In this document: positions 1-64,000 of the stretch, piece after piece | How positions within the stretch are numbered: the stretch's first letter is position 1 | Layout: the number at the start of each line of letters is the position of its first letter | Notes under the pieces: generated by a model | Databases searched by the model: none | Told to the model about the DNA's origin: nothing | What the model saw: the letters and a program-made list of their open reading frames with translations, nothing else | Assembly: GCA_016490735.1 (NCBI GenBank) | Contig: JAEMWC010000001.1 | Span: 3,821,001 to 3,885,000, forward strand | Source of the DNA: Pachyseris speciosa | Taxonomy: Eukaryota > Cnidaria > Anthozoa > Scleractinia > Pachyseridae | Direction of reading: 5' to 3' | Length of the DNA stretch: 64,000 bases | Translations under genes and position numbers: made by a program

Positions 1-21
1 TAAGCACTGAGGTACTGCAGT

Positions 22-48
22 CTCCAGTAGCTCAGTGGTTAGATTGTC
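22..48 (+). repeat. tRNA-like A-box fragment (SINE remnant)
   Basis: The sequence TAGCTCAGTGG fits the pol III A-box consensus of tRNAs and tRNA-derived SINEs. No B-box or clover-leaf follows, because the sequence runs straight into the decayed coding region downstream. This is a broken SINE head or a chance match, not a functional tRNA. Confidence 0.3.
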
Positions 49-58
49 CGTCTAGATT

Positions 59-1552
59 TTGATCAGAACCTTGCTCGAAAAAGGAAGAATACTGTCTCTC
101 GATGACGCTCAGAAGGCATATATGGACATCTTACATTACCACAGATGTGACTCATCGCCCTCTGGAAAATATTTAAGGGTACTGATTGTCGCTAACATTG
201 ACAGCATCAAATTTGTACGTGGGTTTCGACGCAATGAGTCAGATCGATTCTGTTTGACGGCTGCAAAAATCACCGCTATAGATTCGGCAGTTAACAATTC
301 ATCTGATAGTGATTTAAAGGCTATTTTTTGCTGTTCTAACATTCTGCGCAAGGAATTCTTACAAACAGGCAGTTGGCAATTTAATGGAACATTAAACGCC
401 GACACCAGTGAGATGATCCCAGCCAGGAAATAATGTATGAGGTTAAAACAGACCGACAAGTGAAGCATGAGCCCAAATCTGATACAGAGGACAAGCCATT
501 CTGACATCAGCGTGAATATCTCGCTCAAGCAATTTAAGTCTTTCAAATGGTCATGGTACCTATATGCCCCCAGCGCTAGCCAAAGGCAAATTTATCTACT
601 TTTCTGTTGACAATTCCGATTTTTCAGAGGACACTCCTGACGGAAAAAACACTGCATGCGACAGCAATGGTTGTCTTTCAGAGGAAAACAGACTACTCGC
701 CTCAACTTTCATTAGATCTTACTAAAAATCCAACATATAAATCTCTGCCATCGAGCTCTATACCTGATGCAGAACTATTGCCACGTCATGTTCCAAGTAA
801 CACAGAGCCAAAATGTCCTCAGTATGGAAGGCTGGATACGACCCCATCGCCAGACGTTACTGATGCTGTGGTGTGATGATTTTGCATGGTCGGTAGGACA
901 ATTAATGGTAAGATTACAATCCAACAATCCGAAGATCCCTTCGTGGGCAGCGTATAATTCTACAGTAAGTTCATTGAAACTACCCCTCACCACTGTTGCC
1001 ATGATGCCTTTGTTAGCAGCGCCTGCCCACAAGTGGAGTACCATGTTAACTGTGTTGAAGCACGCACAGAATATCACCACTGTGGTACTATAGGGGAGGG
1101 CCACAAGACTGTGATAACCTTTGATGTTCAACTTTATGAAAAGGCCGTGAAGCTACACATGCATACCGCACCTGCATTAGATCAACTTGTTTTCCAGCTT
1201 GGCGAGATGCATACTGTTATGGAAGCATTGCATGCTCTTGGGTCATCCATTGAAGACAGTGGCTTTGATGATGCATGGGTAGAAGCTGGGATACATGGAT
1301 CCACTACAAAGCAACAAATTCTTGAAGGGAATCATAAGAATTGTGCTCTGACAGCACACATTATGACATACTCTGCTCTCTGTGACTTGCACGTTGACGC
1401 ATTTTTGAAGATGGAGAAAGAGGAGAGTGGCACTGACTTTCCGAGTGTGAGTCATGCTGCTTACACAATGAATGCATCCAGCCAGGCGGGCAAATACGGC
1501 GAGTTCCAGAAACACCATCACCAGATCCTTAAAGCAATGGAGACAGAGAAGT
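59..1552 (+). pseudogene. Unnamed metazoan repeat-family protein, 5' part (decayed)
   Basis: This is the N-terminal and central part of a large 'uncharacterized' protein family that I remember as repetitive in cnidarian and other animal genomes. The parts lie in different frames. A stretch with DNSDFSEDTPDGKNT begins near 604 and shifts frame near 650. IPSWAAYNSTVSS begins near 935. VITFDVQLYEKA starts near 1112 and runs in frame with a 'WVEAGIHGSTT' block near 1280 until the Harbinger insertion. The same frame resumes at 7265, so the gene was already one unit when the transposon landed. Frameshifts at about 650 and 1090 make it a pseudogene. I know no biochemical function for the family. Its copy number suggests it is itself mobile or was spread by mobile DNA, which is inference. 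Confidence 0.6.
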
Positions 1553-1709
1553 TTAAGCCGCGGCTACACGAGCGATTTTGTGCTTGCGCCGGTGATGCGA
1601 TTTTTTCAAATTTTGTCGTGTCGCCAGCATGCGAGGGTGGCTGCACGAGTGACAAATTGAAAGCCACGCGCATTGCATACTTCAGGGGGCCTGTGCAATA
1701 TAAAGAAAC

Positions 1710-2767
1710 ATGGCGGACGGCCCTTTGGACGCGAACATTATTTTATCCGCTATTTACATTCTTCTTTTTGACAACAAAAAGAAAACAAAACAAGAAGAAA
1801 AGAAAAGATCAACGTGGGTCCGTCCGTGGCTAGCACGGAAAAAAAACCCAAGGATTTTATCATCAACTTCAGAGCGAAATTTCAGTCGAGGACACCGCAG
1901 CATTTCTCCAGCTATTGTGTGTGACGAAGACGCAGTTTCATGTCTTAGTAGACACTTTGTCCCCAAGGTAAGCGAAAAAAGACACAGTCAGCGTGAAAGC
2001 ATTAAACCTGGAGAAATGTGTGCTGTTGCTCTAAGATTCTTGGCCACTGGCGAGTCGTTCCGTTCCCTGCATTTCCAGTTTAGGCTTGGGAGAGAGACGA
2101 TTTCACAAGCAATCTCCGAGGTCTGCATAGCAATCTACGAAGAAATGGGCCCAATTTATGTGAAAACGCCAAATTCAAGAAGAGAGTGGGAGCAAATTTC
2201 AGTTAAATTTGAAGAAAGGTGGAACTTGCCGAACATAGACGGGAAAACGATAATACTAGAGCAGCCAATTCTGGTTGAAGGTATCATGACTACAAAGGGA
2301 ATGAGAGCATAATTTTAATGGCTGTTGTTGGACCCGAGTATGAGTTCTTAAATGTTGATGTGGGGATGAACGGTAGGATGTCAGATGGTGGCAACTGGGC
2401 TCGCAACAGTTTTCGAAAGGCACTTGAGGATGAAACCAACCCATTAAGAATCCCCCCTCCCAAACCATTACCAGGCAGGAGCAAGAGCATCCCTCATGTC
2501 TTTGTGGGAGATGATGCATTTGGGTTGAGCTCCTATCTGATGAAGCCCTACCCGCAGATAGGATTAACAGAAGAGAGGCGTATTTTTAATTATAGACTTT
2601 CAAGGTGCCGAAGGATCTCCGAAAATGCGTTTGGTATCCTCTCAAGCAGATGGAGAGTGTTCAGAAAGCCTCTTCTCCTGCAGCCTCAGCGGGCAACATC
2701 CATCACCCTGGCTGCAATTACACTCCACAGCTGGTTGCGATCAGAAACAGAGGCTGGCGAGATTTAG
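1710..2767 (+). pseudogene. Harbinger transposase (HARBI1/DDE_Tnp_4 type), frameshifted
   Basis: The predicted product would be a nuclear DDE endonuclease that cuts and pastes the surrounding element. The core is recognisable from STWVRPWLAR (about 1810) through KPGEMCAVALRFLATGES and FEERWNLPNIDGKTI (about 2235) to the second half starting YHDYKGNESIILMAVV (2282). A GDDAF block (about 2508) and a FNYRLSRCRRISENAFGIL block (about 2588) follow. Three frame changes are visible: about 1846, where the frame reading 'EDTAAFLQLLCVTKTQFHVL' is needed; about 1965, back again; and about 2281, a single-base slip. An intron near 1968 (AAG|GTAAGC) is an alternative for the second. Length and motif order fit the family. 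The gene is dead as read, but the family assignment is firm. Confidence 0.88.
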
Positions 2768-3085
2768 CATCCACAGGGTCCCACGGAAGATAATGGATGT
2801 CACACTGTAGACAACTCATGGTTGAATCTTGAAGATTCTGGTCACCACAATGCCACCCAAGCAGCCAAGGAAAGGAAAGGAAAGGAATTCACAGAGTATG
2901 TCATGATGGAAGGCATAGTACCTTGGCAGTGGGGTAGTGCTCACATTTTGGCATGTTCATCAATGATTATGCAAATGATTATTAACAAATGCAAAGACCT
3001 TTTCAAAGTGAAATCCACCATTTTGAAAAATACACCAAAGAGCACGTGAAACATAGTGTCTGTATGAGGATTCAATGTCAAATAA
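2768..3085. other. Harbinger interior after the transposase
   Basis: Non-coding part of the Harbinger element between the transposase and the nested MITE. It contains a short purine-rich simple stretch (AAGGAAAGGAAAGGAA) near 2868 and an AATAAA signal at 3080. I see no further gene here. Confidence 0.4.
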
Positions 3086-3401
3086 AGCCTTGTCTACACG
3101 AACAATTTTTGTGACAACTTTTATGTGACAAAAAATTTGGAATTCGTCGTAGGGTCAGTCTCTTGCAACTAGTTTACTAAATTATGGGCCAAACCCTGGG
3201 CTTCTCGCCGCTGTTCAGTTTTCCAGGGTTTTACCAACCACCTAGGCTTCTTTTTCCTCATTCTTTGTTGTTTGTATAATTCTAGAAACATAATAATGAC
3301 CGCAGCGTCAACTTTTTGCCTGTTCATTGACAAATATTTGCTGTGTCGTCTACACAATCAAATATATTTGTCACATAAAAATTGCTTGTGTAGACGAGGC
3401 T
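3086..3401. mobile_element. Harbinger-type MITE nested in the Harbinger element
   Basis: The ends AGCCTTGTCTACACGAAC and, inverted, AGCCTCGTCTACACAAGC form inverted repeats of about 30 bp that continue into a TGTGACA block. A TAA duplication flanks it (3083-3085 and 3402-3404). The terminal AGCC..CTACAC resembles the ends of the enclosing 5.7-kb element, so a related Harbinger transposase probably moved it. It has no coding capacity. Confidence 0.8.
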
Positions 3402-3623
3402 TAACTGCTAGAGAAACATCTTAATAGCCCAATTTTGAGAAATTAAAATTCAATATTAAAGTAAGACATGGCCTCAATGTTGTGTGGAGAAAAGGATTCG
3501 CATGAGCTTCTTACCAGAATCTCAAGGATAAAAGAGTGAATTTCAATTAATCTAAAATGGGCTATTGCTATTTGCAATTAAGAGTGCTCATTGTTCAATT
3601 GTTTAGTGTAGCATAACGAGTTA

Positions 3624-3747
3624 CCCTGGGCTGAGTTGCTCAAAGCATGGTCAGCACTAACCATTGGTTAACATGTATTGAAACCTATAGGTTGTCATGG
3701 TATTTAACCTGATTTATCGCTAACCATGCTTTGAGCAACTGGGCCCT
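3624..3747. mobile_element. Short hairpin MITE
   Basis: Inverted arms share GTTGCTCAAAGCATGGT (left 3634-3650, right arm ending about 3747), with a roughly 50-base loop. It is capped by CCTGGGC/GGGCCC. No reading frame, and the family is not identified. Confidence 0.6.
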
Positions 3748-3937
3748 GTACTGAAAAGGCTGGGTAAAAAAAGCTTACACCTTTAATACTGAAAAAAGAC
3801 AAATTGTTGTAAAGGAGTCACTTACAATATGTACGCTTAAATTATTCAATTTAATTGCATTCCAAGCTATCTTAAGCTGAGACAGCTTTGTGCAACAACC
3901 TTGAAATATCTTAAAGAAAATGGCAATGTTGTTAATT

Positions 3938-4225
3938 AGTATATACCACACAAGTGAATAGTGCTTTTCACGTGCTCTGATTGGTTAACTCGGAGGTGAT
4001 TAGCAAAGTTCTCTTCACCCCCGAGCAGCCGGCGCACAAGATTTTAAAATTTCCGATCGCTTAGCTGTATATTGTCACACATAAGGTAATGTTTTGGTCC
4101 GCTAACTTTTAGCTTGTGTGGTATATACTAAAACAATTATTCACCTCAGTGTCGGTGAAAGTGGTGGGAATTTACCTTGCCGCTTCCAGCACTATTCACC
4201 TCCACTTCGGTGAATAATTGCTAAA
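3938..4225. repeat. MITE with perfect 17-bp inverted ends plus adjacent inverted repeat
   Basis: AGTATATACCACACAAG at 3938 is matched by its exact complement ending at 4129. A second inverted pair (TTATTCACCTC.GTGTCGGTGAA and its inverse) occupies 4138-4225. It may be one compound MITE or two adjoining ones. No coding capacity. Confidence 0.55.
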
Positions 4226-4811
4226 TATAAAATGCCAAGTTATCCAGTGATCAAAAAAAAAATCGTTTTAAAACCCTTAATATCTTCCAGAAATGGTAAT
4301 CTTGTTCAACATTGTATGCCAAGCCATATCCTCTGGTGAAATAGCTTCATGTTTCCTTAAGTTGACTGGCCTACAGACATTTCCCCATAGATGACCAAGG
4401 ACTGCAGCTCCAAACGTTTGCCACGTTTAAAAATTCTGTAAATGTGTGAAAGTCATGGCTTTTTTGCATGCACTTCTACATGCTTATTTTCTGACATAGG
4501 TGATCTGTTAACTTTAAATTGACCACTGGCACAAGTTTTATTTTTACTGCTGATGACTTAATTTAAGAACATTTGGTTTTTTTTTTCCTGCTATAAAAAT
4601 TACGTGCTTCAATCTTGGTAAATGAAAAGGTGTGTCAATTTTAAACACAGCTATTAAGTATTTGGAATAAAAAACCTACAGTCACATAAATTTTATACAG
4701 GTCAAGCAAATGAATGGGAATGGCTTCAGACCATAAATCAAATAAAAAGAACACATGCGTAAATTTGAAAGGTTTAGTGTGGTTTGCGCAAGTCATTCTT
4801 ACATTCTTTAA
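4226..4811. other. AT-rich Harbinger interior, no gene seen
   Basis: Low-complexity AT-rich DNA between the MITEs and the 3' end of the minus-strand MADF gene. Poly-A and poly-T runs are present. I see no reading frame or structure I can name. Confidence 0.4.
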
Positions 4812-5430
4812 CATTTTATTCTTGCATGTAAAGACATTTTAATAATAACATTGAGCAAGAACTACGAGTTCCACTCAATCTCTGAAGGATCAATGGTGGC
4901 CAATAATTGTGATGTATTGTCTCGGCTTGTGCTTGGGGTTGTTTTCCCAAGCGCTTGCTGCCCATGAGGTACATTCGGAGAGATGAACATGGGTGGTGGA
5001 GAGGAAAAAGGGACTGCGTGCTGCAATGAATAAGGGGATTGGACTGCAGGCTTGGGTTGGGCTTGCTGGATTGGGAGCTGGGTTAAAGCAATACCTTGCT
5101 GGAAGCCAGCTTGGAATCCAGCATTTTATTCTTGCATGTAAAGACATTTTAATAATAACATTGAGCAAGAACTACGAGTTCCACTCAATCTCTGAAGGAT
5201 CAATGGTGGCCAATAATTGTGATGTATTGTCACGGCTTGTGCTTGGGTTGTTTTCCCAAGCGCTTGCTGCCCATGAGGTACATTCGGAGAGATGAACATG
5301 GGTGGTGGAGAGGAAAAAGGGACTGCGTGCTGCAATGAATAAGGGGATTGGACTGCAGGCTTGGGTTGGGCTTGCTGGATTGGGAGCTGGGTTAAAGCAA
5401 TACCTTGCTGGAAGCCAACTTGGAATCCAG
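4812..5430. repeat. Tandem duplication, 310-bp unit, two copies
   Basis: The segment 4812-5121 is repeated at 5122-5430 almost without change. One G in a run near 4936 differs, as do a few other bases. The unit covers the C-terminal coding end of the minus-strand MADF-type gene, so the 3' end of that gene exists twice. The high identity implies a recent event, or an assembly artefact. Confidence 0.9.
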
Positions 5431-6964
5431 CTTCAAACCCACTTTTCCAACTCATTCCTCCACTGGTTGTTGCATTGTCATCGCCGAGCCTGGATAAAAG
5501 GGCCTCCAGCACTTTCATTTTTGCAATTTCCATTCAATTTTCCTGTTCTTCTTCTCGCTTCAGTTTTGAAAGGATTTTTTTATTGTTCATGGGTGCCACA
5601 TGGTCAAATGTGTTGGAAACACCCTCATCTGGTTCTGTTTTGTCTTTCATAAATTCGAGGGATGAAAAAAATGACCAGTCTGACTTGTACACATATTCTT
5701 TTCCGGCAACAGATTTGAGTGAGCCCTTTTGCTTCACTGATTCACATTGAAAGTGGGTAGATAACTTGTGCCATGTTTTGCAAGGTCTTTAATGGTATAC
5801 TTGTCATCAAACTCTTTCGACAATCTTTCCATTGATGCTCTTCTCTGGTCACGATATTCCTTTAGGTTTGTATTCCACAGATGTGGTGTATTTTTGTAAA
5901 ATGCTATAAGAGTCTCCTTCTCCTCATTTGTCATCTCCTTCTCACCTTTTGCCTTCTCCTTTTCTAATTCTTCCTCTATATCCTTTTTCATGAATAACAT
6001 GGAGTTATAAAATTTCCATTCCTTTGAAGGCATTCTTTTGGTGCTGTCACTGTCAGTCAAAGAGTTTTGGTCCAATTCCTTCTTCACGATCCTTCTCATG
6101 GATGTGCGATGATTGTGTATATTTTTTTTTCAATCATGGGCACTGAATACAGATTACCTAGACATGAAATAGGAAGACGGTCAATACCGTTGAGATCAAT
6201 AAATTTGTTTCAGGCCAAGGTGGACAAGGTATGTGCAGTTTTAAAACAAAGAGTTTAAAACAAAGAGGCTAACACTTTCAAAAACCCAAGGAAAATCTTT
6301 ACGTTTAATTTTCGACAACAGGCTTTTGAATTTGTGGTGGTAAAATCATTTAGGTGGCGAGATTCGCCATGTTGTCGCCAATTCGCCAATTGTTCTCCAT
6401 GTAAAGTCTGGCCAAAAGGCTGTCCAGACTTCCTTTGTAAGAAAACAAGAGCACAAAAACGAGAATTGTTTAAACAAAGTGTTCCCTGTTTGCAGAAATT
6501 GTTGGTAACATTATTACATGTAGATCGATATGGTTGAGCCATGCTATCGCAGAGTTAACGATTAGCAAATTGTGGCATGTTTGATTGTGAAATAAGGTAA
6601 AAATGGTTAATCAACGACTCATTCGACAAGTAACAGGGGCCTATTACCGTAAAGTTTTTAGCATAGCACGAGCTTATTATAAATCAAATGCGTGGAGTCC
6701 TTTCATTGTTATTGTCTTAAAAATTGCCATTAAATTGTAATAAGCTTAATAAAATTGCGAAAACTCACAGAGTGCCGCCGGACACGGAGTAAACTAATAT
6801 AACAGCCGTGGAAATGTCAGAAACTTACCTAAATGGTTGCGTAGCTGTTCCTTCAACTGTAGTCTGACATTTCTGCTCGATGACTTAAGCAAATCAGGGT
6901 TCTGTTCCAGGAATTTTATCAACTTAACTGTTTCCTCGTCATTAAATTTTCTTCCGTCCACCAT
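5126..6964 (-). pseudogene. Harbinger accessory DNA-binding protein (MADF/Myb-like), broken
   Basis: This is the second Harbinger gene, whose product usually helps bring the transposase to the nucleus and the DNA ends. A first exon at 6829-6964 (start ATG at 6964, beginning MVDGRKFNDEETVKLIKFLE) ends in a consensus GTAAG donor. The next coding block (about 6099-5734) holds the MADF-like core LIAFYKNTPHLWNTNLKEYR. At about 5790 a one-base slip moves the frame: TWHKLSTHFQCES continues the helix in the new frame. A TGA at 5534-5536 then separates a Lys/Glu-rich stretch from the C-terminal tail, which overlaps the 310-bp duplication. The exon join between 6829 and about 6140 is not resolved. Transcription opposite to the transposase is the usual Harbinger layout. 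Confidence 0.75.
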
Positions 6965-7264
6965 TGTTGTTCCTGTTCAAACTGGAACCTCAATTTCCTT
7001 CTTTAATTTCATTGGCTAAATGCTCTTTTGTCGTGTCGCAAGCGAGGGAAAAAAGCTGCAGAGTGGCTACATGGCCAACAATCTATGTGATATTGTCGCG
7101 AAAGTTTCAACTCTGGTGACTTTTTTCGTGCGTTTTTTTTTCAGCTGTCACATCATCTGTACGAGGGTGGCTACACTTGCGATTTTTATCGTGTGCTGGC
7201 AACGCGACAAAATTTGAAAAAATCGCATCACCGGCACAAGCAAAAAATCGCTTGTGTAGCGGCT

Positions 7265-9360
7265 TTAAGGAGAAGATACACGACTTTGACCGGAGAATGG
7301 AGCCTCAACGTCCCATGTTCAAGTTTGCCAAGGAATATATGAAGTTTGTAGCCTTTATATTGATGTTCCTTCGTGCAAATAGAGGAGGAAACTGGAAACT
7401 TCATCTTGAATCGCTAAAGACCTTATGCAAGTATTTCTTTGCACATGATCGACTTAACTATGCATGAATGGTACCGCTGCACTTGGCACAAATGGAACTT
7501 CTGGAATCAACTGATCCCGACATACATGAAGAATTCACGAGTGGAAATTTCTGCGTCAACAAGAATGACCTACCTTTTTGCACCATAGGTCCAGACCATG
7601 CAATTGAACATGTAAACAAGACCATGAAGATCCGCGGTGGCCTCAAGGGTTTGACCCAGCAACCAGCCGCTATGACAAGATGGTTTCTTATTGCTCCAGA
7701 ATTGAGTTGCTTGGCCACCGAAGCAGAGGCCACAGTTGGATTACAAACACACAGCTTGACGCATCACCATGATTTGTTAGAGGCTGTTATTACCCGTTAC
7801 GAGGAGAATGTGAAGAAGCTGGAAGATGTATTGAAAGCAAATGATCCATTTGTTAACGAGGAAAATGAACTGATCAAGAGAAAGAAAGGATCGTTGAGCG
7901 TAAACTAAGCTTTTGGAGTCCAATGAAGAAAGCAAACCTTCACACTTGGACTAAATGTTTGGAGTCCAATGAAGAAAGCAAACCTTCACACTTGGAAGAC
8001 CTGAGAGAGAAAAAGAAGAGTAAAACAGCATCTGGTGTTGTTGCTCTTAAGGACGACAAGGGTATTGTTTGCACGTTTTCTCGTTGTGGTTCTTTCCAGA
8101 CCTGAAATTGACCTCAAGGAGAGCATCAGTGAATTTGAATTGGCTGCATTTCCCAGAACGCTGTTCAATTCTGATGGCAACCTTCGCCATGGCGTTGGCA
8201 AGAGTAAGCTAATGAGCATCCTGGAGAGTTCGCTTCCCGACCAACTCCCTGCCCAGGAAGAAGAGCAGCGCCAGCATGCAGGAAGGAGCCAACACAGGTT
8301 CGCAATGGCTGTGATCTCGCCAGTCATTTTCTTGAGATCATTGACAGTAGGTCCAAGGAATGTGATGAGGTCCATGTTGTTTTTCATCGTTATGACATTC
8401 CAGTTTCGCCAAGGTTGCAACAGGCCCATGGTGTACCAAATCTCAGATGGTGCAATCATCGAAAAGATCACTCTCAATCAGCTGCTAAGCAGTAATGTCA
8501 ACAGGGAATCGTTGGCCATGTACTTTGCATCTCATATCCTCGAGTGTGAGAACGACTTGCAGAGGACCTATGTGGTAACTTTGAAGAGTGAATGCAGGTC
8601 CAACAATTTATCTGTCCATCACCTGAACACCACCCAAGAAGAAGCGGTCACACATGCTTCTACATGCCATCGATGCTACAGAGGAAGGAGCAGCATCCCT
8701 CTGTATCCAGAGCCCCGATACAGATGTATTGGCACTGGCCTTATGGAAGTATACAAGTCTCTGCGAAGAAACTTCCGTAGTAGCTGGCGCAGGAGCCAAG
8801 CATCGATCAATTCCACTGGGTCCTCTGTACAACGCTGTAGGGGGTCGTACTGTAGCGGCATTACCAGGATTTCACGCATTCAGTGGTTGTGATCAAATGG
8901 GTACCATATGAAGCAAGTCTAAAATCTCCTGCTGGAATGCCTTAGAGAAAGCCGATGAACAAGTTTTAGAAGCATTTGCAAGGCTTGGAAGCTCTGTGCA
9001 CGTTGAAGATGGCGTGTCTAGAATGCTTGAGCTGTATATGTGCCGGCTATACCTGCCGTCAGTCCAGATTGCAACCGTAAAGGAACTGCATCGGTTGCTC
9101 AGCAAGAAGCAATACCCAGATGAGAAGTTGCCACCAACGAAGGCTGCTCTTCAGCAGATGATTAAACGAGCCAACCATGTTGCTTTAGTGTGGAAGGAGT
9201 GTGGTTCTCCATACCCAGATCTTCCTGCGCCGACATCTCATGGATGGAGTCAAGATGGTGAACGACTGCAGGCTATCCCAACCACCCTTCACCCCTACAC
9301 CTAAGGCTGTCCTGGAACTGGTGAAGTGCGTTTGTAGAGGAAGTTGCACCACTTAAAAAA
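7265..9360 (+). pseudogene. Unnamed metazoan repeat-family protein, 3' part (decayed)
   Basis: This continues the gene interrupted at 1552. FKEKIHDFDRRMEPQRPMF follows directly in frame, then GGNWKLHLESLKTLCKYFF and NYA, where a TGA (7465-7467) stands at a position I recall as Arg, as expected from CpG decay. The block from 7468 (HLAQMELLES, GPDHAIEHVNK, GGLKGLTQQPAAMTRW) is intact for 440 bases. A 45-bp tandem duplication at 7913-8000 and frame changes near 8030-8150 follow. The C-terminal part has a 'HxEEAxT...SPDTDVLALAL...FSGCDQ' layout (8625-8905), like the acidic clusters of PIN/FEN nucleases. A stop at about 8910 precedes a last readable block (8970-9300). The nuclease link is inference from motif spacing. 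Confidence 0.6.
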
Positions 9361-11150
9361 ATAAAATTAATGTGATATTTTAGTACTGGATAGACAAAAT
9401 AAACCACAAGAACATTATTTTTTTACTGGTTGTTTTTAACATGTCATGTCAGTTTATGACGTCATAAATAATTAGAATTAATCGAAGCAAGGTGTTCAAA
9501 ACTGAAATAACCATTCTGGTTCCATTATCTGAGGAAGAGATATGAAAATACAATCAGACATTAGTTTTATTTAGCCGTGTTACTCATTTATGATTCTTTA
9601 TACCCATAAAATGGCTAATTCATGACGTTATAACTCATTTGCATAAAACATGACGTCACCAACGTTGAAAAAATTGGTGACAAAGTTTTTTCAATTCAGC
9701 ATGCTCCAAACTATAGATTTCAGCAAAGAAACTAAAATGATCATGAAATTCCCACGGGAGTGACATATGGCCCTGGACTACACGTCCGCTCTTCATGACC
9801 ACTGAAGCATGTTCTGGGCACTGAAAGCAGAAACAATGGCTATGACATTGATATACACTAGAGAATTCGATGATCGACAGCTCTGCATTTAGTTACTCAT
9901 GCCCTGAACTCTTTTTCAGGCGCTAATTTGTATATACGATTGACGTGTTTCAATGTCCGCGATTCTGTAATGGTCGTCGTATCAGTGGTCAGGTACGGTA
10001 AGGGGGAAGTTGCTTGTAATGATTAAACTTTGTTTTAGCCCAAATGTATCTTTTCAGAGTCACTTACTATATCGATTGATCAATAAGGTCAATAATTTGT
10101 TTTGATTTCATCAAAATTTCCTAGTTTTGTTGGAATTTTAGGAGTTCTTGTATGTAAAAAAGATTTAATACCCTCATATCTGTATGTAGCAATCATGCAT
10201 GATTCATGCTTCATGCACGCACGCTGGCCATCTTCATACATGGAAATCTGCCAAATTGCATGCATGCACAATTTAGAAGGAAAGTGCCATTTACTTTAAT
10301 GCGCTTTAAAACCAATTTGATTAGCATGTTGTATCTTGCCTGTCAATCAAGAGATAACCTACTTAGAAAAAGGTTGACAACATGTTCTGCGTACCTGGAG
10401 TGGATCTGATTTCAAAATCATAAATCATGTTGAAAAAAAAAATCTTCTCAGACCTATCTCATGTCAGACTGGAGGAGCCTTTCATTCTTATTATTTCCTC
10501 CTTGGAATATCTGGGTTTAACCAGTTGTTAGCAAAACCTTTCAGATTTCCTTTTCCATCTAGGAAAGACAGTGAGGTAAAACAATAACAATATCAATGAT
10601 TATTGTGTTCTTGCCCCCTCACTTATAAAAGCAGAATAACTTCTGCTCACTCATTCCAACTCATATATCTGGGTATTAGCTGACAAAATGTTAAGATTGA
10701 GCTGACAAGTTTGAAACTATCCACAAAATGTAGCAATAATAAAAGAGATCATGTTCACAAATACATTATACTTAACAATTATCGTGCAAAAATCGTGCTG
10801 AATATCACCTGATAGGAAATGTTGGGAAACAAATTCCTGAGTGGCTAAACTAGCTAGAGGCAACAAAAATGTTTTGCCACTCTGGTGGAAAAACGAGGCG
10901 ACATTGTTTCAGAATCAAAATAGTGAGCATGCCCAATAGTATGAATATCTTCTCGGAAGCAGTCTGGGGCTGAATGTTTATCACATCCCGTCCCTGTTTT
11001 TTTTCCCAGAGGTGTGTGTTAAAAAATGACTACCTCAGGCCGTGCTCTGCTAATGGAAAAATGCACTGGAAAACTAGAAATAATTTCGCTGAAGTTATAA
11101 AATCTGTGCTTGACATAGACATCAACTGCTATGCCAACAACGTGAACAGT
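9361..11150. other. Long gene-free AT-rich stretch
   Basis: Many stops in all frames and no convincing exon, inverted repeat or family match. TGACGT/ACGTCA and CATGCATG-like short motifs occur near 9460-9660 and 10195-10270 but form no structure I can interpret. Confidence 0.4.
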
Positions 11151-11159
11151 CAATGATTC

Positions 11160-11309
11160 ATTTGTTTGCAACATATCATGAAGAGGTTTTTGAAGTTTAA
11201 GAGGGCTACTGAGAGAGTTGATGAAATTAAAAAAAGAATCACAAATGCCTTTCAAGACAGGCCAAAAGCTAAACGCTCGCTTCGTCCTATAGAGGGAGAT
11301 CAGGAGGAA
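11160..11309 (+). other. Candidate coding exon with GTAAGT donor
   Basis: An open frame beginning MKRFLKFKRATERVDEIKKR runs to a perfect GAA|GTAAGTG donor at 11310. It is rich in Lys/Arg/Glu and could be a coiled or basic segment. No homology is recognised. It may belong with the THAP-like exon about 0.9 kb downstream; this is a weak call. Confidence 0.25.
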
Positions 11310-12185
11310 GTAAGTGTGCTTCTTCTGATAAATTAAAGATTTGCCGCGTTACTTTTGGCATGTTAACAAAAGATACCTTCCTCCTCGACCACAATTTTTC
11401 AGTTAATTTTTTCGCCATATTCAATAGAAATTGTTGGTTTGGACAACATTTGTATTACTCGGAGGATTAACTGACATATTTTGTATTATACAAGTTTGTT
11501 TCAACACACTTGGAGAAATAAGGTGAAATGTGAATAAAAGAATTAACAATTAATTGCTATTAATTTATTTTCAATGGGGCTAGTGTTACCCACTGATGTT
11601 TCTAGTATAAACTTGACTTTTAGTTTGGAAAAATATGAACATTTTACAGATTTCATACGCAAGGGTGAATGTTTTATTTAACTTTCAATACTGGTCTTCT
11701 ACATGACTTGGATGTCAGCGTTACTATTGCGTGAACAGATTTTTTTTCCATTGCATTAATGTTTGTTGCATCGAATGATCTGTAAAATGATTGTGATCCT
11801 TGTCGTGGAATTGTGGCAGAATGTGCTCGAAACTTATTGATAGCACTTTATTAGGTACTATTGTTAACGGGGAAGTTAAAAATGGCACTTTTTTCTTTTC
11901 ACCAACGAACAGTTAATGCAAAGATAGTTTGCTCACCAAAATTTCAGCTTCCAAAGACCTTTTTAACCTCATGAAATCCCTGTCTAAAGAAGCCCGAAAA
12001 TCGAGAACCGGCTGCCGCCATCTTGGAGTAACTTAGCAGCCTGGCAATGTATGCGTGACATCAAAGAGCTCACCCTGAAGTTTGGTGGGAAGATTGAATG
12101 CTCAGCACTTCTTGTTTCTCCTTGTGGGCTTTTGTTTTTACGGTAATGCCTTTTTGTGCTGCTCCATTTTGCTCTAACAGGTGTC
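11310..12185. other. Intron-like or intergenic stretch
   Basis: AT-rich, with no reading frame or repeat that I can support. Confidence 0.35.
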
Positions 12186-12354
12186 CGAGATAGTAAAAAA
12201 GGGATTTTTTTCATTGCTTACCAATTTCGAAGAAGAAGATTGCACAAAATGGTTAAGAAACCTGGACTGGGACGAAAAGGTCTTGCCAAAGTGGTCCCAA
12301 ATTGTTGTCTCTTTTGAGCACTTCACAGATGACTGCTTCAAAGTCGATTATTGA
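12186..12354 (+). pseudogene. Degenerate THAP-like exon
   Basis: In one frame, GFFSLLTNF (about 12205) is followed by TKWLRNLDWDE and then FEHFTDDCF before a TGA at 12352. The order aromatic-rich strand, Lys-Trp-Leu helix, then (Cys)-x-x-His-Phe-Thr-x-x-x-Phe resembles a THAP zinc finger. However, the Cys of the CxxH pair is Ser or absent, and the N-terminal CxxC is not visible. THAP fingers occur at the N-terminus of P-element and Kolobok transposases as well as in host proteins. It may be a divergent relative or chance. Confidence 0.3.
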
Positions 12355-12878
12355 CACAGTCTCCTGGAAGGAAGAACGCATAGAAGAAAGAAAAATACAG
12401 AGCCGGTATATACAATTTTTAAGAAGACTCATTTTGTGGCCAAGGGGAAACGAATTGCAACTGAAACAAGACGAAAGAATAAAGAAAGAAGAGAGGTTAG
12501 TCCTTTTCTTTGCTTTAAAGTTTTGTTTAACTGGCTAAGTTTTACTGGCCTCTTTTGGTCTAAAGTGATATAATTCAAATACTTCTAGCTCTGCCAATTT
12601 CACTATAATCAACAACAACAACTGCAACAAAATGGCAGAAAAAAGATAGAAGCTCACTGAGGGAACTTGCAGTCTACAATAAGATCAAGAAGAGTTCCTC
12701 AGGTTGTTGTTACTGATTTCTAAAGACAATGATAAAATATTCTCCCTGAAGTGAAATGAATGCGAAATAATTCTAAACATCGTTCACCTCTAATACTCTT
12801 TATGTTTGTTTGTTTTTTGTCTTTCTCTTATTAGCAGTTCCCTTCTCGATACATAACCTGTAAATAATTTATTTTAGG
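12355..12878. other. No confident feature
   Basis: Contains a Glu/Arg-rich open frame (12302-12538) with no recognisable domain and an AT-rich intron-like part with a pyrimidine tract. Nothing here can be named. Confidence 0.35.
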
Positions 12879-13015
12879 TTGTTGAAAAAATTATGGAGAA
12901 AGCGAAACAGGTGGCTGAAGACGCTAAAATGACAGAGGAAGAAAATTTTCCGCCAGAAGAAGTACTTGAAGACAATACCGTGAGACAATTTGGTGATGCT
13001 GGCAAAAGTAAAAGT
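12879..13015 (+). other. Candidate small exon, acidic
   Basis: A TTTATTTTAG acceptor at 12869-12878 is followed by an open frame starting VVEKIMEKAKQVAEDAKMTE, rich in Glu/Lys/Asp. The downstream boundary is uncertain (AAAAG|TAAAAG is not a good donor). No family is recognised, and linkage with the exons at 11160 and 12186 is speculative. Confidence 0.22.
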
Positions 13016-13117
13016 ATGTTGGTATATGTGACACAACAATAAAAATCAAACCTCAATATTTTTACCATAGTATCCTATAAAATCATTTTATAGCGAGACA
13101 GTTTTTTATTGTTACTC

Positions 13118-13340
13118 AGCTAACAAAGTTCTGCCACATCACCCCTATAATTAAAGAATTACACTGGTTGCCAGTGTGGAGTCATATTGAATTAACGATA
13201 ATTTCAATCACTTTTAAGATTATTCAGGGCTTGGTGCCAAATTGTCTAAAACATTTAATCAAATTTTCACTAACATCTGACTATTTACATTGCAGTCAGC
13301 ACGGTATTCTTCTTGCGAGACAAGTGGTCATTACTAAAAA
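13118..13340 (+). mobile_element. LINE 3'-end fragment (CR1/L2-like)
   Basis: The frame reading FCHITPIIKELHWLPV, then TFKIIQGLVPNCL and HGILLARQ, is the C-terminal tail seen after the reverse transcriptase of Jockey-group LINEs (the LHWLPV motif). Only the tail is present, so it is a 5'-truncated or broken insertion that is separate from the large LINE downstream. Confidence 0.7.
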
Positions 13341-13436
13341 GACTATGGGCGACTGCTCATTCATGGTAGCTGCACCTACTTACTTACTTTGTTACCTGCT
13401 GGATACAGCCATAGAGTGCTAAAGTGTGACGTCACA

Positions 13437-13790
13437 AATATTAGAATTTTTGAAATTATAGGATTTGTTGAGATTTTCAGAAAGATCACGATCAAAAATG
13501 CTAACTTGCTAAAAATCAGCATTTTAAGGTAAATTGGCTCTGAGATATTAGCACCGTTATGCTCTGCTGACTCAATACAAATCCTTCTAAATTTGACTCG
13601 GTTCATAACGTTGGGAACTGAGTAAAATTTAGAAGGATTTGTATGGAGTCAGCAGAGCATAACGGTGCTAATAACTCGCTCTCAAACTGCAAGAAAATGC
13701 TGATTTTTAATAAGTAGGTCTTTTGGATCGTGTTAATTCTGAATATCCGAACAAATCCCCTAATTTCACAAATTTAGTTTTCGTGACAAC
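13437..13790. mobile_element. Long hairpin MITE
   Basis: Two arms of about 150 bp mirror each other around about 13608. GCACCGTTATGCTCTGCTGA at about 13552 has its complement at about 13648-13667, and the outer parts (GGATTTGTT...TTCAG...CACGAT) also pair with mismatches. There is no reading frame. The adjoining LINE begins shortly after its right end. Confidence 0.75.
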
Positions 13791-13925
13791 ATAATAATAA
13801 ATGATAATAATATAGGATTTCTATAGCTCTCGCCCTAGAGTTCGGAACGCTTTACAATATGTACAGTTAAAAAGATTATAAATAATTAACTAAATTAACC
13901 ACGAAATAATACTAACACATTAATT
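13791..13925. repeat. AAT-rich dispersed repeat fragment, copy 1
   Basis: ATAATAATA...CTATAGCTCTCGCCCT...CGCTTTACAATATGTACAGTTAAA resembles the segment that follows the LINE at 17714-17850 (AATAAT...TTTATGTAGCGCT...CACTTTACAT...ACAGTTAAA). The LINE is thus flanked on both sides by related repeats in the same orientation. Confidence 0.5.
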
Positions 13926-13929
13926 AATA

Positions 13930-14423
13930 ATTAATAGTCCTAACAAAGAAATCGTTAAGAAAATTGGAGCGTTGACTGAGGTCGGTATTAATGATACTGA
14001 TATCTCGATCAGCCACAGGATTCCTTCTTCGAACGATGGACAATCAGGGTCTTTACCAATTAGGCATCCAGCCATTGTGGTCAAGTTTACCAATCGAAGG
14101 ATTAGGGATCTTTTTTACAAAGCTAGATCTAAGTTGAAAAGCTATAATATCAGTGACATTGGCCTGGGGCGCTACGGGGACAGCAATATCTTTATTCAAG
14201 AAAGTCTAACGGAAGCGAAAAGAAAGTTGTTCAAGAATTGTCTCAAATTTCGCAAGGACCAGAAATATAAGTTTATCTGGACATATTATGGAGTGATTTA
14301 TTTGAGGGTTAATGAGCACACCCCAGCGATTCGTATCACATCATTTGGGGATCTGGAAAAGCTGCAACCGCGACGATCAACATCTGAATCAACCAGTACA
14401 TCAACTACTGAAGCATCTGCCTA
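13930..14423 (+). pseudogene. LINE ORF1 protein (RRM-like), 5' truncated
   Basis: The readable frame from 13930 contains ISISHRIPSSN, IVVKFTNRRIRDLFYKAR, FIQESLT and VRVNEH-like (LRVNEHTPAIRI) blocks, ending in a Ser/Thr-rich tail at 14423. This is the nucleic-acid-binding layout of LINE ORF1-type proteins, in which the 'HR..' and 'R..I/V.F' strands flank an RNA-recognition-like fold. The element starts inside this gene, with no upstream coiled coil, so it is a 5' truncation. It would act as an RNA chaperone in the retrotransposon particle. The stop is followed closely by the ORF2 region. Confidence 0.7.
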
Positions 14424-14433
14424 ACCAAGCTAA

Positions 14434-15944
14434 GTGCAAGAAAGTTGTCTAAATGACTTAAGATTAGATACTGGTAGATACCCATGTGCTATCTGTGATA
14501 AGTTAATTAGGAGTAATGGGAGGAAATTGAAATGTGGTTTGTGTAATTTTTATTATCACTTTAATTGCACCTCCCTTACTCTAGCTGATTACAAGTACTT
14601 TAAGTCCAGTAGCCTTGGGTGGACCTGCCAGACATGTAGCCACTCAACTTTTCCATTTCACTCAATCGAAGATAACGAGCTTGTTAAGCTGTCTTACAAT
14701 TCCAATTTAAGCTGCTTGTGCTCAAAGAATAGTGTAAATGCTATTATAGAAGATTTACCAGCGTTGCAAACAATATCTAATATTGGTAATATTCCACATT
14801 TCTCTAATTTTGACCCTGCATCTAACACACCTTCCAAAGTCAATTTTATTACTTTCATATACATAAATTTCACAGTTCACCTGAAATTAATAGTTGCTCA
14901 AACAAGGCATTTTCACTACTCAATTGTAATATAAGAAGTATTCAAGCAAACTTTGATAACCTAGTGCAATTGCTAAGTGATTTGAATCATCCTTTCAACA
15001 TTATAAGTCTATCAGAAACATGGCTTAGGCCTTATGAACAAATTTCTAATCTTGATCTGCCTGGTTACTCATTTCTTTCCTAATCTACTACACTAAGGGC
15101 AGGTGGAGTTGGTTTGTATATTAAGAATGGTATTCAATATAGTGTTAGACATGACCTTACCTCTAGCACTGATGAAAGTGAAATGTTATGGGTTGAAATT
15201 GAGAGTGACTTAAATAGCAATATGATATGTGGTGTAGTATACCGACATTCCTCTTCCAATCTTCAAACATTTTTGAATAACTTTTACTCTGTTATTGATA
15301 AAATCAATCAAGAAAGGAAACTCTGCCTGATATCTGGTGACTTTAATATTAATCTTTTGAGCTATGATAAACATCCCCTAACAGAGGATTTTATTAATAC
15401 TCTAGGTTCATTCTTTTTAGAACCTCACATACTGAGACCAACAAGAATTACCAGTCATTCCTCTACACTGATTGATAACATATTCTTTAATTCTATTGAA
15501 TTTCAAACTGTCAGTGGGAATTTATTGCATGATCTAACAGACCATTTGCCTAATTTTCTCATCATCGAGAGGTTTGCTTTTTCATTACATAAAGAGAAAA
15601 GTTATAAACGAGATTATTCTAATTATAATGAAGAAACTCTCTTAAATGAATTTAGTTCCATTGACTGGTCTAATTTACTTCATGGAATATCAGATACTAC
15701 TGAAATGTTTGATAAGTTTTATACGAAAGTAAGCAATGTTATTAATAGACATTTAACCTTAAAGCCACTTACTCGAAAGGAATCTAAATTTCGAACAAAG
15801 CCCTGGATTACTCAGGGATTAAAAGCATCCATTATTAATAAAAATAGGTTGTATAGGCACTACCTGAAAACACGTACATGTTACAGCCATACCAAATTTA
15901 AGTGCTATCGAAACAAAATTAAATCATCTGCTCAAACTCAGTAA
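14434..15944 (+). pseudogene. LINE ORF2 N-part: PHD-like finger plus AP endonuclease, broken
   Basis: From 14470 a C4HC3 finger reads CAICDK, CGLCNFYYHFNC and WTCQTC. The frame shifts near 14850; the endonuclease then begins FSLLNCNIRSIQ (about 14920) with the SETWL motif (about 15015). It crosses an in-frame TAA at about 15081 and continues through GVVYRHSSSN, LISGDFNINLL (catalytic Asp/Asn region), RPTRITSHSSTLIDNIF and the catalytic His in LTDHLPNF. It ends by a frameshift near 15920. The endonuclease would nick the target DNA to prime reverse transcription. A PHD finger in front of the endonuclease may help the element read chromatin marks, which is inference. Confidence 0.85.
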
Positions 15945-17712
15945 AATCAATTATTATAAAGAATATTTCGTGATAAAAAAGGCAAAAACAAAAGAAATTG
16001 GGAAAGGAATAAAGCAACTTATATGTCTAACAAATAATAAAGCTATTGCTGATCAATTGAATAAAATTTTCTCTAATATTGGAAAAAACTTGGCCGCAGC
16101 TGTACCAAAACCAAATCTACCATTTAATTATTATTTAGATAAACCCCAGGCCTCTAGTTTTTTTCTTATCACCTACTAATTCATCTGAGATTGAGAATAC
16201 AATTATGTCCCTAAGCTCAGCCAAGGCTTCTGGCCCATTTAGCATTTCAGTTTCCTTTCTTAAGACTTTTAAAGGTGCTTTATCAATTCCTCTACAGCTG
16301 CTATTTAATTGATCATTTTCTACTGGTATGGTGCCTGATCAATTTAAAGTCGCCAGAGTAGTTCCAATTCACAAAAAAGGGTCCTCTTGTTTAGTCTACA
16401 ACTATAGACCTATTTCCCTGCTTTCCATATTTAATAAATTGATTGAAAAATTAATGTACAATAGAATTATTAGTTATCTTGAGAAATTTTCAATTCTACA
16501 TAATAATCAGTTTGGCTTTAGATCAAAGCATTCAACCACCCATGCTCTTCTCCTCTTCACTGATAAGATACAAAGATCAATTGATAATGGCACTTACTCT
16601 TGTGGCATCTTCTTAGATCTATGTAAAGCTTTTGATACTGTTGACCATAAAATTTTGTTAACCAAGTTGGAGTATTATGGCATACGAGGTGTTGCAAATG
16701 ATTGGTTTGCATCTTACTTGCATGACAGAAGACAGTTTGTCTCTTTGTTTGGCACTGATTCTGATTACCAAACTCATGTGGAGTACCACAGGGGTCTGTG
16801 CTTGGCCCACTTCTTTTTCTTTTATATATAAATGATATGCCTAAATGCTCCAATACCTTAGAATTTCACCTTTTTGCTGATGATACAAACTTGTTTCTTC
16901 ATAATCCTAACATTCTAAATGTAGAAACCAACTTAAATGTAGAACTAGAAAAGGTGAGCCAGTGGTTATATGCTAACAAATTATCTTTAAATATTGAAAA
17001 ACTAGCTTTGTGGTATTCCATTCTCCGCAAAGAAGAATAGCTCATAAGTTGAATCTTGGTATCTCCAATATGTCTGTTAAATCTGATAATCAAGTTAAAT
17101 ATTTAGGACTCATTTTTGATTCTAATTTGAACTGGAAACCATATTTACACGAATTGAGCCAGAAGATTTCAAGAGGTATTGGAGTACTATCTAAAATTAG
17201 ATATTATGTAAACAGAAACATATTACTTCAATTATATTATTCACTTATTTACCCCTTCCTCACCTACGGTCTATCAATTTGGGGCAATACTTATAGTTCT
17301 ACTCTCAGACCTCTAATAATTCTTCAAAAGAGAGCAATACGTACTATAACTTTTTCGGAACCAGATGACAACTCTGAGCCTCTTTTTAAGGAATTAGAGA
17401 TTCTTAAATTAACTGATCTTGTTACCCTTCACAACGCACTCCTCATGTATCACTATAACTATAATCTTCTTCCATCTTCCTTTGAAAACATTTTTCAAAC
17501 AGTAGCATCTTTACACTTATACAATACCAGGCTTGCTTCTAAATCAACCTATTACATCAATGCCATCAAAACAAACTATGGTAAATTCAACTTTCGCTAA
17601 TTGCAGCTGTTAAAGTTTGGAATCACCTCGATGAAAGCGTTAAACACCTCCCCCTTAAAACGTTTAAAAACAAAGTCAAGTTTGACATGTTACAGTCATT
17701 GCTAACTTGTTA
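15945..17712 (+). pseudogene. LINE ORF2 C-part: reverse transcriptase, broken
   Basis: The region starts with a connector (NKIFSNIGKNLAAAVP), shifts frame near 16160, and has a TGA near 16310. Reverse-transcriptase motifs then follow: VARVVPIHKKGS, NYRPISLLS, QFGFRSKHSTTHALL, GIFLDLCKAFDTVDH, then after a shift near 16780 [20 protein letters not shown] and the catalytic FADDTN (about 16875). A further shift near 17010 leads to VKYLGLIFDSNLNW and the C-terminal thumb and tail (YPFLTYGLSIWG, LQKRAIRTITFS). Motif content is complete, so this was once a full enzyme for target-primed reverse transcription. It is dead as it stands. Confidence 0.9.
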
Positions 17713-17713
17713 A

Positions 17714-17990
17714 GAAATAATAATAATAATAATAATTTATGTAGCGCTAATTCCCTACGGTCTAAGAGCACTTTACATAAAAAAAATCAAAGAAAATAAG
17801 CATTATAGCCTAACAATACTAAGTAAACAGTTAAAGTTATAAAACTACTATATAAGACAATTTAAAAAGCCATGTCTTCAATTTATATTTGAAATAAGAA
17901 AGGGAATCACAAGCTCTGAGCTCCAGTGGTTCAGTTAATTTTTAAATATTGTAACGTCTGTACTTGAAGATTTGCTTACTTGGTACTTGA
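17714..17990. repeat. AAT-rich dispersed repeat, copy 2
   Basis: Starts with the (AAT)n tail of the LINE and continues TTTATGTAGCGCTAATTCC...GAGCACTTTACAT, which resembles copy 1 in front of the LINE. No coding sequence. It may be a common interspersed repeat that served as the target. Confidence 0.45.
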
Positions 17991-18565
17991 AAGGTTTTCC
18001 TGAGCAACATCAGCTACTCTGACTTCCCGAGAGCAGTATAGTGTCGACTCCTACAATTGTACTTATTTGTCAGTTGGCTCGGTTTCCTTTGTTCTTTTCA
18101 GGGGGAGTATATTACATAACCCCTCATCATTATTCACTGTCTGAAAAGTTGGTGGCGGCTTTGATTGTAACAGGGGAGGGCGGGGCTGAAACAATAGCAA
18201 AACAATGCAATATATATTTCCCCTGTTCATATTCCAACAACAACAATACCATTCCCCTACTCATATTGCCCTCGGCTTAGTCCCCTGCTCATATTCCCCT
18301 CGACTTAGTCTCCCATCACTGTAAACTCTAAAGAAGAAACAAGCAAACACAGAGGAAATGTCAAACAGTTACCGATCACGTGGTGGTCTTTTGTGTGTAA
18401 GCTGGTATCTAGTCACTACTTCGTTTAGCAACCTCTTCATCGGTAATGACTTGTATACCACGCTTTTCCCCTTTCTCTCCTCCATAACTTCTTTGTGGGG
18501 CTTACTCGCTGCAATGACATTGGTAGCGGGTGGACCTCTAAGCACTAAATCATTTTCAACGTTTA
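17991..18565. other. No gene seen
   Basis: Mixed-composition DNA with a short direct repeat (CTCATATTCCCCTCG...CTTAGTC) around 18250-18310. I could not support a gene or a transposon end. Confidence 0.35.
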
Positions 18566-18737
18566 AGGCCTGGTTCAAACGTCGCATTTCACATGTGCCG
18601 AATATAACTCGAGAATTAACTGCATGTGAAATGCGACCTTTGAATCAATTAAATTTGACTGTTTTGAATTAAATTCAACATACGTCAAATCTGCGACTGA
18701 AACAGTCGAATATTTGACTTAAACGCGGGGGCGCGCT

Positions 18738-18800
18738 ATAAATAGGGTCCCCCCCTGTTCAATTAATTTGATCAAAGAGGATTCCAACATGGCGGCCAAA
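18738..18800 (+). promoter_or_regulatory. TATA box and 5' leader of the transposon gene
   Basis: CTATAAATAGGG (18736-18747) lies about 45 bases before an ATGGCGGCCAAACGG context. The right end of the element has a similar TATA (CTATAAAAGG on the minus strand), so each terminal repeat seems to carry its own promoter, one for each convergent gene. No transcript evidence is available. Confidence 0.45.
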
Positions 18801-19189
18801 CGGTCGTTACGAAGCGGTAATCCAGTTTGCTCCATTTCATCATGAAATGCAACTATTGAAGGTAAACTAATCAATAAAAGTTTAAAACACTGTTGAACTT
18901 GTGCGTTCTGCTTCTTTTATCCAAAGTAGTCCCACTAATTTACCTGTACGCTTACCGTGTAAATATCGCGCGCTCGCTCGATGTTGTGTTAGTTTGAATC
19001 GACCTATTCCTCCACAGACTTTCCTGTTGCTCAAGGTTGCTCTGTTCTATAGAGACCGACTATTGGATAGTATTTTTTAACATATATAACAATGTCTGTG
19101 ATTGGCTCTGTGGATAGCGCAAAAATTGAAAAATTTGGAGGGAATTGCTGGTAAACAAACGTAAACACGGGAATCGTGCTTCTGTGAAA

Positions 19190-21991
19190 ATGTTGGGGTC
19201 TGGCGAACCTTCGGCGAAGAAAGCTAAATTCGATCAGCAGAAAATATATAACGCAAAAAAGAGAAACCGCGTAAGCCACAATTCAGTTTAAATTTTCAAT
19301 TTAATTTCGGCGAAGAGGAAGAGATGAGAGCGACAAACGAGAGGTTTGTTCGACTTCGCAATATGGCTAAGCTTCCACCCGGTCGTACCAACGCCGATTT
19401 TTTGCAAGCCTTAATGGATCGCTACGAAGGCAAAAACCCAGAAAAACCCAAGGAAATGCAAGCAGTAGCAGTTCAGGCGAATGCGACAGATTCAATATTC
19501 CAGCTTTATGCTGAAAGGCAAGTGCACAGACGGGATTTTCAGTGTCAGTGGCCGTGTGGAGAATTAGATGCTCCACCATGTCGTCAAATTTTGTCTCCGG
19601 CCTACAACTCAGAAAGCTTTTTCGTCTGCGGGCAGCACAGCCTACTAACTCTGTTGCAGGAAACTGCCAGAGGTTGTGCATGTGGCTCTCCTTATGTTTA
19701 TGACGGAGAGAACATGAATATGGATGGGCATGTGCTTCGGATGGAGTTTTGTTGTGAACTCGGCGGCCACAGAATCAAGTGGGCTAGTTCCTCGATTCTT
19801 GGCAATAAGTATACTGCCAACTGTAGGTAAGGAAACATTTTATTTTTCATTTAAGCTTACTGTAGTCTTTCTTAAACAACCAAGGCCATTTCGCGTTGAT
19901 TGTATAAACACAAACGTCAAGTTATTATACTGCTAACTTCTATAAGCTTCTACAACAGCTAGTAACCAACCATAGGTTTCAAGAACATGACACAAGCTAA
20001 AATGTAATAATTCTGCGTTCTTTAGTATTCTTTTTTTTATTCAGAACCAAACCTAAACGTGTATGGCAGCTATAGGATGCACGTAAATTTTTAATTCCTT
20101 CTTTTTCAATGTAAAAGCTCCAATATTTATTTTTGGCAGGAAACTTGTAATATGTTCTTGTTATTATCTCCACTAAGAATGATTCATGGTTTCACAAGTT
20201 CGGGTATTCTGGAAAGTCAGTACCAGGGTTGTGCTGAAGCCGCAAAGATTGGCAGTGTTGGTGACAAGTATATTGACAATGGTGAGATCTATTGTGAGAA
20301 TTTCATTAAATGCTTCAATGTTTGTGGGACATGCATGGGAAGGGAACATTCACAAAAGAAAAATAACTTTCCTCTTACTTTTCCTTATGCAGGATTTGAC
20401 AGCAAAATCACATTTAATGCTTCGGAAGTTCTCATTCTGCCTAAAGTGATAATCTTATGCATGGAATTATTGGGGTTAAAATTTCTATCCTATAAGATGC
20501 ATGCCAGTACAATAAATTATATTTATTTACTCTTCAGAGGAGGGTTCCTGAAAAGTGTAATAACTCTATTCCAGAGATAAATCTGCCTTATTCCAAAAGG
20601 TATTCCTGGAATAAGGCAGATTTATTCCTGGAATAGAGTTATTACACCTTTCAGGAACTGGCCCCAGGTGTATACAACTGTGTTGAACTTAGGGTAAAAG
20701 ACTTAATTCCTTCTCTGCGATGAACTGATTGTCTTTAAGAAATGTTATTGTTTTTACAGTATATGACACCATGGGCTATATACAGACAGTTGTGCAAGCT
20801 GCAGATGAATGTATGACAGATCGCATCCAAAAAGTTAAAAACACTGACATCTACAAGGATAAGAATGGAGCGGTAGGCATATCACTAATCTGATTATTGC
20901 ATGGCACACATCTTATGAACTGCAATTATACCAACTCATGTTGTTTACGTTAATTGCTTCCTGTGCAGACTGTCATAACTGATTGCCGACATGACTCGAC
21001 GGCCAATGCCTACCATTCTACTGTGGCCATGATTTCATATGAGTAAGTACATATAAAGATGTTTCTGGGGCAGTGTTTTTATGACTGAAATTTTGTCCAG
21101 AAGATGCCTGCCATAATTATACCTTAGGTTGTGCTCTTTAATACCATATTACAAGATGTTTTATTTTGGATAGGACTCACCACGTGGTAGCTGTCCAGAC
21201 AGTTACAAAGCAGGAATTCAGGAGCCCCCAAACTCATGAATTTGAGGCAATTCAGAAAATCATTCCTGCTGTTCAAGCAAAAGGTTTTTCGCTTATTTTC
21301 TGCTATGGAATTAAATTTCTGTTAAATTTAAGATATATTTCTGGCAATGCAATTATGGTCTCTCAATGACCTCAAGTAGGTGTAAGAAGTGATAGGACAA
21401 CTTTTTGCTACTATTATGCACATTAACGAGTAACTGTTTACTATTAGATGGATACAGTACCTGGGAAGAGGTAAATGGCATAAGCTCTCCTATGAGCAAA
21501 CCTTTAGGGACAGTACTGCCAAGAGGGTTGATATTGCTACTGGCTGTGAGAGTTTGTGATTACAATTTCTATTTCACTAGTTTAACACACATACAGGTAA
21601 TTCATCTCTACCAATGTTGCCCAAGTCAAGAAAAGCTTGTCTACTGCTGTACTAATTTAACACAAAACCTTTGTTTGCTTTAGGGTTTACTGTGATAGAA
21701 GTGGCACACGATTTTGTGCCGAAAATAAAAAGTTGGCTTTTGGGTCAAAACATACAGAATTCCTTCGACACTTGGCATGGTGAGACATGATTTTCTTGCT
21801 ATTTGCATATCAACCCAGTCAAAATCTAATTTCTTAAAAATAATACTTTATTGAAATGTATTTACAATTGATGGTTTGCATGGAATAAGGCCCTAAGTGA
21901 CTCTTGCTGTTCAGTTAAATTCTCTTTTTCTGTTAAAAGCAAACAAAAGGCAATTTGGAATGAGAATCTAACAGCTGATCAGAAATCACTT

Positions 21992-22023
<32 letters not shown>

Positions 22024-23444
22024 AAAAATGTACACTTTTTTTTTCTGGTTTCCAGGAAAGGGAGTGGCTAAGGCCATGAAAGAAATAAGCAGTGGTGCGC
22101 AGAAATGGGAGGGAGAAAAGTGGTTTGCAGAGTTGTCAGACAAGCGTAAGTCAATGCAATCAGTTGCTTTACATGATGTTTCATGGTGCAGTTACATGAA
22201 GAGACAATACATTGGAACTGTGGAATAAAACATTATTAAAAGTCATTTTTTCTCATATAAATTTCCCATTAATACTTGCAGAAGCTAGTGTGAAACGGCA
22301 TTTCTATTACTCTATGAAGAATTGCAACAGTCCAGACAATCTGAGGAGAAGACTTTTGACAATAGTTGATCATTATCAGGTAGTAATGTAATAGCTGAAA
22401 CATCTTTGAGATCTTCAATGGTTTCTGGAATACAGTTAACAACATAGAGGGAACATAACAGTAGATCAGTTCATCCCAGTATATTTAGCACTATTTGATT
22501 TCTTAATGATGTAAAATGATAACAATAAATGTAACTCATTAAAACAATGGCTTTCCTACTTTTGGTAACAGGGGAACCACATCAGCTGTGATCCTGAATC
22601 CAAATGTAGACAGCCTGGGTATAGGTGTAGTAAAATGATGCTTACCAACGCAAGAGCAATAGCTGCACTGCGGAAATTCGTCTTGGACTCAAAAGTGTAC
22701 AAGCTTGCAGAGGACTACTACCTGGTAACCACCAGTTTACTGTTGCCTTATCTATTGTATATTGAGTGGTCAGTGCTCAAAGTAGCCTTTTCAGAGCCTT
22801 TGCGTGACAGCAGCAAAACAAGAAAAAATATGTTGTCATGAAATGAAACATTTTACTATGTAATCCCCCTTTCAAGGGCATGTTTTTCAATTGCACGTTT
22901 TCTATTGTCATTGCTTTGCAGTGTCGTGACACATACTGGGTGGAGTCTTTCAACAACACCATACTTATTTACTGCCCAAAGAGAATCCACTTTGCTGACC
23001 GCACCTTTAACATGCGCATTGCTCTGGCAGTAATGGACTGGGTGAGTAACAAGCCAGTCTTGTTCCCAAAGGTGGGTTGGGAGGGAAAAGGGTTCTTACC
23101 TATTCTAAGTATCCCGACATATTTTTGCCTGAAGGTAAACATTAATGACAACTCAGAGCTAGTTGAGATGGGGTGTCCAACAGACAAAGATGCAACCTGA
23201 TTGTCTTTGTTATATCAATGTGAAAATCAAGTATATTTGAATCTGTCATTTGGTTAGTGTATGTACATGTAACTGAACCGCATTGTCCTTGCAGAATGAG
23301 AATGTCAATCGAGAGGCAACGTCTATAAGTTTAATAAAATATGTGCGGCGGCCCAACCGCAGAACAGGGCACAGGAATCTTGTACCAAAATCGTTCCAGT
23401 TCAGAGAGCAAATATGGCTCAAATTTTTCCAGCAGAACTATTAA
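19190..23444 (+). pseudogene. Kolobok-like transposase, 11 exons, two frameshifts
   Basis: Proposed exons: 19190-19826, 20140-20281, 20760-20872, 20969-21042, 21174-21283, 21684-21779, 22056-22145, 22282-22379, 22572-22724, 22922-23041, 23295-23444. All junctions are GT..AG, and exons 2-11 join without a phase conflict into 382 codons ending in TAA. Exon 1 has a slip near 19275, and exon 1/2 another near 20158, where SPLRMIHGFTSSGIL begins. Core motifs: VITDCRHDST (Asp at 20981), IEVAHDF (Asp 21710), DTWHGKG, WVESFNNT (Glu 22943), CPKRIHF and FREQIW near the end. These fit a DD..E nuclease that would cut at TTAA. The slips could be assembly errors, and the gene may be nearly intact. Confidence 0.78.
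20544..20658. mobile_element. Hairpin MITE in a transposase intron
   Basis: Arms of about 52 bp (GTTCCTGAAAAGTGTAATAA... and its complement ending TCAGGAAC) differ by only a few bases, with a loop of about 11 bases. It sits in the intron between exons 2 and 3, so splicing can remove it. The near-perfect arms suggest it is recent. Confidence 0.8.
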
Positions 23445-23669
23445 TGCAAAACCCAGTGATGGAATGGAAGCAAGACCCAGATGAAACAGATTGCAGATCA
23501 CCAACTTACGGCAAGGCTGTCAGCAAAGAGATGTCATACAGGAAAAGATAGAGAGAGTGCAACATAGCACTCCACCACTCATAAAACCTACTGGCTCCTT
23601 TAGGAGCCACCAAGTTTAATAAAAGTCATAACCAATCAAATACCATCATACAAATTCACTGAGCCAACA

Positions 23670-23744
<75 letters not shown>

Positions 23745-23865
23745 AACATTTATAAGAAATTGATAACTACTGTTGTACTTTATTAATTTTCTTCCAGATT
23801 TAGATGCAAAATGGCGGTATTCATTATGATAGGTTAGTAATGAAGTTCCCAAAGCACATGCATAC
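23445..23865. repeat. Convergent 3' region with long (CA)n microsatellite
   Basis: The tail-to-tail gap between the two transposon genes. A (CA)n run fills about 23669-23740. AATAAA occurs at about 23618 after the plus-strand stop. The minus-strand reading of the run as a Val-Cys protein is not real. Confidence 0.9.
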
Positions 23866-24990
23866 TTACACCCTTTTGTGTCCCATATAGGGCACACCAG
23901 GAGGGTTTGGGTACCGTTTCCGGGTGTCATTTAGGACACACTGGGGCATAAGCTCGCGCAGCTCTACCTCACTAAGACCAGCTGCAGTCTTTCGGTTAAT
24001 ATACAATTCATGCTGCCACAGACCCCTGTCCTTTAGACTTTTCCAGAACTTCCGATAGTCTTTATGGCGCTTTGTATGGTTTCTTATATCAGGGGCACAG
24101 GATCCTTGCATACGGGTCAATTCGCCAACAGTTATGCAAGGACCCATCAGACAGTGTGGACAGGGAGGGTGATCTTCCAACCCACCTAGCACACTGTCTA
24201 CCCATGGATCTTCTGCCTGTACTCGCTCTGGTCCAGATGGTGTTGATGTAGAAGCCTCTGCAGCAGTGGCTTCCACAGGTGCTTCCACATCAGCACTTCT
24301 AACACGTCCACTTTGTCCTGATGCAACTCCTAAAACACAGTAACATATGTAATAAGACCACCACACCAATGAATTAATGAAATGTAATAACATTTCAGTG
24401 CCCACTTTTTCTCTCTCTCAAAACACGAACGATTGTACTGAACACGATATCGAAACATGCTTCGCGTTGTATTTAGATATCTGCAAAAGGCAACGCGTGT
24501 GAAACAAGGAAAACGAACAAAGTTAGGAAATGTTGATTTAAGATGTTTCGACGTAGACGTTTATTAATAGCTTGTTCTACCAATTACAACAGCAAAATGA
24601 TACAAGCACAACGTCAATATTCTGTGACAATATTTCGAATGCTGTAAATATTCTTTGATATTTCCACCGTAACGGCATTCATTATTACACCAGCTTTATA
24701 AAATCTTTCCAAGATCAAAGCAATAAGATGTTTGGAAAGCCGAAACTAATAAACAGATGGTACATTAACCGAGTTCGAAAATACATCGGGCATAAAATAT
24801 ACAAACGGGAACCTTTGTTAGAGTACATTTGCATGAGAATAAATCAAGCATACTGTACAGCAAATAAGAGTTGCGATAAATTTGCATTATAAGTGATCTC
24901 TAGACAAAACTTAAGCTTACCCGAATTTGCTCGCCGAGAAACGCGTCTGTGGCTTACGTATTCCCAATTGTGTGGCAATCGAGCCGTCAT
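23866..24990 (-). CDS. Accessory protein of the Kolobok-like transposon (two exons)
   Basis: Exon 1 is 24921-24990 (ATG at 24990, MTARLPHNWEYVSHRRVSRR) with a GTAAGC donor. Exon 2 is 24329-23866 with a TTTTAG acceptor. Lengths 70 and 464 join to 178 codons in one frame (177 residues). After a Glu/Ala/Ser/Thr-rich linker there is a Cys/His cluster (PPCPHCLMGPCITV), a 'RHKDYRKFWKSLKDRGLW' segment and a basic C-terminus with YPNPPGVPYMGHK. I remember this C-terminal 'YPNP.G.PYMGH' signature from many unnamed coral proteins. The opposed orientation within shared ends suggests a conserved second gene of this transposon family. Its function is unknown; DNA or zinc binding is possible. No defect is visible. 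Confidence 0.7.
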
Positions 24991-25453
24991 TACAGCCTCA
25001 ACTCTACCCAGTTCGCTTTCGGGAACATCGATCGTAACCTAGTGTTATGTATACCACCATTTCTTTTACAGAGACCGAGAGCATTGGCAAACGATAGTTA
25101 ACAAATAAACTCACTTGAACACGAAACATTCTCGCTGCTATGAGAATTCTCTTGGGCTAATTTCCTTGGATCGATGGTTGATTGAAAATCACTGTGCTGC
25201 GAGCGTCGCACGTGTTGTTCGCATAGCCCTCGCGTTTAGTTATGCCTTTGTTTAGCTAGGAACCAATAGAATAAGGTTTTCTATAGATATTCTTTATTTT
25301 CACCAATGGTAAGGCACAATATATCGTGCTATCGCCATTTGCTCTCACGACACGCGGGAGAATTCAAAATGGCGGCCGCCATGTTTGCTGGTTACTCGAT
25401 CACTAATCAAAATCTTCCTAAGGAAGATTTCCTTTTATAGGCACCCCCCGCGT
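24991..25453. other. Right end of the Kolobok-like element
   Basis: 5' region of the minus-strand gene with ATGGCGGCCGCC-like GC-rich spots and a TATA (about 25434 on minus). It ends in the terminal repeat ACCCCCCGCGT. I see no further gene. Confidence 0.5.
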
Positions 25454-26121
25454 TTAAGTTCCACATTTGATTCAGACATCGCATGTCACGTGCCGAATGT
25501 AATGCATGAATTATAGTAAATTATTGTGATTCATTTAGTAACCATAATCCGTAAATGCCATGCGCAGAAGAGTCTAAACAGCACTTTGAAAAATGGCGGT
25601 AGGTGAAGGAATGTGCAGTTTGTGCTTTTTAAAAACAAATATACATTACTTGCCAAGAGTTTCGGACGTTAAATTTTCAGACGTTTTATTTTGGTCGTTT
25701 CATTTTCGGACACTTTTTATCTAATTTTGGTCAAATGCCGGACAATAATTTCGGACACTTTGCTGAAACATGGATAAAGCAATTTTACGCCTACAAAACA
25801 GGAAGTGGACTAAACCAACAGCTGTGAAATGATAGTTTTACTGTATACACAAGGTTTTACAGATACAGCGATGAGAAATAACACAAATTCTGCCAAGCCT
25901 TTATCTCAAGCCAGTTCGCTCCATAAAGGAAACTAAAATAAAGGCTTTGGAACTCAAAATGGAATTTATCTACATTATGTTTTTCATAAAAGGAATAAAG
26001 TTTTTTCTTTCCAGTGATAAAAAGAACGAGCAAAGCGTAATCCAAGTTCTACATGTAGCTATATAATGTATATCAGTTGACGTTGAATACATGTAATGGC
26101 GTCGCCCATGAAAGTACTTAA

Positions 26122-27045
26122 GAGGCTGTCCGCGTTAGAACGGGTAAGGCAAAATTCGGACCGTCACCGATTCCTCTGAGTTTTTCACTGAAAGTCAACC
26201 ATTATATCCCATTAACAAATATCACATTTATGTGGATCAATCATATTTTTTAATTTTTTTCCGAGGCGATTTTCAAAGTCACCTCAAAACCACTCGATTC
26301 GCCATTGCACACTCGATAATTTAGCCATAAATGACGGTAGCTGCCAAAACGTAATTACTCATCCAAACAAGCTGAGACTTTTTTATATCAAATGTCCCTC
26401 TTTTTTCGATAATTTAAAGGTCAAATGATCTTATTCTATGGAAATCTCATGAAGTTATGATTTTTTAAAATACCTCCCGACAATCTCCGGAATGTGCGAA
26501 GCTTGACATGCATGTGGTTTAAATCTATTTTCTCGAATGTGGGACCTGATCTAGAATCGTGTCTATTATAAAGTACAAGTACTAACACCAATGTAGAACA
26601 CTGTGCAATAAAATTTGTGGGCACTCTACTCTGTGCGCCATACAGAGCTCAACGATTTTCACAAATATTCGTTGTTTTGATCAAAACAAGAGACAGCAGT
26701 GGAGCAACCAATAAACCAATTTCTGAATCCTAAACGCTACGACATGCAATAAATACGGCTAAACGTCGAATTCTGGACGAAACATAGTTACTTTTACCCG
26801 TTTAAGCCGTTTTAGCTTTTTTCTCGCTATTTTCAATGATTACAGCAATTCCATCGATTTGCAAATTACGGTACTGGCTTGAACTGTCACGCAACATTTG
26901 AATCCTACCAACCGTTTTCCTCAAAGATGTTTCCTAAGGCAAACGATTGTTTCTTACCTGAGAGTTTTCTCTTAGCCTCTATGGAAAACATTTTCCTTTT
27001 TGTTTGTGACTGTAGTAAAGCTATTTTTGTTTCCCACGCTCCAAT
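26122..27045 (+). repeat. Left long terminal inverted repeat
   Basis: About 924 bp, mirrored at 33397-34327. It contains AAAGTCACCTCAAAACCACT, a Ser/Leu-free AT-rich middle and no meaningful reading frame. ORFs seen here recur in the right copy and are not genes. Confidence 0.88.
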
Positions 27046-27465
27046 AAATTTAAGCCAATTTCTGAAATTCACTTAAAACCACTAAGTTCAACCCGAGAAG
27101 GAGATTGTACCAAACTTGTGAGCTTCTACTTTTTTGCTCAAAATGTATTTTTTATTCTTTTTTCGAAGACGTCACTGATCCAAAAGAATTTTTATTCTAA
27201 AAATGCCTAACCTTCAGGGGGAATTGCGTGTCACTACTGCATGTCGAAAATTCACAAACTCCAAATAAAACACAGAACAAGCTCTACAATGATCTCGTGA
27301 TCTTGAAATGTTTGTAAAATGCTGTAGACATAAAATATAAACTATCCCACGTTTCAACTGGGCAAACGCAATGTTTGCTTTTTGGAGACTTCGGTGTTGT
27401 TTCAGTCTAATTAAATTTATTGTAGCCAGTCTTTATAGCTATTTTGTTCAATTCTGAGAACAAAG
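27046..27465. other. 5' non-coding part of the long-TIR transposon
   Basis: Lies between the left inverted repeat and the first coding exon. AT-rich; no motif recognised. Confidence 0.4.
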
Positions 27466-30400
27466 TGGATGTCCTCACTGCGCGAAATGTCGGCCTTTTC
27501 GCTCAATTGCTCTTTCCATGAGATTCTACAAACTCCGTGTGGATCTAACAGAGACAAGGAGAGCCATGTTTTGCTCTTCGAGTGCAACCTGGATATTTCA
27601 GCCCATTTGGCAAGCTGCCACTTATCGAAATGCGGAGATGTTACAGAAGCCGAACTCATCATGGCAAGAGCGGGTATTCGCAGTTTGTCAGTGAACCAAC
27701 TCTCGGGCATGACCATCTGCCCAAAGCACCGACACACTAGGAAGATTCTGGCGAGCACCAAAGTCATGCCAGTATCCTGGCCATACTGGGAAGATTGCTA
27801 GTGTGTCGGGAAGGCATGTGATCAACTTTAAAATGGTGGACGAAATAACCGTTTTGTTTGGCAAGACCACTACTGCTGTTGGTTCCCGTAAGCGCCTTTC
27901 TTTCTGTGATTTCTATTGAAATTTTTCCCGTTGTCAATGTTTTCAATACGTTTATACACGCCAAACGGCAGACATCAAAATATAATTCTGCTTTTGTTCA
28001 CTTTTTCTTTAGTATTTAAGGTCAGCAGAACAGAATAGGAAGTCTTTTAATAACAGTAAACGCAAAAATTTTCCCAAAAGGGTACAAACGGTTGACTGAA
28101 AGCAGACATAAAAAAGTTCGATTTATGCAGTTTGACGTTTGCCGTAAACTTCATGTTTAACCTCTTGTTATAATCAAATCGGAGTGAGTAGATCGCTTAT
28201 TTCGTACTAAATATTGGTAATAAGACTCAGTAAAGTCCAGTCTGCATCATACGCGGGAGTCTGATTTGTTTAACCATGAATATGCATGATTAAAGATAGA
28301 AGTGCATGACACGAACCCCTGTTACCATCAATAAGTGAATCATGTTGACGAGTTTTTATGAACAATGTCCCAATTACCTCTACTCGCAACTCTTCGGTTT
28401 TCGTTTGTTGAAGAAGGCCGTAAGCTTTGCCTAAAGCTTAGCTGCAGTAGATTGGCAGTATTCTCGTCATTTTTGTTCCTACCGCGGAACGCCCTAACAC
28501 GGATGGGAGTTATGCAGATTGAGATAAAACAGTTAAGCCGCGCGAGTTGCGAGAAGTGCGGGCTCGCCCCATTCCCTCCCGGTTTTCCCCAGACTTAATA
28601 TAACTTGATTACAACTTTTCCGTCGCGCGTCGGATTTCAAGGGAAAAAAAACTGACTGGTCGTAATGGCTGTTTAAACTAGATTCCCACCATTCTATTTT
28701 TCTTCGCGTGTGACGCGAAAGATGTATACAGCTATTTCAAGAAAGGTTGTCGGTAAAAAGTGCACGCGTCAAGCCCGTTTCTAGAGTTCAACATTGCAAA
28801 AAATCTGAAAAAATGGCGCAAGACGCCATGGACGTATGTTTCATGCTAATTTCTCAGCTTTTGCCGAGATGCCGGTTCAAGTCTAGAAATGGTGAAATTA
28901 AATGTACCCGCAATACCTTTCGGGATCGTTGCATGCACTTTTTACCGTCCGACAACCTTACTTGAAACAGCTGTATAGTTTTCCACCCAGCGCTCGTCGG
29001 ATTTCAGGAACAAAGACCCAATGCTTGCAGTATAGCGTTGCAGGTTCCGTCACTTTCCTAATTTCTCAAGAACGACAATGAGCTAGAACAAGACCTAATT
29101 TTGCCACCTACTGTGAAAGAAATAAACAATTTGTCTGTAATGTGTGTCTGCAAACATAACTTGTATAGAAGAAAAGCTTACATCCATGATTTAACACCTT
29201 TATGTACATATATGCACAGCCATTTGCACATCATGCCGCAAGAAACATGCTGAGCGACTGTTAAATTTAGGATGGCAAAGCCCTAGTAAACGCGTGGAAC
29301 AGCAAGCAGCGGTCGGTCCTCCTGAGGATTTCCAAAGGTTTCTTGAACACATAACAGTTTTTTTAGAACCCCCTCTAAGGCTGGAGGGGATTGAAAATGA
29401 CAAACTGATGGTACTTGCTTTTTGGAATTTGTACCAGTTCGACTACAGCGTTCCTTCTCTCAAGAACTTTGTTTTATTTTTAGGGCCGCAAAATCCAATG
29501 CAAAGAGTGCTATTAGTGCTCATGCAGCTTAGATGGAGACAACGCCATTTAGACAGCTATCTACTCCTGATTCATGGAATGCAATCAGTCCATGTTGGAC
29601 TGCAGATATCGCCAAATCCATGCCTCATCAGGATACAAAGATCCTGAGTGCGTACAACACAGCCATGGATGAGATCGCCACCAAAGTATCAGTGAGTCCG
29701 CGAGAACCCCTGACATCACATTTAAGCTCCTGGGAGAACAGCACTTCAGCTCAACGGCAATATTACATCCAGAAAGCCACTGAAGACTGCAGGCTTGTGT
29801 GTGACGTGATAGCACCAAATGATGGGATGCAGCTCTTCGCGGCCTTCACGGCTGGAGATCAAGAAAAAGGAAACGACGAGTCCATGGTCGATGACGTCGT
29901 AAAAACTCTGATGAACGCATACAAAAATGCCAAAAACAGGAACACCAAAACTCAAATCCTGAGTTTGTACGCATACAGGTACTCGGTGAGCACTCTAAAA
30001 AACATCCACGTATCTTATGGCAAGCTGTCTTCGCCTCAAATACACAAAGCACGATGCCACGCAAGGACCCTGGGTCCCGGTAGTATTCCTAAGGTGGCGA
30101 AATATCATCAAGTTCGCGTTGACATGAGCAAAGTCGATCATTTCATAGACTTCATCAATCGCCCGTATTTCTATCAAGACGTGTCATACGGAACAAAGCT
30201 GTTGAAGCTAGATAGTGGCGAAACCATTGAGATGCCGAACGTTGTGCGTACGGTAACACGCTCAACCATGATCAGCCAGTATACGCAGTTCTGTCAGGAG
30301 GAGAAATGTGAACCTCTTAGTCGCTCCACTTTGTTCAAGATTTTACAAGTCAGAGAAGCTTCTCAAAGAAAATCCTTATAGGGTCTCGATAACACCGCTG

Positions 30401-32420
30401 CCGACGGTTCCGCTGCTTTTCACACAATTGAAATGATAGTTGGTGATCTCAAGAAAGGAGGATTAAATAGACAGTGGTGCGTTGAAGTCAAAGAAATGTT
30501 AAAAGATGCAAAACGCTACTTGAAGACTGGCTATTGCGTTCACTGTAAACCAGAGAAGGCTGACTGCCCGCAAGATCCCGATTTCCAAGAGAGCTGCCCC
30601 CACCAGCACTTGGAAACTTGTGATGATTGCCAGAATCTGCGAAATGTTCTTAATGAAGTGGAAGGCCACATTCAAGGCTTATCTTGGAATCCTTACAGCA
30701 AAGAGCAACAAGACGATCTACTCTGTGACTTTAAGCAGGCACGCTCAGACATCTTGCAGTGGAAGGCTCATATCATCCGATCCGTCAACCAGGAAGCAAC
30801 AAAGCAAGATCAAATGAAAATGATTTCTAACAATCCGAACTCAGCACTCATTGTAATGGACTGGGCAATGAAGTTTCTTCAGCTCAGATATCGCGAGAAG
30901 CAATCGGATTGGTACGGTAAGAGAGGTTTGAGTTGGCATATCTCGACAGTCATCTCCAGAGATCCAGAAAAAGCCGACAGTTTAGAGCTTCAGTCGTATG
31001 CTCATCTGCTGGATACCTGTCAGCTGGATTGGTTTGCCGTATGTTCAATTATCAAGAGCACGCTGAAGGAAATCAAGATCCAGAAACCACACGTCACCCA
31101 TGTTTACTTGCGCTCGGACGAAGCAGGCTGTTATCACAACAACTCTCTGATTGCTGCAGCGAATGATCTTGGCCAGCGAGTAGGTATAACCATTTGCCGC
31201 TATGACTACTCAGAGCCACAGTACGGCAAAGATGTATGTGATCGAATCTTGTGCCCCATGAAGGCAAGCATCCGAAGATATTGTAACGAAGGACATGACA
31301 TTCTAACAGCAGCAGACATGAGAAAAGCGCTTTCAGAGGACCAGTAAAAGGTACGTCAGCGTGGGTCTGCGTAGTTGACGAGGCGAACATATCGTTAGAA
31401 GTGAACAAGATAGACGGCGTCAGCAAGTTACATAACATCAAGTTTGAGGAGGAGGGCATTCGCGTCTGGAGATTGTATGGGGTAGGTCGTGGGAAGGAGG
31501 TTCCTTTCAAAAACCTGGTTACAAAGAGACAAGGGAACACCGGCCTCTTCATCAGTGAAGACTTTTTCACTTGTAGAGATGCACGTATTTACAAGTGCAA
31601 AGACGCTGAGCCTGAGAGCTCAGATGAAGACACCGATGCGGCCGACACCAGCTCGGACATAGAAATGTTCGAATGCTCGGAGCCCGGATGTGTGAAGAGT
31701 TTCCAAACGTTTTCGGAACTTGAGTCACATTTAGATATCGGGGACCACTGTGTATCACTCTACGACAAGCTTCGTAAGGATTGGGTGGATATGTTCACTA
31801 CGGCAGTCAACATAGCTGAAGACGCAGGGTGTGCAGATAGTACCCAAGAGCGTGTATGCCAGACTTCCCCGTCACACCAATCGGTTGAAATGGGCTGGGC
31901 GCTACCCAAGGGACGGGTAGGATCCTCCAGGTTCAGTGACAAGGTGAAAAAATACCTTACAGCAAGATTTGACCTTGGCGAGCAGACCGGGCAAAAAGCT
32001 GACCCTCAGCAGGTTTCCAGCGATATGCGGCAAGCGAGGGACGAGCAGAACAATAGGCTGTTCGATAGAGAAGAATGGCTGACCAAGAGCCAAGTCCAAG
32101 GGTTCTTTTCCCGCCTTGCAGCGGCTAGACGAAGACAAAAGGGAGCGGCAGAAATTGAACTTAGTCCTAGAGACCTACTGCGAGAGGATGAAGAAGCTGA
32201 TAGACAACTGCTTATGGAGGAGGTAGCTAACGAACTGAGGCCGCAACACCCACTGTCATACGATTGCTTCAACCTGTGCGAGTATGCAAGGGAAAACAAA
32301 CTGAACCAATTTAACCTGCCAATGCTTAAGCAAATCTTGCGCCATTTTGAAGTTCCATTTAAATCTAAAGGAAAGAAAAAAGACCTGATTGAACAACTTG
32401 TTATTCATACAAGAATGTGA
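27466..32420 (+). pseudogene. Large DDE-like transposase with zinc motifs and SAP-like tail (superfamily unassigned)
   Basis: Exon 1 (to 27887) holds MTICPKH and, after a slip near 27733, SCQYPGH; its GTAAGC donor joins an acceptor at 29219 to give VGSPICTSCRKKH, completing a Cys/His cluster across the intron. Exon 2 runs 29220-32420 with a frame change near 29500, a TAG at 30379-30381 in place of a probable CAG, and a one-base slip near 31340. The core has Asp in VMDWAMKF (30859), YGKRGLSWHIS, Asp in RSDEAGCYHN (31117) and YSEPQYGKDVCDRI (Glu 31212, Asp 31231/31240), compatible with an RNase-H-fold nuclease. A C2H2 finger (CSEPGCVKSFQ..H, about 31675) and a SAP-like end (LPMLKQILRHFEVPFKSKGK, about 32310) follow. 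I remember the core from many unnamed animal proteins. Confidence 0.75.
27888..29219 (+). other. Intron of the long-TIR transposase
   Basis: 1332 bases, GT..AG, restoring a Cys/His motif across the join. Internal ORFs (for example 28365-28598) have no domain. Two GTCGGATTTCA.G pieces (about 28630 and 28998) are the only repeat noticed. Confidence 0.55.
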
Positions 32421-33396
32421 CTGCTTTCCTTGAATTACACTGAATACATAGAAACAAGTACGTTTGTAAGTTTGGCCCCAGCCCATTGTAGGGCTTAGAG
32501 TTAAACTCAGTATCAAGGTAAAATGATATAGCTCATGAATGACATGATTGTGATAATACAGAGACTCAGGGTAGTTCATGAGCAAATGAAAATTCATAAA
32601 AGGAAAGAGTCATTTTAAACTTATTGAATTAATGCAGAAAAGAATACGTGTCAAAGAAGGGCTTGCTACTCCCTTCGATATCTTATTTACCGATTGTTGT
32701 AGAATGTGAAAAGCGCATTTGTGTTAACATCTATTATCTCGTTTCTAATAATTTCACCCTTAACTTATGACGCTGAATGTTAAACAAACGCATCTTTTCA
32801 ATAGACAATGTAATTACCGGACCTGTAGGTCTAACATACAAATTATACCTTATCCGATGGATGAAGCCGTTACTAATTAAGTGCGTAATTTCTTTTGGTT
32901 TCGTTACTTCCTTAATATTTAAGAGACTTCCGACATTAGTCAGTATATCGTCGAACTTGCTTTGTGTTTACGGTGATGGGGGAGTATAGGCCAGGAGTGT
33001 CCATATTCATCACACAAATGTCAGCAAAGTTGACTGCAAGAATCAGTGGCACTTCAGAAGGAAAATTCTTTCGAAAAAGTCGCTACGGAAAAAAATTGTA
33101 AATTGATGTAACTCAAAAGCTAAGCTCACAATGTTTGCGCGATTTAGTTCTTGGGGTTTGGCAATAGGTGGTTTGCAGCCAATCTCTAGAGACACAGATA
33201 ACAATGGTGAAACAAACAAATGCTGGTGGACGAACAAAAGGAGCTAATGAGAGATGTATTGTTTACGTCCACCAGCATGGCGGCGATGACGTAACGTGCA
33301 AACCACCTATATAGGCAACGTGTCTGGTTTGAATTGGTTTTTAAAATGGAATTAGCGCGAAACGAACAAGTCATTCCCGAAAAACAAACAAGCGTG
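32421..33396. other. 3' non-coding part of the long-TIR transposon
   Basis: No gene. It contains the small MITE at 33164-33310 just before the right terminal repeat. Confidence 0.45.
33164..33310. mobile_element. Small MITE
   Basis: ATAGGTGGTTTGCA at 33164 is matched by its complement ending at 33310, with an inner pair TGCTGGTGGACG/CGTCCACCAGCA. Non-coding and about 147 bp. Confidence 0.65.
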
Positions 33397-34327
33397 GGAA
33401 TACAAAAAACCTCCACTACAGCCACCAACAAAAGGGAAAATTTCTGCATAGAGGCTAAGAGAAAACTCTCAGGCAAGAAACAATCGTTTGCCTTAGGAAA
33501 CATCTTTGAGGAAAACGGTTGGTGGGATTCAAATGTTGCGTGACAGTTTGAGCCAGTACCGTAATTTGCAAATCCATGGAAAGGGAAATATTTACTGCTG
33601 TACTATATCATTGAAAATAGCGAGAAAAAAGCTAAAACGGCTTAAACGGCTAAAAGTAACTATGTTTCATCCAGAATTCGACGTTAAGCCGTATTTATCG
33701 CATTTCTTAGCGTTTAGGATTCAGAAATTGGTTTATTGGTTGCTCCGCTGCTGTCTCTTGTTTTGATCAAAATAACGAATATTTGTGAAAATCGTTGAGC
33801 TCTGTATGGCGCACAGGGTAGAGTGCCCACAAATTTTATTGCACAGTGTTCTACATTGGTGTTAGTACTTGTACTTTATAATAGACACGATTCTAGATCA
33901 GGTCCCACATTCGAGAAAATAGATTTAAACCACATGCATGTCAAGCTTTGCACATTCCGGAGATTGTCGGGAGGTATTTTAAACAAATCATAACTTCATG
34001 AGATTTCCATAGAATAAGATCATTTGACCTTTAAATTATCGAAAAAAGATGGAACTTTGATGTAAAAAATTCTCAGCTTGTTTGGATAAGTAATTACGTT
34101 TTGGCAGCTACCGTCATTTATGGCTAAATTGTCGAGTGTGCAATGGCGAATCGAGTGGTTTTGAGGTGACTTTGAAAATTGCCTCGGAAAAAAAATTAAA
34201 AATACGATCCATCCAAATAAATGTGATATTTGTTAATGGGATATAATGGTTAACGTTCAGTGAAAAACTCAGAGGAATCGGTGACGGTCCGAATTTTGCC
34301 TTACCCGTTCTAACGCGGACAGGCCTC
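33397..34327 (-). repeat. Right long terminal inverted repeat
   Basis: Mirror copy of 26122-27045. Differences are single bases and short gaps (for example GGCTGTCC against GGCCTGTCC at the tip). Confidence 0.88.
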
Positions 34328-34456
34328 TTAAAAGTTCTACTCCGACTGTACTTTAAAACTTTCGGACGCTTAAGAAGTTCGGACGGTTTTATTTTCTGAC
34401 ACCTTTTTAGTACGAAATTAAAATCGCCAGTAATTTTTGGCAAGTAATGTAATTGT

Positions 34457-34714
34457 TTGACGTGCAGAAATTATTATTGTATGAGGTGCTTCGAGTTTGA
34501 AAATGAAGAGGACATTCCTAGGTGGAAAGAGGGAAAATCTGTGGCATGTTGTGACACGCGCTTCAATGAAACGATGAAAAGGCACGAGTCGAGTGAAGGC
34601 CAAGATGATGCTGTTGGCAGTGAAGATATTATTTCAACTTTGTTTGTTCATTTATTCTCAGAGTACAAAGTGCTGACAGAGGAGACTGGGAATATTGAAG
34701 GCGGACAGAGTTAA
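34457..34714 (+). other. Small open frame in the outer element, Cys-rich
   Basis: Reads RNYYCMRCFEFENEEDIPRW and on to an acidic tail, 85 residues. Across the nested insertions, an ATG at about 25597 begins MAVGEGMCSLCF in a similar CxxC style. The two could be halves of one small zinc-binding protein of the outer element, but the frames do not join without splicing. Not recognised. Confidence 0.3.
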
Positions 34715-34832
34715 ATTTGGCAGCATTAAATTGACGTCTGAATCAAATGCTGCATTTAATTATTTTAGTCGACTAAAATAGGAGTTATTTTCAGCACATG
34801 TGAAATGCAATGTTTGAACCGGGCCAAGTCTG

Positions 34833-35264
34833 AGCATCCTTAGGCTGTGAGTCTGATTTGTCCCATTCACAAAGCAAATCCATCTTCACCATCACTCATC
34901 GTTGTTTACAAACAGTGCCTGTTGTGTACTGAATGCACTGTTTATGCAAAAGTAACAAACATATTTACCACGCATACCAGGAGACAAAAGAAAATTTCTA
35001 TACCGTATTGTTCTGTAAATAATACAGAACTAAATTCAATCTCACTGTGTACCAGTATAAAAAAACACGTCTACGCATTATTGTAAAAAAAAAACGCGAT
35101 AACCGAAATCAAGAAAAAATATGTTTAAAGTTGAAACCTCACCTCCTACAATCTACCATTAAAAGTATTTTAAAATAAAACATGACCAAGTAGAAAGTAA
35201 GTTTTTCGTTATTTAATGGCCTTCTATTTCTTTTAGAAAAGCTCACCAACTGACAAATAAGCAT
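34833..35264. other. No gene seen
   Basis: AT-rich; ORFs here lack any domain. Confidence 0.35.
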
Positions 35265-35383
35265 GTTATTTACCTGTTCCTCGGGGTATGTGATATAATT
35301 CACCTGGCACCGCCCCTCGGGCTACGCCCTTGGGGCGATACCAGGTGAATATATCACATACCCCCTTCTTCCAGGTAAATAAC
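35265..35383. mobile_element. Hairpin MITE
   Basis: Arms GTTATTTACCTG.TCC...GGGTATGTGATATA.TTCACCTGG and their complement (ending GGTAAATAAC) enclose a GC-rich loop (CTCGGGCTACGCC). Arms of about 50 bp with few mismatches. Confidence 0.75.
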
Positions 35384-35599
35384 CCTCACATGTACATAAA
35401 CATTAAAAGTGGGAAGGGATTACTGGAAAGATTCAAGTCAAAACAAAAAACAGTTAATTATAACCATTCAATCATTAAGTGTAGTCAACGCTATTTTTGT
35501 AAAATATGAAAAAACTATTACTTGTAACAGTGAATGGTGTCTTACAAACCAACCTTAAAAAATCAATGAGTTTGGATATGAAAATGTGTAAGTCTGGAT

Positions 35600-37757
35600 A
35601 TGGAAATTATGGCTTCTTTCGCCAATTCTTTTGTAAGAACCAACACCAAAGCCCTATCACCACTGCTTGAAGAATTGGCCTTGAAGGAATACAGAACAGA
35701 AATAGACCCCATAACAGAAGCACCAGTGAAAACATTTGTTAATCTGGGGACACAAACGGTATCCCTGGGCTGGACTGTTGCAGAATAAATGCCTGAGAGA
35801 CTATGACGAAATGTCGCCCTAGATCACACCTACAGTCGAAAACCAAAGCTGGATGCTGACCCGAAGAATGTAGCAACAAAGGTAGGGCCCAACTCCCTGC
35901 AAGTTGAAGCCAATTTGCCGGAGCTGTCTGATGAGTCTGACGAGGAATGGTGCGATGACATTGATGACACAAGCTCAATCGGTTGCTGTGATACCTCAGA
36001 TGAAGATTCTGATGATGAAAACGTTGATTTCTCTCATCACCCAAGTAGTAACTGGCTTGCAGAAAGCAAAGAGTCGAGTAAGGAGAGCTAGTCAACTGTT
36101 TTTGACAGCTGCTTAAAGCAGTTACTTCAATTTGCAGGAAGTGTGGCGCAATTGTAAATAATGCTTATATCATGCAGAGAAGCAATTTGATTTGTGTAAT
36201 CACCGAATGCAACGCTGGCCGCATTGAGTCTTGGTTTTCTCAACCATTTACAAAAGGGAGGCAGCGGGAAATCTTATTTGCAGTGGCGGAATCCCCTTTA
36301 CAGGGAATCACTTTGCTGGAGTTAGTGCTGTTATGAGTGCTTGCAGTATCAGATTTTTTGAGAAGGGGCACTTTTACTATATTCAAAGGAAGTACCTTTG
36401 GCCAGTTGTTAACAACCATTACCTTATCCAGCAGACAGAGGTTCTTCAGTCATTGAGAGGACAACATCTGGTGCTTGCTGGCGACGGGTGATGTGACAGC
36501 CCAGTTCACAATGCAAAGTATGAAACGTACAGCGTGATGGAAGTGACGACAGCAAAGATCATAGATTTTTCCGTTGTGCAAGTATTGGAAGTTGCTAACT
36601 CCAACGCTATTGGGAAGAAGGGGCTAAAGAGGTGCCTGGAATTCTTAAAGAGAGATGGCCAAGTAATCCACTTGCTAGCAACAGACACTTGTGTAACATT
36701 TAATTCCGGCAGTTACACTAATGTCGTTAGCTACCCCGTCGAATTCCAAAAGTAACCCCTCCCTCCCACAAAAAGCTCGCCCCTAAATTGTACGTTGTGT
36801 CTGCAAAGGCTTTACAATTACAGCGCAGATTAACCAATGAGATAAGCATGTGGAGAAACAGTCAGCTGATGAAAATACATGAGTGTTTTACACTACCGGT
36901 GATCCATGTTTTCTCTTATTAATAAAACGAGCGAGGGATGACGAAACACGCACAAAAATTGTTCCACCACGAATTGGTGTTCAGTTGTACCGTGAGAAAT
37001 AATGTCCTAATGAAAATTTTACATTGCTTTATGTTAATCGCGTGCGAAGTTTTCATTTTGTTGAGCTCGCGCTGTTTCAGATTTGAACGTTTGTCATGAC
37101 CTGCACTGAAACTGAGCTAAATTTGGTTAAATGTCAATCCGATTCCGTGCTCTTGTGGTCTTAATATTCGACGGAACACTACATTAAGACCCTATAAAAG
37201 GCGTACGTTTGAACTTTAGCAGATCTCCCTTTCACTTGGCCATGCGAGATCTGGGTACGAGATTAAGTCAATCATTGCGAGCATAGCGAACTTACCAATG
37301 AATAGAAGAGAAACAAGGTATGGCTTCCAATTGGATCTCCTGCACACAACGCTTTAAAGGAAGTGGCATGGAAACCTAAACTCCTGAAAACTCCTCTGTC
37401 TCCTGGCCGATTTTGTTCAAACTGGATGTCTAGAGGTCTTTGATGGCTCGATGTCAAAGAAATACATAAGCAAGTCACATCATTATTCTCACAACGGCAT
37501 GGTTAGCAGAACGCAGCTTGCTGTCATTGCTCACAACTGCAATGTGAGGAGAGGGGTGGCGACCACTACCTCTGGAGAACTGCGTTACAAATGTGTCCAT
37601 CCAAATTAAAGCTACAGAATAAGTGGAAGACATACCAGCTTATCCACGATCTTCTCAGTGATGTAATTTTGCTGAACAAGGTGGAGATTGATGTTCCCCC
37701 TCTTGAAAGGCCACACCTTCCACAAAATACTGCCTTAAATCACAGTGGAAACAAATA
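35600..37757 (+). pseudogene. Decayed second transposase of the 'GDGRCDSP' (Kolobok-like) type
   Basis: The N-terminal part has VKTFVNLGTQTVS (about 35735) and, in another frame, acidic ELSDESDEEWCDDIDD, then SCLKQLLQFCRKCGAIV (about 36105). The catalytic core starts LAGDG followed by TGA (36489) where Arg is expected, then CDSP..NAKY..YSVME, VVQVLEVANSNAIGKKG and LLATDT (about 36686). The C-terminal part begins about 37270 (CEHSELTNE, LPIGSPAHNALKEV, CLEVFDGSMSKKY, MVSRTQLAVIAHNCNV, SGELRYKCV) and ends with a basic VEIDVPPLERP-type tail in a shifted frame. The middle of the core, with the DxWH region, is missing between 36755 and 37270. It is related to the transposase at 19.2-23.4 kb by motif order but diverged. 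Confidence 0.72.
36756..37269. other. Unrelated stretch inside the decayed transposase
   Basis: Separates the core from the C-terminal part. No TIRs or coding sequence were identified, so it may be an old insertion replacing a deleted middle. Confidence 0.35.
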
Positions 37758-38479
37758 AGACATCATAGCAGGGCATGTGTCAAGATTTCAATAAATTTTT
37801 GCACACTGAATATAGAAATCTTGTCAAAAAAGTATTACAAATGACAGTGTGTTGCAACATTGTGTTGCCAGATAAACAGTACTTGTACTTAATACTTGAG
37901 TGTATTTAGTTGGAAAACAGGCAAAACATTCACTTGGAATACATTTTCTTTCCTTGAACATTTACAAGTATTCTTACACGCGTTCTGGCCAATAGAGGGA
38001 GAGATAAGAATATCAAAAAAGAACAAATACAAAAACGAACAACTGACCTTCATTTGAGATTGACTTAGAATTTGTTTTAATTTGCATAGCATTTCTTTAG
38101 TTTCATGGTTGAAATAATATTTTTATTACATTTTTTAACAATTCGTATCGTTCGCAAAACATGGCGGAAAACATTGAGGGATCTAGTTAGTCTGGAAATA
38201 AAGACAATTGAGAGGTATGGTATTGCAAGACAATGGCAATGGACACATATTACGCAGTGAAGCATCTCCCAGTTCGACTCCATGTACATCTACTACAGCA
38301 ACTGGTATGTTTTCAGAGCACCGTCGATTGTTTGGCAATGCAGTTGTATGTGCCAACAGTCGAGTCCGCCAAATAGCAGCAGCAATGTGCTTCAGTCCAC
38401 TTTCTTCTGGAGCAACCCAAACAACAACAAGCACAGGAAGGAAAACGTCACGTAGAACAGCTGGAGGAGGATTTGCTTA
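37758..38479. other. No confident feature
   Basis: A Ser/Thr-rich open frame (38208-38480) directly precedes the HECT-type fragment and may be its decayed 5' exon, because it ends with TAGTGA just before the recognisable part. Otherwise nothing. Confidence 0.35.
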
Positions 38480-39980
38480 GTGACACCAATGGAGTCAAAA
38501 CCTCTGTTGTTTGGCAAATATAGATGCTTGTAAAATACCCACTGTGGAAGACAGGACAACACTGAGGACTGCAGGTCTGGGTGAAAAGGAAATGACGCTC
38601 GAGAAATGCTGGTCTGCGAGTCGTTTGCACGAGAACCTATCAGAAACATTCACCAATCTTAAGGATGGTGGAGGGTATGCATTTTTACGAACTGATGGTC
38701 GGTCAACTTCACGGTTGGTGCTTATACCCGGTTCAAAGGTAGAGGGTTATAGTGTTAAGTACCTGAAAGACAACTTGAATCAAGCAACTGCTTACATCCG
38801 CCCACTACAGAACGATCTCTCGTTGGCTCCTTTAGGAGGCTATGAAGTTGGAATGATGGTAAGTCGATAAATCTCAGTCAAGATGGCCGCCATGTTGGTT
38901 TTCCTATTATCATGAAAACTCAGGGGGGCAGACAACTAAACTAGAGAGATTTCAATGTATCTTTTAGCCATCTAGATTAATTATCTCACGTTCATTGCAT
39001 GTTTACAGTCTTAGCAGTAAAACAGAACGATTAAACGAGTTACTTTGATGTTTTGTGGAGAAAAATGCACAGCTAATGCAGTAAAGAACGAAAATTGTAC
39101 AAGGCAAGTCAAATAAATTACATTTTGATAATAAGGATTAAATTTGTAATAAATCTCACACATAACCTTGATGACTGGGGGACTTTTTAATATTGCATCA
39201 CTTGATTTGTTTTCCTTATACGCTGATATTCCAATGGAGGAATGTAAGCAATGTGGATTTTTTTCTCCATGAGTGATTTACGAGAACACCTTGCAAATTG
39301 CAATCAGATGTAAGTGGTCTCCACTTTTTGCTGGGGCCATTTTATTTGTTGTTTTTTGTTCCAATTATATATATATATATATAATAAAACAATAGTGTTC
39401 AGTGGGCAGTCATTGGTTGAGGTCACACAGAGGCTTTTTCTATAGTTAAATGCTCTTACTACAGTAAATGAAGATAAACAAAAGTTAACTCTGGTAAAGT
39501 GAGCTTGTTGACTTAGACAATAGCCAGATGGCCACTTGTCTCAGTTCGTCAATTAAACGGAAATTTGATAACAAAAATATATATGCCTAATATATGCCCA
39601 GACATTTCTCTTCTATTTGCGTGACTTTCACCTAGGAATTTTTTCTTCGCATATTGCACCATGGAGTCTGAACGAGTAATTGTTTCATTTGTTGCTATTT
39701 TCCTATCGCTATCCAGAAAGTTCGCTGGTCAAGATTCGTCGCCTTGCAAATCTATTTTCTTTGTAACGTCAACGTGGAAAGCTAGAATGATTCGACTTAG
39801 GAGTGATTAACTTGTTTTATGATATCATTCAACTCTAGATCCAATCACAAAACAGGTTGAAAACTGAGAGTGGTAAACCAGTACAGATAAAAGATGGCTT
39901 GGTGCACGATGTTTCACAACCTCAATCAAGAGATGATGCAGAACCTGTAGCATCATCACCTGAACAAGACAGCCCATCAG
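38480..39980 (+). pseudogene. N-terminal fragment of a HECT/G2E3-like gene
   Basis: Two exons: about 38480-38858 (donor GTAAGT) and 39839-39980 (acceptor CTCTAG, donor GTACAG), joining in phase. Motifs: CCLANIDACKIPTVEDR, AGLGEKEMTLEK, GGGYAFLRT, GYSVKYLKDNL and AYIRPLQNDL. I recall the '..AGLGEK...GGFELLR...YIRPLQ.DL' layout as the N-terminal module of the HECT-type 'G2/M phase-specific E3 ligase-like' proteins repeated in coral and fish genomes. No HECT catalytic half follows: the next coding pieces belong to a different family. It is thus a second, truncated trace of the family whose catalytic half is at 56.5-57.6 kb. Confidence 0.55.
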
Positions 39981-40940
39981 GTACAGTGGCAAAGATAGAA
40001 TGTTCTCCTCACATGTTTATATACATCATGCATTGACAATTATTATGACTTACCTATAATTTGGACATAATAAATGATGGTAAAGAGCTGGAAGATGAGA
40101 GCTTTCTTATCCAAAAAGCTATCTACAAAGAATCTACTATGCACATATCCTGTGTGAAGCAAGTTTTCTAAATTTATCTGTTTATGTACAGTACCAGGAT
40201 TGACTTGATTATGAATGTATCATCAATGTCTTTTTGCGTACAGTGCTGCTTGAAATTTTGTTTCCACTGAAAATGTTCTTTAACATTTGAAAATATTATT
40301 AGTAATACTGAATTCTTTTAGCTAGGGATAATTTATTGCCATTGCACCAGCCTTTACTCCCCCATGGAAGATAAGATCAACAACAGATACATGTACATGC
40401 ACATCACACCATGGTTTTGCTGGCTATTGTTTTGTTAAGTTTAACAAATTCTCAGACTCTTTGCTAGTAAGAAAGGCCAACAATATATGTAACATTTCTT
40501 TGCGAGGTAAGCTAAGAATTTGTTTTCTTCTGTTTTTAGCCTTACTGGTGACGGAGGTCACTGCAATGCTGTATGTGCAAAGTACTTTGATAAATCTGAG
40601 TAACAGATAAATGTCCGTCACATTCTTACAGCCTTGTTTAATGTATTTAAATATGGCGTGTTATCAGGGTCAAAATAAAAAAGGTACACGCTTCGTTATG
40701 AATTTAAAATCATATGTTCCCTGTCATTTAATTCTGCAAACTTAAAGTTATTTTGCAGTTTGAATTGTGAATAAAAGTTACAATCGGGCATCATCGCTCC
40801 ATAGAAATATTGGCATCCGTCATTATTCCTAAAATAAAATGTTCCCCTGGCATTTCATCCTGCTACAAAAAGTCCCATCTTTTCATTCTGAATTGTAAAT
40901 AAAAGCATTACTTAAACATTGATAAATACTTAATGTTGGA
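39981..40940. other. No gene seen
   Basis: AT-rich. A short (AT)n run lies upstream at 39368-39384. No domain found. Confidence 0.35.
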
Positions 40941-41621
40941 GATAAGATGCCAGACACAGGTGCCTTGCATCTTCCTAGTTTTTGGGACAAATCTATCATG
41001 TATGGCTACATGAAAGTTCACCTGGAAGATGACAGTAAAGAAGTAATCCATTAAAGTACTTTTTGCCAACTTTTAAGGGATTTGTTTCCTCATGTGAAAA
41101 TACCAAAGGTGAATTGAAAAAGAGTAAAAGCTACATTTGACGTTTGATTATGGAAATACTGGCCATCTTTTAACCCGCGATCAGACATTCTTTAGTAGGC
41201 AGCGTGAAAAAAGCCCAAAAAGGATGCCTGTTCACGTCATAGATTAACAAGGTTTCATCTTATAGGTAAATCGTTTCACACGATGTAATTATTGTACTAT
41301 TTTGGGCAAGGAAAAGTGAAGGGCGAGGAAAAGTGAAGAGCAAGAGACAGGGATGTGCGAAAGTACTTGGATCATCTTTCTGAGTTCCGCAATGACCTAC
41401 AAATGTACGTTTTATTTTCCCGCTTGATATTGTGTGTACAAACACATGTCAAAGGGCAGTAGTGTGGTATATGTATAAGAAAATCCTTTCATCCCAAAGA
41501 AGAAGGGTAGTGACTGAGTCATGGCAGCTGGGTGCCCAAGCTGAAGGCAGGACTTGACTACTGTATTGTTATCCAACATTCTGGTGAAAACCACAAAACA
41601 TTTTTACTGTTTCTCTTTTAA

Positions 41622-42611
41622 CCCCTTATCTGTCCAATTGTTTACGTCTTTTTCGCAAATTTTCTGAGGTTAGGAGGTCAAGACGACCTGGCTATTCCAT
41701 ACCATGGAGATTTTGCTGGTCCGCAACACTGAAGGCTCTATCTTTGTTGTCACACTTGTCATTCTAGCTGTCGTTTATTATTAAATGATCACTGTGGCTA
41801 CAATTCGTTAAGTATTTGATTTATGAGTATGTATATCGAGCCATTTTCCACCTCAGAAACCCCCTGCCTGGCATCATAAAGCTGGGTTGAAGGGTAAAGG
41901 CAATCCTTTGAAAGAAAACAGAGGTACATGTAAGAAACAATTTCACATGAAGTGAGCCGCTGAAAGTATTCGAGCGAGTCATGGCAATTCGAGGAGTGAA
42001 GTTGTCTTTAGCCGTTTTGTGAGTGGATTCCAGTACCTGGCATGGCAATTTTGGCCAGTTTTGACTTTGAATTTAATTGGTGCAATGTTTTGTCAGCAGG
42101 ACCAGGTGGCTCGACACTGAAATGGAAATTGGCGGTCTTCCATGTCGCCATTATCCAAGAAACACCCAGAATTCCATTGGGTCACAAAGGTGAAAATTAC
42201 AGACCGGTGAGTGCAAGTGAAATAAAAAGCGTGATCTACATCGCACTAAACAAGTGAGAAGGAAAATGTGGAACATATTTCAAGAAGTGGAGTCAAAGTC
42301 TGCTGGCAATGTAGACTTTTAGCTTCAAAAGATATTTTTGTCCGAAAAACTTCAAGGCATAGTTTCTTAGTTTTGGTGTCATCAAAAGGCATCCAAAGCC
42401 AACATTTTTGGTTTTGCAACAAAATAAACGGTAATATTCAATGAAAATTGGGTGTTTTGGTCAATTTACGGAGTGATAAACGCTACATATGTGAGCATTT
42501 GGCAACGACAATGATTTACTTCAACCATAGTCAGGGATTTGGGAAAGTTGCAGGTTTTCAAAGGACTAACGGTGTTTATGACAGAAAAATCCGTGTTTGA
42601 CAGATAAAGGG
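41622..42611. mobile_element. Non-autonomous piggyBac-like element (TTAA)
   Basis: CCCCTTATCTGTC at 41622 is mirrored by GACAGATAAAGGG ending at 42611, with one mismatch. TTAA flanks both ends (41618-41621 and 42612-42615). A CCC-type tip after TTAA is the piggyBac signature. 990 bp with no transposase; it lies in an intron of the GMDQ-type gene. Confidence 0.78.
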
Positions 42612-42882
42612 TTAAGAAATTGAATATGTATGTTATGCTTTGTCTTCCTGCAATACAAATGTTATTCTCGTCTATAGCTGTCATAAAGCGAAGTATACAT
42701 CTCAACTTTGTTTTCTCAGGAAAGAAAGAAAAGTATCTTACCATCACAGAGAAAAAAGCAAAGAAGTACCCACATGACTTTGCCTGTATTTCCCAGAATG
42801 GAATGGACCAGGGAAAGCTTCTCCTACCTCGTTTAGTTGCCAGTGCAAGAAAGTTGTGCACTCACATGACTGGTGTCCTTAA

Positions 42883-44225
42883 AGGCCCATTATCACCCTT
42901 GATGCATCGCGCACCGCAACTGCTAATTCTGGAATTTCATGTAAGGAAATTACTCAGACTTCGAAGCTCTTCTTTTGTCGCATCGTGGACAAATCTCCAA
43001 ACTTATGGCCATAAATATGTTCTCTATTTATTGTTCTTCATTTTCCTTGTATTATTTTGAAAATATTTTGCATGTATCTAAATTTTAACCGGTTTAAAGT
43101 CAAGAGTTAATATGGGAAAAGTCGACAGTGGTAACTTTGCAGCATTGTTTTGTTGGCCAAGTGAGGTTCAAGGAGGAGGATTTACAGAGACTCGTTGTTC
43201 AAGTTTGGTGCTTTTTACCTCGGAGCTTTCATGAATTTGCTGAGCTTGTTGGAGCCAACTTACTGAGATACTCTGGCAGTGACCACCCCTAGTGTCTGTC
43301 TTAAGTTGATATATCAAATTTACGGGGGCACTCAAAACTCAACTTCATTAATTGTAAACTGCGTTATAAGCAGTCTGGCAAAGTCCCCCGGCCAGTGTTG
43401 TAATGCGCATTTGAATATTGCATAGAAAATGGGCAATATAAATGTGATATATTATTATTATTATATTATCTGAAAACTGATTTCATGGCGAGTATTAAAA
43501 ATGATACGTGTCTGGCTAAATGTTATCCACGTGTTTGATGTTTTACCTCAAGGTCAGTTTGTGTAATGGGTTCTGCAGCCTTGGTCATCTCTTCAGTGTT
43601 TTTAATCTAACTTGTCGCTAAGTCTTTTTATCGACTTTTATTTTTATGCCCTATCGGGCATTCTTGTTTAATGTTCAACCAGTTCGCAGCTTCCCCAAAC
43701 TGCGTGATAATTAATTTTTCTTTCTTGTTGCCAACATCCTGGCTCAGTGATGGATGAGGGCTACACCGCTTTTGTTTCCTCCCGTGTTTTAATGCGGAGT
43801 TCAACTTTTTCCTCCTTTTGTCTAGCTGCATGGTCGACTGTATTTTTCTTACTGCAAATTTGAAACCATTCACTGACAATAAATATTTCCAAATGAAGAA
43901 TGATCCTCGCATGCACAATAAATATTTTCTTGTGGATACTTTGGCACCATCCTCAGCACATAATCAGCGAGTTATATCAATAATGGATTGTTCAATACTT
44001 TGCTGTTTTGATTTTAATCCTGTGAACGGATTGTTCACAGTTTCAATGAAGAAATATGCAAGTTGAATTTGTGGCCATTTGCTTTGTGAAACTGGGGACA
44101 AGCGACAACTCCATGTGATGAACTGGATCAAAAGCGTGATAAAAATAATTGACCAATCAGTGACAATGGCGCGATTTCAAAACAAAAACAAATGACCGCG
44201 TTGGATCAAGGGTGATAATGGGCCT
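42883..44225. mobile_element. Non-autonomous TTAA element inside the GMDQ-type exon
   Basis: AGGCCCATTATCACCCTTGA at 42883 is mirrored by TCAAGGGTGATAATGGGCCT ending at 44225. TTAA flanks both (42879-42882 and 44226-44229). Removing it rejoins the interrupted exon in frame. 1343 bp, no coding sequence recognised; internal ATT repeats near 43450. Confidence 0.88.
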
Positions 44226-44426
44226 TTAATCATGGAAGAACACCAAAAGGCTACTTTGATTTGTTCCAGTTTCCTGATGATGCAAATCTTACCATAAATA
44301 TATTATTACTTGAGTTGGAAAGCATGGGAGATGACTTGCCTGATACCTTGTACCTGCTAATGGACAACTGCTGGAGGGAAAAAATTTGTGTTAAACTTCC
44401 CTGCAATCCTTGTAATAAAACTTGAC

Positions 44427-45924
44427 ATTTTTAGTCGTGGATACGTGAAGCGTAGAAACAACTGTTGTTCGGGGTCAGAATATGCAAGTTTGTCACTCAC
44501 TCAGATGTAATCAAATCGACATGTCAACGGCAGACCAATAGATATCGATTTTCCGAAATATTGCCAGAATACCTCTATCGACTTACCGAAATAATTTCTA
44601 AGGAGCAACAGTCGAACCGAGGAACAGAATGACAAAAAGTAAAGTAAAGTAACTTTATTTCAGCTCGGACCAAATGAGTAAAAGGCAAAAGGAACGTTCA
44701 AGTAAACAGCCGAAGGCAAAATAAATTATAAACAATATTCCATCACAAGTTAGTGCAGCTTCTCCCACGTTCAACCAATTTACAATCGTTCGAAAAAATA
44801 TACAAGCCGTTTAACCCAAGATATTTTCCAAGTGTGCACAGGAATTGACGACGGAAACTTTTGACACAGATATAGCTGCACTTGCGAAGCCATTTTCAGT
44901 GTGGGAAATAATATTCTAATGAAAACAATGCAATCTAAAATTAAATTATATTTGAGTGGCACCATCGCGTCTAGCCACAACATAAATTTCCTTGAAATAC
45001 TCTTTGTTTTAACTAAATGCGCCATTTTTTCAGAAAAGTTTTGAATGAAACTTGTTCACTTTAATATCCAAAAGCATGGCATCAATGATTTTTAAGAAAA
45101 CGGCCAGCAAATGTTGCATTCCACACCGGCAGTAAAAAGCGTAATTTGCATAAATTATATCAAATTTCAGTTGCATACAGCTTTGTGTGACAATTTGTGT
45201 GTGTACAGCTTCGTGTGAAATTGTCCTTTTGCTGATATTTATCCAACCATACGGACAAGAAAGAAACCTGTTCAGCTTTCAAAAGGAACACATTTTTTTA
45301 ACTCCCACAATAATCCCTACCTCGATAAGTCATCCAAACGTGTATATATAATATGCTTCCTGTGGTTAAATTGTGTTAAGCTCATGAGCTAAAAAATTGA
45401 TGCTCAAAAGAGCTGGACGTTTAAACGCATTAAAAAGTTGTTTAAACACTTTCAGAAAGAGTTTTCACGCGTTTAAACTAGTTAAAATGCCGTTTTCTTG
45501 AGTCACCTTGGCTTAATCCTCCTTATCGCAAATAGGGTCACATATCCAAGACTTCTTCACAGTTGTACTTTGGTTGTAAAGGCAAACACACAATTATATT
45601 TTATGACACTGTATCAAATTTGAAATTCTGAGTATAAAAAAAACATGTTTTAATAAAGCATGCTACTTTACTTTAAATATTGGGCTTCCCCAAAACACTG
45701 ACCCCCACAGTTTACTGATCCCCTACTGACCCCCATACTGATCTCCTCTAAAATTCACTGTAAAACGTAAAACAACAAAATAAAAAATGAATTGAAGCTG
45801 AATCAAGTTCATGGCTAAATTCTGGCTTACCTCAAATTTCAAAGATGGCGGAAACTTGGTCCAATGGAAAACCTGATTTTTCACAGTCATTACAAGTAAA
45901 CAAGTTCTCTTCTACGAAAAACCA
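44427..45924. other. No gene seen
   Basis: A (AAGTA)-like simple stretch near 44635-44650 and AT-rich DNA. No domain or TIR was found. Confidence 0.35.
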
Positions 45925-46845
45925 CATCAATAACAACAACAACGAAGACAAAAAGCAAAGGAAACAGTTGGACATAAGCAGACACAGAAACCAGAAGTCA
46001 AATCAATCTCTCTTGGTTTAAAATTCATTCCTACGAACACACCCACTAAAAATAAAATCTGACGGGAGCTATTGTGGGATTTTGAAGATTTTGCAAGGCA
46101 AATGCGCCTTAAATACATGTTCAATGGACAAAATAGGGAAATCCACCCTTTCTACGTTAAATCTAACTGGAACCCTTCAGCCCAACCATCAGTAAACCTC
46201 GAGAGCTACTTGGACGAGGTTAAATTACAACTTGCTGAAATACACATTACAAAGCCTAAACAAAACTTGTCACACAATGAACGGAAGCATTAAATGAACT
46301 AAAACAAAACCATCACATCAACCTAAAAAAGGCGGACAAGGGTAGCACTACTGTTGTCATTAATATAACTGACAAGATAAGAGAGGGTCAGACTCAAATC
46401 AACAACGAAAATAACTACAGTCCTCTCACAGATATAGCCCATGGTGAAAAAACACAGAGCAAGGGCTCGCACCTAATTACAAATCTACACCGTCAAAACA
46501 CATCGACGACATGACCAAAAAATGGCTTTCACAAACACCTTGCCAACCAAGAATACAAGAGTTCTACACTCTTACAAAAAATCACAAACCAACTCTTACA
46601 GGGAGACCAATCATCTCTGGTTTTGATGGACCAACAGAAAGAATTTCATCTTTTGTTGACACACTGCTTCAACCAATATCTAAGTCACAAAAGTCATACC
46701 TTAAAGAAACAACTGACTTTATAAACTTTATTGAAAACACAAAGGTTAAAAGCCGCACATTCCTTGTATCGATGGACGTCACAAGTCTCTACACAGATAT
46801 ACCACAAAACGAGGGTATTGACATAGTATGTAAAGCATACGATAA
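45925..46845 (+). pseudogene. Penelope-like reverse transcriptase, part 1
   Basis: Reads SLGLKFIPTNTPTKN, a TGA (about 46052), LWDFEDFARQMRLKYMF and LDEVKLQLAEIHITKP. After a slip near 46285, NLKKADKGSTTVVIN follows, then a stop (about 46512) and FYTLTKNHKP, GRPIISGFDGPTERISSFVD, LQPISKSQKSYLKETTDFI and LVSMDVTSLYTDIPQNEGI. These are the N-terminal and RT1-RT3 blocks of Penelope-like enzymes, including the first catalytic Asp in SMDVTSLYT. The frame then ends in foreign sequence at about 46845. Confidence 0.88.
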
Positions 46846-46954
46846 TTGCTTGGGCGAGGAATGCCGCCAGAATTTGAAAATGGGCTCCGTTTGTCTTCGT
46901 TGTCATCATCGAGTTTCATCCACAAAGCTCACTTCGGGCATGTCTGCACAAGCG

Positions 46955-47215
46955 CTAACTAGTAATGGTCATTTTGGAATAACTAAGCTATTTTTACCTA
47001 CTTAGCTATGCTGAATGACCGTGGCCTAGCAGTTATCGTAAGCGCTTGTAATGCAGATGTTTCAGATTCGACTCCTGCTAACGGCACCTTTTAAGTGTTA
47101 GAATTATTGTAAGATATAAATGGTTGAGCTGTAAAGCAATTTACTAGGGATATATGTTGATAGGGGTCTATTGATTTCTGATACACTGCAAAGAACCCTA
47201 GACACGAACTAATGA
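46955..47215 (+). mobile_element. tRNA-derived SINE, copy 1
   Basis: A-box-like TGGCCTAGCAGTTA (47022) and B-box-like GATTCGACTCC (47065) are about 43 bases apart, in a tRNA-like head. The body has TGGTTGAGCTGTAA.GCAATTT and ATATGTTGATAGGGGTCTA...GATACACTGCAAAGAA, shared with copy 2 at 49545. Confidence 0.6.
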
Positions 47216-47580
47216 ATGATGCCTGTTGTCACGTATCGGTAAACGTCGATTCACCTTGTGTCTTTGAAGTCTGAACAACTAATATGTTAAGATAAGTGTC
47301 CATACCAATGTTTCCAAGTTCAACAGCAAGAAGAAACCTTTTAACATGACCGAACTTAACTCCAGATGTTTTAAATTAGACTGCCATGTTTCCCCGTGGC
47401 TGCTCCATACTAAACTAATTTTGAGCGGTTGTACATTTTGTTGAATAACTCAAGTACGGGACATCACACACCCGAGACTTTGACAGATATATTTACTATT
47501 TTCAGTGGTCTTTCCCACTGTTTATAAGCTAGCTCGCATATTAATTAGCGTCACTTCACACGAGGAGTCGAACCGGTAGC

Positions 47581-47831
47581 ATGACAGAACCTTCAACGAA
47601 AAGTTCTACAAGCGTTCCGCTCATGGGCGACATTGGTTTGGCTAGGCAGGCCCTCAGTTCAGCTCCGAAACAAACGGCAGCTTGTCGAGCTCCAGGTCCT
47701 CAAGCTTCTACTTCTTCCTCGCAGCCTGTAACTCCAGTACCGTCAGCACGTGGCTCTCCACCCGAGCCGGTTACCAGTAAGCGAGATCATTCAGCTATTG
47801 AGCTGGACAGCGACATGCTAGAGGTCAGCTT
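47581..47831 (+). CDS. Pro/Ser/Thr-rich leader exon after repeat A1
   Basis: ATG at 47581, eleven bases after repeat A1, opens a frame (MTEPSTKSSTSVPLMGDIGL, then Ala/Pro/Ser-rich) that ends in a fair GAG|GTCAGC donor near 47823. It is low-complexity and could be the N-terminus of a Gag-like protein of the surrounding element. No family recognised and no continuation seen. Confidence 0.3.
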
Positions 47832-47925
47832 AATGTTCTTCGGTAGTTTTGTACCAACATTTTAGATTGAGTAGTTTTGTTGGCGAGCGGTCGAGGCTGC
47901 AATTCTTTCTAGTCGGAGTTTTGTG

Positions 47926-48300
47926 CCAGTCACAGAGTTGACGATACGACTTCAGAGAGCCACAGGGATAGCAGATTATTATTTACACTGTTATTTGTGA
48001 GTCACAGGGCTGACCATACGAGTTAAGACAGCCGGACCGGGATGGCGAGTATAATGCTTATCCATTATTATTTGAATGAGTCACAGAGTTGACAATGCGA
48101 GTTAAGAGAGCCACAGATATGGCGAGTATAATAATTTTTACGCTTTTATTTGAGTGAGTCACAGAGTTGACAATACGGGCTACAGGGATGGCCGGTATAC
48201 TGAGTATTTCACTGTTTTTTGTGGGTCACAGAGTTGACGATATGAGTTAAGAGAGCCACAGGGTTGGCGGGCATAATGATTATTTGTGCTTTATTTACAG
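47926..48300. repeat. Minisatellite, ~75-80-bp unit, about five copies
   Basis: The unit GTCACAGAGTTGACRATACG..GAGAGCCACAGGGATGGCGAGTATAAT..TTATT repeats with drift from 47926 to about 48300; a further worn unit lies near 48380. Confidence 0.8.
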
Positions 48301-48973
48301 GTCCCCATTTAAACCAGTTTTACTGAATTGGGCTACCTGTTTAAATATTTTAAAATAAATAAATAAATGAATAAATTTCATAAGCCACAGGGTTCACGAT
48401 AAAGTGTAGACGACCGCAAAGTTGGCGAAGAGCTTATATTGCCAGGCGCCGCAGGGCTTTATGATTTACGCTGTAATCTTCATTAGTCTCCTTGACTTGT
48501 TTCAGAGCGCGGGGGTTAGTTCGCCAATTAGTATTCTTTATATCGTATTATTCCCCGCTTTATGTATATTTGCATATTATTTTTCTCGTGCTTAGCAAAC
48601 AACTGTTCGTTCCGCCACGTTGTGCCTTTTCTTAATAGCTTTTGTTTTTCTCTCCTCCCAGTGACAGTGCTTGGAGGGGTCTCTAAGCACCCTCTCGGAT
48701 ATCTGGGCGCCAAGGCTGTCACTTCCTGGGTTTGCTCCTTTTTCTTGCCGTCTTGCTCGTTTTGTTTATCTGGTTTTTCGTCTTTCTCACGTTTTCCTCT
48801 CTCTCCCACTATGCAGTATCTCAACACGAACGCATTCAAGCAATTTGTTTGCACTTTTCCCGCAAGCTCTTCACAAGCTTAATTCCAATTTGTTTGAATA
48901 TTTTTTTTTGAGTTTGGGAGGAAGTATGTTGCTCATGCATTGCAGGGAGTACTTTATCTCCCGCATGCTCCGT
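48301..48973. other. Internal part of the split-repeat element, no gene
   Basis: (AAAT)n stretch at 48348-48376 and pyrimidine-rich DNA. The overlapping ORFs on both strands at 48528-48882 are low-complexity and carry no domain. Confidence 0.4.
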
Positions 48974-49303
48974 CCAACGTTTTGTCTCCCATAGCTTAAA
49001 GAGTGAAGGGAAGACCAATGGAAATAGATCACTATTTTCAGCGGTCTTTCCCACTGTTTATAAGCTAGCTCGCATATTAATTAGCGTCACTTCACACGAG
49101 GAGTCGGGAGGTTAAGCTGCGATATAACCGTAGGCCCCTAAGCTTATGGTCTTCCTTTCACTCGTTATTTTCTTGGTTTGCCTTCAGGCTTGTCTCCCCA
49201 CCTGGCCCTCCCCTATCTCTTTTACCATCCTCCTGAGGCAACCAACGTTTTGTCTCCCATAGCTTAAAGAGTGAAGGGAAGACCAATGGAAATAGATCAC
49301 TAT

Positions 49304-49544
49304 AAGCAATTTTAGTTTTACTTATGTGACATGAAACTAACCACAAAAACCTTACTCTCTTTCTTATGTTTCAAATGACGTATTTGTAAACATTATTTTT
49401 TGTCCACACATTTCACTGAGACTCCATTAACGTTTATGCAAAAAATCCTACATCGTTTGATAATTGTTTCCTTTCTCAAACACTTAGCAGAAATATTCAT
49501 CGAAGCGAAAACAAGTGTGCTTAGTTTTTTTGCAATAAATACAC
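49304..49544. other. Spacer between B2 and the second SINE
   Basis: AT-rich, nothing recognised. Confidence 0.35.
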
Positions 49545-49840
49545 TATTTTTACCTCATTAGCTTTGCTGAACCTCAATGGTCTGGAGGTGATTGTTACTG
49601 TCTCTGATGTAAATAACCCGGGTTCGGCTCTTCTAGAGGCACCTATCATGGTTTTTTTCTTCTCTCTTTTTCTTCTCTCTTTTTCTTCTTTTATAAATAT
49701 TTTTACAAGTGTTATTATTATTGTTCTCAATGGTTGAGCTGTAACGCAATTTTGTAATTTTAAAGGATTATATGTTGATCTGATAGGGGTCTACAGATAT
49801 ACACTGCAAAGAAATAGACTCCAACACAAGGTAAGCGCAG
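49545..49840 (+). mobile_element. tRNA-derived SINE, copy 2
   Basis: A-box-like TGGTCTGGAGGTGA (49578) and B-box-like GGTTCGGCTCT (49621). The body matches copy 1 (ATGGTTGAGCTGTAACGCAATTT, TGATAGGGGTCTA, ATACACTGCAAAGAA). A pyrimidine run (TTCTTCTCTCTTTTTC) is inserted between head and body. Confidence 0.6.
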
Positions 49841-49949
49841 TGCGTCCGATGTAAGAAAGACAGACTTCCCTCTATTCTTTTGTTTAACGCTAAATTAGGG
49901 ATACAATACTGTTTTTTGCAAGCCCGAGTTTAGGCTGATTGTAGCCTCT

Positions 49950-50233
49950 TGTTTTTACAAAGACAGCCCTCCCATTCCAACACACTGCCTCCGAGAAATG
50001 CTTAGGCTAACTCTAAAAGAAAATTCTTCCAATTCAATGGAAAGCAATATCTTCAAATTCATGGGACAGCTATTGGAACGAAAATGGCTGTTTCCTTTGC
50101 CAACATATTTATGGCAAAGATTGAAACCGAAATCCAAAGCAAAACCGTCTTTAAACCTACAGTTTGGAAACGCTACATTGACGACACCTTTTCATTGTGG
50201 GACATAAGTAAACCCAACATTGAAACTTTCATT
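49950..50233 (+). pseudogene. Penelope-like reverse transcriptase, part 2 (catalytic YIDD)
   Basis: YKDSPPIPTHCLREMLRLTL, then by a one-base shift at about 50025 KMAVSFANIFMAKIETEIQS, and KRYIDDTFSLWD carrying the catalytic Asp pair (about 50170-50187). It ends KPNIETFI exactly at the ATT target duplication of the 12.7-kb transposon. Confidence 0.88.
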
Positions 50234-50278
50234 CACAGCATGAAAAAAGAGATTTATGGAAAATTAAAGTTGCCGTAA

Positions 50279-50480
50279 ATTTGCGTAAAGTTGGGGCAGG
50301 AAGTTTACGCCACTTCGTAAAGCCTTGTAAAGGTAGATTTACGCCTATCGGACGTAAAGCTTGCGTAAAGGTTGTTGAAAGTAGATAAGCCAGATTTACT
50401 TTCCTTTACGCGCCATATCAAGTTTGTGTTAAGTTGCACTTTATTAGACTGAAAGTAAAGTTAATGTAAAGCTGGTGTAA
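50279..50480. promoter_or_regulatory. Left subterminal CGTAAA motif cluster
   Basis: About seven copies of CGTAAA or TTTACG in roughly 150 bases, in both orientations. The right end has a similar cluster. Such subterminal arrays are typical transposase-binding regions in several DNA transposon groups; binding is inferred. Confidence 0.6.
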
Positions 50481-52531
50481 ACGTGTCCAATCGGATTGTG
50501 CCTGTTTACGTTTTATGTGATGGTTGTTTCAAACCATACCTTTCACAAAACATCGTAATACTACAGAATACTAGCACCATATGAACTCCGGCTCGCAGGG
50601 TATTGCAAATGACATGGTGTTATATGATCTCTTCAATAAGATTTGGGCTGGGCCTGGATGAGTAAAACCAGCGCTAAAAGAATAACGAGAAAATAGTACT
50701 GTTCTATAAATATTTCAATTCTCAATAATTCAAACAATATTTTCCGATCAAACTTAACTCTTGCAGAGTGTTCGTTAAAGGTTCACCCATTGTGCGCTTT
50801 TGTTGTTGTTTCACGATCAAAACCAATACACTTCAACTTCTGTGACAGAGTTATCATAGACTCCATCAAATGATTCCTGGCCACTTGTTGCACGACAAAC
50901 GGGTAAGTAAAGAGGAGTACTGCGACAGCACAACGCAGCCAGCAGCCATGTTGGAATTCAGGATTCGCGTCAGGAGACTGGGAATGAATGAGCCGCTTCG
51001 GTCAACAACCTCAATTGCGGGCTCACAGAAAACCATTATTTTTTATTTCTGGCGGGCACATGGTGGCGTGCAGTTGTGCGAAGGAAACATTTCTTCAGGA
51101 TTTTTAGTTCCATTCCACTTAAAATGATGGTTCACCAGTACAAGAAAAGGGGGATGTGTGCTTTAGTGGAACAGGTAAGCTTTCGTTAAAATCAAATCAA
51201 GTAAATTGTGAAAAAAGAATCGAAATTGTTTATTGTTGATTGGCCATCAGATCGAAGAGTGCGATATTCTATTAACGTGCTAAATCGTAGAACAGCATAG
51301 CACAGTCATAGAATTAGAATCAGACGAATCGTAGACAGCATCAATATTCTTTGTTCTTTAATCTCCTACAATAGGAAAAACTGTAATGCCAACTCGGAGA
51401 ATCGTACCCCTGAATCGGTGGATACTTCTCTGATTTAGCACTTATTGCACTGCTCTCGGCCATGTGCCTTTAAACTGTTCCTCTCAATTCGCCTAAAGTG
51501 AACAAATCAAACCTTTTCATGGTATCATCGCCAATTTTTGAAATGAAATGACAGGTGATTTAAGTTGTACTGAGACTGTTCTAACAATAATGTCTGTTGT
51601 CATGTATGGTGACTAATTCACTGCATCTCTTGGTTGTTTGCTTTAAACAATCATGGTCTAGATTTGGGTGAATTTGAGGATCAGTTTATAGAGTAAGGGC
51701 GTCCGTTCTGGCTTTTAAATTTCAGTGGCTAAGTTTCTGCTGCCTCCTTTGCAGCCCTTCATTGTGCTGGTTCTATTCTCTCTCCTGATTGGATACTCAG
51801 ACACAATAGGAATGGAATGTCCGGCTTAGTTTAAATTGAATGAATGAATATCAAAAGTCAACATAATGCATTGGAATTTGTGGAAAAATAAGTCTTGCTT
51901 AAGGGCAAAACATTTAGAGTGTAAAAATTTATAGCTGCCTGATCAGTATAATTGAAGAGTTTACTGTTTCAGCACATTTCACCTTTAAATCCAAATCTTA
52001 AGTTTCTAAATGCTGTGCTCTGACATACATACTGTATGCTACTGAATATGTATAATAATTTATTGTCTCAGGAACATAAGTCTGTGTATGACTGGCCTAG
52101 ATGCCTGAATTCATTGAATTACCGGTAATTATTTTGCCAGTAGCTGAAGAAACAGAAACAAAAAGGGTTTGATGCACATTAATTATTTTGCTCTTTTTCA
52201 GTTTAGGCTTCAATAAGAAAGTATTACTCCAGTTGGTCCAGTGTTTTGGCTTAAGTTGTAAGTAAATTTGCTGAATTTACGCCTTCAAATCACAAAATAA
52301 GTGTAGAAATACACTTCCAGCAAAGTAATACGGGTACATGTACAACTGTACGGTGTAGTGTAAGTCTGCTTTCCTCTTCGAGAGAGAGCTCTATTGGGGA
52401 GGAAAGCCCAGACCCAAGTGAGCGGTGGAAATCCAGCCTATGTATCTGTGTGCAAATATTGTGTCAATTCAAGTCTGTATGGCATTATTATTGCACAGTA
52501 TACAGAGTGGTTTATTTTCTGTTGATTTTTC
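50481..52531. other. Left arm of the 12.7-kb transposon, no gene
   Basis: Scattered short ORFs (for example 50870-51127) without domains. No further repeats were recognised. Confidence 0.4.
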
Positions 52532-52857
52532 TACGGTGGCTTTGAAGGGACATGCATTTCTCTCACTTTTTTTTGGAATTGATGCGAGTTAGCTTGCGAG
52601 TTAGCTTGCTACTTGGCTTGCGAGTTAGCTTGCGAGTTAGCTTGCAACTTAGCTTGCGAGTTAGCTTGCAACTTAGCTTGCGAGTTAGCTTGCGACTTAG
52701 CTTGCGAGTTAGCTTGCGACTTAGCTTGCGAGTTAGCTTGCTACTTAGCTTGCGAGTTAGCTTGCGACTTAGCTTGCGAGTTAGCTTGCGACTTAGCTTG
52801 CGAGTTAGCTTGCTACTTAGCTTGCGAGTTAGCTTGCGACTTAGCTGCGAGTTACTT
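52532..52857 (+). repeat. 12-bp satellite array (left, inverted partner at 60094)
   Basis: A leader (ACGGTGGCTTTGAAGGGACA..CTCTCAC.., 52532-52583) is followed by about 23 units of GCGAGTTAGCTT/GCGACTTAGCTT with occasional GCTACTTAGCTT and GCAACTTAGCTT. The open frames reading Leu/Arg/Val/Ser or Ala/Cys/Glu repeats through it are by-products of the 12-bp period. Confidence 0.9.
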
Positions 52858-53790
52858 GCAGACAGCTGGAGTCCACGGTTCGAGATCGGGAATTGAACCA
52901 GGTATTTTGTCAGTTGTTTTGCTTTACTCCGGTTTACGAAGTAAATATTTCAACAACTAACGTATTTTATATTGTCGCCAGATTTTCACATTTTTGAAAG
53001 AGAAGAGGAATGTCAAGGAAACCGTGTGTCAGACCTTCAAGGATGAGATGGTAAAGTCATATCTTTATTGATGTTGTGTTTACGTAATATTTATTTTCCT
53101 TCTCGTTAGCTCTGGCTTTTAGGCTCGCGAAAAGCGTAGTTTATTTTTTAAATAAGCTTAAGTAATGTATATGTGGTCACTGATCCAAAGAACATTTTTT
53201 TTGTGTGTGTGTTGACCACCCAAATAGTGTTTCATTGTTGACATATCCAAAAACATCGTTCATATTTATTTGTGTTTGAATTGATTGTCTTCGTATGAAA
53301 ATTAGTGATGATCGTGGTATAAGATCAGTTTCATCTTGTTGCACGGTGTGTCCGGGCTGACTATAACGTACAGATAAACTAATACGTTGTGACTGAATAC
53401 CCCGAGCAAGCTCCGAATTATGTTCAAATGAACTACGAATTTGAAACGCCCATATGGCCATCCGGCCCGGGTTAATGTGTTCCCATGTAGTCCAAGTCGA
53501 TCGTAGTTCAGCTTTCAGAGCTTTGGTAAACATATGCATTCCTGTTCAAAGGTACGTATATAGCATGACAGATGCGTGATTCCTCTGTCTTGCAGTGTAA
53601 CTTGTTCAGAATCTCTTAAAAAATCCATTTGATCTGACGTTAGTGGTTCGGTTCAACTCACACAGGACTCTCAGGACTTGGCTGTAACCATATTGGTGTG
53701 CGCAGAGTTTTTAACATACATCATTTGAGCAAAAAGTTTTCAGTATGTCTGGGATTTTTATCAGAAACACAGGGCTTAACTATGCACACA
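52858..53790. other. Spacer between satellite and palindromes
   Basis: No gene; a minus-strand ORF (53177-53539) has no recognisable domain. Confidence 0.35.
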
Positions 53791-53912
53791 ATCCCCACAT
53801 GACGGAGCAAGTGTTCTCCTCGCAACAGTTATTCGGTTTTTTTTAAAAGTAACTTAAAAAAAAAAAACGAATAACTGTTGCGAGGAGAACACTTGCTCCG
53901 TCATGTGGGGAT
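53791..53912. repeat. Perfect palindrome 1 (45-bp arms)
   Basis: Arms 53791-53835 and 53868-53912 are exact complements (ATCCCCACATGACGGAGCAA...), with a 32-base A/T loop. Confidence 0.95.
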
Positions 53913-53992
53913 GTATTGGCAGGCCGGAAATACACTATGATTAGTGACAACTGTTGTCACTAATCATAGTGTATTTCCGGCCTGCCAATACA
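53912..53992. repeat. Perfect palindrome 2 (40-bp arms, 1-base loop)
   Basis: TGTATTGGCAGGCCGGAAAT... and its exact complement meet around a single T at 53952. It abuts palindrome 1 with no spacer. Such a near-loopless palindrome is unstable in most genomes. Confidence 0.95.
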
Positions 53993-54254
53993 AGCTGTTG
54001 TCTCGTGAATAAAAGGACTTCACCACAATACTAAACAATGAATATTAGTGGAGAATGCCAATAAACGGCTATTACATTTTACTACCGTCTTCAAATTTGT
54101 CCATGTCTTGTTTCATAAAAATCTCGGTTACTTTAAAAATAAAAATAAAAAAGAAAAGAAAAAACAATTTTATATAGCTTAATATTTGTGGTGCATAGGA
54201 AAACACTATGAACAGCACCCAACTCAATGTACCGGCTTTCTTCTTTCTATCTAG

Positions 54255-57200
54255 ATGGATTTTGCAGCTGTGCGAATGGCCAGCGATCAGGACTTCCAAT
54301 CTCTTGGCCTCACAAGAAGAGGAGACATACTTGCTCTGCGATCGTTCGTTTTAACTGACGTGGATGACCCTGATAACGAAAAGGAAGGGAAGAAAAGAAA
54401 GCTCCTAGAACTAACAAAACAACTCGCCTCCAAATCAACGAAAAAGAAAACGGGTTCTCCTAGTCCCAGGGGTACAGTGCGGTCATTAGAGGACGACAGC
54501 CCATCGCTAACGCAACGTTCTAAAAGAATACAAATGGGCTGGATGCACTTTAATGACAAAGAAAAGCGTTACGTTGCCGTGTGCATGGCAAAAGGAGGAG
54601 GAACGAGAGAATTATCATTTCCACTTCAGGCGACATCGGGAGAGATCATGGATGCAATGAAAGATGTATTCTTTCAGGATGGCATGTCCCTATTTGGTCC
54701 TACGCACGAAATGACATTTAAACTAGGAAACTTTCGATGCAAGGAAATAAACGAGGAGTTCACTTTGGCACAGTACATTGCTCAGCACAAATTAACGAAA
54801 GTACGACTGTACATCTTATCGAAAACCAGCATTAGCAAGAAGCCAGAGAAGGTGAGCCCATTTGATTCTGACAGCGAGGACAACACCGACTTACTGACAC
54901 CTGTTTTTGAGACCAAACAGCAGACATCTGATTTGCTTGGCTGTTCGGAGGAAAGGGAATCTCTCAAAGCATCGCAAGAAAAAGAGTGGGTGGGATCATT
55001 GAGCCTAACACCCATTGAAACTGTTGATAGAGTGATGCTTTGCATGTCTGAATGCGATGAATGCCCACCTTTTCCAGATGAGGATGTTTATTTCCAAGGA
55101 TTTGGATCAATGTCAAATGAGTCTTCGGATTCCACTGCGGAATGCGACGAAATCATCATCTCTCCTTTTTGTGTTTCAGAGAAACTACCTCCTATTTTGA
55201 TGGAAGGGGATGAAATGTGAGTAGTGTCAATAACTTGAAGATTTTTCGTTCTGATATCTTCGTCTTTATCTTGAAATGCTAGCTTGGGGTTAGTTTTCTT
55301 GCTGACAGTTTGACATCAGCAATTCTTTTCTTGTCTTTCAGTTTTAGTTGTAATGATAATGAACCACCTGCTCATACACACCAGGAGGATACATTGCATA
55401 CAAGTGACAAAAAGGTAACTCTTTTTTGTTCTCCTAGGAAAAAAATGTATGATTACAATTTTGTTATTGTATAATATTTTTGAAAACTATACTCCATAGA
55501 TGCGACATAACCGGATAGACTATAAATGGGTATCTTGTAGAAAAAGTTCGTAAAAATTATTGCCCATAGACGAAGTTCGCTAACATTTCACAGCATTGTT
55601 GATAAGGCCGCTGATATGTTTGACACAACTTTGCTTTGTAGTCGGTACAGTGAATGGACAAAAACAAAGTAAACGCGAGCCGAAAGCTGCTCTAGCAAAA
55701 AACGGTATGTAGGCAAGCAATACATTTCCTTTTAGGAACAAAATATGATCGATTTTACTGGTCCCTTGCAAACAGGCACGTAATTAATTGTTTTTGAAGA
55801 CACTTCGGCTGGGTTCTGTTCTCGGTGATTGCTCGATCGCAAACAAAAATGGCCTTCCAAGCCAAAACACTGGCAAACTTATTTGTGGAAGCAATTCAGC
55901 ATCTCACAAAAACGGTTACCATGCTGTTGGATCGTTGTAAGATTTCACCAGGTATTGCACGAGTCAACATGATAACCAACCTGATAACCAACAACACAAT
56001 AACCAACCCTAGTAGGCCAGATTATAACCAGACAAACGTTGTCGACACTCGCAAAATATGCAGCGAGAGTAACGTTTCTCATCCATGAGCTGCCTCACGT
56101 GAGCCTTTGATTTTTTTTCTTATGACATATTTATGTCTCTGACTACATTTCTAGGCAGAAGAGCCTACTCGAAATATGGAAAGAAGAGGATCTCCAGGGT
56201 ACCAGTTTCGACAGCGCTATTTAAAAGAGATTATGACTGGCATTGAAGGATCGGAGGTGGAGGAACAGCCCCAACAAGTACGCGAAAGTTTTTAAATTTT
56301 ACTTTCTAGGAACACAAATGGTTTCAGAATGAGTTTTCAAAGCAGTTATTAGTTTTATGTGCGATGGAATGTTCAGTTTAGTTTGAAAGTCGACACGGAA
56401 CATGGATTTTCATAATACCACTATCCCTTAATGGGGTTTTATTTGTTAAACTGCTGTTCAATCCATCGCGTGAAATTAATAATTGATCTCTCTGTTTATC
56501 AAGTCACATTTTATTTTCAGAACATCTCTGCAAAAAGGATGGAAGTTCTTGAGATGGTGGCTGATAATGGAGACACCAGAAGCGTCACCATTGACCGGGC
56601 AAACATCGTCCAAGAAATGCTAAGCCTGTACAGTGACAAAAGTTTAACTGGGTCACTTTTAAATGTTAATTTCTTAAATGAACCCGCGGTGGATTTCGAT
56701 GGGGTAAAGAGAGAGGCATTTACCCTTTTCTGGGAAAAGGTGCTTCCAATATATTTTGATGGTACAAATAGCTATGTTCCACGAATTTCACCTGCTATAG
56801 AAGAAAGTACGTACACAACATTAGCTAGAATTCTAGGTCATGGTTTTCTAATGGTCAGGGTATTTCCAACCTCACTCAATAAAATTTTCTTTACCGCACT
56901 TCTTGCTGGGAAGCAAAGTACAACCGACCACAATTTCCTTGAAGGATTTTTGGAATACGTAAGTTCTTAAGATGGATTAAGGTTGAAAACGATCCTTTAA
57001 GAATGCAATTCGCAACCTCTCTCTGACGAAAATACCGATTTTCTGGTTGACTTTTTATCGGAGTTTGGTGTTACTAAATTGCCAAATGCAAATAACCTGG
57101 AAACAATTTTAGTCAGTGTGGCTAAAACAGAGCTATGGAATAAAGTTGTGATGGCAGCAGATGCCATGAAGCAAGGCCTCTGTGAAGGTGTACTCAAAGA

Positions 57201-57600
57201 GTTGTGGCTTCCGGCCACAAAAGAGTTAGTGTTTCATATTTATAGCTCTTTGTTTATGACAACTGAAAAAGTGCTATCCTTGATTACTGCTGATAACCCG
57301 AACGCAATGACGAAAGGGCAACAAACGGTTTACATGTACTTCAGGAGATATGTTAGAAGTCTAAACGAAAAGGAATTGGCATGCCTGCTTCGATATGTCA
57401 CAGGCAGCTCTACCCCTTCAGTTGCATCTATTAAAGTAATTTTTCATCCATGCCAGGGAAATTTACCACACGTTACGGTACATGCCTGTTCAGGGGTAGT
57501 CGACTTACCCTCAAGTGGGTATGAGAGTTTTCCAGACTTTAGGTCACAGATGGCCGAAGTGTTAAAAAATGCAGACTCCTGGAAGTTTTCGCTGGCTTGA
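54255..57600 (+). pseudogene. HECT E3 ubiquitin-ligase-like gene of the 12.7-kb transposon
   Basis: Coding exons 54255-55216, 55342-55414, 56155-56277 and 56521-57600, all GT..AG and in phase; 746 codons in total. The N-terminus (FQSLGLTRRGDILALRSF) looks SAM-like. A second module reads GWMHFNDKEKRY, AKGGGTRELSF, MKDVFFQDG, LGNFRCKEIN and LTKVRLYILS; acidic linkers follow. The last exon is HECT-sized (about 355 residues): VDFDGVKREAFTLFWEKV, GHGFLMVRVFP, LLRYVTGSSTPSV and the active-site region TVHACSGVVDLP, with the presumed catalytic Cys at 57487-57489. Two in-frame TAA codons (56968 and 56998) break the HECT domain; the reading across them is coherent, so they look like recent nonsense changes or sequence errors. 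It would transfer ubiquitin to unknown targets. ATG at 54255 follows directly on an acceptor, so an upstream exon is possible. Confidence 0.75.
55415..56154 (+). other. Intron of the HECT-type gene
   Basis: 740 bases, GT..AG. The internal ORF at 55825-56088 contains short ATAACCAAC repeats and no domain. Confidence 0.6.
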
Positions 57601-58769
57601 ATAATGTTCTTTTTTGCACATTTGTAAGGTGTAAGCTGTATTGACATTTTCACATACTAGTATGATGAAGCAAAATGTGGAAGCAGATGAGTTTCCAGTC
57701 TATGAGTTTACGTTCTTGTATTGTTTAGTAGCTACTTCTCAAAGGTTAACATTTCAGCTGTGTGGGATCCTTTCATAGCAAAAGACACAACTGTATATGT
57801 TTTTATTAGTGTTTCGTAGCCGCAGTTCATATTAGCTGTATGTGCAAGGACATACTGTAAAGGAGCTTTTATAGCCTTGTTTTGGCCAGTCTGCCATAGG
57901 AAAAACAAAACGAAAAGAAAAGATCGTATTTTCCGTTGTGTTCATATAGGCATTCCTTATTACATATTATACAGCTATTTCAAGACCAACGTCGCCCACC
58001 AAAACGTCAACACTGTAGGACAAAATCGACTGTTAAGTAGCCTAGTTATGAAGACATTTAGCCATTCATTCAGGCTTTGGTGGATCTAAGAGGAGTTAAG
58101 AAAACAAGCATTTCCTTCATCGTAATAAATTAGCAGCCATGAAAATTAAGGACTTCACTTGCCTATACAACCCATTGTTGCTTTCTCATTTTTTTCTTTC
58201 TTTTCGGGATGCTTATCAAGACAGGTCTTTTGGCTTTTGCTCGTTGGACGACGTAACTCTTGAAATAATTGTATTGCTTCTTCATATTCGAATAACAAAG
58301 TTTGGTTTCAGTTCTAGTTGCCCTGATGATTTTAAAATATTCTACATTTGCTAGGACATAAAGTAGATGATTTTTCATAACTTTTATTTCTTATGGTTGA
58401 TGTTCGGTGACGTAAATAAAAGTTCCTCGAAGAACTTGAAACCTCTGTGCACTTTTTGTAACTTCGTCTTGGCATGTAACCTGCACCGCAGACAGTTAAT
58501 AAAGGAAATCTAGCAGCAAGGACGACAATGGCAACGGCAACGAAAAACACCGAAAACAATAGATTTAATGAGCAAAAGCATTTATCGAGGTACACAAGTG
58601 GGTATAATTGCCAAAGATCTACAACCACGAGAAATGTTCGTTGCCGGCGCAGTCTCTAATTTCCGTCTACAGGACAGGTTGGCAAGACCGTGACGTTGTC
58701 ACGCCTGGGAATCCCTCGAATGCATGGTGAACCGCAATTTCAATTAACAACGATAGGTACATGTCTTTT
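57601..58769. other. Convergent 3' region between HECT-type gene and transposase
   Basis: Tail-to-tail intergenic DNA with AT-rich stretches; the ORFs here lack domains. Confidence 0.45.
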
Positions 58770-60026
58770 TTAAAGGGCATCTATATAATCTAACAAATCA
58801 ACGTAAAGTTGAAGGGCTTCATCAGCTGTTGAAGCAATTTCCAGTCCTTCATCTTGCATGATCATTTCGGCAAGTTCTCTGAAATGAGAACAACATCCTT
58901 TCGCTTCCGGTCGCTCTGCACACATATCCTCTGCAATTTGAATTTCATCCATGTCAACTGGAGTCACGTAGTCTTGGGCGTGGACTAACTCCAGAACAAA
59001 ATAAAGAACATCTGGTTTTCCAGATGGAGACTCAACATTGCTAGACGGTCGAATTCTGTGAACATTCCACTCTTCAGCGGCTCTATGTAGTTCCCCTTGT
59101 AAGACATCCATAAAACAGAACTTTAGGCATTCGCAGTGAATAACATTGTCATCATAATACAGACCAGAATCTCTTAAGTCTTTAAAGAATTCAATCCACC
59201 AGTCTGCGCAGCCCTGTCTGAGACGTCCCCACCAGGCCTCTATTCTCTGGTTTGATGTAGATTTTCCAAACATGAAACTTTTGTCACCTGCGAAGTCGTC
59301 AGCCATGGACCGGCGAAAGAATCGCTGAATGGCTGCTATGTTCGAATTCTCAGTTCCCCTATCTCCTCGTACAACGCGTGCGGTGCCTCCCAACTGTCGT
59401 ACATAGTCTAGAAAATACTGAGCTATTATACGAGGGTCATTATTTGATGACGCTACCTCCAGCCATACAATTCTTCTACTAAAGCCATAAATTGCACCGT
59501 GAATACAAAAACCAAATGGCTTTAGTTTATCATACCCGTCTATGTGCCACAAGTAATTCGGACCTTTACTTCTGTATAGTCTTCTTCGTAGTCTCGATCT
59601 AAGTTCCACTCCTTCAGGATCAAAGATCCTTAAGACATGACGAACTACTTCTCGTGTAGTAATAATTCCGTGCTGATTGGTCAACCTTTGATGCATAGCT
59701 CTATAACCCAACAGGCTTCCACTGCCTCTCAGTTCCTCTTCGACAGCTTGTACTACATCATCAAGATCACTCTGGCGCCGGCGTCTTGTACATCCCAAAC
59801 GCCTTAGTATTCGTTTCAAATGCCTCAACGACATACGGATGCCGTGTACACTTACAAGAAATAAGCATATTTCTGGTGCCGTAAATCCAAGATTGAAATA
59901 GTTTTGTATGACCTCCTCTCGCATTAGTGCATTGTTCCTCATCGCGGGAGAATAACTTGGAAGTACTGCTTTTGAGGCCGTACACATGGCAGTTAAAATG
60001 AAGACAGTCATATACGTGGACTCCAT
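58770..60026 (-). CDS. Integrase-like DDE transposase (IS3/retroviral-integrase fold), apparently intact
   Basis: 418 residues from ATG at 60026, without defect. Residues 34-110 form helix-turn-helix segments (EVIQNYFNLGFTAPEI; SLRHLKRILRRLGCTRRRR). Residues 100-150 match the 'GYR..H..L...G' linker of IS3 OrfB (LLGYRAMHQRLTNQHG). The catalytic core has Asp163 (LWHIDGYDKL), Asp222 (VVRGDRGTEN) and Glu263 (SNQRIEAWWGRLR), spaced 59 and 41. A C-terminal part has WNVHRIRPSSN and PVDMDEIQIAEDMC. I recall close, intronless relatives in many fish and invertebrate genomes. It would act in the nucleus on the CACAGCATG ends. The start lies about 70 bp from the right satellite array, which may be its promoter region. 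Confidence 0.88.
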   Translation of the reverse strand: MESTYMTVFILTAMCTASKAVLPSYSPAMRNNALMREEVIQNYFNLGFTAPEICLFLVSVHGIRMSLRHLKRILRRLGCTRRRRQSDLDDVVQAVEEELRGSGSLLGYRAMHQRLTNQHGIITTREVVRHVLRIFDPEGVELRSRLRRRLYRSKGPNYLWHIDGYDKLKPFGFCIHGAIYGFSRRIVWLEVASSNNDPRIIAQYFLDYVRQLGGTARVVRGDRGTENSNIAAIQRFFRRSMADDFAGDKSFMFGKSTSNQRIEAWWGRLRQGCADWWIEFFKDLRDSGLYYDDNVIHCECLKFCFMDVLQGELHRAAEEWNVHRIRPSSNVESPSGKPDVLYFVLELVHAQDYVTPVDMDEIQIAEDMCAERPEAKGCCSHFRELAEMIMQDEGLEIASTADEALQLYVDLLDYIDAL

Positions 60027-60093
60027 GTTGTTTCTGAAGGTAACCAGGCCTAGTACCTAGCAGTGTCACATGGTCTTTTTTAACTTCCAAATC

Positions 60094-60474
60094 GCAAGTA
60101 GCAAGTAGCAAGCTAACTCGCAAGGTAAGTCGCAAGCTAAGTCGCAAGCTAAGTCGCAAGCTAAGTAGCAAGCTAACTCGCAAGCTAAGTAGCAAGCTAA
60201 CTCGCAAGCTAAGTCGCAAGCTAAGTCGCAAGCTAAGTAGCAAGCTAAGTCGCAAGCTAAGTCGCAAGCTAACTCGCAAGCTAAGTCGCAAGCTAACTCG
60301 CAAGCTAACTCGCAAGCTAAGTCGCAAGCTAACTCGCAAGCTAAGATGCAAGCTAAGTCGCAAGCTAAGTCACAAGCTAACTCGCAAGCTAACTCGCAAG
60401 CTAAGTAGCAAGCTAACTCGCATCAATTCCAAAAAAAGGTGAGAGAAATGAATGTCTCTTCAAAGCCACCGTAT
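60094..60474 (-). repeat. 12-bp satellite array (right, inverted partner)
   Basis: About 27 units of AAGCTAACTCGC/AAGCTAAGTCGC, complementary to the left array. It is followed by the same leader in reverse (ATCAATTCCAAAAAAAGGTG...CTTCAAAGCCACCGT). ORFs through it are artefacts. Confidence 0.9.
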
Positions 60475-61590
60475 TTTTCACATGATTGTATTTACATTTC
60501 TTCCATTATAGAAGCTCAAGAGTGATGCATATATTTGGGGGCACAGCTGTCTGCTGAGTAATTTTGGATGAGAGCAAAGGTACAGTGCATGAAGTTATGA
60601 AACCCAATTTTCATTTCTTTTGGTTTAAAACTTTGGTTTACTCTTGGTTCTTTCAAACGAGCTTTACTTTTTCTTTCTTGTCTTAGTAGTCTTTATACAG
60701 TAACTGTTATTGATAGAAGAAATGCAATTATTCACACTTGGCTGTGTTTAGATGTATGTCCCCTTTTAAAACTACTGTAATTATCTTTTTTAAAATAGTG
60801 TGTAGAGAATCTCTTGTGTGTTTATGTGGTTTTCACACAGAGACCATCAAGCATTAGCTCGACAATCCTCTTTATTCTGCCCACCTCTGCTGCTTGCATA
60901 CATGTACTTGCTGACAGTTGGACAATCAGTTTTCAGTTTGGTGCACCTTTTTTGTCGTTAGAACAAAATACATTTAGTGACTTGTTTTTTCATTGCCAAT
61001 CCTTTATAAGTGAATCTATGAGATTTCATAGAAATGCTGAATAGTGTGTGTTCCACCTGTCAGCTCCTCTTTTCATCTTTTCCCCTTTAGTGTGTGTAGG
61101 TGCTTTTTGTTTTTGTTTTTTTTTTCTTTTTTATTCTGACCCAACCTACATGTAATTTAATGTCATTTGTAAATAATTTTCAAGTTCAAAGTGAGCCCTC
61201 TTGATGAGCACTGTAACTACAGCTGTATCAGGGCCAACTTTGCCAGCAAATATGTTTAAATGAAAAAAACTTTGGGAACCAGTCTGCAATTATTCTTTTC
61301 TACTTTTCCAAGCTATGTTATCCTTACATACAATAAATCTGAGACAAATGTAATTGATGACCATGAAAAATGTAACTGGTTTGAAAAGTTGAACTTAATC
61401 ACAAATTTAGAAACTGTAGACTGCATGTTATACATGTACACTGTATGTGCAAACTATACACTTCTGAATCCTTTCATACTGTAATTTTCCTTGTAGCATT
61501 CTAAACCATTTTTTTTTTGCAGTTTTTAGAGCGAAGATGATGAGGAGGAGTCTCATGAACTTGTGGGAACAACAACTTCACTAAGGCTGA
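60475..61590. other. Right arm of the 12.7-kb transposon, no gene
   Basis: AT-rich and T-rich; nothing recognised. Confidence 0.4.
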
Positions 61591-61692
61591 TGTAGACTTT
61601 GAGCAGTCCCTCTTTCTTTCCTTCACATCTTGTGCTTCGCAATCACTCACAAGATTGACGAAGGAAAGAAAGAGGAACTGCTCGCAGTCTTT
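61591..61692. mobile_element. Hairpin MITE remnant
   Basis: TAGACTTTGAGCAGTCCCTC and its rough complement GAACTGCTCGCAGTCT enclose an inverted CTTTCTTTCCTTC pair. I recall this 'GAGCAGTCCC' hairpin as frequent in coral DNA. Confidence 0.55.
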
Positions 61693-62600
61693 GAGGCTGA
61701 TGAGCACTGGTGGACTCCAGTTCCAACCACAGAGCATTATAAATACAACAGCTCCCTTGTGGGTAGTTTCAATGTGTAGTATCCAAAAGGGTAATGGCAG
61801 CCCTGTCAAAATATTTTGTAGTAATGGCCAGCATATAACTGGGGTAGTTGGTAGCAACTGCTACACTTAGAAACCCTTGCCTGCTATTTATTTTAGAGCA
61901 TATCCTGCTGGGCCAGTGTAGTGCCACACTTCCACTTTTGTGTGAAAACACTTTGTCTGATTTGTTGAAAGCTAAGACTTGAGTTCCTCTATAGTTCTGC
62001 TCTATTTTATGTGGTTTATGAAAACAACCTTGCATTTCAGGCTGTACTTTTATTTAGTTCAGGTTTTAATATTGGTATATCCATGAGCAATATGCTCTCC
62101 ACTTTCCAAATTATCCTGTGTACTTTGTAAATATTAATAGTTAATTTCATAGGTTTCCTTTTAACTGATGCAGCAAATCAGTGTTTGTATAAAGCTACAT
62201 GTAGCTGGATTTAGAAACATACAGTAGAAGGGAAACAGCTGTATGTTAAAATTAACTTTTATTGCGTGATTATTGTCATCAGTTTGTAGCAATGAAGAAA
62301 GTTGTTAGAATAACCATTAAAAGCGTTCACTGGTACTGTCATTGTATAGTTAATTTAATCTTTTATTTAGTTTCACAGCCTATTTCTTTTCCAGCCCATA
62401 GGGAATAGTTATATCTACATGTACTGCCCATTAACTAATTGGTTCCCACAGATTCACCACCCAAACCAAAAAAATGGAGTAAAACAACTATAAACAATAT
62501 AGTTATTAGAACCAATATTAACGTACTGTAACATAAATTACAAGTGCAAAGGATCACAACAACTTACTTTTAAAGTGTAGCAAAGGCCACCAAACTGGCC
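61693..62600. other. No gene seen
   Basis: AT-rich non-coding part of the transposon's right arm. Confidence 0.4.
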
Positions 62601-62900
62601 TAAATCTCTACTTTACAACAGCTTTACACAGTGCTTAAAGGCCTCTTGGAGTCTCATTACACTAGCTTTACATTTAAGCGTAAAGGTTGCAATTACAGAA
62701 CGTAAATGTTGCGTAAAGCTTCGTAAATCTAAACTTTACGCCAGCTTTACACAGTGCTTACAGGGCTCTTAAAGAAGTCTCATTACACGAGCTTTACGTT
62801 TACACGTAAAGGTAGCGTAAAGCTGGCATTTACATAATGTAAATGTAGCGTTAAGCTTCTTAAATCCGAACTTTACGGCGGATTTATGCTAACATTACTC
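62601..62900. promoter_or_regulatory. Right subterminal CGTAAA cluster with tandem duplication
   Basis: Two tandem units of about 122 bp (sharing AGCTTTACACAGTGCTTA and GTCTCATTACAC.AGCTTTAC) carry about ten CGTAAA/TTTACG motifs, mirroring the left cluster in composition. Probable transposase-binding region; binding not shown. Confidence 0.6.
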
Positions 62901-62928
62901 CAACTTAAATTCGCCTTTTCATGCTGTG

Positions 62929-63008
62929 ATTGAACAGGCAAATTCACATCACCCAACTATCAAATTCACGGCCGATATCTCTGACACTGAGACTACCCTA
63001 AGTCGAAA
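62929..63008 (+). pseudogene. Penelope-like reverse transcriptase, part 3
   Basis: IEQANSHHPTIKFTADISDT continues the block broken at 50233, then leaves the family after DTETTL and stops. The rest of the Penelope gene is missing. Confidence 0.85.
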
Positions 63009-63085
63009 AGGAAGCACCCTGGGCCGAAAATGAAGCACTTTGGTCGAAAACGAAGCACTTAGGTTGAAAATGAAGCACTCGGTTT
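63000..63085. repeat. Short tandem repeat, ~20-bp unit
   Basis: GTCGAAAAxGAAGCACyyxG repeats about four times with drift right after the Penelope fragment. Confidence 0.7.
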
Positions 63086-63334
63086 TTAAGGCTTTTAAGG
63101 TTTTGTTTTATTGCCAAGGCGAACCTGTTTTGGACCGTGCCCTTTGCTCGGAGATAAGTAAGCAAGACAGCCCCTAATCAAGCGTTCCTAATCATCCCTT
63201 TGGCATGGAAACAGTGGTAAGCTCCCTTGTGGACTTTGTCGCCACTCTCGATAGTTTTGACTGTTAAGGTTTTGATGGCCCACACGTGTTCAGCACTGCA
63301 AGGAAATCGTGCACTGGACGAAATAATGGATTTG

Positions 63335-63520
63335 ATCATATTTGTATTTAAGACAAATATGAGACAAATCTGATATCATATTTGTCCTGGTTGTGAAGAC
63401 AACAAATGTGGGACAAATATGTTTTTATATTTGTCCCTGATAAATGCAGGACAAATACTGTTTGAAATTGAAGCCAAATTTAGCCTAAGTACAAATATGA
63501 GACAAACTAGACAAACATGT
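63335..63520. repeat. Cluster of GACAAATATG / CATATTTGTC motifs
   Basis: About eight copies in both orientations in under 200 bases. It could be a worn MITE or a foldback simple repeat. No gene. Confidence 0.5.
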
Positions 63521-64000
63521 TAAGCAATGAAAGTCACAAGCTAAGGCTTCGATGAATCTGTCTCTCTCTTTGTAAATAGCTCTCCCACTTGTATGTAGGG
63601 CCTGTTTGAGTTACCCTTCTTCGTACCACTACAGGGGCAGATTTAGGGGTGGTGGATTGGGTTGTTAGCCCCCTCTTTTTAGAGACACCCAATGTGAAAA
63701 TATCAAGTATCAAATTCACTTCCACAAATTTATTTTTCTCAAAACAATGTCCCTGTCCAGAAATGGTATACTGTACATAGATAGATTATCAGGAATGGTA
63801 CTAAATGGATTACAAAATTAAAATGCTTGTCTCTTGAAATAACAGTATTTATGCATGCATCATGGCATGATATCTAACCTGGTGCAAGCAAAAATTTATA
63901 TTTGTAATGGTAATAGGACTGAGTGGAGTCCAATTCGGTCTGTAATCATTCAAGTGATAACAAAATCCAAACAGCGCACATCAGGAGTCCGATTTATTTA
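63521..64000. other. No gene seen
   Basis: Mixed DNA to the window end; no supported feature. Confidence 0.35.

Follow-up and report, generated by a model that had tools for sequence, protein, structure and literature searches.

RING fingers occur in mobile elements, and RAG1/ProtoRAG is a transposase lineage with an N-terminal RING E3 and ubiquitin-ligase activity. To our knowledge, no cut-and-paste transposon that has a HECT gene of its own has been described. Helitrons carry viral-tegument-like (VTD) or OTU deubiquitinases in their own frame, and the word "HECT" occurs 0 times in the available text of that report (PMC9741609). The elements of the Repbase superfamily IS3EU/GingerRoot have TA..TA ends, 6-bp duplications, and an integrase-like DDE transposase (PMC10045372). 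Fungal IS3EU members have the termini TAYGG..CCRTA and carry alpha-kinase and TET/JBP genes in the orientation opposite to the transposase, and this cargo moves between transposon lineages (PMC12730594). No HECT cargo was found in the accessible parts of these two IS3EU papers, and the main text of PMC4255032 does not mention HECT. Among papers listed with at least two of the terms HECT, IS3EU, and transposon, none contained all three, and no HECT cargo in transposons was found in the literature searched.

We analyzed a stretch of 64,000 nucleotides from the scleractinian Pachyseris speciosa (hereafter, the window), the features of which are summarized in Table 1. An earlier note on this DNA had described a single transposon that carries a HECT-type gene beside an integrase-type transposase gene. 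Several of its observations were confirmed: the inverted tips are exact over 13 bp (50234-50246 and 62916-62928), the 3-bp duplication ATT is present on both sides, and when the flanks are joined at one ATT, they give a single Penelope-like frame that is open across the junction. The DDE gene is also intact and lies tail to tail with the HECT sequence. The note had regarded the limits of the gene-owning element as certain, which proved incorrect, because a second pair of inverted ends, with 16-bp tips and TTTTTC duplications, encloses both genes inside the outer element. These inner ends are 315 nt each and 93% complementary, and their tips are exact over 16 bp (TACGGTGG..CCACCGTA in the window copy).

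Table 1. Positions of the nested elements and their genes, counted from the first nucleotide of the window.
Feature	Position	Strand	Basis or remark
Outer transposon, into which the inner one is inserted	50234..62928	.	tips CACAGCATGAAAA; joined flanks; copies of left end
ATT target-site duplication of outer element	50231..50233 (left), 62929-62931 (right)	.	
Inner IS3EU-type transposon, 7942 bp, TA..TA ends	52532..60473	.	inverted ends, tips, close copies, duplications
TTTTTC, left 6-bp target-site duplication of inner element	52526..52531	.	
TTTTTC, right 6-bp target-site duplication of inner element	60474..60479	.	
Left inverted end with 12-bp minisatellite	52532..52846	+	
Right inverted end with 12-bp minisatellite	60159..60473	-	
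HECT exon 1 remnant, start codon lost	52866..52901	+	alignment with L031, L032
HECT exon 2	52982..53050	+	predicted, homology to L031
HECT exon 3 (SAM-like, beta-grasp-like, UBX-like regions)	54255..55216	+	by eye, weak model
HECT exon 4	55342..55414	+	predicted, homology to L031
HECT exon 5	56155..56277	+	predicted, homology to L031
HECT exon 6, with the complete HECT domain and two in-frame stops	56521..57600	+	
IS3EU-type DDE transposase gene, 418 aa, open	58770..60026	-	PF24764 E=3e-32

The two elements belong to different kinds. EnSpm/CACTA-like elements are recognized by CAC tips with a 3-bp duplication and by a transposase of their own. The outer element has the CAC tips and the 3-bp duplication, and its two arms, on either side of the inner element, contained no frame longer than 119 aa; it is at best a non-autonomous EnSpm/CACTA-like copy. 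The inner unit has TA..TA termini, a 6-bp duplication, and an integrase-type DDE gene, and because its tips and duplications match the published hallmarks (PMC10045372), it is, as judged from its sequence, of the IS3EU/GingerRoot type. The structure is nested: an IS3EU-type element with TA..TA tips is inserted into a CACAG-tipped repeat. In the transposase, the stretches WHxDG, GTEN, and NQRIEAWW were spotted by eye, and the rve profile gave a weak match below its cut-off. A scan of viral contigs found no relatives of this transposase. The transposase of another locus, L036, has a zinc ribbon at its start.

In the window, the HECT domain is recognizable (PF00632, E=6.2e-6 at 57001-57597) and the codon of the catalytic Cys is present at 57487-57489, but the gene is broken. 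Relative to the intact copy at L031, the start codon is lost, exon 3 is shortened by a net 96 codons in frame with most of the UBX-like part absent, and exon 6 has in-frame stops at 56968-56970 and 56998-57000; intact copies occur elsewhere in the genome. A possible 43-bp mini-intron within exon 6 would explain these stops but was rejected, because L031 has one open exon across the same stretch, and the two interruptions are thus real. A putative first exon beyond the inner tips (51126-51176) had seemed to tie the HECT gene to the outer element; it was dropped because in L031 and L032 both the start codon and the first exon lie just within the inner inverted end. In exon 3, the SAM-like and UBX-like regions were named by eye and Pfam called neither; for the N-terminal exon, only a weak structure model was obtained (pLDDT 55).

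We then examined how often the two genes occur together in the same genome. The first look yielded 1606 transposase candidates, of which 98 were scored. With two queries, a HECT place was found within 10 kb of 45 of 100 scored transposase places (38 with the first query and 7 more with the Pfam profile), and all 45 pairs were tail to tail; 0.54 pairs were expected by chance for both queries together. After pieces were merged, 44 of 97 transposase places had a HECT neighbor. The paired transposases, always in this one orientation, ranged from 42% to 100% identity to that of the window, and the types of HECT were swapped between transposase lineages. These results strongly support, genome-wide, the idea of a transposon with a HECT gene of its own next to that of an integrase-type transposase. 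The central claim of the earlier note thus stands with respect to the pairing, and fails with respect to the identity and limits of the element. The note had also held that the claim would fail if most other copies of the DDE gene lacked HECT, and here the outcome was mixed: no HECT was detected near 55 of the 100 scored DDE places with the two queries used, and HECT sequence is present in 8 of 11 elements read from tip to tip, which were hand-picked and are not a random sample.

These 11 elements comprise the window and 10 of 12 loci cut to approximately 10 kb, which were chosen as four with HECT seen nearby, four for transposase diversity, and four without HECT seen; L035 and L042 contain N gaps and gave no tip pair. 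TA-type tips were present in all 11, some with a substitution after TACG, and exact 6-bp duplications flanked 10 of them, the exception being a one-base slip at L031 (the chance of equal 6-mers is 0.00038). At L031, the HECT gene model is open over 876 aa in six exons with GT-AG introns (PF00632, E=1.1e-9), and the inverted ends extend through the start codon of each gene, so that both proteins begin with MESTV. L036 is a young copy of 5386 bp in which both genes are open and the inverted ends, one 60-base repeat block aside, remain identical up to where they diverge near the genes. Three of the 11 elements (L039, L040, and L041) lack the HECT domain and have exact 6-bp duplications. Early exons of the HECT gene are clear in L039 and weak in L041, and none were found in L040. 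In L039 and L041, the transposase is intact and the HECT domain is absent, which suggests that an element can jump without HECT in cis and that HECT would act in trans. The transposase of L041 is 99.75% identical to that of the HECT-bearing L033, so either elements transpose without HECT in cis or L041 lost it once inserted. In L005-L010, the transposase has exon-3 sequence nearby and the HECT domain is absent.

PF00632 scored above the Pfam cut-off in L031, L033, L035, L036, L037, and the exon piece of the window; a search with the C-terminal piece of L034 gave no match. The catalytic Cys is kept in six of seven HECT lineages and lost in the L017/L034 lineage; in L035 and L036 it aligns with NEDD4L and UBE3A in a column that is invariant across a 19-row alignment. 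Frames have stayed open even between lineages with HECTs that share only 22-30% identity. The dN/dS between the HECT exons of L031 and L033 was 0.155, a value from a single pair with high dS (1.59). The HECT fold of the L031 exon is predicted well by AlphaFold (pLDDT 83.3, pTM 0.76), and Foldseek matched this model to UBR5 (E 3.7e-11, TM-score to query 0.64) and HUWE1 (E 4.9e-11, 0.63), with NEDD4 also among the matches and TM-scores to query of 0.49-0.64 over the three best.

In our reading, the IS3EU-type transposon, nested in an unrelated outer one, holds both the DDE and HECT genes, and the HECT product is likely an E3 ubiquitin ligase that would favor the survival or transposition of the element. 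The inverted ends may serve as inward promoters for both genes. The HECT protein, if an active ligase as its sequence suggests, would have its substrate chosen by N-terminal modules, which differ between lineages (SAM-like, UBX-like, and zinc ribbon or RING-like). Rather than being a mere rider, the ligase would remove or modify host factors that limit the element.

Ownership of both genes by the outer CACAG-tipped transposon deserves almost no credence, although both genes do sit between its tips and its insertion into the Penelope frame is genuine. Among the gene-bearing close copies L002-L005, the DNA match to the window stops exactly at the right inner tip, with unrelated flanks beyond it, and inner-type tips are present in 25 of 34 loci examined. 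Both the inner unit of the window and the other two-tipped elements are flanked by a 6-bp duplication, once with a one-base slip. The earlier note had proposed searching for further loci with both genes between the outer tips and 3-bp duplications. When 40 copies of the outer element were scored with its first 467 bases as the query, the 39 others all lacked a scored DDE place within 76 kb, in a scoring that covered part of the DDE candidates; what accompanied the genes was TACGG-type tips with 6-bp duplications. The outer element is a repeat unrelated to the IS3EU-type element and is not the owner of the two genes.

Two further explanations accept that the HECT gene belongs to the inner element. 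It may restrain or tune the element, by ubiquitinating its own transposase or through dosage control, or act as a non-catalytic scaffold. The common 5' leader and start codon of the L031 genes and the L036 inverted ends reaching close to both genes, from which the two genes are probably co-expressed, agree with such a role, as do the HECT-less derivatives with an intact transposase and the loss of the Cys in one lineage. Nevertheless, we regard it as rather unlikely, given the retention of the Cys in the other six lineages and the strong purifying selection in one HECT pair; the swapping of HECT between transposase lineages would also suit a role directed outward more than private regulation of the element. 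It is much less probable still that the HECT gene is a passenger, i.e., a host gene captured by chance and amplified with the element. Host genomes have HECT genes and transposable elements capture genes, and the kinship with vertebrate G2E3 described below is compatible with either direction of transfer. However, a fixed-orientation pairing that extends across such divergent transposases, frames that remain open despite the low identity between HECT lineages, and the low dN/dS in the one measurable pair all argue against a passenger. An outward-acting ligase therefore remains our preferred reading.

Compared with the known systems, RAG1/ProtoRAG has its RING fused to the transposase, whereas here the HECT domain has its own gene. 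The described IS3EU/GingerRoot elements share the TA..TA ends, 6-bp duplications, and integrase-like DDE transposase with this family, and HECT cargo is the difference from the accessible account (PMC10045372). The fungal elements are similar in combining an IS3EU transposase with an oppositely oriented enzyme gene and in the movement of cargo between lineages, but their reported cargo is a kinase or dioxygenase, whereas here it is a ubiquitin ligase in an animal genome, with transposases down to 42% identity with that of the window (PMC12730594). Helitrons resemble this family as transposons that possibly manipulate the ubiquitin system; in the available description, their domain lies in their own frame and removes ubiquitin, whereas here a separate gene is predicted to add it (PMC9741609).

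The HECT of the L035 lineage is also related to G2E3, an E3 ligase with N-terminal PHD-type fingers, a HECT domain, and no transposase. Along almost its entire length, it is 36-39% identical to PHD-bearing G2E3 from sharks and rays; its identity is 36% to coelacanth G2E3 over 72%, 30% to that of Amia, and 80% to an Acropora "G2E3" entry. In a HECT tree, the L035 lineage and G2E3 form one clade relative to NEDD4L/UBE3A; because the tree is midpoint-rooted and L036 and L037 have long branches, it is compatible with descent in either direction between G2E3 and the HECTs of the transposons. We tentatively suggest, as a possibility somewhat short of even, that animal IS3EU-type transposons carry HECT ligases as a permanent component, forming an ancient two-gene system whose ligase passes from one transposon lineage to another. 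Such ligases may have escaped to hosts, giving rise to the HECT domain of vertebrate G2E3, through fusion of a PHD-finger protein with a HECT of transposon origin, and to much of the coral and fish "G2E3-like" set. The HECT cargo suggests a possible route by which a eukaryotic transposon could act on host proteins. Some of the genes annotated as "G2/M phase-specific E3 ligase-like" in corals and fishes may be accounted for by HECT-bearing transposons, and the origin of the vertebrate G2E3 HECT domain becomes a testable question.

The outer element, which the earlier note had credited with both a HECT gene and an integrase-type transposase, has exact 13-bp inverted tips and is flanked by ATT on each side, and a Penelope-like frame (KRYIDDTFSLWDISKPNIETFIEQANSHHPTIKF...) is open through the junction once the flanks are joined at a single ATT. 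It thus stands as a transposon, but both genes are enclosed by a second, nested element (see the table), and no frame longer than 119 aa was found in the outer arms beyond it. When the first 467 bases of the outer element were searched against the same genome, at least 40 places were scored from 127 candidates. The match began at base 1 or 2 in 38 of 40 copies, as expected of a mobile end. The 40 scored copies of this outer repeat were 87–100% identical, suggesting a fairly recent spread. For 3 of the other 39 copies a scored transposase lay on the same contig, at a distance of 76 kb or more; as far as the scored places go, the expectation that both genes would lie between CACAG tips at many loci was not borne out. 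The outer element is a separate repeated element, apparently non-autonomous and EnSpm-like by its CAC tips and 3-bp duplication.

Both inverted arms of the inner element open with the exact 16-mer TACGGTGGCTTTGAAG and contain a 12-bp minisatellite, and TTTTTC borders the element at both sides. Among the matches listed (L001 to part of L005, loci cut from the same genome), the DNA match of the close copies L002–L005 stops exactly at its right end, 60473. Tips of the TACGGTGGCTT type with differing flanks were present at 25 of 34 loci, a set that includes four longer cuts of places already in it. According to PMC10045372, IS3EU elements have TA..TA ends and usually 6-bp duplications, and GingerRoot elements have 6-bp duplications and mostly TA..TA ends; PMC12730594 gives TAYGG..CCRTA termini for fungal IS3EU. 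With a transposase of the rva_4/integrase type, the inner element fits the IS3EU/GingerRoot description by its ends, duplications and transposase type.

Coordinates of the features discussed (window positions unless a locus or contig is named)
Feature	Sequence	Position	Strand
Outer element	window	50234-62928	
Outer repeat searched	window	50234-50700	
Inner element	window	52532-60473	
Inverted arms of inner element	window	52532-52846; 60159-60473	
Hairpin-like inverted duplications, HECT intron	window	about 53795-53990	
Transposase	window	58770-60026	minus
Inverted end through first codons	L031	about 1050-1125; 8450-8520	
Zinc-ribbon-like protein starts	L036	1492-1566; 5700-5772	
HECT region, kin to G2E3	L035	3975-5054	
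Transposase relative, 1966-aa frame	G000:C1546	99133-99999	
Transposase relative, 2076-aa frame	G000:C1337	144128-145003	

Both ends were read in 11 elements (the window, L031–L034, L036–L041). The loci were hand-picked: four with HECT seen nearby, four for diversity and four without HECT seen, plus the window; the cuts of L035 and L042 have N gaps and no tip pair and stand outside the 11. Identical 6-bp flanks were found in 10 of the 11 (TTTTTC, CAAATC, CTCTTG, ATCGAA, CAAATG, AATATA, TAGAAG, TTTAAC, GGAAAG and AATTTT) and a one-base slip in the eleventh, L031, the chance of equal 6-mers being 0.00038. HECT sequence lay within the tips of eight elements: the window, L031–L034 and L036–L038, L038 having a truncated piece. 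L035 also has the HECT gene, its far end lying outside the read sequence. The HECT domain was absent from L039, L040 and L041; early HECT-gene exons are retained in L039, L027 (a shorter cut of L041's place) matches exon 3 weakly over 31 aa (E 2e-4), and no early-exon sequence was found in L040.

The window transposase gave at least 100 matches in the genome, some being pieces of one element; 98 of 1,606 first-look candidates were scored, so the counts are lower bounds. The window HECT exon matched 120 places. Of the 100 transposase places, 38 had one of these within 10 kb, in each case tail to tail, with 0.26 pairs expected by chance. The Pfam HECT profile (133 places) added seven linked transposase places, again all tail to tail. 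On whether most other copies of the DDE gene lack HECT, which the earlier note had named as refuting its reading, the outcome is divided: with both queries, 45 of 100 places were linked (0.54 expected by chance; 44 of 97 after merging pieces) and HECT was not detected at 55. L005–L010 have exon-3 sequence close to the transposase and no HECT domain, and L042 has a gap where HECT would be sought. Linked transposases were 42% to 100% identical to that of the window. Conversely, 40 of the 120 HECT places had a scored transposase within 10 kb; the remainder may be host genes or elements with an unscored transposase. Two transposase relatives lie within very long open frames, and are possibly fusions, transposase-derived host genes or runs of N.

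Our data establish the placement, conservation, predicted fold and active-site residue of the transposon HECT. The gene of L031 was modelled as six exons separated by GT-AG introns; its open frame spans 876 aa and has the HECT domain at 601–868. The hairpin-like duplications in the window's HECT intron are missing in L031 and L032. In L036 the entire HECT protein lies in a single open frame (795 aa), and the transposase is also open; its inverted ends are identical save one 60-base repeat block up to divergence near the genes, so this copy looks young. Six L035-lineage copies (C309, C665, C1389, C1721, C913 and C838) each have an open HECT frame at the same position. The catalytic Cys was found in six of seven lineages (the window family, L033, the L038/L011–L016 group, L035, L036 and L037), with Phe in its place in L034/L017. 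The Cys of L035 and L036 aligns with that of NEDD4L and UBE3A, and this column is invariant in a 19-row HECT alignment that includes L031. The predicted structure of the L031 HECT exon (pLDDT 83.3, pTM 0.76) matches the HECT structures of UBR5, HUWE1 and NEDD4, with E values of 3.7e-11 to 1.1e-10. Between the L031 and L033 HECT exons, dN was 0.246 and dS 1.59 (ratio 0.155); in the remaining comparisons dS was either very high (>2), saturated or undefined.

The inverted end of L031 covers the opening codons of each gene, which gives the two proteins the same start, MESTV; the 5' leader and start codon are common to the two, and HECT and transposase are probably co-expressed from the inverted ends. 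Both L036 proteins have a zinc-ribbon-like start (MFC..CGSEV), above the Pfam cut-off in the transposase only, which is possibly a common docking or DNA-binding module.

A protein search with the L035 HECT gave 118 matches (relatives include P0219–P0241), among them entries named "G2/M phase-specific E3 ligase" from corals and octocorals and fish "G2E3-like" or uncharacterised loci; identity to PHD-bearing G2E3 of sharks, rays, coelacanth, Amia, Dallia and a caecilian was 30–39%. In a tree of 39 selected HECT rows, L035 and L036 group with the G2E3-type matches (96/97), apart from NEDD4L and UBE3A, and window-type HECTs form another clade. Eight PHD-bearing G2E3 form one clade (97/95), adjoining five fish rows without PHD at weak support (81/65). 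The tree, with long branches and no firm root, indicates kinship of the L035-lineage HECT with vertebrate G2E3 and coral and fish "G2E3-like" genes; G2E3 may have arisen from a transposon, or a transposon may have acquired its HECT from G2E3.

The transposases of L031 and L033 are 56% identical (third positions 0.34) and their HECT exons 63% (third positions 0.50). The L038 transposase is 76% identical to that of L031 and 44% to that of L037, and its HECT pieces share 39–57% identity with those of L037 and 33% (over 52 aa) with L031. As judged from these comparisons, HECT modules pass between transposons, resembling the movement of TET/JBP genes among fungal transposon lineages described in PMC12730594. 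In two relatives of L033 (P0123 and P0124, the latter from Oculina), RING-like sequence, recognised by eye in P0124, precedes HECT in one predicted protein.

Among the papers listed, no publication combined HECT, IS3EU and transposon; of those that mention IS3EU and ubiquitin, none concerns a HECT transposon by title and abstract. The titles, abstracts and passages searched (including PMC12062965, PMC9741609 and PMC4255032) contained no description of a HECT-bearing transposon; an earlier Repbase or GingerRoot mention is possible. As to function, the main rival reading is that HECT limits its own element. We favour a ligase that would act outward, in trans, because the HECT-less L039 and L041, with intact transposases, have exact duplications, and other lineages still hold copies with both genes; if HECT was lost only after insertion, this argument would be weaker. 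The HECT protein would have E3 activity and would benefit the element that carries it.
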